From Dethiobacter alkaliphilus AHT 1 (GTDB lineage: Bacteria > Bacillota > Dethiobacteria > Dethiobacterales > Dethiobacteraceae), in NCBI RefSeq assembly GCF_000174415.1, contig NZ_ACJM01000003.1, positions 1-64,000 of the forward strand: a stretch of 64,000 bases of DNA, given 5' to 3'. A program made the position numbers and the translations under genes. Position 1 is the first letter of the stretch. Each line of letters begins with the position of its first letter. Positions 1-64,000 of this stretch are shown here, piece by piece. The notes beneath the pieces are model-generated. The model searched no databases, was not told the DNA's origin, and saw nothing but the letters and a program-made list of their open reading frames with translations.

Positions 1-27
1 GACCTCAGTGCTGCTTACCTTAGCAGC

Positions 28-66
28 AAAAAAAAACCGGCAGGAGAGAATTCTCTCCTGCCGGTT
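28..66 (-). terminator. Rho-independent terminator of the glutamate dehydrogenase gene
   Basis: A perfect 32-bp palindrome (arms 35-50 and 51-66, starting AACCGGCAGG) is followed, reading leftwards, by a run of T on the minus strand (A run 28-36 on the given strand). It lies just past the stop codon of the minus-strand gene ending at 81. Confidence 0.9.
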
Positions 67-80
67 GGCAGTTTATTGGT

Positions 81-1331
81 TTAAACCAAGCCTCTGGCCT
101 TGATGGCTTCTGACAGCCTGGTGATGGAGTTAATGTAGGCTGCGGTACGCATGTCCACTTTATGCTCCTGGCTGGTGATATAGGTTTTATCGAAAGCGTC
201 AAACATCAAAGCTTTCAGCTTGGTGTTTACTTCTTCTTTGGTCCAGTAGTAGTTCATCAGGTTCTGAACCCACTCAAAGTAGGAAACGGTTACACCGCCG
301 GCGTTGGCCAGAATGTCGGGGATAACCATTACGCCGTTTTCAAAGAGAACTTTGTCTGCATCGGGGGTGGTGGGGCCGTTGGCCGCTTCCGCCACGATTT
401 TCGCTTTGATGTTGGCGGCGTTTTTGGAAGTAATCACGTTTTCCAGCGCTGCCGGAACCAGAATGTCCACATCCATTTCCAAAAGGTCTTCGCCGGTAAT
501 CAGGCTGCAGGTACCAAACTCCACACAGGAGCCGGTTTTTTGTTTATGCTCCAGCAGGTGTGAGGGGTCCACCCCATCTTCACTGTACACTGCACCGCGG
601 GAATCGCTGACCGCTACCAGCTTGCAACCCAAATCATGCAGCAGGCGTGCGGCAATATAGCCGGCATTACCGTAGCCCTGGATAGCAACGGTGGCGCCTT
701 GCAGGTTCAGGCCGATTTTTTCTGCGGCTTTGATAATGGTGTAGATACAACCCTGGGCGGTGGCTTCGTTACGGCCAAGTGAACCGCCGACAATAATGGG
801 CTTGCCGGTGATTACACCAAACTGGTTGCTGCCGGCAATGCGGCTGTAGGTATCCATCATCCAGGCCATAACCTGGGCGTTGGTGTACACATCGGGGGCG
901 GGGATGTCTTTATCCGGGCCCACAATGGCAGCGATGGCTTCAATGAAGCCGCGGGCCACACGCTCCAGTTCACCCTGGGACATTTCCTTGGGGTTACAGA
1001 TTACGCCGCCTTTACCACCGCCGTAGGGCAGTCCCACAACACCGCATTTAAAAGTCATCCACATGGAAAGGGCTTTAACTTCGTCCACTGTCACATCAGG
1101 ATGGAAACGGATGCCGCCTTTGCAAGGACCGATGGCATCGTTATGCTGGGAGCGGATTCCCTGAAATACCTTTGTGGTACCGTCATCCATTTTTACAGGA
1201 AAACTTACAATAAGTACACGCTTAGGTTCTTTAATGATGGCTTCCAGAGCAGGGTCCAGGTTGATATATTTACCTGCCTCATGGATTTGCTGCTGAGCAA
1301 TTTCAAACGCATTAAGAGATTCAGTCACCAT
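81..1331 (-). CDS. gdhA: Glutamate dehydrogenase (Glu/Leu/Phe/Val family)
   Basis: Catalyses reversible oxidative deamination of glutamate to 2-oxoglutarate and ammonia with NAD(P). The product is 416 residues, the usual length for the hexameric bacterial enzyme. The substrate domain shows GGIRFHP and the glycine-rich PYGGGKGG motif carrying the catalytic-region lysine; the Rossmann fold shows GYGNAG near residue 220. A longer frame starts six bases upstream at a GTG, but that codon overlaps the GAAGGAG ribosome site, so ATG at 1331 is chosen. It is a single-gene unit with its own consensus promoter and terminator. Cofactor preference cannot be read with confidence; a clostridial catabolic or ammonia-assimilating role is inferred. 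Confidence 0.95.
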   Translation of the reverse strand: MVTESLNAFEIAQQQIHEAGKYINLDPALEAIIKEPKRVLIVSFPVKMDDGTTKVFQGIRSQHNDAIGPCKGGIRFHPDVTVDEVKALSMWMTFKCGVVGLPYGGGKGGVICNPKEMSQGELERVARGFIEAIAAIVGPDKDIPAPDVYTNAQVMAWMMDTYSRIAGSNQFGVITGKPIIVGGSLGRNEATAQGCIYTIIKAAEKIGLNLQGATVAIQGYGNAGYIAARLLHDLGCKLVAVSDSRGAVYSEDGVDPSHLLEHKQKTGSCVEFGTCSLITGEDLLEMDVDILVPAALENVITSKNAANIKAKIVAEAANGPTTPDADKVLFENGVMVIPDILANAGGVTVSYFEWVQNLMNYYWTKEEVNTKLKALMFDAFDKTYITSQEHKVDMRTAAYINSITRLSEAIKARGLV

Positions 1332-1378
1332 TGACACTCCTTCACAATAATCTGAGGCAACGATGCCTCTAATTGATG

Positions 1379-1406
1379 ATTATATCAACTTTTGTCAAAC
1401 TGTCAA
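1379..1406 (-). promoter_or_regulatory. Sigma-A promoter of gdhA
   Basis: On the minus strand TTGACA (1401-1406) and TATAAT (1379-1384) are separated by 16 bases; both hexamers match consensus exactly. Transcription would start near 1372, about 40 bases before the gdhA ATG at 1331. Confidence 0.8.
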
Positions 1407-1455
1407 TGAAACCAGCTTTCACCATATGAAATTTTCACAATAATCTGTGCATTGG

Positions 1456-1492
1456 AAAAAAAAAGGCTGACCTGATAGTCAGCCTTTTTTTT
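1456..1492 (-). terminator. Terminator after fni
   Basis: Stem GGCTGAC (1465-1471) and GTCAGCC (1478-1484) with a six-base loop is flanked by A runs on the left and T runs on the right, so it can work in both directions. On the minus strand it follows the fni stop at 1497 by a few bases. Confidence 0.9.
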
Positions 1493-1496
1493 GCAC

Positions 1497-2546
1497 TTAA
1501 CGGGATGAAAATAATTCTGACAGTGAGATCTCACGTTGATCAAGCCATTGACGGGTCTCACCGGTAACCACCAGGGGCACTTCACGCAATTCAGCAATAT
1601 TATGTGCTCCGGTCATAACCATTATCATTTTCATTTCATTGATCATTTCATTGAGGCACAGCACCAGTTTTTCACGGCCTTCTGCCAACAGCATTTTGGC
1701 CGCCAGTCCGGCAATACCCACAGTGTTGGCGCCTAAGGCCAGAGCCTTTGCTGCCAACAGCCCGGAATTCAAACCGCCGCTGGCCACAATGTCGGTATCC
1801 GGCGCTCCGGCTTTGGCCTCCAGGATAGAAATGGCTGTGGGAATTCCCCATTTTAAAAGATCGGGATTAGTCTTGGCGTGAGCCCGGCGGCGTTCAATCA
1901 GCATAAAGTTTGTGCCGCCTTTGCCACCCACATCGATGGCGGCCACACCAAGCTCCTTAAAGATTGCAGCCTGCTCACGGGCCACTCCAAAGCCCACTTC
2001 CTTGATAATGACGGGTACATCCACGGCACCGACGATTTTTTCAATCTGCCGGCGGTAACCGCGAAAATCGGTGTCCCCTTCTTTCATCATCAGTTCCTGG
2101 GGAACATTAAGATGAATCTGCAAAGCATCGGCACGGACCATATCCACTGCACGGCGCGCCATATCAACATCGGAGTAGGCACCGATGTTGGCAAAGATAA
2201 TTCCATCCGGATAGACTTCGCGCACCACATGAAATGTTTTGGCGTAAAGCGGATTTTCCAGGGCTGCCATCTGGGAGCCCACCGCCAGTGCCATGCCGCA
2301 TTCTTTAGCGGTAAGGGCCAATTCCCGGTTCACACACTCCGCATCCTCCACACCACCGGTGATGGCGTTGATGAACAGCGGGAGCCGAAGGTTAATTCCG
2401 GCCAGGTTTGTGGAAAGATCCAGCGCTTTCAGACTGGTTTCCGGCAGGCAGTTATGGACCAGGTTGATATCACAGAAATCAGCACTGGTTAGATCAGAGC
2501 GGACTGCATGCCAGAGATGTTCCAGTTTTCGTGCCTGACGTGACAT
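1497..2546 (-). CDS. fni: Type 2 isopentenyl-diphosphate delta-isomerase
   Basis: Interconverts isopentenyl and dimethylallyl diphosphate using reduced FMN. The 349-residue protein has the type 2 TIM-barrel layout: an N-terminal LEHL region, AVGSQMAAL, the NIGA strand, the glycine-rich GVAAIDVGGKGGTNF phosphate/flavin segment and ASGGLNSG near the C-terminus. The start at 2546 follows AGGAG. It begins three bases after the ispH-S1 stop, so it is translationally close to the enzyme that makes its substrates. IspH already yields both isomers, so Fni probably balances the pool rather than being essential (inference from pathway knowledge). Confidence 0.95.
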   Translation of the reverse strand: MSRQARKLEHLWHAVRSDLTSADFCDINLVHNCLPETSLKALDLSTNLAGINLRLPLFINAITGGVEDAECVNRELALTAKECGMALAVGSQMAALENPLYAKTFHVVREVYPDGIIFANIGAYSDVDMARRAVDMVRADALQIHLNVPQELMMKEGDTDFRGYRRQIEKIVGAVDVPVIIKEVGFGVAREQAAIFKELGVAAIDVGGKGGTNFMLIERRRAHAKTNPDLLKWGIPTAISILEAKAGAPDTDIVASGGLNSGLLAAKALALGANTVGIAGLAAKMLLAEGREKLVLCLNEMINEMKMIMVMTGAHNIAELREVPLVVTGETRQWLDQREISLSELFSSR

Positions 2547-2549
2547 GAT

Positions 2550-4586
2550 TTACTCCTCTTTATCTTTTTCCAGGTCAAACAAGTCACCAAAGACATCACC
2601 CAGGGTCACACCGGTACCGGTATCTTCCGGCTGCTGCTGTACCTGACGGGTCTGCTCTTTTTTGGGGCGGGGGGCAGCATCACGCATGCTCAGGCTAACC
2701 CGTTTGCCATCGGTGTTAATATCCAGAATTTTAACTTTAACAACGTCACCCTGCTGTACTACTTCGGAGGGCTGCTTGACGTGGTAGTTGGCCAACTGGG
2801 AAATATGCACCAGGCCTTCCACGCCGGGAATCAATTCCACGAAAGCACCAAAGTCCACAATACGGGTAACTTTACCTTCTACCACATCGCCGGCGCTAAA
2901 CTTCTGACCCACCTCTGTCCAGGGATCGGGCTGAGCCTGACGCAGGGAAAGGCCAATCCGTTCGCGCTCAGGAATAACTTCAATAACTTTTACTTCAATT
3001 TCATCGCCTACGCTAAGCACTTCACCGGGGTTATCGATGCGATGCCAGGAGATTTCAGAAATATGAACCAGGCCGTCAATGCCGCCAACATCTACAAAAG
3101 CACCGAAGTTGGTGAGGCGCTTAACAGTGCCCTTAATGATTTGGCCGGGCTCCAACTCTGCTAATACCTTGTCTTTTTGCACTGCAGCTTCTTCTTCCAG
3201 CACCTGCTTGCGGGACAGAATCAGCTTCTCTTTTTCAGGGCGCATTTCAATGATTTTGAAGGAAATTTCCTGACCCTGGAATTCGTTAAAGTCCGGGATA
3301 TAGCGGACGTCTACCAGGGAGCCGGGCATAAAGGCATCATAGCCGCCGCCCAGTTCCACCACCAGGCCGGCGGGAACAGCTTCCTTTACTTTGCCGGAAA
3401 GAATGGTGCCCTCTTCAAAGGCTTTTTCCAGCTCAGCCCACTTTTGCTTACGCTCAATGGCTTTGCGGGACAGAATGATTCTGCCTTCCTGATCATCTAC
3501 CTTTTTCACGGCCACTTCCACTTCCTGACCGTTTTCCATAACGTCGGCCAGCATCTGATCACCTTCTAATATAACTTCCTGGCGCGGGAGGACTCCCTCG
3601 CTCTTGTACCCGATATCCACAAGTACTTCATCGTCGGACACCTGTACCACAGTGCCTGTTACTACATCCCCTGCGGAGAATTCCTTAATCTCCTGGTCCA
3701 GGGATACTTCCTCCGTTGCCGTTTGCTCCTCCTGGAGCTCTGTGTTCTTCTCGTTTTCCATTTTTCCAATGACCTCCTTTATCGTCCAGTCGGGTGTTGA
3801 AGCACCGGCGGTAACCCCGACTGTCCTAACCTCTTTCAGTTGTTCGGCATCCAGTTCATGTGCCTCTGATACAGCGATGGTTCTCACACCGGTCGACCGG
3901 CAGACATCCGCCAGTTTGCGGGTGTTGGCGCTGTTTTTGCCGCCCACCACCACCATCAGATCCACATCATAAGCCAGGTTGCGGGCAGCTTCCTGCCGCA
4001 ATGCCGTTGCCTGACAAATTGTATTATATATTTCAACCACCGGAACTATCGCTTTTAGTTTCTCACCGATTTCTGCCAAAATACTCTGACGCTGTGTGGT
4101 TTGTGCCACAAGAGCTACCGGCTTTTCCCGATTTAGCCCCTCCAACTCAGATATGGAGCCGTCGGCGGTGAGAACAATGGGCTGATCACGGCCCCATCCC
4201 AAAACACCCTTGATTTCCGGATGAGTGGGATCGCCCAGGACAATGACCTGTTTTCCCTCTTCAATCAGGCGGGCTACAAGAGTTTGCAGCTTGCCCACAA
4301 AGGTACAGGTCGCATCAACTATTTGCAGGCCCCGTTCTTCGGCCTGCCGGAACACCTCCGGGCGTTCACCGTGGGAACGAATAACAACCGTGGCACCGTG
4401 AGGCACCTCAGCCAAATCGTCCACAAAGATTACGCCTTCTTCACGTAATTTATCTAACAAACTGTCATTATGGGCAAGGGGACCCAAAGCATAGACCCGC
4501 CCCTGGCGGGATGCATCCAGGGCCTGCTTTACCGCTTTTTTAACACCGCCACAAAAGCCGGCGTGTTCTGCTACAATAACCTTCAA
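2550..4586 (-). CDS. ispH: IspH (HMBPP reductase) fused to four S1 RNA-binding domains
   Basis: Residues 1 to about 285 are 4-hydroxy-3-methylbut-2-enyl diphosphate reductase, the last MEP-pathway step; the three iron-sulfur ligand cysteines are visible at C12 (GFCGG), in DATCTFV and in NTICQAT. After a glutamate-rich linker come four S1 domains (about 305-372, 390-460, 475-545 and 560-630), the last two with the GAFV and GLVHIS signatures of ribosomal protein S1. This fusion is known from several Clostridia, where it is annotated as bifunctional IspH/S1. The start is TTG at 4586 behind GAGGTGAG. The S1 half may serve as the ribosomal S1 equivalent; that role is inferred. Confidence 0.95.
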   Translation of the reverse strand: MKVIVAEHAGFCGGVKKAVKQALDASRQGRVYALGPLAHNDSLLDKLREEGVIFVDDLAEVPHGATVVIRSHGERPEVFRQAEERGLQIVDATCTFVGKLQTLVARLIEEGKQVIVLGDPTHPEIKGVLGWGRDQPIVLTADGSISELEGLNREKPVALVAQTTQRQSILAEIGEKLKAIVPVVEIYNTICQATALRQEAARNLAYDVDLMVVVGGKNSANTRKLADVCRSTGVRTIAVSEAHELDAEQLKEVRTVGVTAGASTPDWTIKEVIGKMENEKNTELQEEQTATEEVSLDQEIKEFSAGDVVTGTVVQVSDDEVLVDIGYKSEGVLPRQEVILEGDQMLADVMENGQEVEVAVKKVDDQEGRIILSRKAIERKQKWAELEKAFEEGTILSGKVKEAVPAGLVVELGGGYDAFMPGSLVDVRYIPDFNEFQGQEISFKIIEMRPEKEKLILSRKQVLEEEAAVQKDKVLAELEPGQIIKGTVKRLTNFGAFVDVGGIDGLVHISEISWHRIDNPGEVLSVGDEIEVKVIEVIPERERIGLSLRQAQPDPWTEVGQKFSAGDVVEGKVTRIVDFGAFVELIPGVEGLVHISQLANYHVKQPSEVVQQGDVVKVKILDINTDGKRVSLSMRDAAPRPKKEQTRQVQQQPEDTGTGVTLGDVFGDLFDLEKDKEE

Positions 4587-4606
4587 AAACTCACCTCAAA
4601 ATTATT

Positions 4607-5188
4607 TTACACCTTCCGCAGGCGGCCGATTTCTTCCATGATTTTTTGGGCCGTATCTTCCAAGTGCTCCGCTTTTACCCTGGTGCCGTAATGTTGGGGA
4701 AAGGTCATGGGCTTACCGATGCGGACTTGAATGGGACGAAAGAGTTTATAAGGGCCCACAATGGCCGCCGGCACCACCGGCGCTTCGCTTTTTACCGCAA
4801 TCAGGCCAACACCGGCCTGGGGCGGCAGTAAATCATCGGTTTTACTGCGGGTTCCCTCAGGGAAAATCCCCACAACTCCGCCGCTTTTTAGTGTGTCCAA
4901 AGCAGTTTTTATGGCTCTGCGGTCTGCGCTGTCCCGCTTGACGGGAAAGGCATTTACTTTCGGTAATATTTTGCCGAAAACGGGAATTTTAAATAATTCT
5001 TCTTTTGCCATAAAGCGCACTGTCCTACTGGTTACAGCCCCCATAAGCGGAGGGTCCCACCAGGAAATATGATTGGCACATAAAAGAAAAGCTCCCTCGT
5101 CGGGCAGGTTTTCCCGGCCCTGTACATCCCAGCGGTAAAATATCTGAAAGATCCAGGCAAACAATTGTCGGATTACTTTATACAGCAT
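4607..5188 (-). CDS. plsC: 1-acyl-sn-glycerol-3-phosphate acyltransferase
   Basis: Transfers an acyl chain to lysophosphatidate to make phosphatidate, the phospholipid precursor, at the membrane. The 193-residue protein carries the acyltransferase block NHISWWDP (HX4D catalytic motif) and the glycerol-phosphate binding block FPEGTRS, with a hydrophobic N-terminus. The longest frame begins at 5221 inside cmk, but GGAGGT lies six bases before ATG at 5188, which gives the normal family N-terminus. It sits between cmk and ispH, a common clostridial order. Confidence 0.93.
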   Translation of the reverse strand: MLYKVIRQLFAWIFQIFYRWDVQGRENLPDEGAFLLCANHISWWDPPLMGAVTSRTVRFMAKEELFKIPVFGKILPKVNAFPVKRDSADRRAIKTALDTLKSGGVVGIFPEGTRSKTDDLLPPQAGVGLIAVKSEAPVVPAAIVGPYKLFRPIQVRIGKPMTFPQHYGTRVKAEHLEDTAQKIMEEIGRLRKV

Positions 5189-5204
5189 GGTTTTACCTCC
5201 GGTT

Positions 5205-5864
5205 TTATTTGCCCGAAACACGGTTGACTATTGATTCTATAACTTCTTCTTTGGTCAAGGCCGTTGAATCAAGATGAATGGCATCCTCTGCAGGACGCAG
5301 TGGCGCGCATTCCCGCTCGGAGTCAATTTTATCACGGGCGGCAATCTCTTTAACCATCTGCTCCAAAGCCAGTGTTTCCCCCTTGGCATGCAGCTCCGCC
5401 AACCGGCGTGCCCTCTCTTCCAGGGATGCGGTGAGAAAAAACTTATATTCCGCATCAGGCATTACGGTGGTCCCTATATCGCGTCCATCCATCACCACAC
5501 CGCCACGGTTACCCATTTCACGCTGTTTTCCTACTAATATATCCCGTACTTCCGGGCAGCGGGCCACATAGGAGACGTTGCGGCTCACTTCCGGCAGGCG
5601 AATATCTTCAGTCACATTTTCCCCGTTTAAATAAATGATGTTGCCGTTGGGGGCGCTTTGGATATCAAGCTCTGAATTTCGGGTCAGTTCTTCCAGCGCA
5701 GCAGTATTATGTAAATCTGCATTTTGGCGCAAACCCGCCAGGGTAATGGCCCGGTACATGGCACCGGTATCAAGGTATGCAAGCCCAAGACGTCTGGCCA
5801 CTTCACGGGCCACCGTACTTTTCCCCGCGCCGGCAGGACCGTCAATGGCAATTCTGGGTTTCAT
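5205..5864 (-). CDS. cmk: Cytidylate kinase
   Basis: Phosphorylates CMP and dCMP with ATP. The 219-residue protein opens with the P-loop GPAGAGKST, has the YLDTGAMYRA CMP-binding segment, the MDGRDIGT motif with the conserved DGRD, and the lid region SLEERARRL. The ribosome site GGGAGAG precedes ATG 5864. It is the first gene of the cmk-plsC-ispH-fni operon, spaced 16 bases before plsC. Confidence 0.96.
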   Translation of the reverse strand: MKPRIAIDGPAGAGKSTVAREVARRLGLAYLDTGAMYRAITLAGLRQNADLHNTAALEELTRNSELDIQSAPNGNIIYLNGENVTEDIRLPEVSRNVSYVARCPEVRDILVGKQREMGNRGGVVMDGRDIGTTVMPDAEYKFFLTASLEERARRLAELHAKGETLALEQMVKEIAARDKIDSERECAPLRPAEDAIHLDSTALTKEEVIESIVNRVSGK

Positions 5865-5907
5865 AGGCGTCTCTCCCTACAGAAAATTGAACAACAAAAA
5901 CAACACG

Positions 5908-6288
5908 CTAGGTGTTGTTATGGGCAAGGTCGGCACGCAAAGCACGGGCCTCCCTAAGATAAATATGTTTTATCTCAGCCTGAGACTTTTCAGTGTTCAC
6001 ATGTATAAGCACACGAATACAAAAAGCCAATGCTCCGGGCACGTCAACTTCTACGGCACAGAGTAATGGCACATTATCCCAGCCTAATTCTCTTGCGGCA
6101 GTTGCCGGAAAAACAGCATTAAGGTCAGGCGTCAGAGTAAAATAGACACTGGCGATGTCTTCTTTCTTGACATTATTGGCTTTCGTCATTTTTGAGAGCA
6201 ATTCTCTGGTTGCCTGCGTAATTTCACACGCTCTGTTCTCTGAAACGTTAATTGCTCCTCTGATCCCTCTGACAACACTACGACCCAC
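5908..6288 (-). CDS. aroH: Chorismate mutase, AroH class
   Basis: Rearranges chorismate to prephenate for phenylalanine and tyrosine synthesis. The protein shows the RGIRGAINV opening, Nxx[14 protein letters not shown] and the VPLLC core of the trimeric AroH fold. The open frame extends to a TTG at 6306, but GGGAGGA is placed correctly for GTG at 6288, giving 126 residues, close to the 127 of the Bacillus subtilis enzyme. It lies 43 bases upstream of cmk and may feed the same transcript. Confidence 0.92.
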
Positions 6289-6379
6289 TACAACGTCCTC
6301 CCACAACTACACTTAAACTAAAGGTTTAGCTTTAAATTAAATAATAACTTAAATTCCTCTCTTTGGCAAGCTTTTTTCC

Positions 6380-6886
6380 TCAGTTTCCCTGCACAACAAC
6401 CCAGCTGATGGTTTCAGGTCTGCCAAAATATGTAACGACCTGCCCTTCTTCAGGCGAAACCACTCCATCGGAAATGGCGCTCACCACAACCTCGATATCG
6501 TATATTGAATGGTCACCGTCTACCTCTACCAGATCTCCATCATGCACCTCCACCTTTGCAGTACCATCATTACCGAAGGTGGCAGCCTTCTCTCCGTTAA
6601 CATACACACTGAGAAGGGAAGCATCTATTTCGTTAATGACAGAAAGTTCCAGATAAAAGGTTTCGGCCTGCACCGGAGGGCGGGCAGAGGTTTCCTGTTC
6701 CTGCTCGACTTCCTGCTCATAGGGTACGCCTTCCAACCGCTCCACAAGACTCAGTCTGCTCCGCACCTGAGGATTGATTAAAAGCGCCTGGCTTACCAAG
6801 AGGACAAACAACAACACCGCCGCCGACTTAATCAGCAGGCGCTCAAAACGACTTGTCCGTTCATTAAACCACCGTTCGAAATCCAT
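6380..6886 (-). CDS. Unrecognised single-pass membrane protein
   Basis: The 168-residue protein has a short charged N-terminus, one hydrophobic segment at about residues 19-38, a Glu/Gln-rich linker at about 57-70, and a predicted soluble outer domain ending YFGRPETISWVVVQGN. The N-in, C-out layout and the hydrophilic beta-rich tail suggest an exposed domain, but I do not recognise the family. GAGGGGG precedes ATG 6886. The gene lies between a flavoprotein and chorismate mutase and gives no functional clue. Its ribosome site is inside an imperfect hairpin (6887-6921). Confidence 0.7.
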   Translation of the reverse strand: MDFERWFNERTSRFERLLIKSAAVLLFVLLVSQALLINPQVRSRLSLVERLEGVPYEQEVEQEQETSARPPVQAETFYLELSVINEIDASLLSVYVNGEKAATFGNDGTAKVEVHDGDLVEVDGDHSIYDIEVVVSAISDGVVSPEEGQVVTYFGRPETISWVVVQGN

Positions 6887-6921
6887 CTGACATGCCCCCT
6901 CTTACCAAAAGAGTATGTCAG
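6887..6921 (-). promoter_or_regulatory. Hairpin over the ribosome site of the 6380-6886 gene
   Basis: Outer arms CTGACAT (6887-6893) and ATGTCAG (6915-6921) and inner arms CTCTT (6899-6903) and AAGAG (6909-6913) can pair, leaving the G-rich Shine-Dalgarno bases as a bulge directly before the start codon. It could modulate translation; no known riboswitch class is recognised. Confidence 0.35.
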
Positions 6922-6933
6922 AGTAGCGGGAAA

Positions 6934-8184
6934 TTATTCCTGTTTTCCTGCAGATATTCCCGCCACAAATCCGGTGGAAAACGCTGCCTGCAAATTGTAG
7001 CCGCCGGTATTGCCGTCCACATCAATCAGTTCGCCGGCAAAGTAAAGGTTTTTTACTAATTTTGATTCCATGGTGGCGGGATCAATTTCTTTAACATTAA
7101 CACCACCCGCCGTCACGATAGCCTCCCGCAGTGGGCGCATGGCCGTCACATTCAGGGTCAGGGCGGTCAGCGTTTCAGCCAGTTTAATCCGCTGCTGTTT
7201 GGTAATCTGATTTACCGGCACATCCCCGGAAATCCCCGAGAGCCTCACCACCGGCTCAATAAGCTTTTGCGGCAAAAGATCATCTAAGCTGTTTTTAAAC
7301 TGTTTACGCGAGTATTTATCAAAATCCCGCACCAGGCGGGCATCAAGCTGCTGGGGGGTCAGGGCCGGCTTAAGGTTAATTTGAATCTGGGTTTTTTTGC
7401 CCCTGTTTAGTGCGCCGGTAGCTTCACGACTCAGGGTGAGTATTATCGGGCCGCTGACACCATAATGGGTAAAGAGCATCTCACCAAACTCTTCGGCGGC
7501 CAAACGCCCCTCCACCAGAACCCGGGCACTGACATTCTTTAGCGCCAGGCCGGTCAATTCCGGCACCCACTTTTCCGCCACCTCCAATGGCACCAGCGCG
7601 GGCCGGGGTTTAACAACGGCGTGACCCGCCTTCTCCGCCAAGCGATACCCGTCGCCGGTGGACCCGGTGGCGGGATATGATGCACCGCCGGTGGCCAAAA
7701 TCACCGCATCCGCTGTTATCTCTTTCTCGCCGCACTTCACACCAACCACACTGCCACCGGCCACACTAAGACGCGTTACCCGCTCCCCTTTTTGCACCCG
7801 GACGCCGGTTTTCACCAGAAACCGCTCCATGGCCTGGACTAAGTCAGACGCCTTCTGCGACTTGGGAAAAACCCGTCCGCCACGCTCCACCACAGTGGGC
7901 ACACCAAGCTCAGCAAAAAAGCGGCGCACATCGTCATTGGTAAAACGATATATGGGCCCGTATAAAAAAGTTCCGTTACCGGGAAACTGGGCAATAATCT
8001 CCTCCACATCGGCATCGTTGGTCACATTACCCCGGCCTTTGCCGGTGATGGCCAACTTCTTACCCAACCGGTCATTACGTTCCAAAAGAGTAACCGACGC
8101 ACCGGCAGCCGCCGCCTGGCCCGCCGCCATCATCCCCGCCGGCCCCCCACCAACTACCAACACCTTCAACTGCGACTCACCCAT
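6934..8184 (-). CDS. NAD(P)/FAD-dependent oxidoreductase, HI0933/BaiN family
   Basis: A 416-residue flavoprotein with the FAD-binding VVGGGPAGMMAA motif at the N-terminus, ITGKGRGNVTN, the ATGGASYPATGSTGDGY stretch and the C-terminal FAGELIDVDGNTGGYNLQ block that closes the FAD site, all typical of the HI0933-like family. The substrate is unknown for most members; related proteins include bile-acid reductases, but that role cannot be transferred. GGGAGG lies about 11 bases before ATG 8184. It is flanked upstream by the GGGACA repeat cluster at 8202-8348. Confidence 0.9.
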   Translation of the reverse strand: MGESQLKVLVVGGGPAGMMAAGQAAAAGASVTLLERNDRLGKKLAITGKGRGNVTNDADVEEIIAQFPGNGTFLYGPIYRFTNDDVRRFFAELGVPTVVERGGRVFPKSQKASDLVQAMERFLVKTGVRVQKGERVTRLSVAGGSVVGVKCGEKEITADAVILATGGASYPATGSTGDGYRLAEKAGHAVVKPRPALVPLEVAEKWVPELTGLALKNVSARVLVEGRLAAEEFGEMLFTHYGVSGPIILTLSREATGALNRGKKTQIQINLKPALTPQQLDARLVRDFDKYSRKQFKNSLDDLLPQKLIEPVVRLSGISGDVPVNQITKQQRIKLAETLTALTLNVTAMRPLREAIVTAGGVNVKEIDPATMESKLVKNLYFAGELIDVDGNTGGYNLQAAFSTGFVAGISAGKQE

Positions 8185-8201
8185 AAAAAATCAAACCTCC
8201 C

Positions 8202-8348
8202 TGGGACAAGGGGACAGGTCAACTGTCCCACTTTTGTGGACAGAGGGACAGGTTTCACTGTCCACACTTTCCTTATTCTACCATGGACAAAGGGACAGGT
8301 TTATTTGTTCACGCTGCTCACGCCCTCCCAGAGGGTCCCCTTGTCCCA
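8202..8348. repeat. GGGACA/TGTCCC palindromic repeat cluster A
   Basis: Three to four units fill the gap between two genes. The first (8202-8230) starts TGGGACAAGG and ends ACTGTCCCA; the second (about 8235-8265) has GTGGACA and TGTCCAC ends; the third runs from TGGACAAAGG (8284) to TTGTCCCA (8348). The first unit is the same sequence as units at 47790-47820 and 60292-60322. Confidence 0.85.
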
Positions 8349-9242
8349 TTATTCAACTCTGGTCAGGCCGTATTTTTTTGCCAGTGCCCGGGCTTCCATC
8401 AGTTCATTGCGACTAGGCCTCCGGGAAAGCTCCGGATACTTATCTGCTTCGAAAGCCGGATGGTATTGTCCCATCAGGTTTATGTATGTATCCGGGGAAA
8501 GTTCGGCGGCAATAAAGCGCAGCACATCTTCGGTGCCGGCCAAACCGCCGGGCATAATCAGATGGCGCACCATTAAACCGCGTACCGCCACGCCCCGCTT
8601 ATCTACCTGCAGTGTTCCCACCTGGCGGTGCATTTCCTTTAAAGATGAAAACATGCTGGCAGGATAGTTTTCCACACCGGAATACTTCTTAGCCAAACCC
8701 GGGTCGCTGAATTTAGTATCGGGTAAATAAATATCAATTACGCCATCTAATAGCTTTAGGGTCTCCGGACACTCATAGGCTCCGCAGTTATAAACCAGCG
8801 GCACAGTTAAACCCTTTTTAGCCGCCAGCGACAGTGCCGAGAGAATTTGCGGCACATAATGGGTGGGGGTGACAAAATTGATGTTTTCGCAACCCCGCTT
8901 TTGCAGAGCAAGCATCACTTCAGCCAGATCTTGGTGCTCTAAGTCATCGCCATACCCCATATGGGAGATATCGTAGTTTTGGCAAAAAACGCAGCGTAAA
9001 TTACAATAAGCAAAAAAAATAGTGCCGGAGCCGCCGCGGCCCACCAATGGAGCCTCTTCCCCGAAGTGGGGGCCATAGCTTGAGACCCGGGCCAACTTTC
9101 CGGCCCGGCAGAAGCCGGTTTTCCCGGCAGTGCGGTCCACACCGCAGGCCTGCGGGCAAAGCAGGCACTTGCCAAGACCCTGTACTGCTTTTTCTGCACG
9201 ACTGGTCAGCTCACCGCTTGTTGCCAATTCAGTGTATCGCAT
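8349..9242 (-). CDS. Radical SAM protein, PflX / activating-enzyme-like family
   Basis: The 297-residue protein has the radical SAM cluster motif CNLRCVFC (CX3CX2C) and an additional N-terminal cysteine set, CLLCPQACG and GFC, typical of the PflX (COG1313) group. These proteins resemble pyruvate formate-lyase activases, but their substrate is generally not established. The open frame runs on to 9332, where it merely translates repeat DNA; ATG 9242 has GGAGGG just upstream and begins MRYTEL, so it is taken as the start. No glycyl-radical enzyme gene is adjacent. Confidence 0.9.
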   Translation of the reverse strand: MRYTELATSGELTSRAEKAVQGLGKCLLCPQACGVDRTAGKTGFCRAGKLARVSSYGPHFGEEAPLVGRGGSGTIFFAYCNLRCVFCQNYDISHMGYGDDLEHQDLAEVMLALQKRGCENINFVTPTHYVPQILSALSLAAKKGLTVPLVYNCGAYECPETLKLLDGVIDIYLPDTKFSDPGLAKKYSGVENYPASMFSSLKEMHRQVGTLQVDKRGVAVRGLMVRHLIMPGGLAGTEDVLRFIAAELSPDTYINLMGQYHPAFEADKYPELSRRPSRNELMEARALAKKYGLTRVE

Positions 9243-9265
9243 ATGCCCTCCAAGAATTTTAACAA

Positions 9266-9332
9266 AGTGGGACAGTTGAACCTGTCCCCGTGTCCCACTT
9301 TTGTGGACAAATAAACCTGTCCCTCTGTCCAC
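9266..9332. repeat. GGGACA/TGTCCC palindromic repeat cluster B
   Basis: Two units stand side by side: 9266-9299 with AGTGGGACA and TGTCCCACT ends, and 9303-9332 with GTGGACA and TGTCCAC ends. They lie directly upstream of the PflX-like gene. Confidence 0.85.
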
Positions 9333-9343
9333 GGGGATGAAAG

Positions 9344-9368
9344 AAGCGGCCGGAGGCCGCTTGGTTTT
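9344..9368. terminator. GC-rich hairpin between a repeat cluster and an unrecognised gene
   Basis: Arms AAGCGGCC (9344-9351) and GGCCGCTT (9355-9362) with a three-base loop. The T-rich side is on the plus strand; on the minus strand the following bases are only mixed T and C, so termination of the gene ending at 9386 is plausible but not certain. Confidence 0.5.
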
Positions 9369-9385
9369 TAGTCTTTATCTTGGTC

Positions 9386-9886
9386 TTAGTCGTGGTAACG
9401 TTTTGTTTTTTGTTGAATTTGGGTTTTGGCCTGTTCGTGGACTTCAAAGAAGACCTGTTCCATGTCCTGCACCGTTAAGCCAACGCGCAGGGGTTCCATG
9501 ATTTTTATGCGTCTGAACTCGTCGCGGACGGCAAAGCGCACCAGGTTAAATAGAGAATCGGCCATCATTTCCAGTTCCATGGGCGCAAAAGTCACATCAG
9601 AATCAGTTTCTTCATCATACACCGTGTAGAGATCGCCCATTATAATATCTTCTACGTAAATGCCCTTTACCGGCACATTACGCCAGAGGGCGGCCTGCTG
9701 CTCCCGCAGCTCCACAGCCATCTCCTCTGAGCTTTTGCCTCCGAAGAAAAACCGTGAAGGACGTGCTTTACCACGGTAATCATACCGTACCTTGGCACGG
9801 ATTCTTGCCGGGGAAGCCACTTCCTTCTCATCAATACGTCTGCACTCTTCTAAATTTACCTGTTTTTCAAAGCCTGGCTTCAGCAC
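9386..9886 (-). CDS. Unrecognised cytosolic protein
   Basis: GGGAGG sits correctly for GTG 9886, giving 166 residues; an in-frame extension to 9955 has no ribosome site. The protein has no membrane segment or signal peptide. It begins with a basic region ending PSRFFFGG, has a mixed central part (VEDIIMGDLYTVYDEETDSD) and ends in a charged helix-rich tail (MADSLFNL, VHEQAKTQIQQKTKRYHD). I do not recognise a domain. It is the last gene after cobS on this strand but is separated from it by 156 bases, so a cobalamin role should not be assumed. Confidence 0.7.
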   Translation of the reverse strand: MLKPGFEKQVNLEECRRIDEKEVASPARIRAKVRYDYRGKARPSRFFFGGKSSEEMAVELREQQAALWRNVPVKGIYVEDIIMGDLYTVYDEETDSDVTFAPMELEMMADSLFNLVRFAVRDEFRRIKIMEPLRVGLTVQDMEQVFFEVHEQAKTQIQQKTKRYHD

Positions 9887-10042
9887 AGTTATTCCTCCCT
9901 GGACTCTGGCGCTACTTGTTAGAATTTCCCGTTTATACAAAATAATTCGCCCCACTGGAAGAAAATCCTGCCTGTTTCAACCCACTTCACCATTTTGTTG
10001 CAAACGTTAATTAGTTTTACGACATTGTTTTTAAAAACAGCA

Positions 10043-10789
10043 CTAGCGTAAAATAATGGGCAGTAAAAGCAAAAATGCCAGTTCGTGCAGCTCACAGGCT
10101 GCTCCCAGCAGATCGCCGGTGACGCCGCCGAAATTTTGCACAAAAAAATACCGCAGTAAAAAAAAGAGCAAAATCTGGGGAATAAGGAGAGGAAACACGG
10201 CTATGCTTAGTGCGGCATAGCCCAAAATCAGAAATAGCAGCACTGCCAGCAGTAAGTGCACCATTGAGGTGCGCTCCACAAACTCACGGCCCAGGCCATA
10301 TCCCTCCCGGGCATAACGGCCGGTGGCCATCAGCGCCACCAATGCGGTACGCCCTGCCACCGGGGCCAAAATCAGGCCCAGCATCCAGGCCGGACGATTT
10401 ATCAGTTGTGAGACAGCCAGGATTTTTATAAATCCTCCCAGCACGGCAGCCTGCACGCCGAAAGCACCAACACGGCTGTCCCGCATCACTTCCAGACGCC
10501 GGGCACGGTCTCCCCTGACACCCAAACCGTCAAAGGTATCCATCAGCCCGTCCAGGTGCAGGCCACCCGTTAACAGCACCCATAGAGTTACTATCAGTGC
10601 CGAAGCCAGAATTTCAGGCCAGGCCCTTTGCGCCAGCTGCAATCCCCAATAGAGTATGATGCCCAACATTGCCCCGATAATGGGATAGTAGACGGTGGAG
10701 GCGGCCAGGTCGTTGCCGTCAATATTTTCATCGCCCCCAAAAGGGTACACGGTAAGAAAGCGCAGCGCCAGCATAAATCGCTTCATCAT
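10043..10789 (-). CDS. cobS: Adenosylcobinamide-GDP ribazoletransferase (cobalamin synthase)
   Basis: Joins alpha-ribazole (or its phosphate) to adenosylcobinamide-GDP in the last cobalamin step, in the membrane. The 248-residue hydrophobic protein has the FLTVYP opening, the acidic GGLHLDGLMDTFDGLG motif expected to bind magnesium, and five or six membrane segments. Its start overlaps the cobC stop by four bases. It closes the long cob operon. No cobT gene, which would supply alpha-ribazole phosphate, is present in the window. Confidence 0.95.
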   Translation of the reverse strand: MMKRFMLALRFLTVYPFGGDENIDGNDLAASTVYYPIIGAMLGIILYWGLQLAQRAWPEILASALIVTLWVLLTGGLHLDGLMDTFDGLGVRGDRARRLEVMRDSRVGAFGVQAAVLGGFIKILAVSQLINRPAWMLGLILAPVAGRTALVALMATGRYAREGYGLGREFVERTSMVHLLLAVLLFLILGYAALSIAVFPLLIPQILLFFLLRYFFVQNFGGVTGDLLGAACELHELAFLLLLPIILR

Positions 10790-11415
10790 AAACCGCCTTT
10801 CTCTTCACCGTTTTCCTGCAGATGGCAGGTGTCATTTAATTTTACCAGGCTCCAATAACCGGCCACATATTCCAAAATGGTTGCGGAGCCGGTTTCTATC
10901 TGCATCCGGGCTGCGGTAACCGGAGGTAGCTCCAGCAAAAGGGTAACGGCCACCCGAATCAATCCGCCGTGGGTCACAACGGCCGCCGTTTCATCCTCCC
11001 CCAGGGTTTGGCTAATCTTATCCACCGCCGCCCGGACCCTTTCCCCCATATCTGCCGCCGCTTCTCCCTCAGGAGGACAGACGTTGACCGGATCCACGCA
11101 CCACTCTTCAAAGCCTTTTTTCATCTCATCGTCCATATCGGCGTAGCGCAGTCCTTCCCAACGACCAAAGGACATCTCCCGCAGCTCCGGGATAATCTCC
11201 GGGGTCAACTTGAACCGGGAAGCCAAAGGTTTTGCAAAGGAAACGGCCCGGTCCAGAGGCGAGGTAAAAATTTTATCTATCTGCCATTTAAAACCTCTGG
11301 CCAAAGCAGCACTTTGGCGCACACCCACCTCACTGAGTGCCACATCACTGACGCCCTGCATACGAAATTCACGGTTCCACAGGGTTTCTCCATGTCTGAT
11401 AAATATTAACTTCAT
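10786..11415 (-). CDS. cobC: Alpha-ribazole phosphatase-type histidine phosphatase
   Basis: Removes phosphate from alpha-ribazole-5'-phosphate or the final cobalamin phosphate. The 209-residue protein has the phosphoglycerate-mutase-type catalytic motif IRHGET, the second-histidine segment VTHGG and the FGRWEG stretch. The longer open frame to 11538 overlaps cobD; GGAGG before ATG 11415 settles the start. It overlaps cobS by four bases, which supports the cobalamin assignment over a general phosphatase. Confidence 0.88.
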   Translation of the reverse strand: MKLIFIRHGETLWNREFRMQGVSDVALSEVGVRQSAALARGFKWQIDKIFTSPLDRAVSFAKPLASRFKLTPEIIPELREMSFGRWEGLRYADMDDEMKKGFEEWCVDPVNVCPPEGEAAADMGERVRAAVDKISQTLGEDETAAVVTHGGLIRVAVTLLLELPPVTAARMQIETGSATILEYVAGYWSLVKLNDTCHLQENGEEKGGL

Positions 11416-11428
11416 TGTTTTCCTCCGT

Positions 11429-12523
11429 TTAGGGCATGACTGCCTGCAGCGCAGAAAGCAAACTTTCATTTTCCTCAGCACTGCGGACCGCCACCCGGAT
11501 AAAGCGCTGCTCCAGTCCCTGATAATTACCGCAGTCACGCACCAGGATGTTATGTTGCAACAATCTGCGCTGTAATTCAGGCGATGCTACAGTTTTGCTG
11601 CCCAGAAATATATAGTTGGCCGACGGCAAAAAAACATCCAGGCCGGGAATTTTCTGCAACCGACGAGCCAAAGAGCCGGCAAGTTTGCCAACTTCCTCTG
11701 CAGTGCGGCGGACATACCCCGCATCCTGCAGCACATACCGCCCGGCTTCCTGGGCTAAATGGTTCACGCTCCAGGGGTCCCGCAGTTTTTGCGCCGCAGC
11801 AACCACAGATTGTTGTGCTGCCATGAATCCCAGACGAAGCCCGGGAATGGCATACATTTTAGTCAGCGAACACAGCACAATTATATTATCCTGTTTAGAC
11901 TGTAAAAGAGTTAATTCCTGCCACTGCGGCAAAAATTCCAAAAATGCTTCGTCAACCACCAAATATCCGCCGGCCTTGGCGCAGGCTCGTCCCACCGACA
12001 GCACTTCTTCCCGGGACAGGAACACACCGGTGGGGTTATTGGGGTTGCACAAAAATGTAACCGCCGGCTTAATTCTTGCTATATCAGCACACAATGCCGG
12101 AATTTCGGGCCTGAAGCGCCCTTCTTGTTGCAAGAAGTGGCAAGAAACTTCCCTGCCCGCTGCCTGAGCCGCCCGCTCATAGAGGGTAAAGGTGGGGACC
12201 GGCAAAAGCACAGGTCCCGGCGGCAAAGCCCGCATCAACAGATAAATGAGCTCTCCGGCGCCGTTGCCCGCCAGCACTTCCCCCGCCGGTTCATAACGCC
12301 GGAGGATGGCCTGACTCAGGCGGCGGCAGGACGGGTCGGGATAAGCCTCAATCTGTGGTAATGAGTCCGTCAGATGAGCAAATAGCCCCGGCGGTGGGCC
12401 TAGCGGGTTTATATTGGCACTGAAATCCAGAATGTCCCCTGCCTCCACACCGGCATAGGCGGCTGCAGTTTGGATATCGCCGCCGTGGCCAAACGGGTGT
12501 AGTTTGTTTTCCCCTGTCTCCAT
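11429..12523 (-). CDS. cobD: Threonine-phosphate decarboxylase
   Basis: A pyridoxal-phosphate enzyme that decarboxylates L-threonine O-3-phosphate to aminopropanol phosphate, the linker joined to cobyric acid by CbiB. The 364-residue fold type I aminotransferase has HGGDI near the start, FLCNPNNPTG, VDEAFLEF and the probable PLP lysine in SLTKMYAIPG, followed by LRLGF. GGAGGCGG positions ATG 12523 as start; a TTG at 12535 overlaps that site. It sits between cbiB and cobC. Histidinol-phosphate aminotransferase is the close look-alike; context decides. Confidence 0.92.
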   Translation of the reverse strand: METGENKLHPFGHGGDIQTAAAYAGVEAGDILDFSANINPLGPPPGLFAHLTDSLPQIEAYPDPSCRRLSQAILRRYEPAGEVLAGNGAGELIYLLMRALPPGPVLLPVPTFTLYERAAQAAGREVSCHFLQQEGRFRPEIPALCADIARIKPAVTFLCNPNNPTGVFLSREEVLSVGRACAKAGGYLVVDEAFLEFLPQWQELTLLQSKQDNIIVLCSLTKMYAIPGLRLGFMAAQQSVVAAAQKLRDPWSVNHLAQEAGRYVLQDAGYVRRTAEEVGKLAGSLARRLQKIPGLDVFLPSANYIFLGSKTVASPELQRRLLQHNILVRDCGNYQGLEQRFIRVAVRSAEENESLLSALQAVMP

Positions 12524-12566
12524 AACCGCCTCCAATAGTTTTATCGCTACTTTCTTACTACATACA

Positions 12567-13517
12567 CTAAATTATTGCATTTAAAGCACTCCTGATGAGT
12601 AGGCCCACCACAATAAAGACCAATGATGTTACCTGCATCAAACGTGCAGCGCTTTTAATATCTCCCAGACCGGCCTTTTGTCCCGCGGCCCACAGCTGTG
12701 GCCGGCGCGAGATATGGCCGCCGTAGCTGTTCTCTCCGCCCAGTGTAATATCCAGGGCACCGGCGGTAAGCGCTTCTGCCAGACCGCTGTTGGGGCTGGG
12801 ATGCTTTTGGCCGTCGGTTTTTACAGCCTGCCAGGCATTTCCGGTATTAAGGCTAAGTAAACGGGAGGCCACCAGCATGGCCACCACGTTAATCCTGGCC
12901 GGCAGCCAGTTGGCTACGTCATCCAATTTGGCAGCTGCCCGGCCAAAATAAAGATAGCGGTCATTCTTATAGCCCAGCATAGAGTCCATGGTGTTTACCG
13001 CTTTATAGGCCATAGCCAGGGGCAAACCACCCACCAAGGCGTAAAACAGGGGGGCGGTTACCCCATCCACCGTATTTTCCGCCACCGTCTCCACCGTGGC
13101 CCGGGCCACTTCAGGCTCGTCCATGAGAGCGGTATCGCGCCCCACAATCATGGACACCGCATACCTGGCCCCAGGCAGGTCACCTGAGGCAAGCGGTTTT
13201 ATCACATCCTGTGCCGCCTCACTTAAGCTGCGCACCGCCAGCGTTGTGGATAAAAGCACCACACTTACCGCCACCCCCGCCACAGGATGGATAAGCGATG
13301 CAGCCCAGACCATAAAGAGTACCGCACCCGCCGTGGCTGCCAGGACAAGAACAACCACCACTGTTCCGTATACCAGTTGAATCTGTGGAGAATGATGGGG
13401 TTTTCGCAGCCGTTTCTCAAGAGCAGAGATTAGCCGCCCAATAAAAATAACGGGATGGGGCAGCTGCCGCGGATCTCCCACCAATAAATCAAGTAAATAG
13501 GCAAACAGGAGCTGCAC
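12567..13517 (-). CDS. cbiB: Adenosylcobinamide-phosphate synthase
   Basis: An integral membrane amide-bond enzyme joining aminopropanol phosphate to adenosylcobyric acid. The 316-residue protein shows DLLVGDPRQLPHPV at the N-terminus, the MIVGRDT motif, ETVAENTVDGVTAPLFY and the late PNSGLAEA and LGGENSYGG segments typical of CbiB/CobD. The start is GTG 13517, eight bases after a GGGGG site and one base past the cobU stop; the open frame to 13619 only shadows cobU. Confidence 0.94.
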   Translation of the reverse strand: MQLLFAYLLDLLVGDPRQLPHPVIFIGRLISALEKRLRKPHHSPQIQLVYGTVVVVLVLAATAGAVLFMVWAASLIHPVAGVAVSVVLLSTTLAVRSLSEAAQDVIKPLASGDLPGARYAVSMIVGRDTALMDEPEVARATVETVAENTVDGVTAPLFYALVGGLPLAMAYKAVNTMDSMLGYKNDRYLYFGRAAAKLDDVANWLPARINVVAMLVASRLLSLNTGNAWQAVKTDGQKHPSPNSGLAEALTAGALDITLGGENSYGGHISRRPQLWAAGQKAGLGDIKSAARLMQVTSLVFIVVGLLIRSALNAII

Positions 13518-13518
13518 G

Positions 13519-14094
13519 TTATGCGCCCCCTTTGACCTGCAGAGGGTATCCGGCCACCGCCAGGTATACCGCATCGGCCTCTTTGGCCACCTGCTGGTTG
13601 GCCCGGCCGGCAATGTCACGAAAGAGTCGGCCTAGCCGGGATTCAGGCACAATTCCGCAGCCCACTTCATTGGCCACCATCAGAATCCGGATGTTCTTCT
13701 TCCTTGCTGCCACACAAAAGCGGCTCAACTCCTCACGGATGGTTTCTTCTATGCCGTCAATCTTCTCTGACGGCATATCTTCATCGTAGTCTGCCAACAG
13801 CACGTTGGTGAGCCACAGAGTCAGGCAGTCCAGAAGAACCGTTTTTGTTTCAGCCGGCACCGCCGCCAGCGCCGCAGTTAAATCACGGGGTTCCTCCACT
13901 GTAAACCAGTGGTCCGGACGCCTCTCTTTGTGCAGCTTCACCCGGTGGGCCATCTCCTGGTCATAGACGGGAGCGGTGGCTATATAGGCCACCGCTTCGC
14001 CGGAGGTCAGGGCAATTTCTTCGGCCAGTTTGCTTTTGCCGCTGCGGGCCCCGCCTAAAATCAGGACCAGCTTTTCAGACTCATCTATCTTCAT
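13519..14094 (-). CDS. cobU: Adenosylcobinamide kinase / adenosylcobinamide-phosphate guanylyltransferase
   Basis: Phosphorylates adenosylcobinamide and transfers GMP to it, activating the lower-ligand attachment site. The 191-residue protein has the P-loop GGARSGKS, the HKERRPDHWFTVEEP segment containing the expected guanylated histidine region, DCLTLWLTN and NEVGCGIVPE. GGAGGAG precedes ATG 14094; it overlaps the cbiA stop by 14 bases. Confidence 0.95.
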   Translation of the reverse strand: MKIDESEKLVLILGGARSGKSKLAEEIALTSGEAVAYIATAPVYDQEMAHRVKLHKERRPDHWFTVEEPRDLTAALAAVPAETKTVLLDCLTLWLTNVLLADYDEDMPSEKIDGIEETIREELSRFCVAARKKNIRILMVANEVGCGIVPESRLGRLFRDIAGRANQQVAKEADAVYLAVAGYPLQVKGGA

Positions 14095-15463
14095 GCTCTC
14101 CTCCGTTCTTACCGTATGCCGCACACTTCTCTACAAAGCGGCGGGCCACCCCGGGATTACTTAAGAAATGCAGGTGAATATAGGAGCCAAGACAGTTTTT
14201 TGCCTGCTCCCCCACCGGCTCTTTTGCCGGTTCTTTTAAATATAAGGGCTCGCTGGATACATCCTGCATATCAGACCAGTGAAATTCATGGCCGCGGCAT
14301 GTTTCATTTTCCGGCAGCAGGTAATTGCCCGGGGCGCCGGCCACTTCCACATAGCCCAAAGCACGGCGCTTACCACGCATTACCGCCCGTCCGGGAAAAA
14401 CACCGCTCATGGCAAAGCGCTCTCCCTTAAAATCCGCCAACTCCCGGGCCAGCATCATATACCCGCCGCATTCGGCATAAACCGGCATCCCATCATTTAC
14501 AGCACTTTGCAGCGCAGCCATAAGGGACGTATTTTGTGCTAAAAGATCCGCAAACATCTCCGGAAAACCGCCGCCCAACATAACGCCCTGCACATTTTCC
14601 GGCAGGCCGGGGTCCTCAAGGGGTGAAAAGGGAACAATCCGGGCCCCATAGGCACGGAGTAAATCCAGGTTTTCCGGATAGTAAAAATGAAAGGCCTTAT
14701 CCTGGGCCACCGCAATACGGCAGAGAGCAGGAGCCGTATCCTCAGGGAAAACCCGTTTTTCGGGTTTGGGTAGCGGCGGTGCTTTTTCTGCCGCCTTTAA
14801 AATTGCGTCCACGTCCAGATTAGACTCCACCAAATCAGCCAGGGAACTGAACAGTTCACCCAAGGCCGCTTTTTCTGCCGAAGGCAAAAGGCCCAGATGC
14901 CGCTCCGGAATAGCCACTTTAGTCTCTTTGGGCAGATAACCAAAGACCGGCAAAGCCAGGTGCTCGTCCAGCGCCTCTTTTAGCAGCCGGTAATGACTGT
15001 CACCGGAGAGGTGATTTAAAATAACGCCGGCCACATTAAGTTGTTGATCAAAATTCACATAGCCGCCCACCAGCGCCGCCGCACTGCGGGCCATTTTGGC
15101 ACCGCTTGCCACCAGGATGACCGGGGTAGAGGTGAGCTTGGCCACATGGGCCGAGCTGCCCACTTCCCCCATACCTTTGCGGCCGTCAAAGAGGCCCATT
15201 ACCCCCTCAATTACCGCCACGGCGTTTTCCGGCACCCGGCGCTCCAGCGTTTCCAGCACCTGATCCGGCGGCACCATCCAACTGTCCAGGTTACCGGCAG
15301 CCACACCGGCCGCTGCTCCGTGGAAGCCGGGGTCAATATAGTCGGGGCCCACTTTAAAGGGGATCACCGCATGGCCGCGCCGTCGCAGGGCAGCTATGAG
15401 TCCGGCGGTGATGGTGGTTTTGCCCACACCGCTGTGGGTTCCGGCAATGAGAATGCGCTTCAT
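14081..15463 (-). CDS. cbiA: Cobyrinate a,c-diamide synthase
   Basis: Amidates the a and c carboxylates of cobyrinate with glutamine and ATP. The 460-residue protein has the N-terminal ATP-binding motif GTHSGVGKTT, a DPGFHGA segment, and a C-terminal glutamine amidotransferase with PVYAECGGYMML (nucleophile Cys) and a late GHEFHWS histidine motif. It follows cbiC by one base and overlaps cobU. Confidence 0.95.
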   Translation of the reverse strand: MKRILIAGTHSGVGKTTITAGLIAALRRRGHAVIPFKVGPDYIDPGFHGAAAGVAAGNLDSWMVPPDQVLETLERRVPENAVAVIEGVMGLFDGRKGMGEVGSSAHVAKLTSTPVILVASGAKMARSAAALVGGYVNFDQQLNVAGVILNHLSGDSHYRLLKEALDEHLALPVFGYLPKETKVAIPERHLGLLPSAEKAALGELFSSLADLVESNLDVDAILKAAEKAPPLPKPEKRVFPEDTAPALCRIAVAQDKAFHFYYPENLDLLRAYGARIVPFSPLEDPGLPENVQGVMLGGGFPEMFADLLAQNTSLMAALQSAVNDGMPVYAECGGYMMLARELADFKGERFAMSGVFPGRAVMRGKRRALGYVEVAGAPGNYLLPENETCRGHEFHWSDMQDVSSEPLYLKEPAKEPVGEQAKNCLGSYIHLHFLSNPGVARRFVEKCAAYGKNGGEHEDR

Positions 15464-15464
15464 G

Positions 15465-16103
15465 TTAACTCTCCTTCTGGGCGATGGTTAAAGACAAAAG
15501 GGCGTTGACAATGGCGGCGGCAATGGTGCTGCCGCCCTTTTCACCAGCTACGGTAATCCAGGGAATATTAAATTCGGTGAGCCATTCTTTGGACTCCAGT
15601 GCCCCCACAAATCCCACCGGTACCCCCACCACCAGGGCAGGCCGGGCAGTGCCGGCTTTAACCGCTTCCAGCAGCACAAAAAGTGCGGTGGGAGCGTTAC
15701 CGATGACAAATATACCGCCCTGGGGATGTTCCCGTAATTTTTTGGCCATGGCCGCCGCCGCCCGGGTGGTGCCGGCAATTTTAGCTTCCTCGGCCACCGC
15801 CGGTTCATGTATCAGGCATGTAATGTCTAATCCCAGCTTGGCGGCATTGGCCCGGTTAATGCCGGAGCGGGCCATTTCCACATCACAGAAAACCGGTTCT
15901 GCGGCGCCAAAGGCTTTAACAGCCGCTTCCACCGCACCTTCACTAAACTTTGTAATATCGGCAAAGGAGATATCGCCGGTGGTATGAACCACCCGCTTAA
16001 TCACCGGCTTTTGCAGCGGATCAAAGGGAAAATCACGCAGCCGCTCCTCAATAATAGCCATACTTTTTTGTTCGATTGCCTTGGGGTCTTTAATATATTC
16101 CAT
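15465..16103 (-). CDS. cbiC: Cobalt-precorrin-8 methylmutase
   Basis: Moves the methyl group from C11 to C12 to give cobyrinate. The 212-residue protein carries the catalytic histidine H40 in RVVHTTGD, then CDVEMARSGIN, FVIGNAPTAL and the PVGFVGALESKE motif, all diagnostic for CbiC/CobH. It lies eight bases after cbiX and one base before cbiA. Confidence 0.95.
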   Translation of the reverse strand: MEYIKDPKAIEQKSMAIIEERLRDFPFDPLQKPVIKRVVHTTGDISFADITKFSEGAVEAAVKAFGAAEPVFCDVEMARSGINRANAAKLGLDITCLIHEPAVAEEAKIAGTTRAAAAMAKKLREHPQGGIFVIGNAPTALFVLLEAVKAGTARPALVVGVPVGFVGALESKEWLTEFNIPWITVAGEKGGSTIAAAIVNALLSLTIAQKES

Positions 16104-16111
16104 AAGCTTCT

Positions 16112-16483
16112 TTAACCCCGCAAACCCTGGTCCACCCGGTCCAGGACGATATCTGCCATCCGCTCATCAATCCCCAATACCGGCGCCTGCACCAGACGCA
16201 TGTGGGGCCGTTTTTTCTGCTCTTCGGCCAGCACCTCCGGAATATCTTCGCGGATATGGATTCCTTCATATAAAAAGACGGGAACAACCGCCACTTCCTC
16301 AATCCCCTTTTTGTCCAGCGCTTCCAGTGCCGCGGGCAAATCGGGCTGGGCAAACTGCAAATAACCGTAAGACATCTCAGTTTCCGGACGTTTTTTCTTC
16401 AACAGGTCCGCAAGATAAACCAGCGCCTCATTGGCCTCCGCCCTGCGGCTGCCGTGTCCAACCAAAAGAACTGCTTTTTTCAT
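16112..16483 (-). CDS. cbiX: Sirohydrochlorin cobaltochelatase, short form
   Basis: Inserts cobalt into sirohydrochlorin at the start of the anaerobic pathway. At 123 residues it is the single-domain CbiX-S type, which works as a homodimer. The two metal-site histidines are in VGHGSR near the N-terminus and in EGIHIREDIPE. GGAGG precedes ATG 16483. A siroheme ferrochelatase (SirB-type) is the alternative; location inside the cob operon favours cobalt. Confidence 0.92.
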   Translation of the reverse strand: MKKAVLLVGHGSRRAEANEALVYLADLLKKKRPETEMSYGYLQFAQPDLPAALEALDKKGIEEVAVVPVFLYEGIHIREDIPEVLAEEQKKRPHMRLVQAPVLGIDERMADIVLDRVDQGLRG

Positions 16484-16515
16484 TTTTTTCTGCCTCCGTT
16501 TCTCAAAATAAAAGC

Positions 16516-17281
16516 TTAGGATAATAGCTTACGTACCGCGGCAATCACTTCTGCCGGGGAACCTAACCCGCCTGGCCCGGCAGGCCGGCGCACCAGCACT
16601 ATGGGAATTTTTTTCTCCCGGGCCGCCGCCACTTTCTCCGGTGTGCCCCCGGTCCGGCCGCTGTCTTTGGATACCACCACCTGCGCGCCATACTGAGCAA
16701 ACAAAGCGGCGTTTAACTCTTTGGTAACCGGGCCCTGCAGCGCCACAATCTGCGCCGGCGAAAGGCCCAGCTTCCGGCAGTGCTCGATACCGCCCTCATC
16801 GGGCAGAATCCGGGCCACCACCTCTTTTTCCGGTGGAAGGGCTGTGATAAACTCATGCAAATGCCGGGTGCCGATGGTGAGGAAAATCTTTTTGCCAAGC
16901 CTTGCAGAAATGGTGGCCGCCGCGGCAAAGTCCGGCGCATAATAAACACCGTCTCCTGCGGGAATGTCTGCGCCGGGCCGCTCATAGCGCAGGTATGCTA
17001 TGTCCGCCTCTTTGGCAGCCTGCTGCGCTTCTTTTGAGGCTCCCTCGGCATAAGGGTGGGTGGCATCCACCAATACCCGTACTTCCTTTTCCCGGATAAA
17101 GCTGGGTTAAAGCGGCGGCGTCCATGGCGCCCTGCAGTACCACGCAGCCGCCCTGCTTCCTAAGTAAGTCGGCTCCGTAATCACTGACGGCGGTGGCCAC
17201 AATCATTGTCCGGGGAAAGGCCAGATTAAGTGCCTTCACCACTTCCCGGGCGTCCTGGGTTCCCCCCATCAGCAAAATCAT
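16516..17281 (-). pseudogene. cbiJ: Cobalt-precorrin-6A reductase, split by a one-base frameshift
   Basis: CbiJ/CobK reduces the corrin ring of cobalt-precorrin-6A with NAD(P)H. Frame one begins ATG 17281, overlapping the cbiH stop as ATGA, and reads MILLMGGTQDAREV to QGAMDAAALTQL. Frame two reads IREKEVRVLVDATHPYAEGA through TKELNAALFAQY to the stop at 16516. Removing one T from the short T run at 17098-17100 (AAA on the given strand) gives an unbroken protein of about 254 residues of normal family structure. All neighbouring genes are intact. It could be a real inactivating mutation, a programmed shift or a sequencing error; the sequence cannot decide. Confidence 0.88.
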
Positions 17282-17985
17282 ATTACATACCCCCGCGGTG
17301 TTATCATCCGGCCGTTTAGCACCTTAGTCTGGCTGTTGCCGATGATTACCGTGGTGGTCATATCCACATCCTCAATATTCATGTCTCCAAGAGTGGTAAC
17401 CTGTTTGGCTTCCCCTGCCCGGCAGCAGTCCTTCACCAGACCCAGCGGTGTCTCTTTTGCCCGGTGTTTTAGTACCACATTACGGGCCACCTCCAGATGC
17501 TGGTCCCGGCCGTGGCTGCGCGGGTTATAGAGCACTATAACAAAGTCCGCCGCCGCTGCTGCGTCCAGGCGCCTTAAAATAGTCTCCCACGGTGTGAGTA
17601 AATCAGAGAGGCTAATCACCGCAAAGTCGTGGGTCAGCGGCGCACCCAACACCGCCGCAGTGGCGGTGGCCGCGGTGACCCCGGGAATAACGTCCACTTC
17701 CAATTCCGGTGGCGCTATTTCCAGAATGGGGCTAGCCATACCGTACACACCGGGGTCGCCGCTGGAGATAACCGCCACCCGTTTGCCCGCCAGCGCTTCC
17801 TCCACCGCCACCCGGGCCCGGTCCGTCTCTTTCTTCATCCCTGAGGAAAGAACGGTCTGATTTGTTAAATAAGGCTTAGCCAGCTTAATGTATGTGGAAT
17901 AGCCAATAACCACATCGGCCCCGCTTATGGCATCCCGGGCCTGCGGTGTCAGTGTTTCTTCTCCCCCTGGTCCCAGCCCGACCAC
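17278..17985 (-). CDS. cbiH: Cobalt-precorrin-3 C17-methyltransferase
   Basis: Methylates C17 with SAM and contracts the ring. It has the tetrapyrrole-methylase fold: VVGLGPGG at the N-terminus, VVIGYSTY, the ISSGDPGVYGM motif, DVIPGVTAATA and the C-terminal TTVIIGNSQT block. The open frame extends to 18087, a 139-base overlap with cbiG. GTG 17985 has GAGGAAG upstream and places the GxGPG motif at the usual distance, giving about 235 residues; the start remains uncertain. Confidence 0.92.
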   Translation of the reverse strand: MVGLGPGGEETLTPQARDAISGADVVIGYSTYIKLAKPYLTNQTVLSSGMKKETDRARVAVEEALAGKRVAVISSGDPGVYGMASPILEIAPPELEVDVIPGVTAATATAAVLGAPLTHDFAVISLSDLLTPWETILRRLDAAAAADFVIVLYNPRSHGRDQHLEVARNVVLKHRAKETPLGLVKDCCRAGEAKQVTTLGDMNIEDVDMTTTVIIGNSQTKVLNGRMITPRGYVI

Positions 17986-19028
17986 GGATACTCTTCCTCT
18001 GCCACCGCCACCGTAATCCCTTCCATTTTCTGTTTCGTTACCAGCAGCCGGCCGTTGCCCGCCGCCAGCATTGCTGTCGGTTCGCATACCGCTCCCACCC
18101 CCATGTTCTGATGTACAAACGATGATACATGATAAGGCACTTTAAGCGCCGTGATTTCTTCTTTACTGTAAAAGTCTACCGGTACTCCCAACTGTTTAGC
18201 CGCGCCCAAAAGCCCCAGTTCATCCTTTTTGGCGTCAATGCTGCACAGACGGGCAATACTGCCCCGGGCCAGATTGTGTTTGTCCAGCACATCATAAATG
18301 GCCTGCAAAATCCGCTCTGTGGGCACGCCGCGCCGGCAACCGATCCCGATACATAAATTGGGCGGGCGCAGATACAAATCACCGTCATGGCTGCCCAACA
18401 CTTTGGCTGCATTGGTTAACAGGGCCCGGTATTTGTATTGGGGAGCCATCTGTGCAAACTGGGAAAAGGGATAGAAAAACAGTCCGGCACAGGAGATGCG
18501 TCGCAAACCGGGATAGTCGGAGAACACCGCCACCGCCTCACCCTTTAACATGGCGGCATTAAACTGCTTAATCAGCGAAAAGGGCTCCGGCTGCACCCCC
18601 ATTTCCCGGGCCAGGGTATCCACCGCCTGCAGGCCGTTTACATCGGTGGCGGTGGTAATCACCGGCGTTGCTCCCAGCAGTTCTCCCAAAGAGTGTGCCA
18701 GTTCATTGGCACCGCCCCAGTGCCCGGAAAGCAGGGAAATGGCAAAGCTGCCCGCCTCGTCCATCACCACCACCGCCGGGTCGGTCTGCTTGCTCTCAAT
18801 GAGCGGCGCCAGGATGCGCACCGCAATCCCGCAGGCCATTATCAATACCAGCGCTTCTTTTTGCCGGAAACAATCGGTAACGGCCTGCCTAAGCGTGGTA
18901 TAGGAGATGGCGCCGTCGCCGGGACTGCGTAAATCTTCGGGAAGATAAATGCTAAATCCAGTGGTTTTGGCCACCCGCCGGGCCAGTTTTTGGCCTCCCG
19001 GCGTCACCGCAATTACCGCACCGTTCAT
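17949..19028 (-). CDS. cbiG: Cobalt-precorrin-5A hydrolase
   Basis: Opens the delta-lactone, releasing C20 as acetaldehyde. The 359-residue protein has the expected layout: N-terminal AVTPGGQKLA, a central LSGHWGGANELA segment with the conserved SGHxGGAN motif, and a C-terminal domain with GIGCRRGVPTE and SIDAKKDELGL. The ATG is shared with the cbiF stop (TAATG), pointing to coupled translation. Its 3' end overlaps the cbiH start by about 37 bases or more. Confidence 0.94.
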   Translation of the reverse strand: MNGAVIAVTPGGQKLARRVAKTTGFSIYLPEDLRSPGDGAISYTTLRQAVTDCFRQKEALVLIMACGIAVRILAPLIESKQTDPAVVVMDEAGSFAISLLSGHWGGANELAHSLGELLGATPVITTATDVNGLQAVDTLAREMGVQPEPFSLIKQFNAAMLKGEAVAVFSDYPGLRRISCAGLFFYPFSQFAQMAPQYKYRALLTNAAKVLGSHDGDLYLRPPNLCIGIGCRRGVPTERILQAIYDVLDKHNLARGSIARLCSIDAKKDELGLLGAAKQLGVPVDFYSKEEITALKVPYHVSSFVHQNMGVGAVCEPTAMLAAGNGRLLVTKQKMEGITVAVAEEEYPWSGWDQGEKKH

Positions 19029-19786
19029 TAGTCCTGTGCCTTCCGGTATTCGTGACTAAACTCCGCGGCATACAGGCGGGACGGCACATAATCCTCTTTA
19101 CCCAGAAACTCGCCCACCAGAATCATGGCGGTCTTGGTGATCCCCGCTTCCTGTACCTTTTGGGCAATGTCTGCCAGTGTGCCCCGGATTGCCCGCTCTC
19201 CGGGCCAGGAGGCTTTCTCCACCACCGCCACCGGAGTTTCTGCCGGATATTCTTCCTGGAGTTCTGTAACCACTTTATCCATCATGCCTACACTGAGGAA
19301 AATACACATGGACGCGCGGTGTGCTGCCAGCGAAGCCAGATTTTCCTTCTGTGGCACAGGAGTGCGCCCCGCCAGACGGGTGATGATCACCGTCTGGGAA
19401 ACCTCAGGTAATGTGAGCTCCCGACCCACCGCCGCGGCCGCCGCGGCATAGGAGGATACCCCGGGTACCATGATGCTTTCTATCCCCTGCTTTTGCAGGG
19501 CATCCATCTGCTCCTGGATAGCACCGTAGAGTGCCGGATCGCCGGTGTGCAGTCGCACCACCTTTTTCCCTTCCTGCAGTGCCTCGGCCATCATTTTTAC
19601 CTGCTCATCCAGATTTAAGCCGGCACTGTCTTCAATCCGGGTCTTTTTGCCGGCATGCACCAGAATATCTTTGTTCACCAGCGACCCGGCATAGAGAATT
19701 AAATCCGCCTCACCCAGGAGGCGGGCTCCCTTTACGGTGATGAGCTCCGCATCCCCGGGCCCCGCGCCCACAAAATAAACAGTCAT
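19028..19786 (-). CDS. cbiF: Cobalt-precorrin-4 C11-methyltransferase
   Basis: SAM-dependent methylation of C11. The 252-residue protein shows VYFVGAGPGDAELITVKG, YAGSLVN, VRLHTGDPALYGAI, the MVPGVSSYAAAAA loop and the ITRLAGRTPVP segment that is characteristic of CbiF/CobM. Both ends share TAATG-type overlaps with neighbours (cbiL upstream, cbiG downstream). Confidence 0.95.
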   Translation of the reverse strand: MTVYFVGAGPGDAELITVKGARLLGEADLILYAGSLVNKDILVHAGKKTRIEDSAGLNLDEQVKMMAEALQEGKKVVRLHTGDPALYGAIQEQMDALQKQGIESIMVPGVSSYAAAAAAVGRELTLPEVSQTVIITRLAGRTPVPQKENLASLAAHRASMCIFLSVGMMDKVVTELQEEYPAETPVAVVEKASWPGERAIRGTLADIAQKVQEAGITKTAMILVGEFLGKEDYVPSRLYAAEFSHEYRKAQD

Positions 19787-20499
19787 TAACCCTTCCTCCT
19801 TTTGGCAATCAAAAGCGACAGGTAATCTATTTTTTGGCCGCGCATTGCAAAGGGGTCGTTGGTCCAGAATTCATCCCCCGTCCCACAGCGGCTCACCAGA
19901 TAAACCTCGTCGGCAAACTCACTTGCTTCCAACAAGTCCAGCAGCTCATCAAAGCCGGCGGACACTTTTAGAAATACCACCGTATCCACATATTGGCTAA
20001 GCCCCAGAAACTCTTGCTCTGTCACCGGCAGCGGCACCACCGCCAGCCGTTCATTCTGCTCCACCAACGGAATCCGCAAAAGTGAGGCGGCGGCATTAAA
20101 AGAAGAAATGCCCGGCACCACTTCCACCGGTGCCTGCGGTGCCACCTGCTGCAGAAATTTAAGCAGATAGCCAAAAGTACTATAAAGCAGCGGGTCGCCA
20201 ATGGTTAAAAATGCAACGCTGTCATACTGTTCCAACAGCTTAGCCACCGCTTGGGCCGCCTCCTGCCAATGGGCCTCCAGCACCGCTTCGTCCCGGGACA
20301 TGGGAAATAGCAGCTCTTCTACCACCGCATCTTCTGCCAGGTAAGGTTTAACCACCGAAAGGGCCACGCTTTCCCGCTCCGTTTTGGACTTGGGCACACA
20401 AATCACCTGTGAGCGGCCCAGGATTTCCCGGCCCTTCACCGTCAAAAGGCCGCTGTCCCCGGGGCCCACTCCAATACCATACAATGTTCCCATACCCAT
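19786..20499 (-). CDS. cbiL: Cobalt-precorrin-2 C20-methyltransferase
   Basis: Adds the C20 methyl to cobalt-factor II/precorrin-2 using SAM. The 237-residue methylase has YGIGVGPGDSGLLTVKG, ICVPKSKT, FLTIGDPLLYSTFGYL and EVVPGISSFNAAAS, matching CbiL/CobI. GGAGG lies nine bases before ATG 20499; a second in-frame ATG follows two codons later. Confidence 0.94.
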   Translation of the reverse strand: MGMGTLYGIGVGPGDSGLLTVKGREILGRSQVICVPKSKTERESVALSVVKPYLAEDAVVEELLFPMSRDEAVLEAHWQEAAQAVAKLLEQYDSVAFLTIGDPLLYSTFGYLLKFLQQVAPQAPVEVVPGISSFNAAASLLRIPLVEQNERLAVVPLPVTEQEFLGLSQYVDTVVFLKVSAGFDELLDLLEASEFADEVYLVSRCGTGDEFWTNDPFAMRGQKIDYLSLLIAKRRKG

Positions 20500-20500
20500 C

Positions 20501-21100
20501 TTATTGGGCCTCCTTTTTTGCGCTTAAAAGCCATACTCCGTTTGTGGCCCGGAAAAAATGCTCCTGGCCCAGCTTCTCCAGCCGGGAAGCCTGAACATGA
20601 ATTCCCTCCAGTTCCACAAACGGTGCCGCCGCCAGCCTTTGCAGTGCGCAAGCCAGGTTGCGCGGTGAAATCAGGGCCAGGACCACAATCCCGCCGTCAA
20701 CCAACTTTTGGCCGCACACATCAAGAATCTCTTCTAAGTTTCCACCGCTGCCGCCCACAAATACCCGGTGCGGACGGGGCAAACCGGCCAGGGCCGCAGG
20801 TGCGGTGCCTGAAATTACCTCTACATGCTCCACACCGAACTTTGCACAGTTTTTATGTATCAACTCCACGCCGTCTGCATTCTTTTCCACCGCATATACC
20901 CGGCCTCCCGGAGTAAAAAGGGCCGCTTCCACCGTAAGCGAGCCGGTACCGGCCCCCACATCCCACACCGTTTGCTCCGGAGCCAGCCGGGCACGACAAA
21001 GGGCCAGTGCCCGGATTTCCTCTTTTGTCATGGGAACTTTGGCCCGGGTAAATTCCCTATCGCTTATGCCGGGCACCGTATAAGGCCAAAATTTATTCAT
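20501..21100 (-). CDS. cbiT: Cobalt-precorrin-6B C15-methyltransferase (decarboxylating)
   Basis: Methylates C15 and decarboxylates the C12 acetate chain. The 199-residue class I methyltransferase has PGISDREFTRAKVPMTKEEIRAL at the start and the SAM motif VWDVGAGTGSLTVE, then HRVFVGGSGGNLEEIL. It overlaps cbiE by eight bases; together they do the two-step methylation that one protein (CobL) does in aerobes. Confidence 0.95.
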   Translation of the reverse strand: MNKFWPYTVPGISDREFTRAKVPMTKEEIRALALCRARLAPEQTVWDVGAGTGSLTVEAALFTPGGRVYAVEKNADGVELIHKNCAKFGVEHVEVISGTAPAALAGLPRPHRVFVGGSGGNLEEILDVCGQKLVDGGIVVLALISPRNLACALQRLAAAPFVELEGIHVQASRLEKLGQEHFFRATNGVWLLSAKKEAQ

Positions 21101-21713
21101 CCAGAATCACCATCACGCAATCCCCTTCCTCACTGCCGTCAAGACGGGAGAGGCGCGTTATAACCACCTCTTCAGCGGGGGTGGTAAGCCGCCTGCACAG
21201 CGCCACCGGCGCATCCTCTCCGCCGTTTTCCAGCACTAACTTTGCCAGCCGGCCGGGTGTCCATTTGCCGTCGGTTAAGATAGCCTTCTTTCCCGCCACC
21301 ATAAGAGACGGCAGCAAATCGTTGCCTTCCCGACCATGGGCCGACAAGAGCATGGCGCCCTGCCAGGGCACGCCCAGGCGGGCAAAAGCCACCTGCACTG
21401 AAGAAACCCCGGGCAGTACTTCCAGTTCAGTGGCGGAAAAATGGCGCCGCAGGTAAGCCAGTAAACTGTGAAAACCCGGGTCTCCGGAAACCAGAACCGC
21501 CACTTTTTTAGTTTTGGCCAGTTCTCCAAGTTTAAGTGCCAGTCCTTGCAGATCGGCGGTCACCGGTATCAATTCTTTGCCCAGGTGGGCAAAGGGATCC
21601 ACCGCCCGGCGGCCTCCCACCAAAACGTCGGCCTCCGCCGCTTTTTTTCGTATCACCGGCAGAATATAATCCTCTCCTCCCGGTCCGATTCCAAGTACCA
21701 TAATCCTGTTCAT
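21093..21713 (-). CDS. cbiE: Cobalt-precorrin-7 C5-methyltransferase
   Basis: SAM-dependent C5 methylation. The 206-residue protein has VLGIGPGGEDYILP, VLVGGRRAVD, VLVSGDPGFHSLLAYL and EVLPGVSSVQVAFARLG, the CbiE arrangement. The longest frame begins at 21761 within cbiD; GGAGGG seven bases before ATG 21713 gives the correct start, one base past the cbiD stop. Confidence 0.95.
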   Translation of the reverse strand: MNRIMVLGIGPGGEDYILPVIRKKAAEADVLVGGRRAVDPFAHLGKELIPVTADLQGLALKLGELAKTKKVAVLVSGDPGFHSLLAYLRRHFSATELEVLPGVSSVQVAFARLGVPWQGAMLLSAHGREGNDLLPSLMVAGKKAILTDGKWTPGRLAKLVLENGGEDAPVALCRRLTTPAEEVVITRLSRLDGSEEGDCVMVILDE

Positions 21714-21714
21714 T

Positions 21715-22824
21715 TTATCCCTCCAGCCACCTGGCGGCCAAGCTGTCCCGGGCCAGTTCATCTCCGGCCAGGTTCAGCATAATACAGCCCACACGCAGTT
21801 TTTCTTTCACCATGATTTCCGCCCGGCGGGCCGCAGCCTCCGCCACCGCCTGCAGCACGTTAACATAGCGGTGTTCCAGAAGATAGGCCGCCGACTCCTC
21901 GGCGGTATTGTGCTGCATCAAATCCGTTAGCACTCCATGGGGCAGTTTTAAAAGCGCCGCATGAGCCACCAGCGTCTCCCGGCGGGCATCGGCCACCGCA
22001 CTGTGGGTTTCGGCAATTCCCGCCGCCACCTTCACCAGCTTGCCGATATGGCCGTACAACAGCACTTCCTCCACATTTTTGGCCGCACAGGCTCTCAGCA
22101 TGTAGCCGATGAAGTTACTGGTCACCACCACCGCATCTTCTGCCACCGGCAGACTCTTTAGCGCATTTTTTTTGCCCATCTTCCCCGGAGTAAGTACCAG
22201 GCGCCGGCAGCCTGCCGCCAGTGCCACATCAATCTGTGGTGAAAGCGACCTTCTAAAGGCATCGGAAGACATGGGCTCCACTATGCCGGTGGTGCCCAGA
22301 ATGGAGATTCCCCCCACAATACCCAGCTGGGGATTTAAGGTCCTTTGAGCCAGCTCTTTTCCACCGGGAACTTCAATGGTAATAGATACACCTTTATCCT
22401 GCGGCAAAACACTCTTAACAGCGGCCAGAATCTGGGCCCGCGGTCCGGGATTGATGGCCGCCTCCCCCACCGGCAGGGCCAGGCCGGGCTTGGTTACCCG
22501 TCCCACTCCCTCACCGCCGCAGATTTCCACTTCCCCCACCGGCAGCTCTTTTACCTTGGCCACCACCAGCACGTTATGGGTTACATCGGGATCATCGCCC
22601 GCATCTTTTTTTACTGCGGCACAGGCCCAGCCCTCTTGCCGCTCAGCCTGTGCCAAAGGCAGCACCAGAGTTATCCCTGCCGGGGTGGACACTTCCACTT
22701 CAGTTAAATCATTATCGCTGTATAAAAGCCGCACTGCAGCTGCTGCTGCAGCCGCCGCACACGTTCCCGTGGTATAACCGGCGCGCAGTACTTTTCCGTC
22801 AGCCTGTTTGAATGTGGGCAGCAT
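21715..22824 (-). CDS. cbiD: Cobalt-precorrin-5B C1-methyltransferase
   Basis: Methylates C1 in the oxygen-independent pathway and has no aerobic counterpart of the same fold, so it marks the anaerobic route. The 369-residue protein shows RAGYTTGTCAAAAA at the N-terminus, KKDAGDDPDVTHN, the INPGPR segment, ILGTTGIVEPMS and LYGHIGKLVKVAAGIAETHS. AAGGAGAGG precedes ATG 22824. Confidence 0.96.
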   Translation of the reverse strand: MLPTFKQADGKVLRAGYTTGTCAAAAAAAAVRLLYSDNDLTEVEVSTPAGITLVLPLAQAERQEGWACAAVKKDAGDDPDVTHNVLVVAKVKELPVGEVEICGGEGVGRVTKPGLALPVGEAAINPGPRAQILAAVKSVLPQDKGVSITIEVPGGKELAQRTLNPQLGIVGGISILGTTGIVEPMSSDAFRRSLSPQIDVALAAGCRRLVLTPGKMGKKNALKSLPVAEDAVVVTSNFIGYMLRACAAKNVEEVLLYGHIGKLVKVAAGIAETHSAVADARRETLVAHAALLKLPHGVLTDLMQHNTAEESAAYLLEHRYVNVLQAVAEAAARRAEIMVKEKLRVGCIMLNLAGDELARDSLAARWLEG

Positions 22825-22851
22825 ATTTTTCCTCTCCTTGTGCTGCAGTCT

Positions 22852-24336
22852 TTAAAATTGCCGCTGCACCAATTCTTTTAATAAATCACAGTCCAGATGC
22901 TCCCGCACAGCCTGGGCCAGCAGTTGGTACGACTGTTCCCGTTTCTGCCGGGCCGAGAGAGTATCGCCTTCCTGAGGTTTTAAACCATGGGCCTTGCGCA
23001 GGCGGTTTAAAAAACCATGGCGAAACGTTGCGGCGTCAAAGAGGCCGTGCAGGTAGGTGCCAAACACTCTTTTGTCGGCGCTTACGGCTCCGTCCTCGTA
23101 GCTTTGTCCCTTTTCTGAGGTAAGGCGGGCAAAAGGCTCTGTTTCACCACGGGTGGTTTGTCCCATATGGATTTCATACCCACATAGCTCCTCACCGTGC
23201 TCAATGGTTTCTCCTTTTACCCGGACCGTGGTCTTTTGCGGCAAAAATTCTGTTTCCACCGGCAAAAGGCCAAGGCCTTCCTCGCTGCCGCCGGTGCCGT
23301 CTGCCGATTGCAAATCCACAACCCGGCGGCCAAGCATCTGGTAGCCGCCGCAAATGCCCACCAGAGACGAGCCGCCGTTCACTGCTGCTGCCACCGCTTT
23401 TGCCAGGCCGCAGCTTTTTAGCCACCGCAAATCAGCCAGCGTATTTTTACTTCCCGGCAAAATAACCAGGTGAGGACTTCCCAACTGCTGCGGGGTTTGC
23501 ACATAACGGAGACGCACTCCGTTTTCTGTTGCCAGGACGTGGTAATCGGTAAAATTAGCAATGCGCGGCAGCTGAATCACCGCCACATCCAGCTCTCCCC
23601 CGGGCGGTTGTATTCCTCCCAAAGCCAGGGAGTCTTCCGCCGGCAGCGACAAACGGTCCAGATAGGGAATTACCCCTATTACCGGTTTGTGTATCCGCTC
23701 TGTTAACATATCCAGCCCCGGCTGCAACCGCTCCTTAATACCGCGGAAGCGGTTAACAATCACGCCATCCACCCGGGCTCGCTCACTTTCATTTAAAAGC
23801 GCCAGCGTTCCCGCCACATAGGCAAACATGCCGCCCCGGTCAATATCGCTGATTAACAGCACCGGGGCATCCGCCGCTTCCGCCAGGCGCATATTGACAA
23901 TATCATGCTCCCGCAGGTTAACCTCCGCCGGGCTTCCCGCCCCTTCCATCACCACCACGTCAAACTTCCTGCGCAGGGTATTCAGGGCACTGAGAACCTC
24001 AGGAAACAAAACTTTTTTATGTTCCTGATAGTGGGCCGCCGACATATTGCCGGTGGAGATGCCGTTTACCACCACCTGAGAGTGGGTGTCACTCACCGGC
24101 TTTAACAGTACCGGATTCATGGCCACCTCCGGTTCCGCTCCTGCCGCTTCGGCCTGCATGACCTGGGCCCAGCCGATTTCACCGCCGTCTACCGCCATGG
24201 CATTAAGGGCCATATTCTGCGCTTTAAACGGCGCCACACTAAATCCTTCCTGGGCAAAATAGCGGCACAGCGCCGCACAAAGAATGCTTTTCCCGGCATC
24301 GGAGGACGTTCCCTGCACCATCAGCACCGCTGTCAT
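22852..24336 (-). CDS. cobQ: Cobyric acid synthase, copy 1
   Basis: Amidates the b, d, e and g side chains of adenosylcobyrinate a,c-diamide with glutamine and ATP. The 494-residue protein has the P-loop-like VQGTSSDAGKSILCAALCR, FKAQNMALNA, the EGAGSPAEVNLREHDIVNM strand, ISDIDRGGMFA, and a C-terminal amidotransferase with the nucleophile in GICGGYQMLG and a late TYLHGLFD histidine. It starts within the stop of a second complete cobQ (four-base overlap). Both copies look catalytically intact. Confidence 0.94.
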   Translation of the reverse strand: MTAVLMVQGTSSDAGKSILCAALCRYFAQEGFSVAPFKAQNMALNAMAVDGGEIGWAQVMQAEAAGAEPEVAMNPVLLKPVSDTHSQVVVNGISTGNMSAAHYQEHKKVLFPEVLSALNTLRRKFDVVVMEGAGSPAEVNLREHDIVNMRLAEAADAPVLLISDIDRGGMFAYVAGTLALLNESERARVDGVIVNRFRGIKERLQPGLDMLTERIHKPVIGVIPYLDRLSLPAEDSLALGGIQPPGGELDVAVIQLPRIANFTDYHVLATENGVRLRYVQTPQQLGSPHLVILPGSKNTLADLRWLKSCGLAKAVAAAVNGGSSLVGICGGYQMLGRRVVDLQSADGTGGSEEGLGLLPVETEFLPQKTTVRVKGETIEHGEELCGYEIHMGQTTRGETEPFARLTSEKGQSYEDGAVSADKRVFGTYLHGLFDAATFRHGFLNRLRKAHGLKPQEGDTLSARQKREQSYQLLAQAVREHLDCDLLKELVQRQF

Positions 24337-25868
24337 GACAGATCCTCCTTTTTTTTGCCGGGTAACTCCAGCAGCTGATAAATTGCGTCCATATCCAAAG
24401 CGCGGCGCACCTCTGCCGCCAGCTTATCAAATGAGCTTTCCCGGTGGTCCAAAGCTTCGGTGCCCAGCTCCTGCCAACCGCGGCTCTGCCGCAGCCGGTT
24501 TAGCCAGGCCCGGCGGAAACCGGGCCGGTCAAAAACTCCATGCAGGTAAGTACCCCAGATGCGGCCGCAAGCCGATACCGCACCGTCATTGCCGCCCTCT
24601 CCACTCAAAGTAAAAGCTGCAGAGCAGCCGGGCTCACGCTCAGATTGCCCCATATGGATTTCGTATCCGGACACCTTTTCTCCTAAAGCAAATGACAGCC
24701 GGGATTCTCCCTCTGCCCGCACCACTTTTTTCTCCGGATAAAAGCGGGTAGTTACCGCCAACAGCCCCAGCCCCGTTGCTTCTGCGGCGCCGCTGCCCGA
24801 TTCGCCGCCGTGGGGGTCCCATAATTTCTCCCCCAGCATTTGGTAGCCGCCGCAAATACCCACCACGGGAATTTTTTGCTCACAGGCGGCCAAAATGGCG
24901 CTGTCCAGGCCGTGTTGGCGAAGAAACTGCAGATCCCGCATACTGTTTTTTGTGCCCGGTAAAATGACGGCATCGGCGCCGGAGAGCTTTTCCGGTTCAT
25001 CCACATAGATAAGTTCCACATCCTCTTCTGCCGCCAGGGCGTCAAAGTCTGTGAAGTTACTGATATGGGGCAGGCGCACCACACAGATTTGCAGCTTACC
25101 CTGGCTTTCGCCGCAATAGGCACTCCGCTCCAGGGCCACGCCGTCTTCTTCGGCCAGATTGGTTTGGATATGGGGCACCACTCCCAGCACCGGGCGCCCG
25201 GTACGCTCCTCCACCACTTTCAGCCCCGGCTCCAGCACCGCCTTGTCGCCGCGAAATTTATTAAAAATAAAACCGGCAATGCGCTGCTGATCTTCCTGCG
25301 GCAAAAGGAGCATGGTACCCACCGCTGCCGCCAGAGCGCCACCCCGGTCGATATCGTTAACCAACAGCACCGGAGCTTCCGCCAGTTTTGCTGCTTTCAT
25401 ATTGGCCACATCCTGGTCGGCCAGATTAATCTCCGCCGGACTGCCGGCGCCTTCCAAGACGATAATGTCATATTCATCCCGCAGTGTGTCCAGTGACCTG
25501 GCTATCACCTGCAGGCTAAAACGTATGTAATCTTCCTGGGAGCGCGCCGCATAGCTCACATCGCCATGGGGCCTGCCCCGCACAATGATTTGGGCCTGGC
25601 CCTGCCCCTTGGGCTTGACCAGAATAGGGTTCATATCCACGGTGGCTTCAATCCCCGCCGCTTCCGCCTGTTCCCCTTGGGCTCGGCCAATTTCCCCGCC
25701 GTCGCAGGTTACATAGGAGTTTAAGGCCATATTCCAGCTTTTAAAAGGGGCCACACGGTAACCGTCCTGGGCAAAAATACGGCACAAGGCGGTGGCCAGA
25801 GCGCTTTTGCCCACATGAGATGCGCTGCCCTGAATCATAATGGTTTTTGCTTTGGCTTTCCTTTGCAT
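24333..25868 (-). CDS. cobQ: Cobyric acid synthase, copy 2
   Basis: A second full-length member of the same family, 511 residues from ATG 25868. It has IMIQGSASHVGKSALATALCR, FKSWNMALNSYVT, EGAGSPAEINLADQDVANM, NDIDRGGALAA, GICGGYQMLG and TYLHGVFD. It is the first gene of the cob operon. Differences from copy 1 include GSASHVGKS for GTSSDAGKS and FKSWNMALN for FKAQNMALN in the N-terminal synthetase region. The open frame extends to 25922, but the region between holds a palindromic operator. Which copy makes cobyric acid, or whether they divide the four amidations or act on different corrinoids, cannot be told here. Confidence 0.92.
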   Translation of the reverse strand: MQRKAKAKTIMIQGSASHVGKSALATALCRIFAQDGYRVAPFKSWNMALNSYVTCDGGEIGRAQGEQAEAAGIEATVDMNPILVKPKGQGQAQIIVRGRPHGDVSYAARSQEDYIRFSLQVIARSLDTLRDEYDIIVLEGAGSPAEINLADQDVANMKAAKLAEAPVLLVNDIDRGGALAAAVGTMLLLPQEDQQRIAGFIFNKFRGDKAVLEPGLKVVEERTGRPVLGVVPHIQTNLAEEDGVALERSAYCGESQGKLQICVVRLPHISNFTDFDALAAEEDVELIYVDEPEKLSGADAVILPGTKNSMRDLQFLRQHGLDSAILAACEQKIPVVGICGGYQMLGEKLWDPHGGESGSGAAEATGLGLLAVTTRFYPEKKVVRAEGESRLSFALGEKVSGYEIHMGQSEREPGCSAAFTLSGEGGNDGAVSACGRIWGTYLHGVFDRPGFRRAWLNRLRQSRGWQELGTEALDHRESSFDKLAAEVRRALDMDAIYQLLELPGKKKEDLS

Positions 25869-25885
25869 AGCTGCACCATCCTGTC

Positions 25886-25914
25886 TTGACAAAACAGATA
25901 AATAAAGGTACCAT
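25886..25914 (+). promoter_or_regulatory. Promoter of the ferredoxin gene
   Basis: TTGACA (25886-25891) and TACCAT (25909-25914) are 17 bases apart on the plus strand, giving a transcription start near 25921, exactly at the edge of the CsoR-type palindrome. The -35 is perfect, the -10 matches four of six positions. Confidence 0.5.
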
Positions 25915-25920
25915 TTATTC

Positions 25921-25937
25921 ATACCCCCAAGGGGTAT
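25921..25937. promoter_or_regulatory. CsoR/RcnR-type operator-like palindrome
   Basis: ATACCCC-CAA-GGGGTAT is a perfect 7+7 palindrome. The pattern matches operators of the CsoR family (copper CsoR, sulfur CstR and related metal sensors). It lies between the divergent cobQ copy 2 and ferredoxin genes, overlapping the predicted start of the ferredoxin transcript. No csoR-family gene is in the window, so the regulator is inferred only. Confidence 0.5.
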
Positions 25938-25963
25938 AGTATATTGTCCGGAGGTTATAACAA

Positions 25964-26152
25964 ATGAAGACTTATGCTATTAATCAACAACTCTGCGATC
26001 GTTCTCCAGGCTGCAAGGTTAAAAAAGAGTGCCCCAGCAACGCCATTGTGCAAATGGACGGCGACTATTATATCGATATGCTCGCCTGTCGGCGCTGCGG
26101 CTTGTGTGTAAAGACGTGCCCGCATGGCGCGGTGGGAGAAAGCGCTTCTTAA
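25964..26152 (+). CDS. Small 4Fe-4S ferredoxin-like protein
   Basis: A 62-residue protein with seven cysteines. The second cluster motif is classical (C42, C45, C48, C52-Pro); the first is unusual, C11-X5-C17-X5-C23-Pro. The protein can therefore hold one standard [4Fe-4S] cluster and perhaps a second of altered geometry. CGGAGG eight bases before ATG 25964 supports it. It is divergent from the cob operon and precedes the TrkA_C gene by 51 bases. An electron-donor role to corrin-ring reduction or cobalt reduction is possible but only suggested by position. Confidence 0.85.
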   Translation: MKTYAINQQLCDRSPGCKVKKECPSNAIVQMDGDYYIDMLACRRCGLCVKTCPHGAVGESAS

Positions 26153-26203
26153 GAGACTTTAGAGCTTTGTTTTTTGGGTAAGATAACAGCGGAGGTGTAC
26201 ACA

Positions 26204-26881
26204 TTGTTAGGTGAACTGCCGCTGTTATTTTTAATTTTTATCCTGCTTTTTCTGATTATTGAAGTTTCCACCGTCATGCTGGTAATAACCGGCCTGGACC
26301 GGGAAACCGCCCGCTTTCAGGCCATCTCCCTCATTACCTCCTCCGGCTATACCACCTCGGAGGCGGAATTGGTGGTCCGTCATCCCGTCAGGCGCAAAAT
26401 CGCCATTTTCCTCATGATTTCCGGCACCCTGGCCCTGGCCTTTATTATTTCTATTCTGGTACGCATTTTAGGCAAAGGCCTCTCCGGCCCGGAAGACGTC
26501 TTTGTGCTGGTTACTTTTCTGGCCGCAGTATATTTGCTGTCCCGAAACAGCCGGGTAGTTAACTTCCTGGACCATCACCTGGAAAAACGGTTGGAAAATC
26601 AGCCTTATCTGCAAAAACGAACAGTGGAAGAACTGCTGCGAATCGACGAGCATTTCAGCGTGGCCGAAGTTCATCTTTCCAATCCTGACGGGCCCTGGGT
26701 TGACAAATCCCTGGGAGAAACCAAACTGCGGGACCGCAATGTTATTGTGCTGTCTATCCGCCGGGTGGACGGCACCATGATCCGCGCGCCGCGGGGTCGG
26801 GATTTCCTGCAGTATGGCGACATCCTGCTGGTTTACGGCCGCGCCCGCTATATCAGTGAACTAATCGAAACAGTCACCTGA
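26204..26881 (+). CDS. Membrane protein with C-terminal TrkA_C (RCK_C) domain
   Basis: A 225-residue protein beginning at TTG 26204, eight bases after GGAGG; an in-frame TTG at 26174 lacks a site. Three membrane segments (about 4-26, 62-86 and 92-112) are followed by a soluble region and an RCK_C domain (about 148-222) ending GDILLVYGRARYISEL. RCK_C domains bind small ligands such as cyclic di-AMP or ions in potassium systems. The substrate is unknown. Its 3' end overlaps the convergent ABC ATPase gene by 21 bases. Confidence 0.8.
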   Translation: MLGELPLLFLIFILLFLIIEVSTVMLVITGLDRETARFQAISLITSSGYTTSEAELVVRHPVRRKIAIFLMISGTLALAFIISILVRILGKGLSGPEDVFVLVTFLAAVYLLSRNSRVVNFLDHHLEKRLENQPYLQKRTVEELLRIDEHFSVAEVHLSNPDGPWVDKSLGETKLRDRNVIVLSIRRVDGTMIRAPRGRDFLQYGDILLVYGRARYISELIETVT

Positions 26882-28135
26882 AGGGAAACATTCTTTTAGT
26901 TTGCGGTACAGAGCGGCTTTTTCCGGGACTGTTACCGCCCCCTGTTCTTTGAGGGACTGCAGCAGCCGCAGGCCTTCACCGCCGGTAAAATCACGGTCTG
27001 CCTGGGCTTTTTCCTCCAGGATATATACAGGAGTTTTCATCTCCAAAGCGGCTTGTGCCGCCTGCAAATTAAGCAAATTACCGGCCCCGATGGGGGCTTC
27101 CGCCAGGACAACAGCCCTGGCTTCTTTTATTTGCGAAAGATTCTCGGCGTGCCTTTCTTGGGAAATGTGGGAAAAGGGAACTTCCGCCACCACCGGTAAA
27201 TCCAGAGCCCGGGCCGCTTCCCAGTCGGTATCGCCCACATTCAAGACGCCTACAGACACAGTAAAACCGGCTTCGGTGAGATCACGCATCAGCTCCCCAC
27301 CGCAGCCGCCGCCGGCAATTAAATGGACGCGCCGTTTATCTTTTTGGGCCCGGTGGTGCACATGGGGCAAAAGTGAGATGGTGGGCGTCCCCAAAACGGG
27401 ATGGGGCGTGACCAACACCCGGGTGCGGTACACATCCTGAATATTCTCCGCGGTAAGCACCTGAGCCGGAGGACCGCAGGCGGCGATTTTTCCCTGGCTC
27501 ACCAGCACCAGTTCGTTGCAGTAATAGGCCGCCAGATTCAATTCATGCAGTACCGCCACCACCGTCAGCCCCTCCACCGTGGAAAGCCGTTTCACCAAAT
27601 CCAGAATTTCCTGCTGGTAACCGATATCCAAATGAGACGTGGGCTCATCCAATAAGAGGACTTTGGGCTGCTGGGCCAAAGCCCGGGCAATCATCACCCT
27701 CTGGCGCTCTCCGCCGCTTAGTTCGGTAACGGAGCGCTCCCGCAAATGCTGGCACCCGGTCATCTCCAGCACCTGGCGCACAATCTCATAATCTTTTAAA
27801 GATTCACTTTGAAAGCGGCCCAGATACGGGGCCCTGCCCATCATCACCACATCTTCCACAGAAAACAAATAGCCCGCGGTGGTATCCTGTGCCACCACGG
27901 CCATGGTTTTAGCCAGCTCATTTTGGGCAAATCCGGCCAACTCCCGGCCCGAAAGCAGCACGCTGCCGCCTGAGGGGGCCAATATACGGGACAAGACTTT
28001 TAAAAGGGTGGTTTTGCCGCTGCCGTTGGGACCGATAATGCCCACAAAAGAACCCTCCGGCACCTCAAAGCTGGTTCCCTGTAATATTTTGTTTTCTCCG
28101 TAGGCAAAATGCAAATCGTCAATGGTTATTCTCAT
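26861..28135 (-). CDS. btuD: ABC transporter ATPase (BtuD/FecE type) with extra C-terminal domain
   Basis: Residues 1 to about 255 are a FecE/BtuD ATPase: Walker A GPNGSGKTT, signature LSGGERQRV, Walker B VLLLDEP and an H-loop VLHELN. Residues about 265-424 are an added domain opening HLIAGGGCGGELM with a Rossmann-like pattern (VGVLNVGDTDW, VVAEVPF, ARAVVLAEAPIG, PVYILEE). Usual BtuD proteins are about 250 residues, so this is a true fusion. Its cargo is predicted to be corrinoid because the riboswitch-led operon contains btuF and btuC. The extra domain could be a ligand sensor; this is inference. Confidence 0.9.
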   Translation of the reverse strand: MRITIDDLHFAYGENKILQGTSFEVPEGSFVGIIGPNGSGKTTLLKVLSRILAPSGGSVLLSGRELAGFAQNELAKTMAVVAQDTTAGYLFSVEDVVMMGRAPYLGRFQSESLKDYEIVRQVLEMTGCQHLRERSVTELSGGERQRVMIARALAQQPKVLLLDEPTSHLDIGYQQEILDLVKRLSTVEGLTVVAVLHELNLAAYYCNELVLVSQGKIAACGPPAQVLTAENIQDVYRTRVLVTPHPVLGTPTISLLPHVHHRAQKDKRRVHLIAGGGCGGELMRDLTEAGFTVSVGVLNVGDTDWEAARALDLPVVAEVPFSHISQERHAENLSQIKEARAVVLAEAPIGAGNLLNLQAAQAALEMKTPVYILEEKAQADRDFTGGEGLRLLQSLKEQGAVTVPEKAALYRKLKECFPSGDCFD

Positions 28136-28142
28136 AATTTCC

Positions 28143-29174
28143 TCACAAACGAATATCTTTCTTCTTTTTACGGAGCAGGTAAATAAAAAACGGCGCCCCT
28201 ACAAAAGCGGTAATAATCCCCACCGGGATTTCCTGCGGCGCCACCGCTGTGCGGGCAAAAACATCGGCCCAGACCAGAAAGATTGCTCCCACCAGCGCCG
28301 AAGCCGGCAATAGCACCCGGTGATCGGGCCCGGAAACAATACGGACCGCATGGGGTACAATCAGTCCCACAAAACCAATCATGCCGCTGACGGAAACGGC
28401 GGCTGCCGTTACCAGCGACGCTATGACCAATAACAATTTTTTGGTAAATTCAACCCGCACACCAAGGTGCAGGGCGGCCTCTTCTCCCATCAATAAAATA
28501 TTCAGCTCCCGGGCGTAGAAAAACAATACTAAAAAGCCCACCAAAAGATAGGGAAGCACAAACCAGACTTCGGTCCAGGAGCGCATCATCAGCCCGCCGG
28601 AAAGCCAGAAAAAAATACCCTGCATATTCTGCCCGGAAAAAACCATAATCAGAGAAATAATGGCAGAAAGAAAACTGGAAACCACAACCCCGGCCAACAA
28701 AAGGGTTACCACCGGCACCTGGCCTCCAATCTTGGCCAGATTATAAATAAAGAACATGGCCAGAAAAGCCCCCACAAAAGCAAAGGCCGGAAGCATATGT
28801 GGGAAAAACAGAACACCTAATTGCCGCAGAAGTATGGCAATGGTTGCTCCCACCGCTGCGCCACTGGAAACACCGATGGTAAAAGGGTCTGCCAGGGGGT
28901 TGCGCAGCAATCCCTGGAAAGTAGCTCCCGCCAAAGACAAAGAAGCTCCCACCAGCATACCGAGAATCACCCGCGGCAAGCGTAACCTCCAGATAATGTC
29001 CACGGTGGAACCCGACACACCACTGATATCGCCCAAACCAATCCGGGACAGCAGGACCTGCAGAGTAACCCCCGGAGGGATGGCCACCGCACCGATGGCG
29101 ATGGCCAAAATCAGAGTCAGCCCAAGCATGACAAACAGGACTCCAAAGGTCAAAAAGATATTTCTTCGTTTCAT
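28143..29174 (-). CDS. btuC: ABC transporter permease, BtuC/FecCD family
   Basis: A 343-residue protein with about ten membrane segments, the family landmarks RLPRVILGMLVGASLSLAG, GVSSGAAVGA and GMIGFVGLIVPHAVRI. It lies three bases after btuF and seven before the ATPase, so the three form one importer operon. A siderophore or heme importer would look the same; the B12 riboswitch makes corrinoid the likely cargo. Confidence 0.93.
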   Translation of the reverse strand: MKRRNIFLTFGVLFVMLGLTLILAIAIGAVAIPPGVTLQVLLSRIGLGDISGVSGSTVDIIWRLRLPRVILGMLVGASLSLAGATFQGLLRNPLADPFTIGVSSGAAVGATIAILLRQLGVLFFPHMLPAFAFVGAFLAMFFIYNLAKIGGQVPVVTLLLAGVVVSSFLSAIISLIMVFSGQNMQGIFFWLSGGLMMRSWTEVWFVLPYLLVGFLVLFFYARELNILLMGEEAALHLGVRVEFTKKLLLVIASLVTAAAVSVSGMIGFVGLIVPHAVRIVSGPDHRVLLPASALVGAIFLVWADVFARTAVAPQEIPVGIITAFVGAPFFIYLLRKKKKDIRL

Positions 29175-29177
29175 GGC

Positions 29178-30125
29178 TTACTCATAGAAAGCATTGTAAA
29201 GCTCTTCCAGACCTTCTACAATGCGCGGTCCCGGACGGGTTACTACGTCATCATTAATATTGTAAACCCGGCCGTTTTGCACCGCGTTGATTCCCTGCCA
29301 GTTGCTATTGGCCAGAATATCATCTCGTGGTGTAAAAGAACTGATAATGACTTCAGGATCAATTTGCAGGAATTCTTCCTCGGAAATCTGCGGCCAGCCC
29401 GCACCGATATCTTCTGCAACATTAATACCACCGGCATTGTTAATCATCTCATTCATAAATTCGCCACTGCCAACGGTATAAAGATTTTCATCAATCATTA
29501 CAAACACTGTGGGGCGCTCACCTTCTTCGGCAGCCACTTTTTGACTGAAGGCTTCCCGGCCGTCACTCATCTCATTTGCCAGTTCCACACCATTTTCAGG
29601 AACACCTGCTACGGTAGCTACCTGCCTAAACATCTCTTCAATATCATCTAATGTTCTGGGAGCAAAAACAACTACGGTAAGGTTGTTTTCCCGCAGTTGG
29701 TCCACCGCATCCTGTGGTGTCTGCCCTGACGCAACCACCAGGTCCGGCTCCAGAGCAAGTATTGCCTCCAGGTTAAGGCCCCACGCACTCCCGACCTGAT
29801 CCACTTCCAGCGCTTCCTCAGGATAGTTACATTCATCGCTCACACCTACTACTCTGTCACCCAATTCCAGCGCAAACAAAGTTTCAGTAAGGTTTGGAGT
29901 CAGGGAAATAATACGTTGGGGCTCGGCGGTAATTTCCATTTCCTGTCCGGTGTCATCCACAAAAGTCATGGGATAAGTAGCTTCCTCAGTACCGTTATCT
30001 GCAGCCTCTTCCTCACCGTTATTGTTCCCATTGTTTTCACCGTTGTTGTCGCCACAGCCCACCAAAAGGGCCAGTGAAACCAGCAAAACAACACCCCAAA
30101 TCAACCATTTGTTCTTTCTCAGCAT
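29178..30125 (-). CDS. btuF: Corrinoid-type ABC transporter substrate-binding lipoprotein
   Basis: The 315-residue protein has a lipoprotein signal with lipobox LLVGC at residues 20-24, an Asn/Glu-rich linker, and a BtuF/FhuD-type domain: RIISLTPNLTETLFAL, VVGVSDECNYPEEA, LEPDLVVASG and a C-terminal GPRIVEGLEELYNA. It captures the ligand outside the membrane for BtuCD. It is the first gene after the B12 riboswitch. Confidence 0.93.
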   Translation of the reverse strand: MLRKNKWLIWGVVLLVSLALLVGCGDNNGENNGNNNGEEEAADNGTEEATYPMTFVDDTGQEMEITAEPQRIISLTPNLTETLFALELGDRVVGVSDECNYPEEALEVDQVGSAWGLNLEAILALEPDLVVASGQTPQDAVDQLRENNLTVVVFAPRTLDDIEEMFRQVATVAGVPENGVELANEMSDGREAFSQKVAAEEGERPTVFVMIDENLYTVGSGEFMNEMINNAGGINVAEDIGAGWPQISEEEFLQIDPEVIISSFTPRDDILANSNWQGINAVQNGRVYNINDDVVTRPGPRIVEGLEELYNAFYE

Positions 30126-30150
30126 TTTTCTTTCTTCCCCCTTTAATTAT

Positions 30151-30187
30151 AAAACAAAAAAATCCCAGCGCCCGCTTCAGGCTCTGA
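30151..30187 (-). terminator. Expression-platform terminator of the B12 riboswitch
   Basis: On the minus strand, arms at 30180-30186 and 30166-30172 pair with one mismatch, and a long T run follows (A-rich 30151-30162 on the given strand), about 30 bases before the btuF start. It is the likely transcription-off state when cobalamin is bound. Confidence 0.7.
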
Positions 30188-30189
30188 GA

Positions 30190-30405
30190 ATGTACAAATA
30201 AACGTACGTTTCCCTTGACCCGAGGGCACGATACGGCTGGCACAGGCAGGTTTCCTGGCTTCCGATCATCGCCTGGCGGCGCCTTCCCCCAAAAGGGTGG
30301 CAATTGCCGCAGACTCACGGTTACAGTGGCGGGACCGCTCAGGCCTTTAACCTGATTCCCTTTTACCCCTAAACAGGGCACCTGTTCCATCGTCCGGTAT
30401 GGATT
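30190..30405 (-). ncRNA. Cobalamin (B12) riboswitch
   Basis: On the minus strand the leader contains the conserved B12 elements in order: GGTGCCCTG, the GGGAATCAGGTTAAAGGCC core, GAGCGGTCCCGCCACTGTAA, and the B12 box AGCCAGGAAACCTGCC at 30245-30260. It precedes the btuF-btuC-btuD operon and ends in a terminator, so cobalamin should shut off uptake. The biosynthetic operon at 25.9 kb has no such leader. Confidence 0.95.
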
Positions 30406-30411
30406 TATTTA

Positions 30412-30440
30412 ATTCTATCAAATCCGTCAGGTTTAGGCAA
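30412..30440 (-). promoter_or_regulatory. Promoter of the B12 riboswitch-btuFCD operon
   Basis: TTGCCT (30435-30440) and TAGAAT (30412-30417) on the minus strand are separated by 17 bases and place transcription start at about 30405, at the 5' edge of the riboswitch. The -10 matches five of six consensus positions. Confidence 0.6.
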
Positions 30441-31169
30441 CTATCTTTTTGCGCCCGCAGCCCGTCTGAGTTGCTCTATCTCCCGCGGCTCCAGCCGGCG
30501 CCAGCGGCCTTCCTGTAAACCGCTTAGCGTCAGAGGGCCGAAGCGGACACGTTTCAGCGAAACAACGGGATGTCCCACCGCTTCCAGCATACGGCGCACC
30601 TGACGGTTGCGCCCTTCCTTAATAATCAGGGAAACAACGGAGGTGAGCCGTCCGCTTTTTACCAGCTGCACTTTGGCCGGAGCGGTCATGCCGTCATCCA
30701 GCCTGACTCCTTTGGCCAGAATTTCCAGCGCTTCTTTTTTGGGGGTATCATGGACCTTGGCCAGATATTCTTTTTCTACGCCAAATGACGGATGGGTCAG
30801 TTGATTGGCCAACTCTCCGTCATTGGTGAGCAAAAGGAGGCCGCTGGTATCCAGATCCAACCTACCCACCGGGTAAACCCGGGTTTTAATATCCGCCACC
30901 AGTTCTTTTACCGTGGGACGACCAAACTCATCCTTTAAAGTGGTGACATAGCCCACAGGCTTGTACAATAAAATGTATTCATTATTTTGTTGTACTTTAA
31001 CGCGGCGCCCGTCCACTTCCACCACATCATTTTCCGGGTCCACAGTAACTCCCATGGCCGTCACCCGGCTGCCGTTTACGGTTACCCGGCCGCTTTCTAT
31101 CAGCTTCTCTCCGGCTCTGCGGGAGCAGACACCGGCCATGGATAAAAATTTCTGCAGCCTGATTTCCAC
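30441..31169 (-). CDS. rluB: 23S rRNA pseudouridine synthase, RluB/RsuA family
   Basis: Modifies uridine in 23S rRNA (position 2605 in the Escherichia coli numbering for RluB). The 242-residue protein has an N-terminal S4 RNA-binding domain (LQKFLSMAGVCSRRAGEKLI) and the RsuA-family catalytic motif PVGRLDLDTSGLLLLTNDG with its aspartate. The start is GTG 31169 behind GAGGGG. It ends one base before the promoter of the btu operon. Confidence 0.93.
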   Translation of the reverse strand: MEIRLQKFLSMAGVCSRRAGEKLIESGRVTVNGSRVTAMGVTVDPENDVVEVDGRRVKVQQNNEYILLYKPVGYVTTLKDEFGRPTVKELVADIKTRVYPVGRLDLDTSGLLLLTNDGELANQLTHPSFGVEKEYLAKVHDTPKKEALEILAKGVRLDDGMTAPAKVQLVKSGRLTSVVSLIIKEGRNRQVRRMLEAVGHPVVSLKRVRFGPLTLSGLQEGRWRRLEPREIEQLRRAAGAKR

Positions 31170-31185
31170 CGCTACCCCTCTTTTC

Positions 31186-32454
31186 TTATTTACTGAAAAT
31201 ATTTATCAGACCAGCTTCTTTTACCAGACCTTGGACTGTATCCCGGTCCGTCAGATATAAACCACGTTTTTGCATGCGGGCAAAGTATTCGGCGCCGGAA
31301 AAGGTGATACGCTGCATGCGCGGCCGCTCTTTTTGCCGATTGGGATTGCTATAGGCAATAATATCTCCGCAGGCCAGGCTGTCGGGCAAAGTAAGCAATT
31401 TAGCGCCGTCAGACTTTGCCGCCGCATTAAATCCGGCCAGAGAACCGGTCACCACCGCTTCGGTATGGCCTACTAAAAAACCCGCTTTTTCACCGGCACA
31501 AAACAGATTATCCAATCCGTCCACCTTAAGCCGGTTATCCCGCGGAGCCACCGCAGTAAAACGGATGGAATTACCCATACCGCCCGCATAAGGATCCACA
31601 TAGCGGGCCTGGCTGAGTCCGGGGATTTGCTGTAATAAATCCAGGGGAAAGTAGGAGCTCATCATTTTGGCATGGCCCGTATCCAATAGCACCAGATTTT
31701 CTTTGAAGGCGGGCAGGTTATATTGCTGGCAGGCCTTGTTTTCCAGCTCCGCATGGCGCAAAACTGCAGGCAGCGGAATCACCACCACCCCATTGGTTTC
31801 CAGCTTTTTAACCAAAGCGGAATCCAGCGAATCCTTGCAAAGCTTACAGGAACCGCTCATGGAGCCCGGGCGTCCCTCACCCCGCATGCCCATAATCTCC
31901 AGCACACCGGCCTTGGCCGCCACGCTGACACGGGGGCCAAAAGACGGGCAGCGGATAACACACATGGCACAGCCGTTACCAAAACGGCCGCAGTTATGGA
32001 TGCCGCCGGCGGAACCGGTGGTATCAACAAAGATATCTGCCGTGATGCTTTCTGCTTCTCCCAGCTCTACCTGGGTAAGACGGTCTTCTTTTATCCGGAC
32101 ATCGGTGACCCGGGCGGATGTCCGCACCTGCACACCCGCAGCCAGCAGGTGTCGACGCACCAAAAATTCTATTTGGCCCACATCATAGAGTGCTGCATGG
32201 CTATGACCCGGAAATTCCACATCTTTATGGCGGGCAGCCTGGTCCATCACCTCAAAAAGGTGGCCGCACCCCAGCGCCTCTGCTTCCAACAGAGCCGTCA
32301 GCCGGCCGTTGTTGCGATAGATACCACCCACCAGACCGGTTCCCAGCAGCTGATCGGTACGCTCCAGAAGTGTCACCTCTGCGCCGCGCCGTGCTGCGGC
32401 CAGCGCCGCTGCACACCCTGCCCAACCGGCGCCAATCACCAGCACACTGCCCAA
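31186..32454 (-). CDS. FAD-dependent oxidoreductase with cysteine-rich insert
   Basis: The N-terminus has the FAD dinucleotide motif VIGAGWAGCAAALAA, and the C-terminal part GLDNLFCAGEKAGFLVGHTEA is the second FAD contact seen in FAD_oxidored and GidA-like proteins. In the middle is a cluster of cysteines, CGRFGNGCAMCVIRC, with a further CKLC, which could bind an iron-sulfur cluster. AAGGGGG is well placed for TTG 32454, giving about 422 residues; a TTG at 32475 is an alternative. The substrate is unknown. Confidence 0.8.
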   Translation of the reverse strand: MGSVLVIGAGWAGCAAALAAARRGAEVTLLERTDQLLGTGLVGGIYRNNGRLTALLEAEALGCGHLFEVMDQAARHKDVEFPGHSHAALYDVGQIEFLVRRHLLAAGVQVRTSARVTDVRIKEDRLTQVELGEAESITADIFVDTTGSAGGIHNCGRFGNGCAMCVIRCPSFGPRVSVAAKAGVLEIMGMRGEGRPGSMSGSCKLCKDSLDSALVKKLETNGVVVIPLPAVLRHAELENKACQQYNLPAFKENLVLLDTGHAKMMSSYFPLDLLQQIPGLSQARYVDPYAGGMGNSIRFTAVAPRDNRLKVDGLDNLFCAGEKAGFLVGHTEAVVTGSLAGFNAAAKSDGAKLLTLPDSLACGDIIAYSNPNRQKERPRMQRITFSGAEYFARMQKRGLYLTDRDTVQGLVKEAGLINIFSK

Positions 32455-32477
32455 GCCGTAAACCCCCTTTAACAATC

Positions 32478-32515
32478 CATAACATAATACATCCTGAAGT
32501 ATGTATTATGTTATG
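32478..32515. promoter_or_regulatory. 15-bp perfect inverted repeat upstream of the flavoprotein gene
   Basis: CATAACATAATACAT (32478-32492) and its exact complement (32501-32515) flank an eight-base spacer. It lies between the RidA-like gene and the flavoprotein start. It has no T run, so it resembles an operator more than a terminator. Confidence 0.55.
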
Positions 32516-32525
32516 ACCAAAGCGG

Positions 32526-32981
32526 CTACTCTGTGATTTCCAGAATCATTTCCACTTCAACCGGTGTATCCAGAGGCAGGGCAATGGCACCTACCGCAGC
32601 GCGGGCATGCCCGTCGCTAAACAGTTTGCCCAGCAAATCGGAAGCTCCGTTTAGGACCTTGGCCTGAGTCGTAAAATCCGGGTAGCAGTTGACATACCCG
32701 GTTACCTTCAATACCCGCAGGATTTTATCCGCGCCGCCGGCCGCACTGGCTGCGGCAGCCAGAGCGTTTAAGGCACAAATCCGGGCCGCTTCATAGGCTT
32801 CCTCTTCGCTAACATCGGTGCCCACTTTTCCCTTAAAACGCAAACTGCCTCCCACCAGCGGAAGCTGACCGGAGGTATAAATGTAGGAACCGGACCGAAC
32901 CGCCGGCAGGTAAGCTCCCACCGGGGAGGCCACCTCCGGCAAAGTCAGATTCAGCTCCTGTAGTTTCTCCTTGAGATTCAT
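32526..32981 (-). CDS. RidA family protein
   Basis: RidA (YjgF/YER057c/UK114) proteins hydrolyse reactive enamine/imine intermediates. The 151-residue protein has YIYTSGQLPLVGG and a C-terminal VEVEMILEITE, with A-R-A-A-V-G in the trimer core. It belongs to the longer subgroup, so the classical deaminase arginine of RidA cannot be confirmed by eye and the substrate may differ. It lies 50 bases upstream of the flavoprotein gene. Confidence 0.88.
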   Translation of the reverse strand: MNLKEKLQELNLTLPEVASPVGAYLPAVRSGSYIYTSGQLPLVGGSLRFKGKVGTDVSEEEAYEAARICALNALAAAASAAGGADKILRVLKVTGYVNCYPDFTTQAKVLNGASDLLGKLFSDGHARAAVGAIALPLDTPVEVEMILEITE

Positions 32982-33039
32982 ATGTATTCCTCCTGTCTTT
33001 TCTTTTCATCATACCGCAGGAGGGAGCATGGTGCAAGTT

Positions 33040-33576
33040 TTAGCCGAAAACCATGGTACAGACAATGATGGCGGCAATAAAGCCGGTAAAATCGGCCAAC
33101 AGCCCCACCGCCAGGGCATGGCGGGTCCGCCGGATACCCACCGAACCAAAATACACCGTCAGCACAAACAGGGTGGTGTCGGTGCTGCCCTGCATGGTGG
33201 ATGCGATGCGCCCCACAAAGGAATCGGGGCCGTGGGAGTTAAAGATTTCCGCGGTAATACCCAGGGCACCGCTGCCTGACAGGGGTCGCATAATGGCCAG
33301 GGGTACCACCTCGCCGGGAATATTAAACCGCGCCAACAGCGGAGTTAATAAATCGATAAACAAATCCAGCGCACCGGAAGCCCTCAACAACCCGATGGCC
33401 ACCAGCATGGCCACCAAAAAGGGAATAAGCTTCACCGAAGTGGCAAAACCGTCCTTGGCACCTTCCACAAATGTATCAAACACATCTACCTTTTTAATAA
33501 CCGCATAAACCAGAGCGACAAATAAAAACATGGGGATAATCCACGCCGCCATGGTTTGGGTGATTACCTGAAGCAT
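33040..33576 (-). CDS. spmB: Spore maturation protein B
   Basis: A 178-residue membrane protein with the nucleoside-recognition (Gate) fold: EGAKDGFATSVKLIPFLVAMLVAIGLLRASGALD and the RPLSGSGALG motif. In Bacillus subtilis SpmA and SpmB are needed for spore core dehydration and heat resistance. It starts directly after spmA with no gap. Confidence 0.94.
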   Translation of the reverse strand: MLQVITQTMAAWIIPMFLFVALVYAVIKKVDVFDTFVEGAKDGFATSVKLIPFLVAMLVAIGLLRASGALDLFIDLLTPLLARFNIPGEVVPLAIMRPLSGSGALGITAEIFNSHGPDSFVGRIASTMQGSTDTTLFVLTVYFGSVGIRRTRHALAVGLLADFTGFIAAIIVCTMVFG

Positions 33577-34188
33577 TTACCGTTTCCCCCCTTTTGGGCC
33601 GTTTTTGAAGAAACGGCGCAGAATCCTATCCATTGTGATGGCCACGATGGTGGAGCAGAGGGTGGCAATGACCGTTGTGCCGATAATTTCCGTGGGGTTT
33701 AGGGAACCGGTGGCCGCCCGCAGTGCCACCACCGTGGTGGGTACAATGGTGAGGCTGGAAGTGTTGACGGCCAGAAATGTACACATTTCATCCGATGCGG
33801 TTTCCGGATCTTTATTTAATTCCTGCAGTTTTTCCATTGCTTTCAAACCAAAGGGTGTGGCCGCACTGCCCATCCCCAGCATATTGGCGCTCATATTCAT
33901 CAGGATGGCCTGCATGGCCGGATGGTCCCGGGGTATTCTCGGGTAAAGAAAAACAGCCAGCGGCCTGAGCAGCTTTACAATTCCGTGAATCATGCCGCTT
34001 TTTTCAATGAGCTTCATCATCCCCAGCCAGAAGGTCATGATGCTAATCAGCGAAAAGGCCACCGTAACCGCCTGCTCCGCCGAAGAAAAAACAGCTTCTG
34101 TTACCGCTTCTATTCGTCCGGTGATGGCCGCCACCACCAGCCCGGCAAACATCATTCCAAACCAAATCAGATTAACCAAAATTGCCAC
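33577..34188 (-). CDS. spmA: Spore maturation protein A
   Basis: A 203-residue membrane protein with NLIWFGMMFAGLVVA, FWLGMMKLIEKSG, the NMSANMLGMGSAATPFGLKAM motif and FLAVNTSSLTIVPTTVVALR, all typical of SpmA. The start is GTG 34188 with only a weak site. The order dacB-spmA-spmB matches Bacillus subtilis, where the operon acts in the mother cell. Confidence 0.94.
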   Translation of the reverse strand: MAILVNLIWFGMMFAGLVVAAITGRIEAVTEAVFSSAEQAVTVAFSLISIMTFWLGMMKLIEKSGMIHGIVKLLRPLAVFLYPRIPRDHPAMQAILMNMSANMLGMGSAATPFGLKAMEKLQELNKDPETASDEMCTFLAVNTSSLTIVPTTVVALRAATGSLNPTEIIGTTVIATLCSTIVAITMDRILRRFFKNGPKGGKR

Positions 34189-34216
34189 CGCCCATTAAGT
34201 AATTGCTGCTGCCGCA

Positions 34217-35332
34217 TTAAAATAAGCGGCCAAAGAAGTTTCTGAGCGCTCCAAACAATCCCCGGCGACCTACATCGCTTGCCGCAACCAGGGGCACTTC
34301 TGCAATACGCTGAGTGCCGAAATAAACCTCCATGGTGCCCACTTCATCCCCGGCAGAAACCGGCGCCCGCAGTGGCTCCGCCACGTTAAACTCATAGCGT
34401 AAAACGTCGGCTTCGTTTTCTTTTAACGGCAGTCCCAAATCATTTCCCGCCACCAGAGTGACCCGGTCCGCCGTTCCCCGCTCAACCTGAGCGGTCTTTA
34501 AGTGACGTCCCTCTTCCACCAGCGGCTCCCAGTGATAATACGAATATCCGAACTCCATCAACTCAATGGTGTCTTCCCACATTTGCGGCGCATTAAGAAC
34601 AACGGATACCAGTCCCCAGCCATCCTTATTGGAGGAACCTACAAAGCAGCGTCCCGCCGGGGTGGTCCAGCCGGTTTTTATACCGTCGGCATACTCATAC
34701 ATGTCTAGAAGCTTGTTCTGATTATATAAAATGCGGTCATATGGCCTGCCGGTCCAGGAGATTCTCTTCTCCGAAGTGGCCACCACTTCCCGAAACTCGG
34801 GGAGGGACATGGCATAAACAGCAATAATCCCCAGATCATAAGCGGTGGTATAATGGTTTTCCGCTTCCAGGCCGTGCGGATTCTCAAAGCGGGTTTGAGC
34901 AGCCCCCAGTTCTCCGGCGCGCCGGGTCATCTGACGGGCAAATTTTTCCACCGACCCGGCCAGATGTTCGGCAATGGCGGTGGCGGCATCATTGCCGGAG
35001 CGCAGCATTAGTCCATATAGAAGCTCCTCCAGAGTCTTCTGTTCTCCGGCATCCAGGTCAACCCCGGATCCCTCCACCAGCGAAGCGTATTCGCTCACCG
35101 TTACCATCTCATCCAGACGGCCCGATTCAATGGCCAAAATTGCCGTCATTATTTTAGTGGTACTGGCCATGGGCAGCCTCTCATGGGCATTTTTACTAAA
35201 CAGAATACGCCCCGTTTCCTGATCCAGCAGTACCGCCGCCCGCGCCGTAACGTCCGGCGTCTCCATAGCAACTGCCAGCCCGGCAGGCAGTAACAGGCAG
35301 AATAAAAGCAAAACTGCCAGTATTTTTCTCAT
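34217..35332 (-). CDS. dacB: D-alanyl-D-alanine carboxypeptidase, DacB-like
   Basis: A penicillin-binding protein that trims the terminal D-Ala from peptidoglycan peptides. From ATG 35332 (behind GGGAGGGG) it has a signal peptide, the catalytic STTK motif, SGN and KTG motifs and a C-terminal beta domain, ending in an amphipathic tail (GALRNFFGRLF) that likely anchors it to the membrane. Its position just before spmA-spmB identifies it as the equivalent of the spore-cortex enzyme DacB rather than the vegetative DacA. Confidence 0.9.
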   Translation of the reverse strand: MRKILAVLLLFCLLLPAGLAVAMETPDVTARAAVLLDQETGRILFSKNAHERLPMASTTKIMTAILAIESGRLDEMVTVSEYASLVEGSGVDLDAGEQKTLEELLYGLMLRSGNDAATAIAEHLAGSVEKFARQMTRRAGELGAAQTRFENPHGLEAENHYTTAYDLGIIAVYAMSLPEFREVVATSEKRISWTGRPYDRILYNQNKLLDMYEYADGIKTGWTTPAGRCFVGSSNKDGWGLVSVVLNAPQMWEDTIELMEFGYSYYHWEPLVEEGRHLKTAQVERGTADRVTLVAGNDLGLPLKENEADVLRYEFNVAEPLRAPVSAGDEVGTMEVYFGTQRIAEVPLVAASDVGRRGLFGALRNFFGRLF

Positions 35333-35456
35333 TCTTTCCCCTCCCACTTATTCACTCAGAAAAGCACGCTTATTTAGCTCCTAAAAAGCGCACTTTACAA
35401 TACTGGCTTCGTCAAATAGCGTGGCGTATAATTATCTGCCAGTACAAAAAGGCATG

Positions 35457-35490
35457 AAAAAAACCATGCTAATTTTTATTCGCATGGCTT
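35457..35490 (-). terminator. Terminator after ytfJ
   Basis: Arms GCATGG (35482-35487) and CCATGC (35464-35469), then a T run on the minus strand (A run 35457-35463). Confidence 0.65.
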
Positions 35491-35504
35491 AAAGAATATG
35501 AGAT

Positions 35505-35540
35505 TAAATTTGGGGTCAGGTCGGACATAACGACCTTTCA
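35505..35540. repeat. GGGGTCAGGTC-type motif with small hairpin
   Basis: The stretch TTTGGGGTCAGGTCGG runs into a hairpin of AGGTCG (35518-35523) and CGACCT (35531-35536). Similar GGGGTCAGGTC sequences border REP-type or Y1-transposase elements in other bacteria; no transposase is present here, so it may be a remnant. Confidence 0.3.
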
Positions 35541-35563
35541 TTCAAATTAAGTTGCCGAAGTTG

Positions 35564-35992
35564 TTAGATCTGATAATTCATATCACCGTTATTGTTGTCG
35601 CCACCGCCGTTTTTCATCATCCCCTGCAGCTGGGTTACCAGCTGAGGCGCCAGGTCAAAGAGACGATCCAGCATGGCATGGCGATCCACCGGCAGCATTC
35701 GTACCTGTCCGCCTTTGTTTACAATGAGAAACGCCACGGGCTGCACAGAAACCCCGCCGCCACTGCCGCCGCCAAAGGGTAAATCGCTGCCCTCATGTTT
35801 TTTATCGTCGTCATCATCACTTTCAAACTCACTGCCGCCGGCGGCAAAACCAAAAGAAACCCGGGATATGGGGATGATGATACTTCCATCCGGCGTTTCC
35901 ACCGGATCGCCGATAATGGTATTAACATCCACCATTTCTTTAATGTTTTCCATGGCGGTCTTCATCAGGCCCTGAATAGGATGTTCACTCAT
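35564..35992 (-). CDS. ytfJ: Sporulation protein YtfJ / GerW family
   Basis: The 142-residue protein has the family signature HPIQGLMKTAMENIKEMVDVNTIIGDPVE, then IIPISRVSFGFAAGGSEF, an Asp/Lys-rich loop, GGGSGGGVSVQPVAFLIV and a C-terminal Asn/Asp tail. In Bacillus this protein is made in the forespore and is needed for normal germination. It overlaps the DUF2953 gene by eight bases. Confidence 0.92.
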   Translation of the reverse strand: MSEHPIQGLMKTAMENIKEMVDVNTIIGDPVETPDGSIIIPISRVSFGFAAGGSEFESDDDDDKKHEGSDLPFGGGSGGGVSVQPVAFLIVNKGGQVRMLPVDRHAMLDRLFDLAPQLVTQLQGMMKNGGGDNNNGDMNYQI

Positions 35993-36641
35993 CTTTTTTT
36001 CTACCCCCTCGAATTATGGTCCATAATAACAACGGCCCCATCACGGTAAAATGGCCGATGCGCAGTGCAATTACCGTATCAAGCTTTACTGCAAAAACAG
36101 GTTGGGAACTAAAGTCCGGGTCAATGGTAAAAACCGGTTCCCCGGTAAAATTCAGCCGTTTTTGCACAAACTGTTTCAATGTACCGGTCACAGCCCAATA
36201 GAGGCCGCATAGCTGGGCGGTTAGGGCCGCATCATCAACACCGGCGCGAACCCGCAGTACCAATTTCTCCACCGTCAGGGCCCGGGTATAAAAGCGGGCC
36301 ATAAAACTTAGAACCTGCTTGTTTTTTTGCAGATAGTCCAGGAAAATCTGCAACTTTTCCCAGTGAAACTCCAAAGCCGACAGCTTTTCCTTTTCCTCCC
36401 GCACCAATTTGTCCTGCCCCGCTTTTAACTCGGCCTCCAAAGTGAGGTCAAGAGGTGTCTCCTGCTGCAGAATAGGCACCTCTATATTGAAGCGAATCAG
36501 CGAGAACAGTGTATTTACACGGATGGTCAGGAAATCATCTTTATTTTCCCTAACAAAAAATAGATTTATGCGCACCGGGACCAGTAACAACAAAAGCATA
36601 GTCGCGATATAGAACGGATATAAACTTAAAACGAATTCCAT
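35985..36641 (-). CDS. DUF2953 domain protein
   Basis: A 218-residue protein with an N-terminal membrane segment (about 4-24), a lysine/glutamate-rich central region (about 75-110) that looks helical, and a C-terminal segment including GLYWAVTGTLKQFV and FTIDPDFSSQPVFAVKLD. It is regularly found just upstream of ytfJ in spore formers, so a sporulation link is likely, but its function is unknown. Confidence 0.85.
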   Translation of the reverse strand: MEFVLSLYPFYIATMLLLLLVPVRINLFFVRENKDDFLTIRVNTLFSLIRFNIEVPILQQETPLDLTLEAELKAGQDKLVREEKEKLSALEFHWEKLQIFLDYLQKNKQVLSFMARFYTRALTVEKLVLRVRAGVDDAALTAQLCGLYWAVTGTLKQFVQKRLNFTGEPVFTIDPDFSSQPVFAVKLDTVIALRIGHFTVMGPLLLWTIIRGGRKKDE

Positions 36642-36700
36642 GAAACCACCACATGTATTTTTTTATACCTTACCCGCATCAGCAAAAAGAATACGGCCAT

Positions 36701-36728
36701 AAAAAAAAGCTTGCTCAACAGAGCAAGC
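36701..36728 (-). terminator. Terminator downstream of scpB
   Basis: Stem GCTTGCTC (36709-36716) and GAGCAAGC (36721-36728), four-base loop, then eight T on the minus strand (36701-36708). Confidence 0.85.
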
Positions 36729-36736
36729 ATTATGTT

Positions 36737-36828
36737 AACGAAAATGCGACAGTTGGACCTGCCTGTCCTCGCAGAGGGTCCCCCTGTGCCAACGAAAATG
36801 GGACAGTTGACCTGTCCCCCTGTCCCAA
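36737..36828. repeat. GGGACA/TGTCCC palindromic repeat cluster C
   Basis: Two units, each preceded by AACGAAAATG (36737-36746 and 36791-36800), so the array has a 54-base period. The second unit ends with TGTCCCA at 36827. It lies between the scpB stop and its terminator. Confidence 0.85.
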
Positions 36829-36832
36829 ATTG

Positions 36833-37339
36833 TTATTCTTTTAGGGCAGGTTGTGGTAGTTCGCTTAAGTCTTTTAATCCGAAGTATTTGAGAAATTCCC
36901 GGGTGGTGCCGTAGAGGATGGGACGGCCGGGGGCATCCTTGCGGCCCACGGTACGGATAAAGCGACGTTTCAGCAGAGTATCCACCACTCCGTCCACCTT
37001 TACCCCGCGGATATTTTCCATATCAACCCGGGTTACCGGTTGCCGGTAGGCGATGATGGCCAATGTCTCCAGTGCGGCCTGCGACAGGGTGTAGCTCTTT
37101 TCCCCTTTAAACAGTTTTTCCACCACCGGGGCCAGCTCCGGCTTGGTGCCCAGCTGAAATCCCTTGGCAATTTCTGTTACCTGCAATCCCCGTTCTGCTT
37201 TGGCATACTCCTCCTGCAGCTCTTTTAGAGCGGCCCGGACTTCTTTTGTTTCAGCCTCCACAATTTCGGCGATTTTATCCGGAGGCAGCGGCTCTTCCGC
37301 CACAAACAGCAGAGCTTCAATGAGCGGTTTTAAATTCAT
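36833..37339 (-). CDS. scpB: Segregation and condensation protein B
   Basis: Partner of ScpA and SMC in the condensin complex. From ATG 37339 the protein has 168 residues: KPLIEALLFVAEEPL at the start, winged-helix segments, AALETLAIIAYRQPVTR and FLKYFGLKDLSELP at the end. An in-frame ATG at 37357 is shared with the scpA stop (TAATG); GGGGGTGGAG favours 37339. Translation is coupled to scpA either way. Confidence 0.93.
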   Translation of the reverse strand: MNLKPLIEALLFVAEEPLPPDKIAEIVEAETKEVRAALKELQEEYAKAERGLQVTEIAKGFQLGTKPELAPVVEKLFKGEKSYTLSQAALETLAIIAYRQPVTRVDMENIRGVKVDGVVDTLLKRRFIRTVGRKDAPGRPILYGTTREFLKYFGLKDLSELPQPALKE

Positions 37340-37356
37340 TTTCTCCACCCCCAGCA

Positions 37357-38091
37357 TTATGTTCTGCGCATTACCATCAGGCTGCCCAGCGGACCGGACT
37401 GCCACACGGTGACTTTGCGCATCCTCACCAACTCCAGCAAGGCAAAAAACGTGACGATAATTTCAGCCAGGGCCGCGCTTTGGGGAAAGAGGGCAAAGAA
37501 ATCCACCCCATCTTTTTTTCCGCGCAGCGCCTGCAGCACCTGTTTTATTTTATCCTGCACCGTAAACTCATCCGGAGTCACTTCCTGTGGCTGGCGCTGG
37601 CTTTCTGCCACCAGCTTCTGAAAGGCCTGCATCAATCCCGGCAGGGTCACGCCGGTTAGGGAAGCTTCTTCCTCCGGGTTGACAAGCACTACTTTTTCAC
37701 CGGAGAGGGAGCGGACAAAGACACGTTTCTGAGACTGTTCAAACTGGCGCAGTTCATCGGCCACGGAGCGGAAGTGGCGGTATTCCAGCAGGCGCTGCAC
37801 CAGCTCTTCCTGGGAATCAATGGCCAGCATACTTTCTTCCAGCTCATCTTCGGCCACAACGGTTCCCGGCAAAAGCCGCTTTGACTTCAGCTTCAACAGG
37901 GTGGCGGCCATCACCAGAAACTCCGAGGCTATCTCCAAATTTAAGTCCTGCATGGTTTGCAGACAGCTTAAATATTCTGCGGTAATATCTTTGATGGATA
38001 CCTCGTAAACATCAACCTCCGCTTTCTCAATCAAGTGAATGAGCAAAGCAAAGGGTCCCTCAAAGGCAGGTAACTTTACATGATATTCCAT
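37357..38091 (-). CDS. scpA: Segregation and condensation protein A
   Basis: The kleisin subunit bridging the SMC heads. The 244-residue protein has YHVKLPAFEGPFALLIHLIEKAEVDVYEVSIKDIT at the N-terminus and a C-terminal winged helix ending ALLELVRMRKVTVWQ. The N-terminal DLxxIPI-like and FEGPxxLLLHLI motifs are typical. It follows trpS by 15 bases. Confidence 0.95.
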   Translation of the reverse strand: MEYHVKLPAFEGPFALLIHLIEKAEVDVYEVSIKDITAEYLSCLQTMQDLNLEIASEFLVMAATLLKLKSKRLLPGTVVAEDELEESMLAIDSQEELVQRLLEYRHFRSVADELRQFEQSQKRVFVRSLSGEKVVLVNPEEEASLTGVTLPGLMQAFQKLVAESQRQPQEVTPDEFTVQDKIKQVLQALRGKKDGVDFFALFPQSAALAEIIVTFFALLELVRMRKVTVWQSGPLGSLMVMRRT

Positions 38092-38106
38092 CGGCCTCTT
38101 CCTCTC

Positions 38107-39105
38107 CTACAGGTTAAGATTCATAACCTCACGCACCGTCTCCATGGTTTCCGCCGCCACCTCGCCGGCCCGTTTGGCGCCGTCTTCCAGGATGCCGCGG
38201 ATATCGTCCTTTTTGTTGGCCAACTGCTGGCGTCGTTCATAAATGGGTTCCATAAAACCCTGCATGCGCTCGCCCAGCTGCTTCTTGCACTGCACGCAGC
38301 CGATTTCCCCTTTTCTGCACACCGCCTCCACCGTGGCCACCTCAGCACCGCTGAAGAGATTATGGAAGGTAAATACGGTACACACATCCGGGTTACCCGG
38401 ATCCGTCTTTTTAATGCGGCCCGGGTCGGTTACCATCTGGTTTACTTTTTTGCGCAGCACATCGGGGCTCTCCGACATTTCAATGGTATTGCCGTATGAT
38501 TTGCTCATTTTCCGGCCGTCAATGCCGGGCAGCAGTTTTACTTCATTTAACAGCGTTTCCGGTTCGGGGAACACAGCTTTGTTGTACATAAAGTTAAAGC
38601 GGCGGGCCACTTCCCGGGTCATTTCCACATGGGGGGCCTGGTCTTCACCCACCGGCACCGCATCGGCGCGGTAGACCAGGATATCGGCGGATTGCAACAA
38701 CGGGTAGCCCAAGAAACCGTAGGTGGCCAGGTTCTTTTCCTTTAGCTGCTCAATCTGATCCTTATAGGTGGGGACCCGTTCCAGCCAGGAAAGGGGCGTA
38801 ATCATGGAAAATAACAGATGCAGTTCCGCATGCTCCTTAACGTCGGACTGGCGGAAAATAACGTTCTTTTCCGGATCAAGGCCGGCGGAGAGCCAGTCCA
38901 ACACCATCTCATAGGTGTTTTCCCGCAGCTGTGAGGTATCTTCGTACCCGGTGGTCAGCGCGTGCCAGTCCACCACGGAAAAGAAGCAGCGGTACTGATC
39001 CTGCAGTTTTACCCAGTTATCCAGAGCACCCAGCAGGTTGCCCAGCTGCAGCCGGCCGGTGGGGCGCATGCCGCTTAGAATTGTTTTTTGCTGTGTCATC
39101 TTCAA
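38107..39105 (-). CDS. trpS: Tryptophanyl-tRNA synthetase
   Basis: Charges tRNA-Trp. The 332-residue class I synthetase has PTGRLQLGNLLGAL in place of the HIGH region, GEDQAPHVEMTREVARRFN and the KMSKS loop (DGRKMSKSYGNTI). AAAGGAG precedes ATG 39105. It has a four-cysteine stretch (CTVF, CRKGEIGCVQCKK) near residues 245-275, which occurs in a subset of bacterial TrpRS that bind an iron-sulfur cluster. Confidence 0.95.
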   Translation of the reverse strand: MKMTQQKTILSGMRPTGRLQLGNLLGALDNWVKLQDQYRCFFSVVDWHALTTGYEDTSQLRENTYEMVLDWLSAGLDPEKNVIFRQSDVKEHAELHLLFSMITPLSWLERVPTYKDQIEQLKEKNLATYGFLGYPLLQSADILVYRADAVPVGEDQAPHVEMTREVARRFNFMYNKAVFPEPETLLNEVKLLPGIDGRKMSKSYGNTIEMSESPDVLRKKVNQMVTDPGRIKKTDPGNPDVCTVFTFHNLFSGAEVATVEAVCRKGEIGCVQCKKQLGERMQGFMEPIYERRQQLANKKDDIRGILEDGAKRAGEVAAETMETVREVMNLNL

Positions 39106-39112
39106 ACTCCTT

Positions 39113-39754
39113 TCAGAAGCCGCCTGTTAAAAGCGAAACTATTGTAATTATGACTGCATAAGCACCGTTAATCAATGGACCCAAGATGCGCCACAAAGTT
39201 CCGGTGAAAATTAACAGAATTAAAACCAGCGGGCCGTACTGTTCCAGTCGGCTGAACTGGTATGCCGTCTGAGCCGGCAAAAAGTAAGAAAACACTTTTG
39301 AGCCGTCAAGTGGTGGTAGTGGGAGCAGATTAAAGACACCCAGAATCACATTATAAAATAAAACCTGCTGCATCAGGGCCAACCCCAGGCCTCCCAGCTG
39401 GAAAGGCAGGGTCACAATCAGCAGGGCGGAAAGCAGGGCCAAAATAAAATTGGTGACCGGCCCGGCCAACCCCACCAAAAACATACCCCGCCGACGGTCA
39501 CCCCGGAAATTCATGGGATTTACCGGAACCGGCTTAGCCCAGCCGAAGCGAAACAGCACCAGGGCCAACAGCCCCAGGGGATCAATGTGTTTGATGGGGT
39601 TTAATGTCAGCCGGCCGTGGAGTTTTGCCGTGTCGTCTCCCAAACGGTAGGCCACATAACCATGGGCCAGTTCGTGCAGGACTATGGCAATAAGAATTGC
39701 CGGTATGCGCAGCAAAAGATCATTTGTAGCAAACTGGCCAAGCAAATTAGGCAT
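39113..39754 (-). CDS. M50 family membrane metalloprotease
   Basis: A site-2-protease-like protein with the zinc motif HELAHG (HEXXH), then NPIKHIDPLG with the third ligand region and the VGLAGPVTNFILA segment. The frame is open to 39823, but GGGAG before ATG 39754 gives 213 residues starting MPNLLGQFA. It is similar to the YwhC group of small rhomboid-like zinc proteases; substrates are unknown. It overlaps the CCA-domain gene stop by eight bases. Confidence 0.88.
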   Translation of the reverse strand: MPNLLGQFATNDLLLRIPAILIAIVLHELAHGYVAYRLGDDTAKLHGRLTLNPIKHIDPLGLLALVLFRFGWAKPVPVNPMNFRGDRRRGMFLVGLAGPVTNFILALLSALLIVTLPFQLGGLGLALMQQVLFYNVILGVFNLLPLPPLDGSKVFSYFLPAQTAYQFSRLEQYGPLVLILLIFTGTLWRILGPLINGAYAVIITIVSLLTGGF

Positions 39755-42368
39755 TGTTTCTCTCCCTCGCAGCAAGCATTTTTTTGGCCATAGCCAACTC
39801 TTCTTCCCGGTTCTTAACTTCACCGTTTAAGCGAGCGGCGCGGATATGCGAAAGCACTTCCTGAAAACCGGGTCCCGGTTTAAAGCCCAACTCCCGCAAG
39901 TCATGGCCGCTGATATGCGGCTGGATATGACGTAGTTTTTCCCAATACAGCGCCGTACTCTCCCAGATGCGGCTTTGTTTGCTGTCGGCCTGCAGCAACA
40001 GCAGTGTTTCCACCGGTTGGCCTGAAAATAACCGGTAAAGCTCGCTGGGCTTTAAGGCATTGGCCAAAAGCTTCTCTTTTAATCTGGGCACCGCTTCCAC
40101 AGCGGCCAGGATAGGTTCCCGCTGTTTTTGGGGCAGACGGAGGCGGCGGCAGATATGCCTTGCTTCCTGAAACGGGGCCTCCAAAAGCAGCGCCGCCAGG
40201 TACAGGTTGCCCGGCACCACTTCGGTATCAGGCCAGTTGCGGTTTGCCCAGTAACACATCTCTCTGGCGGCAAACAACCGCTCCTGCAGTGCATCGCTGA
40301 GACGAATGCCGGGGAAAATCATGGGAGCAATATTTAAGGTAAAATAGCGAATCAGAATTTCCGGCGCCTTTTCTTCCTGCAGCGCCAGCACCAGCTCATC
40401 ATGCAGCCGCTCCTTGCTTACCTTCTCCAACACCCGGGTCTGGGCCGCATTTTCCATTAAAGATAGTGTGGTCTCCTCCAGCCGGAAACCAAAGCGCTGT
40501 TCAAAGCGAATGGCCCTTAAAACCCGCAGCGGATCTTCCACAAAACTTAAATTATAGAGAACCCGGATCAAACCCTTCTCCAGGTCGCCAATTCCGTTAA
40601 ATAAATCAATCAGTTTGCCAAAACCCGGTGAGTTTAAACTGCAGGCCAGAGTATTAATTGTAAAATCCCGCCGGAACAAATCATTCTTCAGACTGCTTTG
40701 CTCCACTTCAGGCAGCGCCGCCGGCCGGGCATAAAACTCCTGCCGGGAGGTAACCAGGTCTATGTGGATGCCTTCGGGCAGCACAATGGAGGCGGTGCCG
40801 AACTTCTCATGGGAAGTTAAGCGACCACCCAGCATTTTGTTCAGTTCTTCGGCAAAGGGAATGGCTGCCGGCTCCACCACCAGGTCCAGATCATGGTTTT
40901 TGATATTTAAAAGTAAATCCCGGATAAAGCCGCCCACGGCAAAAACTTTGACATTTTCCTTGTCTGCTTTCTGGGCCACCAGAAGCAGCAGGCTCTGGAT
41001 TTTTTTTGACAGGCGGCTGTTAATCAAAGGCGTCAGATCATCACCGGCGGCAGGAAAGGTGCAGCTGGTAGCACAGCGTACCTTCTCCGTTCCTTCCAGG
41101 TTGCGCAATACATCGGTGCGGGTCACAATGCCCACAATGGTCCCTTCATCTGTAACAGGAAGGCGGCCCAGGTTATACTCAATCATCAGCTGCTGAATTT
41201 CCCTCACCGGCGTATCGGCAGGCACCGTACGCGGGCGTTTGCTCATATAGCCTTTAACCGGCGCATGGCCCAGTCCATGATGGGAGGCCTTCTCCAGGTC
41301 CCGCCGGGAAATAATCCCCAAAAGACCGCCGTTTTCCACCACGGGAAAGCCGCTGTGCCCGTAGCGCAGCATCCGCTCCCGCGCCTTGTCCACCGTGGTG
41401 TCCGGCGTAATGGACCGCACCGGCTCCGACATAATATCGCGGGCGGTTTTAACAGGGGAGATTTCTTTGTAGAGAGCATGAACCAGCGTCTCCAGCACGT
41501 CCTCCAAAGTTGTTTCTTTTAAGGTAGCCGAAGCAGCATGCCGGTGGCCCTTGCCGTTTAACTTGGCCAGAATTTTTCCCAGGTCCACCTGTTCAATGCG
41601 GCTGCGACCCACCACATAAACCCTCTCCGCCATGGATACCACAGTGAAGATGACATCCACATCTTCAATTTCCATCAGCTTATGGGTTAACAGCGACAGG
41701 CCGCCCACATAATCGGGACAAGCCGCCACCGCCACCGCCACCCGAACTCCGCGTAATTCGTGATATTGGGTGGAGGATAAAAGTGCGTCCAGCACAACAC
41801 GCTGTTCATCGCTTAAGGGACGGTTGAGAAACTGGTTGACAACACGCAGGTTGACGCCAATCTCCCACAGGCGGGCCAGGGCCGCCACGTCCCGCGGTGT
41901 GGTGGTATCAAAGGTCAGACACCCGGTGTCCTCATAGATTCCCAAAGCAAAAAGCGTGGCTTCAAAGGAGGACAGGGGAATGTTGGCCGCATAAATTTTT
42001 TCCAATAAAATTGTGGTGGTGGCGCCCACCTCTTCACAGACGGTATGCTCGGTAACGATATCTTCATCCGTATCGGGATGGTGGTCGTACAAATGGATTT
42101 CCTCCAGGGTATCCAATACCCCGGTAAAGGGCCCGATGCGGTCTTTTTGCCGGGTATCGGTGACCACCAGCATATTTATTGCTGCAACATCTATGTCTTT
42201 TTGCGTAGCCAGCTGGAACGTATCCTTATAGAGGGAAACAAATTCACGCACATTAAGGTTTAGAGTTCCCGGGACAACCAACTGCGCCTCCGGATAAAGC
42301 TTTCCGGCAGCCACCAGTGACGCCAGCGCGTCAAAGTCTGCATTTTTATGTGTGGTGATTGCCTGCAA
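39747..42368 (-). CDS. DHH-CBS-tRNA nucleotidyltransferase fusion (CCA/A-adding type)
   Basis: An 873-residue protein in three parts. Residues 1 to about 300 are a DHH phosphoesterase (THKNADFDALAS and YDHHPD). About 305-430 hold two CBS domains (DIMSEPVRS to DVLRNLE), which usually bind adenine nucleotides. About 455-870 are a nucleotidyltransferase with FAVGGFIRDLL and HDLDLVVEP, then the poly(A) polymerase / CCA RNA-binding helices (RAIRFEQRFGF). Such fusions are known in some Firmicutes and Aquifex-like bacteria, where CC- and A-adding functions can be split; which base it adds here is unknown. Start is TTG 42368 after GGGAGG. Confidence 0.9.
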   Translation of the reverse strand: MQAITTHKNADFDALASLVAAGKLYPEAQLVVPGTLNLNVREFVSLYKDTFQLATQKDIDVAAINMLVVTDTRQKDRIGPFTGVLDTLEEIHLYDHHPDTDEDIVTEHTVCEEVGATTTILLEKIYAANIPLSSFEATLFALGIYEDTGCLTFDTTTPRDVAALARLWEIGVNLRVVNQFLNRPLSDEQRVVLDALLSSTQYHELRGVRVAVAVAACPDYVGGLSLLTHKLMEIEDVDVIFTVVSMAERVYVVGRSRIEQVDLGKILAKLNGKGHRHAASATLKETTLEDVLETLVHALYKEISPVKTARDIMSEPVRSITPDTTVDKARERMLRYGHSGFPVVENGGLLGIISRRDLEKASHHGLGHAPVKGYMSKRPRTVPADTPVREIQQLMIEYNLGRLPVTDEGTIVGIVTRTDVLRNLEGTEKVRCATSCTFPAAGDDLTPLINSRLSKKIQSLLLLVAQKADKENVKVFAVGGFIRDLLLNIKNHDLDLVVEPAAIPFAEELNKMLGGRLTSHEKFGTASIVLPEGIHIDLVTSRQEFYARPAALPEVEQSSLKNDLFRRDFTINTLACSLNSPGFGKLIDLFNGIGDLEKGLIRVLYNLSFVEDPLRVLRAIRFEQRFGFRLEETTLSLMENAAQTRVLEKVSKERLHDELVLALQEEKAPEILIRYFTLNIAPMIFPGIRLSDALQERLFAAREMCYWANRNWPDTEVVPGNLYLAALLLEAPFQEARHICRRLRLPQKQREPILAAVEAVPRLKEKLLANALKPSELYRLFSGQPVETLLLLQADSKQSRIWESTALYWEKLRHIQPHISGHDLRELGFKPGPGFQEVLSHIRAARLNGEVKNREEELAMAKKMLAARERNNA

Positions 42369-42446
42369 AGGCTTAGCCTCCCTTCAAATCCTTCCCCATT
42401 ATACCACAAATCCCCTGCAGACGTAACTGTCAGGAGGGGAATAAGA

Positions 42447-42471
42447 AAATGAGCGGACAAGCCGCTCATTT
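42447..42471 (-). terminator. Terminator at the end of the HgdB-like gene
   Basis: Arms AAATGAGCGG (42447-42456) and CCGCTCATTT (42462-42471) with a five-base loop; a short T-rich tail follows on the minus strand. It begins at the gene's stop codon. Confidence 0.75.
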
Positions 42472-43570
42472 AGCCCAATTTTTCCTGAGTTTTACGCTGT
42501 TTCAACAAATCCAGAAACGCTTCCAGCCGGGTCCGAAAACCTGCTTCGCCAGACTGCTCGTCCAAAGAGAAGGAAATAAGGGGAATGCCCTGCTCCCGGC
42601 TCACCGTGGGCAGAATGCTTTGCGCCACAATCTCCGGGGTACAGGTAAAGGGCAGGATGTGCACCACCCCGTCAAAACCCCGCCGGGCATAGCGAACGGT
42701 ATCACCCACCGATTCCCAGCCATGTCCCCCCACAAAATGCTGCAGATAGGGAGCCGCTGCTTTTTTGGTGTCCTTGCTGCCTTTTAACCCAATAGAGCTT
42801 AAAACCAGGTGCTCCTTGATCCAATGAGACAGATAGATGGAACGGTCCACCTCTACTCCCATTTCACCCAGCACCTTCTCCATCTGCAAGTTGGCAAAGG
42901 GCTCCAGCACCATATAAATTTCGCCTATAATACCGATGCGCAGCACTTCTTTGTCGTGCTGCACCGGGACTTTATTAAGAAGCTCCAGCCCCTGGCGCAA
43001 ACAAGCACTGGTGGCGGCGGGGGTGCGGGCTTCGTCCAGAAGTTGCAGGGCCTGTTCATAGGCCCGGGTGGTGTCCCCTTTTTGCAACTCCCGCGGCCTC
43101 ACCTGCAGGGAGCGGGCATGGATGGCATCCATGGCTTTAACTTTACGCCAGGCATTATGGAGCGCCCGCATAATATGGGGCCAACTGCGCTCTCCGCATA
43201 ACTCCTTTAACTTATCGGTGAGCTCACTAAGCTGCCCCTGGGGCGGCTCCAGCACAATCATTTCAAAATCATAGCCCAAGTCCAAAAGAATCTCGCGCTG
43301 CACCTGCGCATAGTAGCCAAAACGGCAGGGACCGGTTCCGCCGGCCATGACAATGGTGTTTGCTCCTTCATCCAGCGCCTCGATAAAGTTTCCCATATTA
43401 ATCTTTAAGGGAAAACAGGCAAACTCCGGCGAATGCCGCACGCCCAGAGTAATGGTTTTTTTGGTAATGGGCGGCGGCGGCACCACCTCCAGCCCCAAAT
43501 CAGTCAAAAGCCCTTTGATGGCTATGGACATATTCCCCATATGGGGAAAAGTGACTTTCATCTTACTCAT
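42470..43570 (-). CDS. 2-hydroxyacyl-CoA dehydratase-related protein (HgdB-like)
   Basis: The 366-residue protein belongs to the CoA-dehydratase/activase-associated group, with the conserved segment GGTGPCRFGYY containing an iron-sulfur-type cysteine, and PPPITKKTITLG near the start. Such proteins often accompany a BcrA/BadF-type ATPase activase and form parts of a larger complex. No such ATPase is in the window. It overlaps the preceding gene by four bases (ATGA), so the two are made together. The actual reaction is unknown. Confidence 0.82.
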   Translation of the reverse strand: MSKMKVTFPHMGNMSIAIKGLLTDLGLEVVPPPPITKKTITLGVRHSPEFACFPLKINMGNFIEALDEGANTIVMAGGTGPCRFGYYAQVQREILLDLGYDFEMIVLEPPQGQLSELTDKLKELCGERSWPHIMRALHNAWRKVKAMDAIHARSLQVRPRELQKGDTTRAYEQALQLLDEARTPAATSACLRQGLELLNKVPVQHDKEVLRIGIIGEIYMVLEPFANLQMEKVLGEMGVEVDRSIYLSHWIKEHLVLSSIGLKGSKDTKKAAAPYLQHFVGGHGWESVGDTVRYARRGFDGVVHILPFTCTPEIVAQSILPTVSREQGIPLISFSLDEQSGEAGFRTRLEAFLDLLKQRKTQEKLG

Positions 43571-44529
43571 ATTGCTTCCCTCCAGCGCAGCATGTCCACA
43601 AACGCTTCCAGGCGGGTGACCACGCCGGCTTCACCGGTATGCTCATCAATAGTCAGCAACAGAACCGGGATTTTTTTGGCCCGTTTGTAGACACGTTCAA
43701 CCATTTCACAAACCAGAGAATCTGGTCCGCAGCCAAAGGAGGCCACCAGCACCATTCCCTGAATTTCACCCTGTTCGTGCAGGTGCAGAGCCGCACCCAT
43801 CAACTCTTTACCGAATGTCCAGAAAATATCTTTCTGCAGGCTGTGAGTGCCACGCTTAATTTCCTGGGGTCGCAGCATTTCCGAAGTAACAACGTCCACA
43901 CCCATTTCACGCAGCCGGGCCAGCAAATTCATACTGATATATGAGTCATTTAAGTTATAGGCGTGGCCCATTACTGCTACCCGCACATTGCCGCCGCCGG
44001 CAGGTTCCGTTCTCTTTTCCAGAATATCCCGCGGTGTGTAACCCTGACGCAGTTTTGCTTCGTATTGCTCCTGGGCTTTTTTAGCTGCAGCCAGAGCTTC
44101 TCTGGCCTTGGCCGCCGGCTGCCCGAAGCGGGAAGCCAGCTTAAGCAGGCCCTTATGCGTCTCCTGATACTTTTGGTGAACGTTAATTTCCACATCCAGC
44201 ATTTCCGGCAGGTTGTCAACGCAAAACCGGGCCATCTCCGGCAGCCCCAGGAATTTAGGGCAAAGATATTTTTTGCGCTCCACCGATACTATTCTGGGAG
44301 CAAAAATGCAGTCTACCTTTTTATCACGCAGATTGGCCAAATGACCGAGATAGAGCTTCACCGGCAAACATGCTTCGTCCACCGCATCGCGAACTCCCTG
44401 GTCCAAAATGGCCTTGGTAGTTTCATCCGACACAATCACTTCGGCACCCAACGCGCGAAAAAAAGCTTCCCAACCAGGATAATAATGGTAGTAAAGCAGG
44501 GCGCGGGGGATGCCCACTGTAACACTCAT
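43567..44529 (-). CDS. Acyl-CoA dehydratase activase-related protein (DUF2229 type)
   Basis: The 320-residue protein opens VTVGIPRALLYYHYYPGWEAFFRALG, has the cysteine segments DEACLPVKLYLGH, KYLCPKFLG and SFGCGPDSLVCEM, and ends LTIDEHTGEAGVVTRLEAF. These features match the DUF2229/COG3581-like group found beside CoA-dehydratase activases. GGAGGAAA precedes ATG 44529. It pairs with the gene at 42470, and together they may assemble an iron-sulfur cluster. The biochemical role is not established. Confidence 0.82.
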   Translation of the reverse strand: MSVTVGIPRALLYYHYYPGWEAFFRALGAEVIVSDETTKAILDQGVRDAVDEACLPVKLYLGHLANLRDKKVDCIFAPRIVSVERKKYLCPKFLGLPEMARFCVDNLPEMLDVEINVHQKYQETHKGLLKLASRFGQPAAKAREALAAAKKAQEQYEAKLRQGYTPRDILEKRTEPAGGGNVRVAVMGHAYNLNDSYISMNLLARLREMGVDVVTSEMLRPQEIKRGTHSLQKDIFWTFGKELMGAALHLHEQGEIQGMVLVASFGCGPDSLVCEMVERVYKRAKKIPVLLLTIDEHTGEAGVVTRLEAFVDMLRWREAI

Positions 44530-44576
44530 CTTTTTCCTCCAATCCGATTCCTTTTACATAATTCTTCATGCATTGC

Positions 44577-46109
44577 TTATTTCTTCTTTTTTCGACCTTT
44601 TTTTTCATTACCAATCTGTTTGCCGCTCTCTTCTGTGGTTATCCTGTCCTGATCCTGGGTCTTTAAAATACTGGGGCGCTTTTCATGGATGGGGACCGGG
44701 CGCCGCATAATAATACTCCACAATGCTTTCATGTTAAACGGCAGCAGCGGCCACAGATACGGCACGCCAAAGGATTTATTGGTTGCCAGGCGGATAAAGA
44801 TTATAACCAGGCCGCCAATAAAGCCGGGTAGTCTAAAGAGGCCCGTCACCACCAGCATAAACAGATGCACCAGGCGGTTTGATAAACTAAGCTCATAGCT
44901 GGGAGTGGAAAACATCCCCACCGCCGTCAGGCCGCCGTAAAGCAGCACCTCCGGCGTAAAAATCCCCACCTCAATGGCGATTTCCCCGATTAACAGGGCG
45001 GCAATCAGACCCATGGCGGTGGCCAGCGGATCCGGTGTATGCACTCCGGCCATGCGGATTAAGTCAATGCCCAAATGGACAAAAATAAACTGGATAAAAA
45101 GCGGCACGTTGCCCACTTCTTCCGGCCCGATAAAATCCAGCATTTCCGGCAAGAGCTCGGGATGCATGGATACCAGTAGATAAAGGGGCGCCAGAAACAT
45201 GGAAATAAAAATCCCCAGAAAACGAATCCAGCGCACATATACACCGGAAAGTATACTCTGTCGGTACTCTTCGGCGTGCTGGACATGGTGGAAAAAAGTA
45301 GCCGGAGCGATAATGGCTGCCGGTGAAGTATCCACCATCATAATTACATGCCCTTCATACAAATGCATGGCCGCCACATCAGGCCGTTCGGTGTAGCGCA
45401 CCAGCGGAAAAATGCTCCAGCGGCCTTCCACAATGAATTCCTCAATGGATTTTTCCGCCATGGGCAAGCCGTCAATATCAATGTTGTCCAATCTGGTTTT
45501 AACTTCTTCCACCAGTTCGGGATCAGCAATATCATTGATGTAGAGGATGGCCACATCAGTTTTGGAACGACGTCCCGCTTTAATGGCCTCCACCCTCAGT
45601 CCCGGGTCACGCACCCGGCGCCTGGTCAGGGCGATATTAAACATCAGCGTTTCCACAAAACCGTCACGGGAACCACGGGTCAGCCGCTCCGTGTCCGGCT
45701 CCTCCGGGCCACGAACGGGAAACTCCCGGACATCCATAATAATGGCTTCTTTTTCGCCATCCAAAAAAATTATCATCTGCCCAACCAACATCTGGTCCAT
45801 AAGCTCCGAGAGTTGGTCGCTGGTTTCAATCTCCAGATAGGGGATTTTTACCCGTGTTAACTTTGTAAAGGGATCGGGGAAAATATCTTCCCGATTCAAT
45901 TGGGTTAAATTCTGTAATATTAAAGTGACAACATCACCATTGGTAAAGCCGTCGATAAAAACAAGGGCGCCTTTTTTGCCGCCGATGGTCAGGCCCTTAA
46001 CCAAAACATCAATGGATATGCCGATACCCAGCTTTTCAGTAAAAAAATCCAGGTTTTCCTCCAGATGGGGACTAACAGTTTCCGGCGGGCCCACTGTCTT
46101 GCGTGCCAT
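44577..46109 (-). CDS. spoVAF: GerA-family spore germination protein, SpoVAF-like
   Basis: The 510-residue protein starts at ATG 46109 after CAGGTG; the frame to 46205 covers only terminator sequence. Residues to about 280 form the hydrophilic N-terminal domain; about 290-460 are hydrophobic with several membrane segments (FLGIFISMFLAPLYLL, MGLIAALLIGEIAIEVGIF, LPGFIGGLVIIFIRLA). The tail is Lys/Glu-rich. Position directly downstream of sigF matches SpoVAF of Bacillus, but no spoVAA-spoVAE genes follow. A GerA-type receptor subunit is the alternative. Confidence 0.87.
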   Translation of the reverse strand: MARKTVGPPETVSPHLEENLDFFTEKLGIGISIDVLVKGLTIGGKKGALVFIDGFTNGDVVTLILQNLTQLNREDIFPDPFTKLTRVKIPYLEIETSDQLSELMDQMLVGQMIIFLDGEKEAIIMDVREFPVRGPEEPDTERLTRGSRDGFVETLMFNIALTRRRVRDPGLRVEAIKAGRRSKTDVAILYINDIADPELVEEVKTRLDNIDIDGLPMAEKSIEEFIVEGRWSIFPLVRYTERPDVAAMHLYEGHVIMMVDTSPAAIIAPATFFHHVQHAEEYRQSILSGVYVRWIRFLGIFISMFLAPLYLLVSMHPELLPEMLDFIGPEEVGNVPLFIQFIFVHLGIDLIRMAGVHTPDPLATAMGLIAALLIGEIAIEVGIFTPEVLLYGGLTAVGMFSTPSYELSLSNRLVHLFMLVVTGLFRLPGFIGGLVIIFIRLATNKSFGVPYLWPLLPFNMKALWSIIMRRPVPIHEKRPSILKTQDQDRITTEESGKQIGNEKKGRKKKK

Positions 46110-46129
46110 TTTTTCACCTGCCTGTCTGA

Positions 46130-46152
46130 TAAAAACCCTCCATGCGGAGGGT
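46130..46152 (-). terminator. Terminator between sigF and spoVAF
   Basis: On the minus strand ACCCTC (46147-46152) and GAGGGT (46135-46140) pair around CGCATG, followed by five T. It lies between the sigF stop and spoVAF start, so read-through may be limited. Confidence 0.75.
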
Positions 46153-46250
46153 ATTGCGGTTATTTTTCCCCATCTGTAATAATAATATAACGACCTTGCA
46201 GGCAAGGCCGTTAATATTTAATAAAAATATCTGGAATTTGGGTAAAAAAA

Positions 46251-46910
46251 TTATTCCTCTCCGGCCAACTCCACTTTCAGACGGGCCAGGACTTTTTTCT
46301 CCAGCCGTGAGACATGCATCTGGGAAATGCCCAGGATTTCCGCCACTTCCTGCTGTGATTTATGACGGAAAAAACGATACAGCACAATGCGACGTTCCCT
46401 TTCCGGTAAATCGGTGAGCGCTTCGCGCAATGCCACCCGATCCACCACCTCATCAGTCTCGGCTTGGGTTACCGCCAACTCCGCAGTTTCTCCGGGAACC
46501 GCCGCATCCAGAGAAACCGGGCTGCGGACGGCATCCAAAGCCATTAACAACTCTTCACGCCCCAACCCGCTGGCCGCCGCCAGCTCGCCCAAAGTGGGCT
46601 GGCGTCCCAAAGCCTGTTCCAGTTCGTTTTGTACTCTTTTTATCCGGCCGGCCTGGGTTACAAGGGAGCGGCTGAACTTCATTGCACCCTGGCCGCGTAA
46701 ATACATTTTTATCTCCCCGGCAATCACCGGCACCGCATAGGTGGCAAAAGCATTTCCCCGGGCCGGGTCGAATTTTTTCAGAGCTTTTAACAAACCAATA
46801 CAACCCACCTGAAACAGGTCGTCGCTTTCGGCGTATTCGCCCTGATAGCGTTTGACCAGGCTATGAACCAGGGGCAGGTGTTTCTCAAAGGTTTCCGCCA
46901 TAACAATCAC
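46251..46910 (-). CDS. sigF: RNA polymerase sigma-F, forespore sigma factor
   Basis: Directs the first forespore-specific transcription after asymmetric division. The 219-residue protein has region 2 (LVKRYQGEYAESDDLFQVGCIGLLKALKKFDP and FATYAVPVIAGEIKMYLR) and region 4 helix-turn-helix (SQQEVAEILGISQMHVSRLEKKVL). The GTG at 46910 overlaps the spoIIAB stop as TAGTG; an ATG at 46901 is also possible. It is third in spoIIAA-spoIIAB-sigF, held inactive by SpoIIAB. Confidence 0.96.
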   Translation of the reverse strand: MIVMAETFEKHLPLVHSLVKRYQGEYAESDDLFQVGCIGLLKALKKFDPARGNAFATYAVPVIAGEIKMYLRGQGAMKFSRSLVTQAGRIKRVQNELEQALGRQPTLGELAAASGLGREELLMALDAVRSPVSLDAAVPGETAELAVTQAETDEVVDRVALREALTDLPERERRIVLYRFFRHKSQQEVAEILGISQMHVSRLEKKVLARLKVELAGEE

Positions 46911-47350
46911 TAATCATCAAGGCCCGGCTCTGCCTGGCCGAAGATTTTTACCATGGAAACAGTGGTTCCTTTATCCGTTTCCGACGTCACTGTAAACTCA
47001 TCCATAAAATTTTCCATGATGGTAAAACCCATGCCGGAGCGGTCCAGTTCAGGCTTGGAAGTAAAGAGAGGCTGTCTGGCCTGGTCTAAATCGGTGATAC
47101 CCACACCATGGTCTACCACCGTTACTTCCAGCCGCCTGCCCGCCAGTGATGCGGTAACATAAATGGTGCCGTCGCCGCCTTCATAACCGTGAATCACCGC
47201 ATTGGTAACCGCTTCGGAAACTGCAGTTTTAATGTCGGAAATTTCATCAATGGTGGGGTCGGCCTGAGCGGCAAAGGCGGCCACCGTAATCCGGGCAAAG
47301 GCTTCGTTTTGTGATTTACTGGGTATTTCCAGTTTCATATAATTATCCAT
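46910..47350 (-). CDS. spoIIAB: Anti-sigma-F factor / serine kinase SpoIIAB
   Basis: Binds and inhibits sigma-F and phosphorylates SpoIIAA. The 146-residue GHKL ATPase shows the N-box [12 protein letters not shown]1 VVDHGVGI and G2 [16 protein letters not shown] precedes ATG 47350. It is followed with an overlap by sigF and lies 11 bases after spoIIAA, the classical order. Confidence 0.96.
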
Positions 47351-47361
47351 CTGTTTCCCCC

Positions 47362-47697
47362 CTACACATTCTTCAGGGCTTCCGCTTCCGAAGCGAATAC
47401 AGGAATTCTGCTCTGCAGGCCTGCTAAATCAAATACACGGCTCACCCGGGGGCTCAGGGAGCAGGCCAGGACTTTGCCGCCCTTCTCCGAGATTAACTTA
47501 TAGCGGCCCAAAACCATGCCCAAACCGGAGCTGTCCATAAACTGCACCCCGGAAAAATTAAAAACCACATTTTTAATATGCTCAACGGCAAGCTTGCGAT
47601 CCAGGCGATCGCGAATGCCGTCCACCGCATGATGATCCAGCTCACCGGTCATCCGCACCACCAATGTATTGCCTGCCCGTTTCATTTTTATGTCCAC
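47362..47697 (-). CDS. spoIIAA: Anti-anti-sigma factor SpoIIAA
   Basis: Frees sigma-F by binding SpoIIAB when unphosphorylated. The 111-residue STAS protein carries the phosphorylated-serine motif [14 protein letters not shown] and the late [14 protein letters not shown] segment. Its start is GTG 47697, seven bases after AAGGGAGG; the frame to 47727 is an extension without a site. A sigma-H promoter stands 39 bases upstream. Confidence 0.95.
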
Positions 47698-47735
47698 ACA
47701 GGCGCCTCCCTTGTCGATTAATTCCACATTGCACT

Positions 47736-47760
47736 ATTCTACATGCAAAACCCAACTCCT
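47736..47760 (-). promoter_or_regulatory. Sigma-H-type promoter of the spoIIA operon
   Basis: On the minus strand AGGAGTT (47754-47760) and GAAT (47736-47739) are 14 bases apart, fitting the Bacillus sigma-H pattern AGGAWWT-N12-14-GAAT at seven to eight positions. Transcription would begin near 47728, just before spoIIAA. Sigma-H control of spoIIA is established in Bacillus subtilis. Confidence 0.65.
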
Positions 47761-47789
47761 GCATATCTTTCCATAAATTTGCGACAAGG

Positions 47790-47895
47790 GTGGGACAAGG
47801 GGACAGGTCAACTGTCCCACTTTCCCCGCGTTTACATCAATAAACATGAGACAAGGGGGACCCTCTGCGAGGACAGGCAGGTGATTTAGTCTCAC
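47790..47895. repeat. GGGACA/TGTCCC palindromic repeat cluster D
   Basis: Unit one (47790-47820) is identical to the unit at 60292-60322: it starts GTGGGACAAGG and ends AACTGTCCCAC. Unit two (47847-47894) has TGAGACAAGG and TAGTCTCA ends and contains CCTCTGCGAGGACAGG. It fills the space between dacF and the spoIIA promoter. Confidence 0.85.
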
Positions 47896-47911
47896 CACGG
47901 CAGTTTAAGGT

Positions 47912-47946
47912 AAAAAACAAGCGTGATGGCTGCTACCATCACGCTT
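47912..47946 (-). terminator. Terminator after dacF
   Basis: Arms AAGCGTGATGG (47919-47929) and CCATCACGCTT (47936-47946), six-base loop, then a T run on the minus strand. It separates dacF from spoIIAA, which in Bacillus share a transcript. Confidence 0.88.
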
Positions 47947-47959
47947 CTTGGAAGTTTAA

Positions 47960-49129
47960 TCAGAGTCCGAAGTTAACCCATTTGTGCATAAAGCGGCCAA
48001 AGAAGGTGAAGATGTTGGCCCGGGAAACCTCTTCTGCCGGCACCAGAGGCAGTCGGCCCACCTCGTTACCTTCCGGGGTTTTAACTATCAGAGAACCCAC
48101 CGCCTTGCCTTCCGGTACCGGGGCGGGCAGCCTGGTTGGCAATGATACTTCCAAATCCACCTCATCCTGCTGTGCTTTTTCCAAAAGCAGTGACAGGTCA
48201 TCGCCGGCTACAATATCCACCTCCGGAATAACTCCTTTGTCCACCATAACTGTGCCAAACACTTCCCCTTTTTGGGCAATGGGCACAGACTTATAGTTGG
48301 CAAAACCATAATCAAGCAGCGTTTTCGCTTCATCAAAAAGGGCAGGCCGGCCCGGCGCCCCCAGAATTACTGCCATAAAACGGGTATCACCGCGTTTGGC
48401 AGTGGCTGAAACACAGTTTCCCGCCTCAGAGGTAAAACCGGTTTTCAGGCCGTCACCACCATCGTAATAGCGGACAATACGGTTGGCATTGCTCAGATAA
48501 ACCCCTTCTTCTTTCTGGATCTTGCCTTTTAGGAACTCTTCATCCATCCAGATGGTAATCCATTCGTGAATTTTCGGGTAGCGCAGAAGCTCCCGGGACA
48601 TCAGGGCAATATCGTAAGCTGTGGTATAGTGATTTTCGTCATGCAGGCCGTGGGGGTTCATGAAATTGGTATTATTCATGCCCAGCTCCCGCGCCTTCTC
48701 ATTCATCTGGGTCACAAAGGCGTCGGCGGAACCGGCCAAAAACTCCGCCATGGCCCAGGAACCGTCATTGGCCGAGCCTACCCCAATACCAATCATTAAA
48801 TCTTCAAAAGTAATCCGGTCACCGGGAGAGAGGAAAATCTGTGAACCGCCGTGGGCAGCCGCCGCTTCACTGACGGGAACCAAGTCGTCGGGCTTAACCT
48901 TTCCTTCCTCCAGCGCTTCCATGGCCAGCAGCATGGTCATAATTTTTGTTACGCTGGCAGGATAGAGCTGTTCATGAATATTGTTTTCATATAAAACTTC
49001 TCCGCTGCCCACATCCATTAAGAGTTGTGCTTTAGAGCTAAACTCAAACTCCGGCGCAGCCGCAGCAGTTCCGGCACCCACCATTAGCAACAGGACAAGC
49101 AGCAAAAGCAAAACCCTGGGTTTTTCCAA
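47960..49129 (-). CDS. dacF: D-alanyl-D-alanine carboxypeptidase, DacF-like
   Basis: A forespore-type penicillin-binding protein. It starts at TTG 49129, nine bases after AAAGGAGGA, giving 389 residues with a signal peptide (LLLLLVLLLMVGAGTAAAA). The catalytic lysine is in PASVTKIM, the second motif is SANDG and the third LKTGFTSEAG. The C-terminus FFGRFMHKWVNFGL is amphipathic and probably membrane-binding. Position before spoIIAA matches dacF of Bacillus. The longer frame to 49180 has no ribosome site. Confidence 0.9.
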   Translation of the reverse strand: MEKPRVLLLLLVLLLMVGAGTAAAAPEFEFSSKAQLLMDVGSGEVLYENNIHEQLYPASVTKIMTMLLAMEALEEGKVKPDDLVPVSEAAAAHGGSQIFLSPGDRITFEDLMIGIGVGSANDGSWAMAEFLAGSADAFVTQMNEKARELGMNNTNFMNPHGLHDENHYTTAYDIALMSRELLRYPKIHEWITIWMDEEFLKGKIQKEEGVYLSNANRIVRYYDGGDGLKTGFTSEAGNCVSATAKRGDTRFMAVILGAPGRPALFDEAKTLLDYGFANYKSVPIAQKGEVFGTVMVDKGVIPEVDIVAGDDLSLLLEKAQQDEVDLEVSLPTRLPAPVPEGKAVGSLIVKTPEGNEVGRLPLVPAEEVSRANIFTFFGRFMHKWVNFGL

Positions 49130-49183
49130 GGAAATTCCTCCTTTAATAATAGTTATTACATCTTTTGTATTTTTCGGCATCAG

Positions 49184-49214
49184 AAAAAAAATATACCGCC
49201 CGTAGGCGGTATAT
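49184..49214 (-). terminator. Terminator after pdp
   Basis: Arms ATATACCGCC (49191-49200) and GGCGGTATAT (49205-49214) with a four-base loop, followed by T on the minus strand. Confidence 0.88.
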
Positions 49215-49230
49215 TAAAAATTAGTCGATT

Positions 49231-50538
49231 CTATTTGGCAACCCGCTCGATAATCAGAGATTGTGGTGCCGGCGGCTTTTCTGAGAAACTATAAGCATCA
49301 GAGAGCTTCTCCAGGGCGGCTTGCAGTTTGTCCCGGTGACTGCCTGACACTTCGGCCAGCACTTCGCCTGCCTGCACCTTTTCACCGCGTTTTTTATAGA
49401 GCCGGATTCCGGCCAGAAGATCGATGTCGTCACCTTTCTTTTCCCGGCCTGCGCCGGATAAAACGGCGGCATTTCCCACCGTGCGGGCATCCAGCCGCCC
49501 AATATAGCCGTTCTGCGGAGCAGTTAGAGTCAGCCGGTGGGGCGAGCTGCCCAGCAGGCTTAAATCATCGGCTACACCGGCATCTCCGCCCTGTGCTGTC
49601 ACAAACCGGCGAAACATTTCCAAAGCGCTGCCGTCGGAAAGAGATTCCTGGAGGCTCTTTTTGGCCTGATGACGGTCCTCCATAATACCGCTGCCGGCCA
49701 AAAGCTCCGCACCCAACTCCAGGGAAAGCTCCCTGAGGTCGGCGGGGCCATGACCCTGTAGCGTTTCAATGGCTTCCGCCACTTCCAGATGATTACCCAC
49801 AGCATGGCCCAGGGGCTGATCCATATCGGTGATTAGAGCCACCGTTTTGCGGCCCAGTACCGAACCGATGTCCACCATGGCCTCTGCCAGCTGCCGTGCC
49901 TCTTCGGCATCCTGCATAAAAGCGCCGCTGCCCGCCTTTACATCCAGCACAATGGTGCCGGCGCCGGCGGCTATCTTTTTGCTCATCACAGAAGAGGCAA
50001 TGAGGGGAATGCTGTCCACCGTGGCGGTAACGTCCCGCAGCGCGTAAAGCTGTCCATCGGCGGGCGTCATTTCCGGGGACTGCCCCATCACCGCCACTCC
50101 CAGTTCTTTGACTTGCGCCATAAACTCCCGGCGGCTCAAGTCGGTGCGAAATCCGGGTATACAGGCCAGCTTATCGATGGTGCCGCCGGTATGGCCCAAG
50201 CCGCGCCCCGACATTTTTGCCATGGTCATGCCTTTTGCCGCCACCAGCGGCAGTAAAACCAAAGTAGTCTTATCCCCCACACCGCCGGTAGAGTGCTTAT
50301 CTCCCACCGGGCGAAGAAACCCGCTAAAATCCAGTGTTTCTCCGGAGTTGACCAAAGCCTCTGTCAGCGCCGCCGTTTCTTTTGCATCCATTCCCTGAAA
50401 GTAGATGGCCATTAACAGCGCAGAAACCTGGTAATCGGCGATGCTGCCCTGCAGGTAGTGCCGGATAAAAAAGCTGATCTCCTCCGGCGATAATTTAGCC
50501 CCGTCCCGTTTGCGCAAAATTATATCTACTGCTCTCAC
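49231..50538 (-). CDS. pdp: Pyrimidine-nucleoside phosphorylase
   Basis: Splits thymidine, deoxyuridine and uridine with phosphate, yielding (deoxy)ribose-1-phosphate for DeoB. The 435-residue protein has the thymidine-phosphorylase signature [37 protein letters not shown] and VKAGSGAF. Its GTG start at 50538 overlaps the deoB stop by four bases (GTGA). A terminator follows. Confidence 0.95.
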
Positions 50539-51716
50539 CGCGTCTTCAGCCCAATCTCAGCGCTGAAATCCGTTCCTGCCTCCAGCGGTTCCGCACCCAA
50601 AAGTGCCGCCACCGTAGCTCCCAGGTCGGCAAATGTGGCGCGAATACCCAAATTTTTGGGCTCCACCTGTTTACCGTAGGCCAACAGCGGCACATACTCC
50701 CGGGTGTGGTCGGTATGCGGGAATGTGGGGTCACAACCGTGATCCGCCACTATAAAGAGCACATCATCTGCCCTCATCCTGTCCAGCACATCACCCAGCT
50801 GAGAATCAAAGCGCTCCAGCGCCTGCGCATATCCGGTGGCATCGTTACGATGGCCAAACACCATGTCGAAATCAACCAGATTTATAAAAAGCAGGCCGGT
50901 TGCAAAGCGTTCCATGGCCTCCTGCAGCTTAGCCATGCCGTCATCATTATTTTTGGTATGCAAAGACGTGGTAATGCCCTGTCCGGCAAAGATATCAGGG
51001 ATTTTCCCGATACCCACCACTTCATGGCCCGCCGAAACCAGCTTGTCCAGCAAGGTAGGCTGGGGCGGTTTAACGGAGTAGTCTTTGCGGTTGGGCGTGC
51101 GCTGAAAGTCACCCGGTTTTCCAGTAAACGGACGGGCGATAACCCTTCCCACCGCATGCTCATCCCGCAAAAGATTACGGGCCGCAGCACACCATTTGTA
51201 CAACAACTCCACCGGCACCACATCTTCATGGGCGGCAATCTGAAAAACGCTGTCGGCGGAAGTATAAACAATGGGCCGCCCCGTTTCCATATGCTGCTCA
51301 CCCAGTGACTGGATTATTTCGGTACCCGAAGCTTTGATATTGCCAAGCACCTTTCGGCCGATGGCCGCTTCAAAGGGCTCAATAATTTCCGGCGGAAAAC
51401 CGGATTCATAAGTGGGAAAGGGGTTGTCCAGGATAATCCCGGTCATTTCCCAGTGACCGGTGGTGGTGTCTTTTCCTTGGGAGCGCTCTGCCATTTTGCC
51501 GTATGCTCCCGCCGGATCCGAAATGCAGGGCACTCCTTCCACGGCGGTTAGGCACCCCAGCCCAAAAGACTGCAGTCTGGGAACATTTAAGCCGCCGGTG
51601 GCCTTGGCAATATGGGCCAAGGTGTTGCTGCCGGCGTCACCATAAAATGAGGCGTCGGGAAGTTCCCCCACGCCTAAACTGTCAAGAACAATGCACAAAA
51701 CCCGTTTGATTGTCAC
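50535..51716 (-). CDS. deoB: Phosphopentomutase
   Basis: Converts (deoxy)ribose-1-phosphate to the 5-phosphate. The 393-residue alkaline-phosphatase-superfamily protein has [13 protein letters not shown], the [11 protein letters not shown] motif with the phosphorylated threonine region, [14 protein letters not shown] and [11 protein letters not shown]. Start is GTG 51716 after GGAGGA. It directly follows xerD and precedes pdp, forming a nucleoside-salvage pair. Confidence 0.95.
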
Positions 51717-51731
51717 GATAATCCTCCTAGG

Positions 51732-52619
51732 TTATGCCCGTGGATGGCTTTTTTCGTACACATCCCGTAATTTATGTTTTGTCACCTGTGTATAGATTTG
51801 GGTGGTGGAGATGTCGGCATGTCCCAGCATCTCCTGGACAGACCGTAGATCCGCACCGTTTTCCAACAGATGGGTGGCAAAGGAGTGGCGCATGGTATGG
51901 GGCGTTATCTCCTTTGTTATTCCGGCCCGGGTGGCATATTTTTTAAGTATTTTCCAAAAACCCTGCCGCGTCAGCCTGTTGCCGTGCTGGTTAACAAACA
52001 GGGAGGCTTCACCGGCCTGACGGACCAGTTTGGGGCGTCCTTCGTTTAAGTAACGGCCCACATTGCGGATGGCCACCGACCCCAGAGGGATAATTCTTTC
52101 TTTGGAGCCTTTGCCCAGGCAGCGAATAAAGCCGGCATCAAGATTCACATCGCCGATATCCAGGGACATTAGCTCAGAAACACGGATTCCGGTGGCATAA
52201 ATTACCTCCAGCATCGCTTTATCACGAATACCGGTCACCTGTGTCTGATCCGGCTGCTCCAGCAAAAGATCCATTTCCTGCGGGGTAAGTACCCGCGGCA
52301 GCTTTTTCTCCAGCTTGGGAGATTCCAGCTCGGCAGCGGGGTTTTCCACCAAGTGCCTTTCCTGAAACAGATAGTTATAAAAAGAGCGGATTGACGCCAT
52401 GTTGCGGGAGAGTGTGGACGTCGCCTTGCCCATGTTCTGCAGGCTGAGCAAATATCCCACAATATTGCTGCGGGATGTTTCCTCCAGGGAAGTGATGCCG
52501 TTTTGTTTCAGATATGTATAGTATGTACGTAAATCACGGTTATACGACTCCAGCGTGTTTTTTGCCAGACCCTTTTCTACAGATAAATAATGAATAAAAT
52601 CCCTTAACGTCCTGTCCAT
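51732..52619 (-). CDS. xerD: Tyrosine recombinase XerD
   Basis: Resolves chromosome dimers at dif with XerC. The 295-residue protein has an N-terminal SAM-like core-binding domain and the catalytic R-H-R-H-Y set: ATGIRVSEL (R), PHTMRHSFATHLL (H, R), GHADISTTQIY (H, Tyr). Linked to DUF4227, deoB and pdp, the same order as in Bacillus. Confidence 0.94.
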   Translation of the reverse strand: MDRTLRDFIHYLSVEKGLAKNTLESYNRDLRTYYTYLKQNGITSLEETSRSNIVGYLLSLQNMGKATSTLSRNMASIRSFYNYLFQERHLVENPAAELESPKLEKKLPRVLTPQEMDLLLEQPDQTQVTGIRDKAMLEVIYATGIRVSELMSLDIGDVNLDAGFIRCLGKGSKERIIPLGSVAIRNVGRYLNEGRPKLVRQAGEASLFVNQHGNRLTRQGFWKILKKYATRAGITKEITPHTMRHSFATHLLENGADLRSVQEMLGHADISTTQIYTQVTKHKLRDVYEKSHPRA

Positions 52620-52658
52620 TCATGCTCTCCTTTACTCTCTACCTTTCTTACTCAAAAA

Positions 52659-52901
52659 TCATAACCCGTTTTGGTAGAATTCATGTACATATTGTAAAAA
52701 TCGTGGAATAGTACGGCTTAACTGCCCGTTTTCCTCCGTTTCGGCAGAAACCTTCAGCGCTTCGCCCCGTGGTTTTTGATAATGCACCGCCTGCGGTTCG
52801 ATGACACGCAGTGCATAATAATGTATCAGGGGCAAAAGCAATAGCAGCAGGAGTATAACCACAGCGAGACGGTAAACTTTTTTCCCCAGCACTATTATCA
52901 T
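52659..52901 (-). CDS. DUF4227-like small membrane protein
   Basis: An 80-residue protein with an N-terminal segment IIVLGKKVYRLAVVILLLLLLLPLIHYYALRVIEP that is almost all hydrophobic, followed by a soluble tail ending RFLQYVHEFYQNGL. Its position just upstream of xerD matches YqzK (DUF4227) of Bacillus; function unknown. AGGAGGAGG lies eight bases before ATG 52901; that site forms part of a hairpin with CTCCCTCC at 52927-52938, which may also end the ald transcript. Confidence 0.75.
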   Translation of the reverse strand: MIIVLGKKVYRLAVVILLLLLLLPLIHYYALRVIEPQAVHYQKPRGEALKVSAETEENGQLSRTIPRFLQYVHEFYQNGL

Positions 52902-52945
52902 CGGCAAAACCTCCTCCTACTTAATGGTATGGAGGGAGTTTTTTT

Positions 52946-54070
52946 TTAGAACTGCTGCAGCACCCGATTCAAAGGAGTGTAATCCATATTAACCGCCTCC
53001 GCCACCGCCGGGTGGACGAAGTGTCCGTGAACCACATTGGCTCCGGCGGCCAGCATCTCATTTTCCGCAAAAGCGGCCTTATAACCCTTATTGGCCAACT
53101 CCAGCACAAAACCGGTGGTTACATTGGTCAGGGCAAAAGTGGCGGTACGGGGCACAGCGCCGGGCATGTTGGGCACAGCGTAATGAAGCACGCCATGCTT
53201 TGAATAGGTGGGGCTGCTGTGGGTAGTAACCCGGTCTATGGTCTCAACGATGCCACCCTGGTCAATGGCCACATCAATAATAACTGCACCGGGCTTCATG
53301 GTTTTTACCATCTCCTCCGTCACCAACCGCGGGGCCCGGCCGCCGGGGAGCAACACTGCACCAATTAGCAGGTCTGCATACTGCACCACCCGCTCCAGGC
53401 TGTAACTGTTTGACATCAAAGAAACAATGCGGCCGTCAAACAATCTGTATATTTCACGCAGGCGTTGGCTGTTGATATCCAGGATGGTTACCTGCGCCCC
53501 CATCCCGATGGCTACCCGGGTGGCCGTAACTCCCACTGTTCCGCCGCCGATAATAACCACATCAGCCGGCGGCACGCCGGGCACCCCGCCCATCAATACG
53601 CCGCGGCCGCCGAAGGTACTCTCCAGAAGGCGGGCACCGATTTGGGTTGCCATGCGGCCGGCAATCTCACTCATGGGCTCCAGCAAGGGCAGCGAACGGT
53701 TGGGGCCCTCAATGGTCTCATAAGCCACCGCCACCGCTTTTTTCTCCGCCAGCACCCGGGCCAGCTGAGGCACCGCAGCCAGATGCAGGAAAGTTAAAAT
53801 AATCTGACCGTCCTGGATCAGCTGGTACTCGCCGGGCAGCGGCTCTTTTACCTTGACAATCATCTGTGCCTCTTGCCAGAGGGCTTGTCCGCTTTCAAAA
53901 ATTTCAGCTCCCGCCTGCCTGTATTCCTCATCGGAAAAGCCGGCGCCAACTCCCGCGTCATTTTCCACCAGGACACGGTGTCCGCTTTGGGTCAGCATTT
54001 GTACACCGGACGGGACAAGGGATACTCGCTTTTCGTCTTCTTTGATTTCTTTTGGCACCCCTATAATCAT
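52946..54070 (-). CDS. ald: Alanine dehydrogenase
   Basis: Converts L-alanine to pyruvate and ammonia with NAD. The 374-residue protein begins MIIGVPKEIKEDEKRVSLVP, with the Rossmann VVIIGGGTVGV segment, DINSQRL, IGAVLLPGGRAPRLV, and PGAVPRTATFALTN. It lies within the sporulation block between spoIIM and the DUF4227 gene; in Bacillus the spo-linked alanine dehydrogenase (SpoVN/Ald) is needed for normal sporulation. Confidence 0.95.
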   Translation of the reverse strand: MIIGVPKEIKEDEKRVSLVPSGVQMLTQSGHRVLVENDAGVGAGFSDEEYRQAGAEIFESGQALWQEAQMIVKVKEPLPGEYQLIQDGQIILTFLHLAAVPQLARVLAEKKAVAVAYETIEGPNRSLPLLEPMSEIAGRMATQIGARLLESTFGGRGVLMGGVPGVPPADVVIIGGGTVGVTATRVAIGMGAQVTILDINSQRLREIYRLFDGRIVSLMSNSYSLERVVQYADLLIGAVLLPGGRAPRLVTEEMVKTMKPGAVIIDVAIDQGGIVETIDRVTTHSSPTYSKHGVLHYAVPNMPGAVPRTATFALTNVTTGFVLELANKGYKAAFAENEMLAAGANVVHGHFVHPAVAEAVNMDYTPLNRVLQQF

Positions 54071-54100
54071 CTGGGTCCCCCCTTTAGTAGTTCATGTGGG

Positions 54101-54733
54101 TTATAACACTGAAACCACCGCCCGCATAAACACCGGAGTAATGGTGGTCTCCACCAGGCTTCCGGCCAGAAAAGCCAGGGCAATGATTAGCATGGCCATT
54201 GTATACTGAAAAAAGTAAGTACCATAAGGAAAGTTTTTTTTGCTCACCCGCCGCTTAAATAACAGCAGCGACAATGAAACGGCAAACACACCGGCAAAGA
54301 TGGTTGCCGGAACATATATAAGGTTTTGCGGCAAAACAGAGCCCAAAGAGAAGATAATGCCGCGCATGGCATTTTGCTCCGCCAAAAAACCCACGGTAAA
54401 ACCGATGGTAAAGCCCCGGTAAAAGATAATCCCCAGGGCGAAAATAAACCCGAAAAACAGGTTACCCAAGAGCCAGAGGGCCAGCACAATCTGGCCGTTG
54501 TAGAGCAGTGAACGCTGCAGGACCTGCATCTGATCAATGGGATGCTGTTCCGTTAAATAATCAACAAAACCATAGAAATAATCGTTTAACTCCATAACCT
54601 GCCCCTCACCCAGCAGGCGAACCGAGAGCGAGCCGGCCACAATACCCAGTGTAAAAACCAACAACACCACCAGATAAATACCGACCTGTTCCCGCACATG
54701 GCTTTCAATAGTTTGGCGCAGATTCCGCAGCAC
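54101..54733 (-). CDS. spoIIM: Stage II sporulation protein M
   Basis: Part of the SpoIIDMP engulfment complex that thins septal peptidoglycan. The 210-residue membrane protein has four or five hydrophobic segments, a FGFIFALGIIFYRGFTIGFTVGFL stretch and YVPATIFAGVFAVSLSLLL. Start is GTG 54733 after AAGGAGGGAG. Upstream of it a CATACGTA sequence (54787-54794) resembles a sigma-E -10, but the -35 is weak. Confidence 0.92.
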   Translation of the reverse strand: MLRNLRQTIESHVREQVGIYLVVLLVFTLGIVAGSLSVRLLGEGQVMELNDYFYGFVDYLTEQHPIDQMQVLQRSLLYNGQIVLALWLLGNLFFGFIFALGIIFYRGFTIGFTVGFLAEQNAMRGIIFSLGSVLPQNLIYVPATIFAGVFAVSLSLLLFKRRVSKKNFPYGTYFFQYTMAMLIIALAFLAGSLVETTITPVFMRAVVSVL

Positions 54734-54796
54734 GTGTCTCCCTCCTTGTCCATTCGGGACAGTCTATGCGGGAGAAGTGCCGTTTATACGTATGTA

Positions 54797-55324
54797 TTAG
54801 AGGTTGAAAATACCTGCCGCCAGCAAAAGGGCTACCAGCGTCTTGCTGTCTTCGATGTCGCCGTTTCTGGCCATGGACACAGCTTCGGCCAGAGGAAGGC
54901 GAAAAGCCTCCAGAAACTCCCCTTCGGGCCTGGCCACATCAACCTTCTTTAAACCGGTGGCCAAAAAAACATACATCTTCTCCGAGGCAAAACCGGGAGA
55001 CGAATAATGAAAGGAAATTTGCCGCAGCTCATCTGCCGCCATACCCACCTCTTCTGCCAGCTCGCGGGCCGCACAGGACTGGGGGCTTTCCCCCTCATCC
55101 AGCTTTCCCGCCGGAATTTCCAGCAGTTCTTTTTCAATGGGCTTTCTGTACTGGCGGACAAAAAATGCTTCCCGGTTATCGGTGACCGCCAGGATGGCCA
55201 CCGCGCCCGGATGTTCCACCACTTCCCGTTTGGACATGGAACCATCCTGCAGTTCTACATCGTCCACTCGGACATTGATTATTTTGCCGGAATAAATGCG
55301 TTTTGTTGCGGTAGTCTTCTCCAT
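54797..55324 (-). CDS. nudF: ADP-ribose pyrophosphatase (NUDIX)
   Basis: Cleaves ADP-ribose to AMP and ribose-5-phosphate. ATG 55324 follows GGGAGG and gives 175 residues. The NUDIX box is complete: GKLDEGESPQSCAARELAEEVGM fits GX5EX7REUXEEXGU. The N-terminal VRVDDVELQDGSMSKREVVEHPGAVAILAV is the dimer-forming part of NudF/YqkG, which is also next to spoIIM in Bacillus. Confidence 0.93.
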   Translation of the reverse strand: MEKTTATKRIYSGKIINVRVDDVELQDGSMSKREVVEHPGAVAILAVTDNREAFFVRQYRKPIEKELLEIPAGKLDEGESPQSCAARELAEEVGMAADELRQISFHYSSPGFASEKMYVFLATGLKKVDVARPEGEFLEAFRLPLAEAVSMARNGDIEDSKTLVALLLAAGIFNL

Positions 55325-55416
55325 GAACAGCCTCCCATGCATAAATTTACCAATAAAACATATACTATAGAACAATTAAGGACATGCCATGCCTGTCCGA
55401 TAATCAGGAGGACACC

Positions 55417-55542
55417 ATGCAAATTATCACTAAAAAGGACCGTTTTATCTTTACCGGAACCATCCGGGAGCTGCGCTTTTTTCTGCGCAACTTACCTGCC
55501 GACATCACGCTGCGCCAGTTTATCCAGTCCCGGCTCCACTAA
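55417..55542 (+). CDS. Small basic ORF, unrecognised, overlapping DUF3866 gene end
   Basis: ATG 55417 has a strong AGGAGG seven bases upstream. The 41-residue product is MQIITKKDRFIFTGTIRELR followed by FFLRNLPADITLRQFIQ and ends LH. It is the only plus-strand gene candidate in 30 kb and converges on the 3' end of the gene at 55520 by 23 bases. The sequence resembles short conserved proteins of other Firmicutes by eye, but family and function are unknown. Confidence 0.55.
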   Translation: MQIITKKDRFIFTGTIRELRFFLRNLPADITLRQFIQSRLH

Positions 55543-56617
55543 ATACCGGCCCGGCCAATTTTGCCAGATGATATCCGGCGGCACATACCGTAAGAAAGAA
55601 TCCCGGATCCTCATGGAGAGAGCGCCCCATGGTGGAGCATAATTTTTCATCAGCTGCCAGATGATCCAGTGACAAATTTTCATAACGGACTACCCGGTGC
55701 TTTTCCTGTAGTCCAGACATCTCAAGCTGATTGTTGATTAATGCTTCGTCCTCCCCCTTAAAGCGAGGCAGGGGCAAATCTGCGGAAACCAGGGCAGCCT
55801 TAGTCAGGGCGGTCAGCGTATGATGGGAAAAACCCTGATGGCGCCGGCGGGCATCGGCAAAACTGATGCGCGGCACCGCCACCGCCCGGCCTGCCAGAGA
55901 ATGGACCCGGTTAATATTCTCCCCCGCTTCCAGGCCGCTGAAACCATAGGGCGTGGCCGTCCCCGCCACACCGGGACCCATGCACACAATGGCGGCATCT
56001 GCTTTTAGCACATGCCGGGCAGCCAACAGGCCGCTGTGGACGTTAACAGCTTCCAGGTCGCCGCCAAAAGCATGTCCGGCGGTAACTGTTCCGCAAATAA
56101 GCTCTTTTGTTTGTAAAATATGTATGGTTTTACTAAAGAAAGCCGGCAGTGCCCCACCGTCTGTCATCAGATAGGCAAGGCGCAAATCCGGGTTTTCTTT
56201 TTTTATGGTTATAACCAAAGGCGCCAGCATACTGTGCAGTTCGGCCACCGCCACCGGCATGCCGGCAAGCGTTGTTGCCCGGGCCATCACCTCATGATGC
56301 GGTGACGCCGGTTCCTCCACCGACTGAACGCAAACCTGCAGCGGCGTGTAGCGCAGTTTCATAATATGGCCCTCGCCGTGAGCAGGCTGGTCTGTGTTGG
56401 TGAGATTATAATAAACAAAGTGATATCCGCCGCTGCCCAGCCCCAAATCCACCGCCGTGGTGTTTAGCACCACCCGGTCCCCGGTTGAAACCGACCCGGT
56501 CAGCGCCGGATAGTTAATGGCTCTACAGGTTTTTCCCTCCACAGATACCTCCAGCTCCTCAGACTGAGGAAGCTGCTTTTTAACCTGCAGAACTTCGGCC
56601 ACATTTCTCGCAAACAT
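55520..56617 (-). CDS. DUF3866 family protein
   Basis: A 365-residue protein with the DUF3866 opening FARNVAEVLQVKKQL, LNTTAVDLGLGSGGYHFVYYNL, TDGGALPAFFSKTI, ICMGPGVAGTATPYGFSGLE and HHTLTALTKA. The family is conserved in Firmicutes near xer/spo genes but has no assigned role. AAAGGAGG precedes ATG 56617. It follows the terminator of the steA-steB operon, so it may be transcribed separately. Confidence 0.85.
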   Translation of the reverse strand: MFARNVAEVLQVKKQLPQSEELEVSVEGKTCRAINYPALTGSVSTGDRVVLNTTAVDLGLGSGGYHFVYYNLTNTDQPAHGEGHIMKLRYTPLQVCVQSVEEPASPHHEVMARATTLAGMPVAVAELHSMLAPLVITIKKENPDLRLAYLMTDGGALPAFFSKTIHILQTKELICGTVTAGHAFGGDLEAVNVHSGLLAARHVLKADAAIVCMGPGVAGTATPYGFSGLEAGENINRVHSLAGRAVAVPRISFADARRRHQGFSHHTLTALTKAALVSADLPLPRFKGEDEALINNQLEMSGLQEKHRVVRYENLSLDHLAADEKLCSTMGRSLHEDPGFFLTVCAAGYHLAKLAGPVFSGAGTG

Positions 56618-56641
56618 GCCGCACCTCCTTTATCTTTCTGC

Positions 56642-56677
56642 AAAAAAATAGCTTTTCCTCCTCTAAAAGCTATTTTT
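56642..56677 (-). terminator. Terminator of the steA-steB-GT2-MraY-like operon
   Basis: Arms AAAAATAGCTTTT (56644-56656) and AAAAGCTATTTTT (56665-56677) with an eight-base loop; A and T runs at both ends allow both directions. It overlaps the last codons of the MraY-like gene. Confidence 0.75.
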
Positions 56678-57497
56678 CCCATTGTTGGCGTCCCAAATTG
56701 TCTAAAAAGCTCAAAAACGGGTTGGCAGCAATTATCCGGGTAAAGGAGAGCCGTTCCGCCAGCAGGTGGGCCAGTACCAACAGCAGGAAATAAAGTGCCT
56801 GAATCCAGGACGGTGCGGTGAGCACCACCACCAGGCCCAGCATCCCCCCTAAAGCATTGGCACCCACATCACCCATCATACCTCTTCCCGACAAATCCCA
56901 GGGTAAATAAACAAAGGCGGCCAAAAGCAGGGGAAGCAAAAGCAAGACTCCCGCCTCTGCTGGAACCAACACCATATAAACAAATGCTAAAAGAAAAAAA
57001 CCCTTCAGGGAGCGACCCGGCCGCAAATCCAGCAGGTTTAACAAATTTGCGGAAAGGGCTACAATGGCGGCCCGTAAAAAGACCAGGAGAAAAAATCCCG
57101 GCAAACCGGTTACAGCCCACAGCGCCACCACAAAACCCAGTACCGCTTTAATCAGGCCGGTGGTTATCTCGCCGTTAAACACCAGGCGGCGAAAATGTCC
57201 GCCAAACCCTTTACTGCTGCCGTCTCCCCAAACATCATCCAAGAGTCCCAGAATTCCCAGGCCTAAAACCACAATCAGGCTTCTGTCCACAAAGTCGGCA
57301 GAAACCAACTCTGCCCAGCGGGCCCATCCGGCGGCAATTAAAAATACCGGCAGAAAAATACCACCCATGCTCTGCGGAATGGGACGCCCGCGAAAATTTG
57401 TCTCCAGATGCCCGGCCAGCCGCAGCATATCCGCCCACACCGGCAAAAGCAATACAGTGGCGGCCAGAGTAATGACAAGATAGAAAAAAAGTATCAT
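56670..57497 (-). CDS. MraY-like glycosyl-1-phosphate transferase
   Basis: The 275-residue polytopic protein starts at ATG 57497 (overlapping the GT2 stop by four bases). It shows NFRGRPIPQSMGGI, LLDDVWG, the LNLLDLRPGRSLKGF motif with conserved Asn and Asp, and GDVGANALGG, which is the family's active-site region. Members transfer a sugar phosphate to undecaprenyl phosphate; here the sugar is unknown. It lacks the extended length of MraY and WecA proteins. Confidence 0.85.
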   Translation of the reverse strand: MILFFYLVITLAATVLLLPVWADMLRLAGHLETNFRGRPIPQSMGGIFLPVFLIAAGWARWAELVSADFVDRSLIVVLGLGILGLLDDVWGDGSSKGFGGHFRRLVFNGEITTGLIKAVLGFVVALWAVTGLPGFFLLVFLRAAIVALSANLLNLLDLRPGRSLKGFFLLAFVYMVLVPAEAGVLLLLPLLLAAFVYLPWDLSGRGMMGDVGANALGGMLGLVVVLTAPSWIQALYFLLLVLAHLLAERLSFTRIIAANPFLSFLDNLGRQQWEK

Positions 57498-58183
57498 CCG
57501 ATTTTCACCCGCTGCCTGAGCCACAGACGGCACAAAGTTCGGGAAACCTGGATAAACTGCCGGCCCCGGTGCTTAAAACCCTGCAAATCACGGCCCGTTT
57601 CCCGGTGGGTCATAACCACCGGCACTTCCTTTACCCTAAACCCGTTTTGCACGCACTGGACCGTGAGCCCCACCTCCACGCCAAATCCGTCCAGTCCGTA
57701 TTTGGCCTGTTCCCAGACAGCCCGCTTCAACACCCGCTGACCGGAAAGAGGAGCTGCGGGACGATAGCCCGACAACCGGTTGATACCAAAAGAAGCCAGC
57801 TTCTTTACCAGGCCCACACCTCCCGGCCGTAATGAACGGGGAAACTGAGCCACCACCATATCCGCCTCATCGGCCAGCACCGGCCCCATTAATTTGCCAA
57901 ACTCTTTGGCCGAGCCGCCTAAGTCTGCATCCACAAAACACAGCACTTCACCCTGGGCCACCTGCACCCCCTGGGCCAGCGCATTGCCTTTCCCGCCGTT
58001 TTGCTTTAGCCGCAGCACAATATCGGCACCGGCGCCATGGGCACATTCTGCCGTATTATCCTCTGACGCGTCATCCACCACAACAATTTGGGCAATCTGC
58101 TCTATGGACTTTAGCGCGCCAATGGTTTCTGCAATGCGGTCTGCCTCGTTAAAGGCCGGAATAATGGCGGTTACTTGCATCAT
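57494..58183 (-). CDS. Family 2 glycosyltransferase
   Basis: ATG 58183 follows GAGGTG and gives 229 residues; the frame extends upstream without a good site. The catalytic fold is visible: VTAIIPAFNEADRI, VVVDDASEDNT, GKGNALAQGV, and the DXD-like FVDADLGGS, then GFGVEVGLTVQ. No transmembrane helices are seen at the C-terminus, so it is probably cytosolic and acts on a lipid-linked acceptor beside the MraY-like enzyme. Confidence 0.9.
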   Translation of the reverse strand: MMQVTAIIPAFNEADRIAETIGALKSIEQIAQIVVVDDASEDNTAECAHGAGADIVLRLKQNGGKGNALAQGVQVAQGEVLCFVDADLGGSAKEFGKLMGPVLADEADMVVAQFPRSLRPGGVGLVKKLASFGINRLSGYRPAAPLSGQRVLKRAVWEQAKYGLDGFGVEVGLTVQCVQNGFRVKEVPVVMTHRETGRDLQGFKHRGRQFIQVSRTLCRLWLRQRVKIG

Positions 58184-58190
58184 CTGCACC

Positions 58191-58982
58191 TCAGTAATCG
58201 GCGATAAACTGATCCGCCGCTGATTTAATTCCATAGTTGCCGGCACTGCCGCGCAGCACCGATAACAGCGAAAACTGGCCAAAAACCGTATCCACATTAT
58301 CAACGGTGGAAAGACCCGCTTCCTTTAAACTCTCTAAAACCGAATCTTCCACCTCGCTGTATTCCAAACCCACCAAAGTTACCTGTTCATGATTAAATGT
58401 CTCAATCATTTCCTCCAGCAAGCGCTTTTCCACCATCTCCTGCTCACCCAGCATCAAAATTACGGCCTGGGGTGGATTGGGGGAATAGTACTCCAGAAAA
58501 ATTCGCCCCTCTGCCAAATATGAATCCAATTTATCGTGTTTATTACCCTCAGTCAAAGACATGGCCAAAGCCAGCCCCAGACCCTCAGCATAGGCCAGCT
58601 CCTCTTGGCCCTCCACCCGGATTATACTGCAGACATCCGCTTCCGCATCCCGAAGCACTCCCAGCACATCCTGCGGCAGATTGGTACCATGATAAATAAC
58701 AGATACCGGTTTATCCCTAAGCAGACCGCTGACCACATTGGGGTAGAGCGCTTCCTGATACTTTTCCCACCAATACAAATCCCGGGTCAGGGACTGTACC
58801 TTGGCTTCCATGGCCTGGGCCTGTTCCCGCAGGCTTCTTTGATCCCGGGCCATTTGTTCGATGAGCAGACGCTGCTGAGTCACCAGCATATCGTCGCTTA
58901 ATCCGGTGCCGATTAATATACCCAACCCCAGGGCCAAAAAAACCGCCACCAGGGATATGATATGATCTCTGAAACGAAACAT
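58191..58982 (-). CDS. steB: SteB / MctB-like copper transporter family protein
   Basis: The 263-residue protein has the PF11382 (MctB) hallmark start MFRFRDHIISLVAVFLALGLGILIG, a membrane segment at about 9-27, and a coiled coil (about 32-70), followed by a mixed region with VSVIYHGTNLPQDVL. In Corynebacterium the partner SteA and SteB localise to the division septum. A role in envelope or division is inferred from that. It lies 10 bases after steA. Confidence 0.88.
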   Translation of the reverse strand: MFRFRDHIISLVAVFLALGLGILIGTGLSDDMLVTQQRLLIEQMARDQRSLREQAQAMEAKVQSLTRDLYWWEKYQEALYPNVVSGLLRDKPVSVIYHGTNLPQDVLGVLRDAEADVCSIIRVEGQEELAYAEGLGLALAMSLTEGNKHDKLDSYLAEGRIFLEYYSPNPPQAVILMLGEQEMVEKRLLEEMIETFNHEQVTLVGLEYSEVEDSVLESLKEAGLSTVDNVDTVFGQFSLLSVLRGSAGNYGIKSAADQFIADY

Positions 58983-58992
58983 AGCACCCTCC

Positions 58993-60114
58993 TTAAAGCC
59001 CTACCAGTCTGAGACGCATGGCAATCAGGCCGAAAATATGGCGCACCGTGGGATTGGCCAGCGCCAATGCCACTGCCGGGATACCGGCGGCCAAAGTCAA
59101 CAATACCAGGGAACGGCCGGAAACACGGCTGCGGTACAGCTGGCTCACGCCACGGGCATCCACCAGACGGTTGCCCACCTTCAGACGCACCAAAAAAGTG
59201 CTGGCCATCCCTTTACGCCCCTTTTCCAGAAAATCAATCATATTGGAATGGGTACCGATGGCGGCAATGAGCTTGGCTCCCCACTCATAGGCCAACAAAA
59301 AAGCTATATCTTCACTGGTCCCGGGGGCCTGCACAGTGGTGGCCGCCAAATCCAGGCTGCGGATGCGCTCCATACCGGGAGCACGGCCGTCTCTGTAAGC
59401 ATGAACCACCAGCTCCCGCGCTTTTTTAAGGGCCTGGTCACTGATGCTGTCCATATCGCCCACCACCAAGTCCGGTGTGTAACCATACTCCAAAAGTGCA
59501 TCGGCCCCGCCGTCCACTCCCACCAGCACCGGCCGCACCTCATCAATATAATGCTTCACCGCTTCCAGGTCTTCCCTGTAGGACTGGCCCCGCACCACCA
59601 CCAACACGTGTCGGTCCGCAAAATCCGTCTTTAGCCTGGGCAACTCCAGGTTGCCCAGAATCAATTCCTTCTCCTTTAAGGCATAGTCCAGCGTATTTTG
59701 CACAAAAGAGTCCAGCATTTGGGTCAGGTTCTCTTCAGCAACCCTCATCTGCTCTTTTATCAAAGCTGCATCCACCACGCGACCGCGGCCCAAAAATTCA
59801 GAACCACGCCATATTCCGTCCTCCCGGACAGTGAGCCGGTCATTATCCCCGACTTTTTCAAAAAACTCTTCTCCCAGCTGGTCCAAATGAAAAATCTTGG
59901 CCGCCGCCAATTTGGCCGGGCCATTATTGGGGTAACGTCCCGTCATGGAAGAATCGGCATTAATAACCGCTTTGACTTTCCTGGCACAAAGCGATTCCGC
60001 AGCCAACTCATCCAAATCACGATGAGCAATAACGGCAATATCCCCCGCCACCAGCTCATCCACCAGCTTCTTGGTTTTTTTTCCTTTTTTGGCCGGACCG
60101 AAAATCCTTGTCAT
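58993..60114 (-). CDS. steA: SteA-like cytokinetic protein
   Basis: A 373-residue protein with a central TPK-like domain (GVDGGADALLEYGYTPDLVVGDMDSIS), a N-terminal helical region with KTKKLVDELVAGDIAVIAHRDLDELA, and a C-terminal hydrophobic segment (SLVLLTLAAGIPAVALALA) which should anchor it. It is the first gene of the steA-steB-GT2-MraY-like operon. The domain order matches SteA, the putative cytokinetic ring protein; direct function remains unproven here. Confidence 0.87.
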   Translation of the reverse strand: MTRIFGPAKKGKKTKKLVDELVAGDIAVIAHRDLDELAAESLCARKVKAVINADSSMTGRYPNNGPAKLAAAKIFHLDQLGEEFFEKVGDNDRLTVREDGIWRGSEFLGRGRVVDAALIKEQMRVAEENLTQMLDSFVQNTLDYALKEKELILGNLELPRLKTDFADRHVLVVVRGQSYREDLEAVKHYIDEVRPVLVGVDGGADALLEYGYTPDLVVGDMDSISDQALKKARELVVHAYRDGRAPGMERIRSLDLAATTVQAPGTSEDIAFLLAYEWGAKLIAAIGTHSNMIDFLEKGRKGMASTFLVRLKVGNRLVDARGVSQLYRSRVSGRSLVLLTLAAGIPAVALALANPTVRHIFGLIAMRLRLVGL

Positions 60115-60202
60115 ACCACAAAAAGCCCCTTTTACCGCTAAACTCTTTTTCTTAGTATGTAACTCCCGTTTCTATTTAAACCCTTTTCCCACAAATAAAA
60201 AA

Positions 60203-60323
60203 ATGAGACAAAAAACCTACCTGTCCTCGCAGAGGATCCCCTTTGTCTCAAATAAAAATGGGACAGAGAACCTGTCCCTCTGTCCCAAAAAGTGGGACAA
60301 GGGGACAGGTCAACTGTCCCACT
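60203..60323. repeat. GGGACA/TGTCCC palindromic repeat cluster E
   Basis: Three units: 60204-60250 (TGAGACA...TGTCTCA ends, with CCTCGCAGAGG inside), 60259-60287 (TGGGACA...TGTCCCA) and 60292-60322 (identical to 47790-47820). They fill the gap between spo0A and steA. Confidence 0.85.
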
Positions 60324-60371
60324 TATCCCACTTCATTTGCTTATATTCTTTTGAGCTTGGTATGCTGAGGA

Positions 60372-61142
60372 TTAGTGCTGTACGCTTTTGCCGTAAAGGC
60401 GGAGTCTGTCGGCTACCAGGGCGATGAATTCGGAATTGGTGGGCTTGCCACGCTCGGTATTAATGGTGTAGCCGAAGAACTTCTTAATGGTTTCAATGTT
60501 ATTGCGGGACCAGGCCACTTCAATGGCATGGCGAATGGCGCGCTCCACCCGGGAACTGGTGGTGTCGTATTTTTCTGCGATGCGTGGGTAGAGAATCTTG
60601 GTAACAGAGCCCAACAGATCCACTTCTTCCACCACCATCATAATTGCTTCCCGTAAATAATGATATCCTTTAATATGGGCGGGAATGCCGATTTCATGAA
60701 TAATGTTTGTCACATCGGACTCCAGGCTGCTGCGTTTGACGGGACGCGACAGGGTGGATACAGAAGGTGCGGGAGCCTGACCGTTACCCAGCAGGCGAAT
60801 TCTTTCCACCAGTACGTCCATATTAAAGGGCTTCAATATGTAGTACGAGGCGCCTAACTCCACCGCTTTACGGGTAATGTCCTCCTGGCCGAAGGCGGTT
60901 AACATGATTACTTTGGGGCGGGCATCCATTGAACCAATCTGTTCCAGCACGCCAAGTCCGTCAAGATGGGGCATAATGATGTCAAGCAGTAAAACATCCG
61001 GGGGATTGTCGGCGATTAATTCCATTGTCTCCTTACCATTATAAGCCTTCCCCACGATGTCAATGTCAGGTTGTTGTTCCAGATACTCAACGAGTAAGTC
61101 GCTGAATTCTCGGTTGTCATCAGCCACAAATACTTTTAGCAT
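60372..61142 (-). CDS. spo0A: Stage 0 sporulation protein A, response regulator
   Basis: Master regulator of entry into sporulation. The 256-residue protein has a receiver domain (VADDNREF, phospho-acceptor [23 protein letters not shown]-like switch region and the KPF lysine) and a C-terminal Spo0A DNA-binding domain ([52 protein letters not shown]). GGAGG lies ten bases before ATG 61142. Confidence 0.97.
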
Positions 61143-61196
61143 TCCCTTTCATCCTCCTAACTTTGGTAAAAAGCACCATACTTCTAAGTATGAATT

Positions 61197-61221
61197 ATTC
61201 GACATTGTGTCAGGATATCCT
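61197..61221 (-). promoter_or_regulatory. Sigma-H promoter of spo0A overlapping a Spo0A box
   Basis: On the minus strand AGGATAT (61215-61221) and GAAT (61197-61200) are exactly 14 bases apart, matching sigma-H. The sequence TGTCGAA (61198-61204), which fits the 0A box TGNCGAA, spans the -10, so Spo0A could regulate its own gene there. This arrangement is known upstream of spo0A in Bacillus. Confidence 0.75.
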
Positions 61222-61243
61222 CTAGACTTTCTCAGATTTATGA

Positions 61244-61278
61244 AAAAAAACACGCCTTTACAGAAGACGTGTTTTTAT
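61244..61278. terminator. Hairpin with A and T runs upstream of spo0A
   Basis: AAAACACG (61247-61254) and CGTGTTTT (61267-61274) pair, with an A run on the left and T run on the right. It can terminate transcription of either strand and would separate spo0A from anything upstream. Confidence 0.7.
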
Positions 61279-61285
61279 GTGACGT

Positions 61286-61385
61286 ACTCCCACCACCTGT
61301 AAGAGGTGGGGGCTTCTTGGGACGTATCAGCTAGTGCTGATATAATTACCAAGCTATCCCCGTTCGCCCAACGGTTCTTATAACA
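61286..61385 (-). ncRNA. Putative omega (reRNA) guide RNA 3' of tnpB
   Basis: TnpB acts with an RNA whose scaffold comes from the right end of the element. This 100-base stretch directly after the tnpB stop holds the GATCAGC-like and CCACC/GGTGG hairpins (61293-61309). By analogy with known omega RNAs the guide would lie at its left edge. The exact ends are not determinable by eye. Confidence 0.4.
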
Positions 61386-62510
61386 CTAGGCAATACCAAG
61401 TATTCTGCATCCTTCAAGCTTTATATTGATGGCCGCGTTTACGTCTCGATCTAAGGTGGTTTCACATCGTTGGCATGTCCATGTCCGTTCACTTAGAGAT
61501 AACTGGTTATTTTTTTCTCCGCAACAATGGCAAAGCTTACTTGAAGGGTACCATTTATCTATGGTTATCAGTTGTTTGCCCTGCTCTGCCAGCTTATATT
61601 GCAGAAATCGTTTCAGCATGCCAAACCCGTTGTCGTTTGTTGATTTTGCCAGGTTTAATCCCTGAGCCATGTTTTGTAAGTTCAGATCTTCAATTACAAC
61701 TGCGTCAAAATTGTTTGCAATTTTTCTGGATACGTTATGCAGGAAGTCTTTGCGCTGGTTTACTACTTTTTCATGAAGTTTGGCTACAATTTGTCGTTGC
61801 TTTTCTCTGTTTTTGCTGCCCTTTTTTCTTCTTGATAATTTACGCTGTTCTTTTTTTAATCTGGCTTCTGCCAGACGATAGAATTTTGGATATTCCGGAC
61901 TGCTTGCTTGGCTATCGACAAACAGTGATCTAGAAGAATAGTCCAAACCTATCGTTGATTCTATTGTAGGGGTAATTGGCTTAATTACCGCTTCCCACTC
62001 AACTAGAATAGAGATTTCATACTTTCCTGTTGCCTTTTGACTAATCGTTGCCGATTTTATTGCTGCATTTTTTGGTAACTGCCGGTGGAGTTTGATATGG
62101 ACATTTTTTAGTTTTGGCAGTCGTATTGTTTTACTGTCAATCAATCGAATTGTACCCCTTTGATTGTTTGTTGTGTATGATTTTTTGCTTCTGTGTTTGC
62201 TTTTGAAGTTTGGAAATCCTATTGCGGGATCTCGATAAAAGTTTCTATAGGCTGCATTTAGATTGAGTTGAGCGTTAGCCAGTGCCAGACTGTCTACTTC
62301 TTTCAGCCAGGGATACTCCTTTTTATAATCTGCAGGCAGGGCATATTTTTGTTGTTTTAGAGCTTCTTTATTATCTCTGTACTGCTCATAGACGGCCATG
62401 CGGTTTGCAAGCATCTGGTTGTAGATAAAACGCACACAACCAAATGTTTTTTGCAGTAATACATCTTGCTCTTTATTAGGATAGAGGCGATACTTGAAAG
62501 CTTTTATCAT
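61386..62510 (-). CDS. tnpB: RNA-guided endonuclease TnpB, IS200/IS605 family
   Basis: The 374-residue protein has the OrfB N-terminal helix-turn-helix (AFKYRLYPNKEQDVLLQKTFG), the RuvC-like catalytic motifs GLDYSS (Asp), VIEDLNL (Glu) and a C-terminal RDVNAA (Asp), and a zinc finger CHCCG...CQRC between them. All three catalytic acids are intact. Codon use is visibly more AT-rich than the neighbouring core genes. Confidence 0.93.
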   Translation of the reverse strand: MIKAFKYRLYPNKEQDVLLQKTFGCVRFIYNQMLANRMAVYEQYRDNKEALKQQKYALPADYKKEYPWLKEVDSLALANAQLNLNAAYRNFYRDPAIGFPNFKSKHRSKKSYTTNNQRGTIRLIDSKTIRLPKLKNVHIKLHRQLPKNAAIKSATISQKATGKYEISILVEWEAVIKPITPTIESTIGLDYSSRSLFVDSQASSPEYPKFYRLAEARLKKEQRKLSRRKKGSKNREKQRQIVAKLHEKVVNQRKDFLHNVSRKIANNFDAVVIEDLNLQNMAQGLNLAKSTNDNGFGMLKRFLQYKLAEQGKQLITIDKWYPSSKLCHCCGEKNNQLSLSERTWTCQRCETTLDRDVNAAINIKLEGCRILGIA

Positions 62511-62634
62511 CGCTTTTCTCCTCGACTATTTGCGAACATTTGTTTGTGACTAAATTATACCAAACAATTGTTCGGAAGGCAAGTATTTATTGAGAGGTAA
62601 AAGGGAGGCAATTCATCTCCCGCCTTCGCTCTCA

Positions 62635-62832
62635 CTAAAGTGACAACGAAATAAATGGCACTGCAAAATAAAGTAACCATGTTATGATAAGAAAAAGGCG
62701 TAGTCTGGATTTTCCGCTAAGCATAACCTTAATAGTAACGGCAACCCATGCAGGTAATAATATTAAAAATTCCATATTGTTTTTACATCTCACTTGTTTG
62801 AAAAATTTAGATTTATTCAAAGATAAATGCAT
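62635..62832 (-). CDS. Possible small membrane protein
   Basis: A 65-residue frame, or 46 from an internal ATG at 62775, with two hydrophobic stretches (FLILLPAWVAVTIKVML and LFLIITWLLYFAVPFISL). No good ribosome site precedes either start. It is AT-rich like its surroundings. It may be a real small membrane protein of the acquired region or a chance ORF. Confidence 0.3.
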   Translation of the reverse strand: MHLSLNKSKFFKQVRCKNNMEFLILLPAWVAVTIKVMLSGKSRLRLFLIITWLLYFAVPFISLSL

Positions 62833-63169
62833 TAGAAATTAGGGGGCATTCTAAGGTCCGTTTTGTAGTACTTTTGTTCATTACACCTGAGATTGTTACG
62901 GGCCGCAAACATCTGAATAAGTATAAGAAAACCACTATAAAAAAGGAGTGCCAATTGGGTTGTCAATTGACACTATCCACACAGCTTTTGGCAACCCATT
63001 TTAGCGGACTTCCTCATGATATGGAAGTCCGCTTTGCTGTTATAACACACAAAACAATGCACTTTCTTAAAGAGGCATTGTCTTGTGGTGCAAATTGAAA
63101 TTCTAGAAAGGAACGGGACCCGTTAGATTATAAGTGCTCTTTTTTTTGTTTTGCATATTTTTGTTCGTT
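62833..63169. other. AT-rich gene-free stretch with an 11-bp hairpin
   Basis: No convincing gene is seen. A perfect inverted repeat AGCGGACTTCC (63003-63013) and GGAAGTCCGCT (63023-63033) stands in it; without a clear T run it is not an obvious terminator. Another short imperfect repeat surrounds CAATTG at 62952-62970. Confidence 0.6.
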
Positions 63170-63640
63170 TTAATGAACTGTAAACTCAGCAGCCAAATAG
63201 TACTTATCAGAATCCCCTGGACCTCTAACTTCTGAAATATCTTTTACTATACGATATTCACCTGTGTCCAGACTTCCATATAGCCATTCCCAATCGACTA
63301 ATAACTCCCGAGTGCCTCTTGGGGTTAAAGGATATCCAATATCAGGAACTAAATATTCGTCATATGTTCTTGGAACCTGATACCATCCTTCGTTAATCCT
63401 CTTTTCCAGAGAAAAATACTCGCCAAATAAGCCTTCACTATCAGAGCTATTCTTAAATTCTACCGTAAGCCCCGTAGATGAAATCGTTTCTTCTTTGACG
63501 ACCATAGTAACGCCGTCAAAGTTATTCACGACTTCATAAGTTGTAGGTTCCCAGTTAGTTATATTAGCTGAATCACCGCATCCTGAAAATAATGTCAAAC
63601 TTATAGCTATAGAAATCAGTAACCATAACAGCCTTTTCAT
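63170..63640 (-). CDS. Lipoprotein with immunoglobulin-like (Big_14-type) domain
   Basis: The 156-residue protein has a lipoprotein signal with lipobox LFSGC (Cys at residue 21). The mature part looks like the Big_14-type fold seen in Firmicutes lipoproteins: TGLTVEFKNSSDSEGLFGEYFSLEKRINEGWYQV, then a tail ending YYLAAEFTVH. AAGGAGCG precedes ATG 63640. Its function is unknown; a surface interaction role is plausible. Confidence 0.8.
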   Translation of the reverse strand: MKRLLWLLISIAISLTLFSGCGDSANITNWEPTTYEVVNNFDGVTMVVKEETISSTGLTVEFKNSSDSEGLFGEYFSLEKRINEGWYQVPRTYDEYLVPDIGYPLTPRGTRELLVDWEWLYGSLDTGEYRIVKDISEVRGPGDSDKYYLAAEFTVH

Positions 63641-63658
63641 GTTATCGCTCCTTGATAA

Positions 63659-63823
63659 TTAAATATCAAATGATTTTTTTATTTCTAAGATAATATTTTG
63701 AGGTATCTCATAATAGTTGCCATTCAACGTTGCATAATTATCATGAGAAAAAAGCTCAAGAAAAATATCATTATTTACTAGAACGAAGAAGTTTGGAGCC
63801 CTTAACAAGAGGCTAAGAAGCAT
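63659..63823 (-). CDS. Possible short protein upstream of the lipoprotein gene
   Basis: A 54-codon frame from ATG 63823 ends 18 bases before the lipoprotein start. The product begins MLLSLLLRAPNFFVLVNNDI and ends NIILEIKKSFDI. The upstream bases TTGAGAATAACA give only a weak ribosome site. It may be a genuine small gene, or the 3' remnant of a longer one. Confidence 0.3.
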   Translation of the reverse strand: MLLSLLLRAPNFFVLVNNDIFLELFSHDNYATLNGNYYEIPQNIILEIKKSFDI

Positions 63824-64000
63824 TGTTATTCTCAAACCTGTTATCTAAGTGTATGTTTCCATATTTAGTATTAAATTTCCTTCAATAATCATTTGTCTTG
63901 TTTTTTATGATAAACCCTTAATGTCCGGGGTATGGGCGCCTACAGTACAGAACAAGAATATCATTGTATAATTGGTGCTTCCGATTTTTCAATATCAACA

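Follow-up and report, generated by a model that had tools for sequence, protein, structure and literature searches.

The perfect palindrome ATACCCC-CAA-GGGGTAT between a cobalamin biosynthesis operon and a divergent ferredoxin gene of Dethiobacter alkaliphilus AHT 1 looks like a genuine CsoR-family repressor operator that forms part of the ferredoxin promoter. The ferredoxin is most likely the gene under its control, within a small set of iron-sulfur and sulfur-stress genes, and the cobalamin operon is most probably uninvolved. Established by computation are the operator with its position and conservation, its set of target genes, and the presence of CsoR-family repressor genes in the genome. 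As the binding protein we propose one of two CsoR-family proteins of this genome, hereafter class A. It would repress the ferredoxin gene set and be released by reactive sulfur, a reading to which we give somewhat better than even chances.

A predicted CsoR-type operator in a ferredoxin promoter

Within the window (the whole 64,000-nucleotide stretch analysed), positions 25921-25937 read ATACCCCCAAGGGGTAT with 0 mismatches to ATACCCC-CAA-GGGGTAT, so that both the sequence and the coordinates given in the initial annotation are exact; the second-best match within the window has 2 mismatches. Characterised CsoR type-2 operators consist of TAC-X9-GTA flanking two C/G tracts and overlap a promoter (PMC3902906). 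The window site fits this description perfectly: TAC (25922-25924) and GTA (25934-25936) form an inverted repeat with 9-bp spacing, and the core CCCC-CAA-GGGG supplies two C/G tracts with three intervening bases where 2-4 are required. Furthermore, the palindrome begins 6 bases past the -10 hexamer of a sigma-70-type promoter (Table 1), whose position places the predicted ferredoxin transcription start at about 25920, the left edge of the palindrome. The initial annotation had read the palindrome as a CsoR-type operator at the ferredoxin start site; the operator reading is upheld, and the location holds for the predicted start. With the type-2 operators of Streptomyces lividans, Bacillus subtilis, Listeria and Staphylococcus aureus, the site shares, besides TAC-X9-GTA and the C/G tracts, a 3-base spacer, AT-rich flanks and placement in a promoter. 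However, those sites front csoR, copZ and copA (PMC3902906), whereas the window site precedes a ferredoxin gene, and the other two sites of this genome precede iron-sulfur/selenoprotein genes.

The palindrome was also listed as terminator-like in a pattern scan. We nevertheless see next to no chance that its role is that of an attenuator or terminator hairpin in RNA instead of a DNA operator: no T run follows the stem (the tail reads AGTATATTGT), the predicted start sits at the palindrome edge, and shortly after the -10 box the bases ATACCC...GGGTAT themselves are conserved, beyond their pairing.

Table 1. Positions of the features discussed, in the window unless a contig (C5, C22) is given.
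Feature	Position	Strand	Basis or remark
cobQ copy 2, encoding cobyric acid synthase; opens the divergent cobalamin operon	24333..25868	-	NCBIfam NF001989, 601 bits
Sigma-70-type ferredoxin promoter	25886..25914	+	TTGACA 25886-25891, 17 nt, TACCAT 25909-25914
Predicted CsoR-family type-2 operator, ATACCCC-CAA-GGGGTAT	25921..25937	.	overlaps the predicted transcription start
Ferredoxin ribosome-binding site, GGAGGT	25950..25955	+	direct reading of the sequence
62-aa ferredoxin, CDxSPxC type	25964..26152	+	Pfam Fer4 8.8e-9, family alignments, AlphaFold model
Membrane protein with TrkA-C domain	26174..26881	+	Pfam PF02080 4.1e-10, gene order in relatives
Cobalamin riboswitch upstream of btuFCD	30228..30400	-	Rfam RF00174, 101.9 bits; only one in the window
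Perfect site 2	C5:158981		before HesB/IscA-like gene, G000:C5 from about 159031 (L217)
Perfect site 3	C22:9325		before 493-aa NapH-like polyferredoxin-flavin/NAD reductase protein (L020:6366-7847)

The ferredoxin, read from the ATG at 25964, is unusual in its cysteines. Canonical 2[4Fe-4S] ferredoxins have two CxxCxxCxxxCP motifs; here the second motif is normal, but the first is C-x5-C-x5-C(P), and the protein therefore totals seven cysteines (positions 11, 17, 23, 42, 45, 48 and 52). All seven are invariant in an alignment of 21 sequences, as is Asp12, while Ser14 is nearly so. Its AlphaFold model (pLDDT 89.7) has the strand/helix order of ferredoxins. The TrkA-C gene that follows is probably co-transcribed with it; the same arrangement is found in the relatives G002, G005 and G011 and is absent from G004, G017 and G019.

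Conservation of the operator and its relation to the cobalamin genes

The full pattern ATACCCC-N3-GGGGTAT occurs once in the 3.1 Mb genome, at the window site, and 9 times in 8 of 20 family genomes, compared with 0 for a reversed control pattern. The shorter ATACCC-N4/5-GGGTAT, counted as perfect over its 12 bases, is found 3 times in the D. alkaliphilus genome (control 0) and at 32 sites in the family (control 9). The search for further copies that the initial annotation had suggested thus yields two more perfect 12-base sites in this genome. A degenerate search (TACCCC-N3-GGGGTA with 2 mismatches; 116 sites versus 90 for the control) was too loose and was dropped.

An ortholog search with the 62-aa ferredoxin across the sixty nearest genomes recovered orthologs in 8 (own genome included), all from the same family. 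The operator lies in the same place at 12/12 bases in 7 of these 8 genomes and at 11/12 in G013, and the upstream TTGACA-17-TAnnnT is kept in G002, G004, G005, G011 (as TTGACT), G013, G017 and G019. Within the family, the ferredoxin always adjoins cobalt/B12 genes, namely cobQ, cbiX, cbiMNQO or btuFCD. We surveyed the phylum by a protein profile search over an even draw of 398 genomes, and there the ferredoxins outside the family with the same C-D-x-S-P-x-C motif have neighbours other than B12 genes. From ferredoxins picked by protein similarity alone, 34 upstream regions were matched to ATACCC-N4/5-GGGTAT: 13 contain it at 12/12 bases and 8 at 11/12 (21/34 in total), from at least ten families. 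By comparison, one of 1700 shuffled sequences reached 11 matches and none reached 12, where the shuffles preserve base composition only and some of the genomes are related; the 34 downstream regions gave 0 at 11-12 (best 10). Since the match recurs upstream of the ferredoxin across the phylum among other neighbours, the operator goes with the ferredoxin. The comparison indicates that the association with B12 genes reflects a local habit of gene arrangement and that the operator moves with the ferredoxin.

This argues against the proposal of the initial annotation that a metal- or sulfur-sensing repressor could link corrin synthesis with the status of metals or sulfur. That proposal built on the lack of a B12 riboswitch, which is correct directly before cobQ; upstream on the same strand, however, a cobalamin riboswitch precedes btuFCD. 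Because this riboswitch-led operon is transcribed in the direction of cobQ, read-through from btuFCD into cobQ is possible, and the cob operon may be read from the btu operon upstream. Our search of 25800-27300 found no - strand promoter for cobQ, and there is little room for one, since at most 20 nt separate the cobQ start codon from the -35 box of the ferredoxin. Nor did the search find a strong - strand terminator between btuD and cobQ; the only terminator-like match in 25800-27300 is weak.

The repressor could still act on the cobalamin operon, either at a cobQ promoter that escaped the search or by stopping transcription that comes through from btu, and so couple it to cobalt, copper or sulfur. 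The palindrome and the cobQ start codon are 52 nt apart, the ferredoxin adjoins cobalt/B12 genes throughout the family, and no strong terminator was found in the path of read-through. We regard such control as improbable: across the phylum the operator tracks the ferredoxin rather than B12 genes, the - strand promoter search was negative, and the cobalt-uptake operons cbiMNQO that neighbour the ferredoxin in relatives (G005, G013 and the second G017 copy) have their own B12 riboswitch.

Two further observations concern this neighbourhood. Two full-length cobyric acid synthase genes are adjacent on the - strand (22852-24336 and 24333-25868), both with strong matches to one curated family, and the pair is kept in relatives. 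In addition, the BtuD-like ATPase (26861-28135, - strand) has an extra C-terminal part of about 170 residues, and at its stop end the gene shares about 20 bp with the TrkA-C gene on the other strand.

Target genes and candidate repressor

In the D. alkaliphilus genome, all three perfect 12-base sites lie in promoters of iron-sulfur genes, and none precedes a sulfur-transferase gene. The HesB/IscA-like gene behind site 2 has an in-frame TGA, at GFG-U-GGPK, as it does in five relatives, and probably encodes a selenoprotein. In the family, 29 of the 32 perfect sites, with the surroundings of each judged by eye, fall in promoters, and the genes behind them are of seven types: NapH-like (10), window-type ferredoxin (7), HesB-like selenoprotein (6), CoA-disulfide reductase-rhodanese (3; G001, G003 and G005) and one each of copA, an FmdB-like gene and another short ferredoxin. 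Two of the sites (G017 C80 and C81) are identical in sequence, so that a single site may have entered the count two times. The CoA-disulfide reductase-rhodanese target also includes TusA in G003 and G005, and DsrE as well in G003. The remaining three sites were dismissed: G003 C34 lies within a gene, G005 C51 has no clear promoter, and G019 C99 falls inside the selD coding sequence and was judged a coincidence. This selD (G019:C99, L353) also seems to contain a TGA in frame (GSGG-U-ASKIPPG). Our searches of open-licence papers brought up no report of a CsoR-controlled ferredoxin or HesB-like selenoprotein.

The initial annotation had staked its operator on the presence of a CsoR-family gene, and the genome has two (1.7e-26 and 3.8e-22). 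One encodes class A (G000:C6:34643-34882, before mgtE), a member of the family by PF02583 (3.9e-27, 94.9 bits, cut-off 22.8) with Ser34, Cys35, His60 and Cys64, that is, a complete Cys-His-Cys ligand set. The other, class B, is of the copper type: a Tyr adjoins its first Cys, copZ is the next gene, and long C/G-tract operators lie at its own gene, with a similar tract at copA in this genome. In copper-sensing CsoR the Tyr beside the first Cys is a second-shell residue; class A has Ser34 in its place. None of the class A genes checked in the family has an operator of its own. In the family loci read (L001, L166, L167, L169, L170 and L171), class A csoR lies before mgtE and, wherever checked, downstream of 6S RNA. 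In a tree of 106 CsoR proteins the two classes separate, and the placement of class A relative to characterised CsoRs is unsupported.

Class A is present in 12 of the 14 family genomes with perfect sites, and six of these twelve lack class B (G003, G004, G005, G011, G012 and G017; G011 has a third, divergent CsoR besides class A). G007 and G010 have neither class A nor a perfect site. Class A is thus the simplest candidate, and from co-occurrence we consider it the likeliest repressor at the site. Against it count its lack of an operator of its own and the genomes G008, G009, G015 and G016, which have class A and no perfect site. RcnR-like cobalt sensing by class A, raised by its mgtE and B12 neighbours, was given little weight: RcnR has a His ligand where class A has Cys64, and a further His ligand at position 3, where class A has none.

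A repressor of another family recognising the palindrome seems very improbable to us. It would account for G013 and G019, which bear sites and in which no CsoR gene was detected; mgtE and 6S RNA are also not found in these two drafts, and since all three are missing together the csoR locus probably falls in an assembly gap. Moreover, all 18 sampled extra-family genomes with a window-type ferredoxin or a close match carry a CsoR gene. A scan of bacterial genomes for the palindrome listed at least 118 loci, neither a complete nor a random sample, and provides independent support for the CsoR reading: among the 118 matches listed a CsoR-family gene is present in 43, and in 35 the palindrome lies at most 200 nt upstream of a CsoR domain, compared with about 0.4 genes expected by chance on the assumption of 1.5 genes per 3.5 Mb.

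Reactive sulfur or copper as the possible signal

We propose that class A binds the palindrome across the transcription start and would thereby block the ferredoxin gene, probably along with the TrkA-C gene that follows. Elsewhere in the genome, it would likewise repress the genes for the HesB-like selenoprotein and the NapH-flavin reductase protein. Reactive sulfur (persulfide or polysulfide) would modify the Cys35/Cys64 pair, as in CstR, upon which the modified repressor would leave the operator and the gene set would be expressed.

CstR has no His at the metal-ligand position. Class A, with two conserved Cys (C35 and C64), is of the CstR type in this pair and differs from it in keeping H60. 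The reactive Cys pair is shared with CstR of Staphylococcus aureus and Enterococcus faecalis and with YrkD of Bacillus licheniformis, and the targets in relatives, which include CoA-disulfide/persulfide reductase, rhodanese, TusA and DsrE, add to the likeness (PMC5480029, PMC9405070 and PMC9918477). In particular, the CoA-disulfide reductase targets resemble coaP, which is under CstR in Enterococcus faecalis (PMC9405070), and in two of the three genomes with such targets, G003 and G005, class A is the only CsoR class. One operon (G240, L326:4104-5482) joins a window-type ferredoxin to a CstR-like gene, TusA and DsrE; in G288 thioredoxin reductase and thioredoxin lie behind such a site; and a CsoR gene is paired with a thioredoxin gene at L078. 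On the other hand, class A keeps the copper-sensor His and its gene is not beside its targets, unlike CstR, and the available excerpts of PMC5480029, PMC9405070 and PMC9918477 do not name ferredoxin, NapH-like or HesB-like genes as CstR targets. A CsoR-family repressor of sulfur genes that, like class A, is encoded away from its targets is TTHA1953 of Thermus thermophilus, although its operator, TACNNTACNNNNGTANNGTA, has no C/G tracts, unlike the window site (PMC10318464).

Alternatively, class A or class B might bind Cu(I) at Cys-His-Cys and release the same genes, which would then be expressed when copper damages iron-sulfur clusters. C35-H60-C64 in class A is a copper fingerprint, and class A shares PF02583 and Cys-His-Cys with the copper CsoRs of Mycobacterium tuberculosis and Geobacillus (PDB 2hh7 and 4m1p; class A aligns best with 4m1p, 1.1e-18). 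Copper genes also occur near the operator: the copA of G005 carries it in a genome where class A is the sole CsoR, in G011 the HesB-like gene under a site is followed about 0.9 kb downstream by a copA gene, and CopA-like genes are downstream of the palindrome in about half of the loci (59/118) among the matches listed. We nevertheless rate copper as the signal unlikely, though the strongest of the alternatives. Class A differs from 2hh7 and 4m1p in having Ser34 for Tyr, no operator of its own and mostly non-copper targets, among them CoA-disulfide reductase, rhodanese, TusA and DsrE; class B does have the Tyr; and in D. alkaliphilus csoR-B/copZ and copA sit behind a different, C/G-tract operator. 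We favour reactive sulfur (persulfide) over copper as the probable signal, at odds of about two to one.

In place of a guess at B12 control, these results offer a defined, testable regulon, with three sites in the D. alkaliphilus genome and, across the family, 29 sites located in promoters, and the case shows that a neighbouring operon can mislead on the function of an operator. They also attach a control element, and with it a clue to function, to a widespread small ferredoxin with an unusual Cys pattern and to the HesB-like selenoproteins, whose function is poorly known. More tentatively, we suggest a phylum-wide regulon of the CsoR/CstR type, with the 7-Cys ferredoxin as its signature and a Cys-His-Cys repressor turned sulfur sensor. 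If this is true, ferredoxin, NapH-flavin reductase, HesB-like protein and CoA-disulfide reductase-rhodanese would form a phylum-wide regulon of anaerobic Bacillota-like bacteria that handles reactive sulfur and also protects iron-sulfur clusters.
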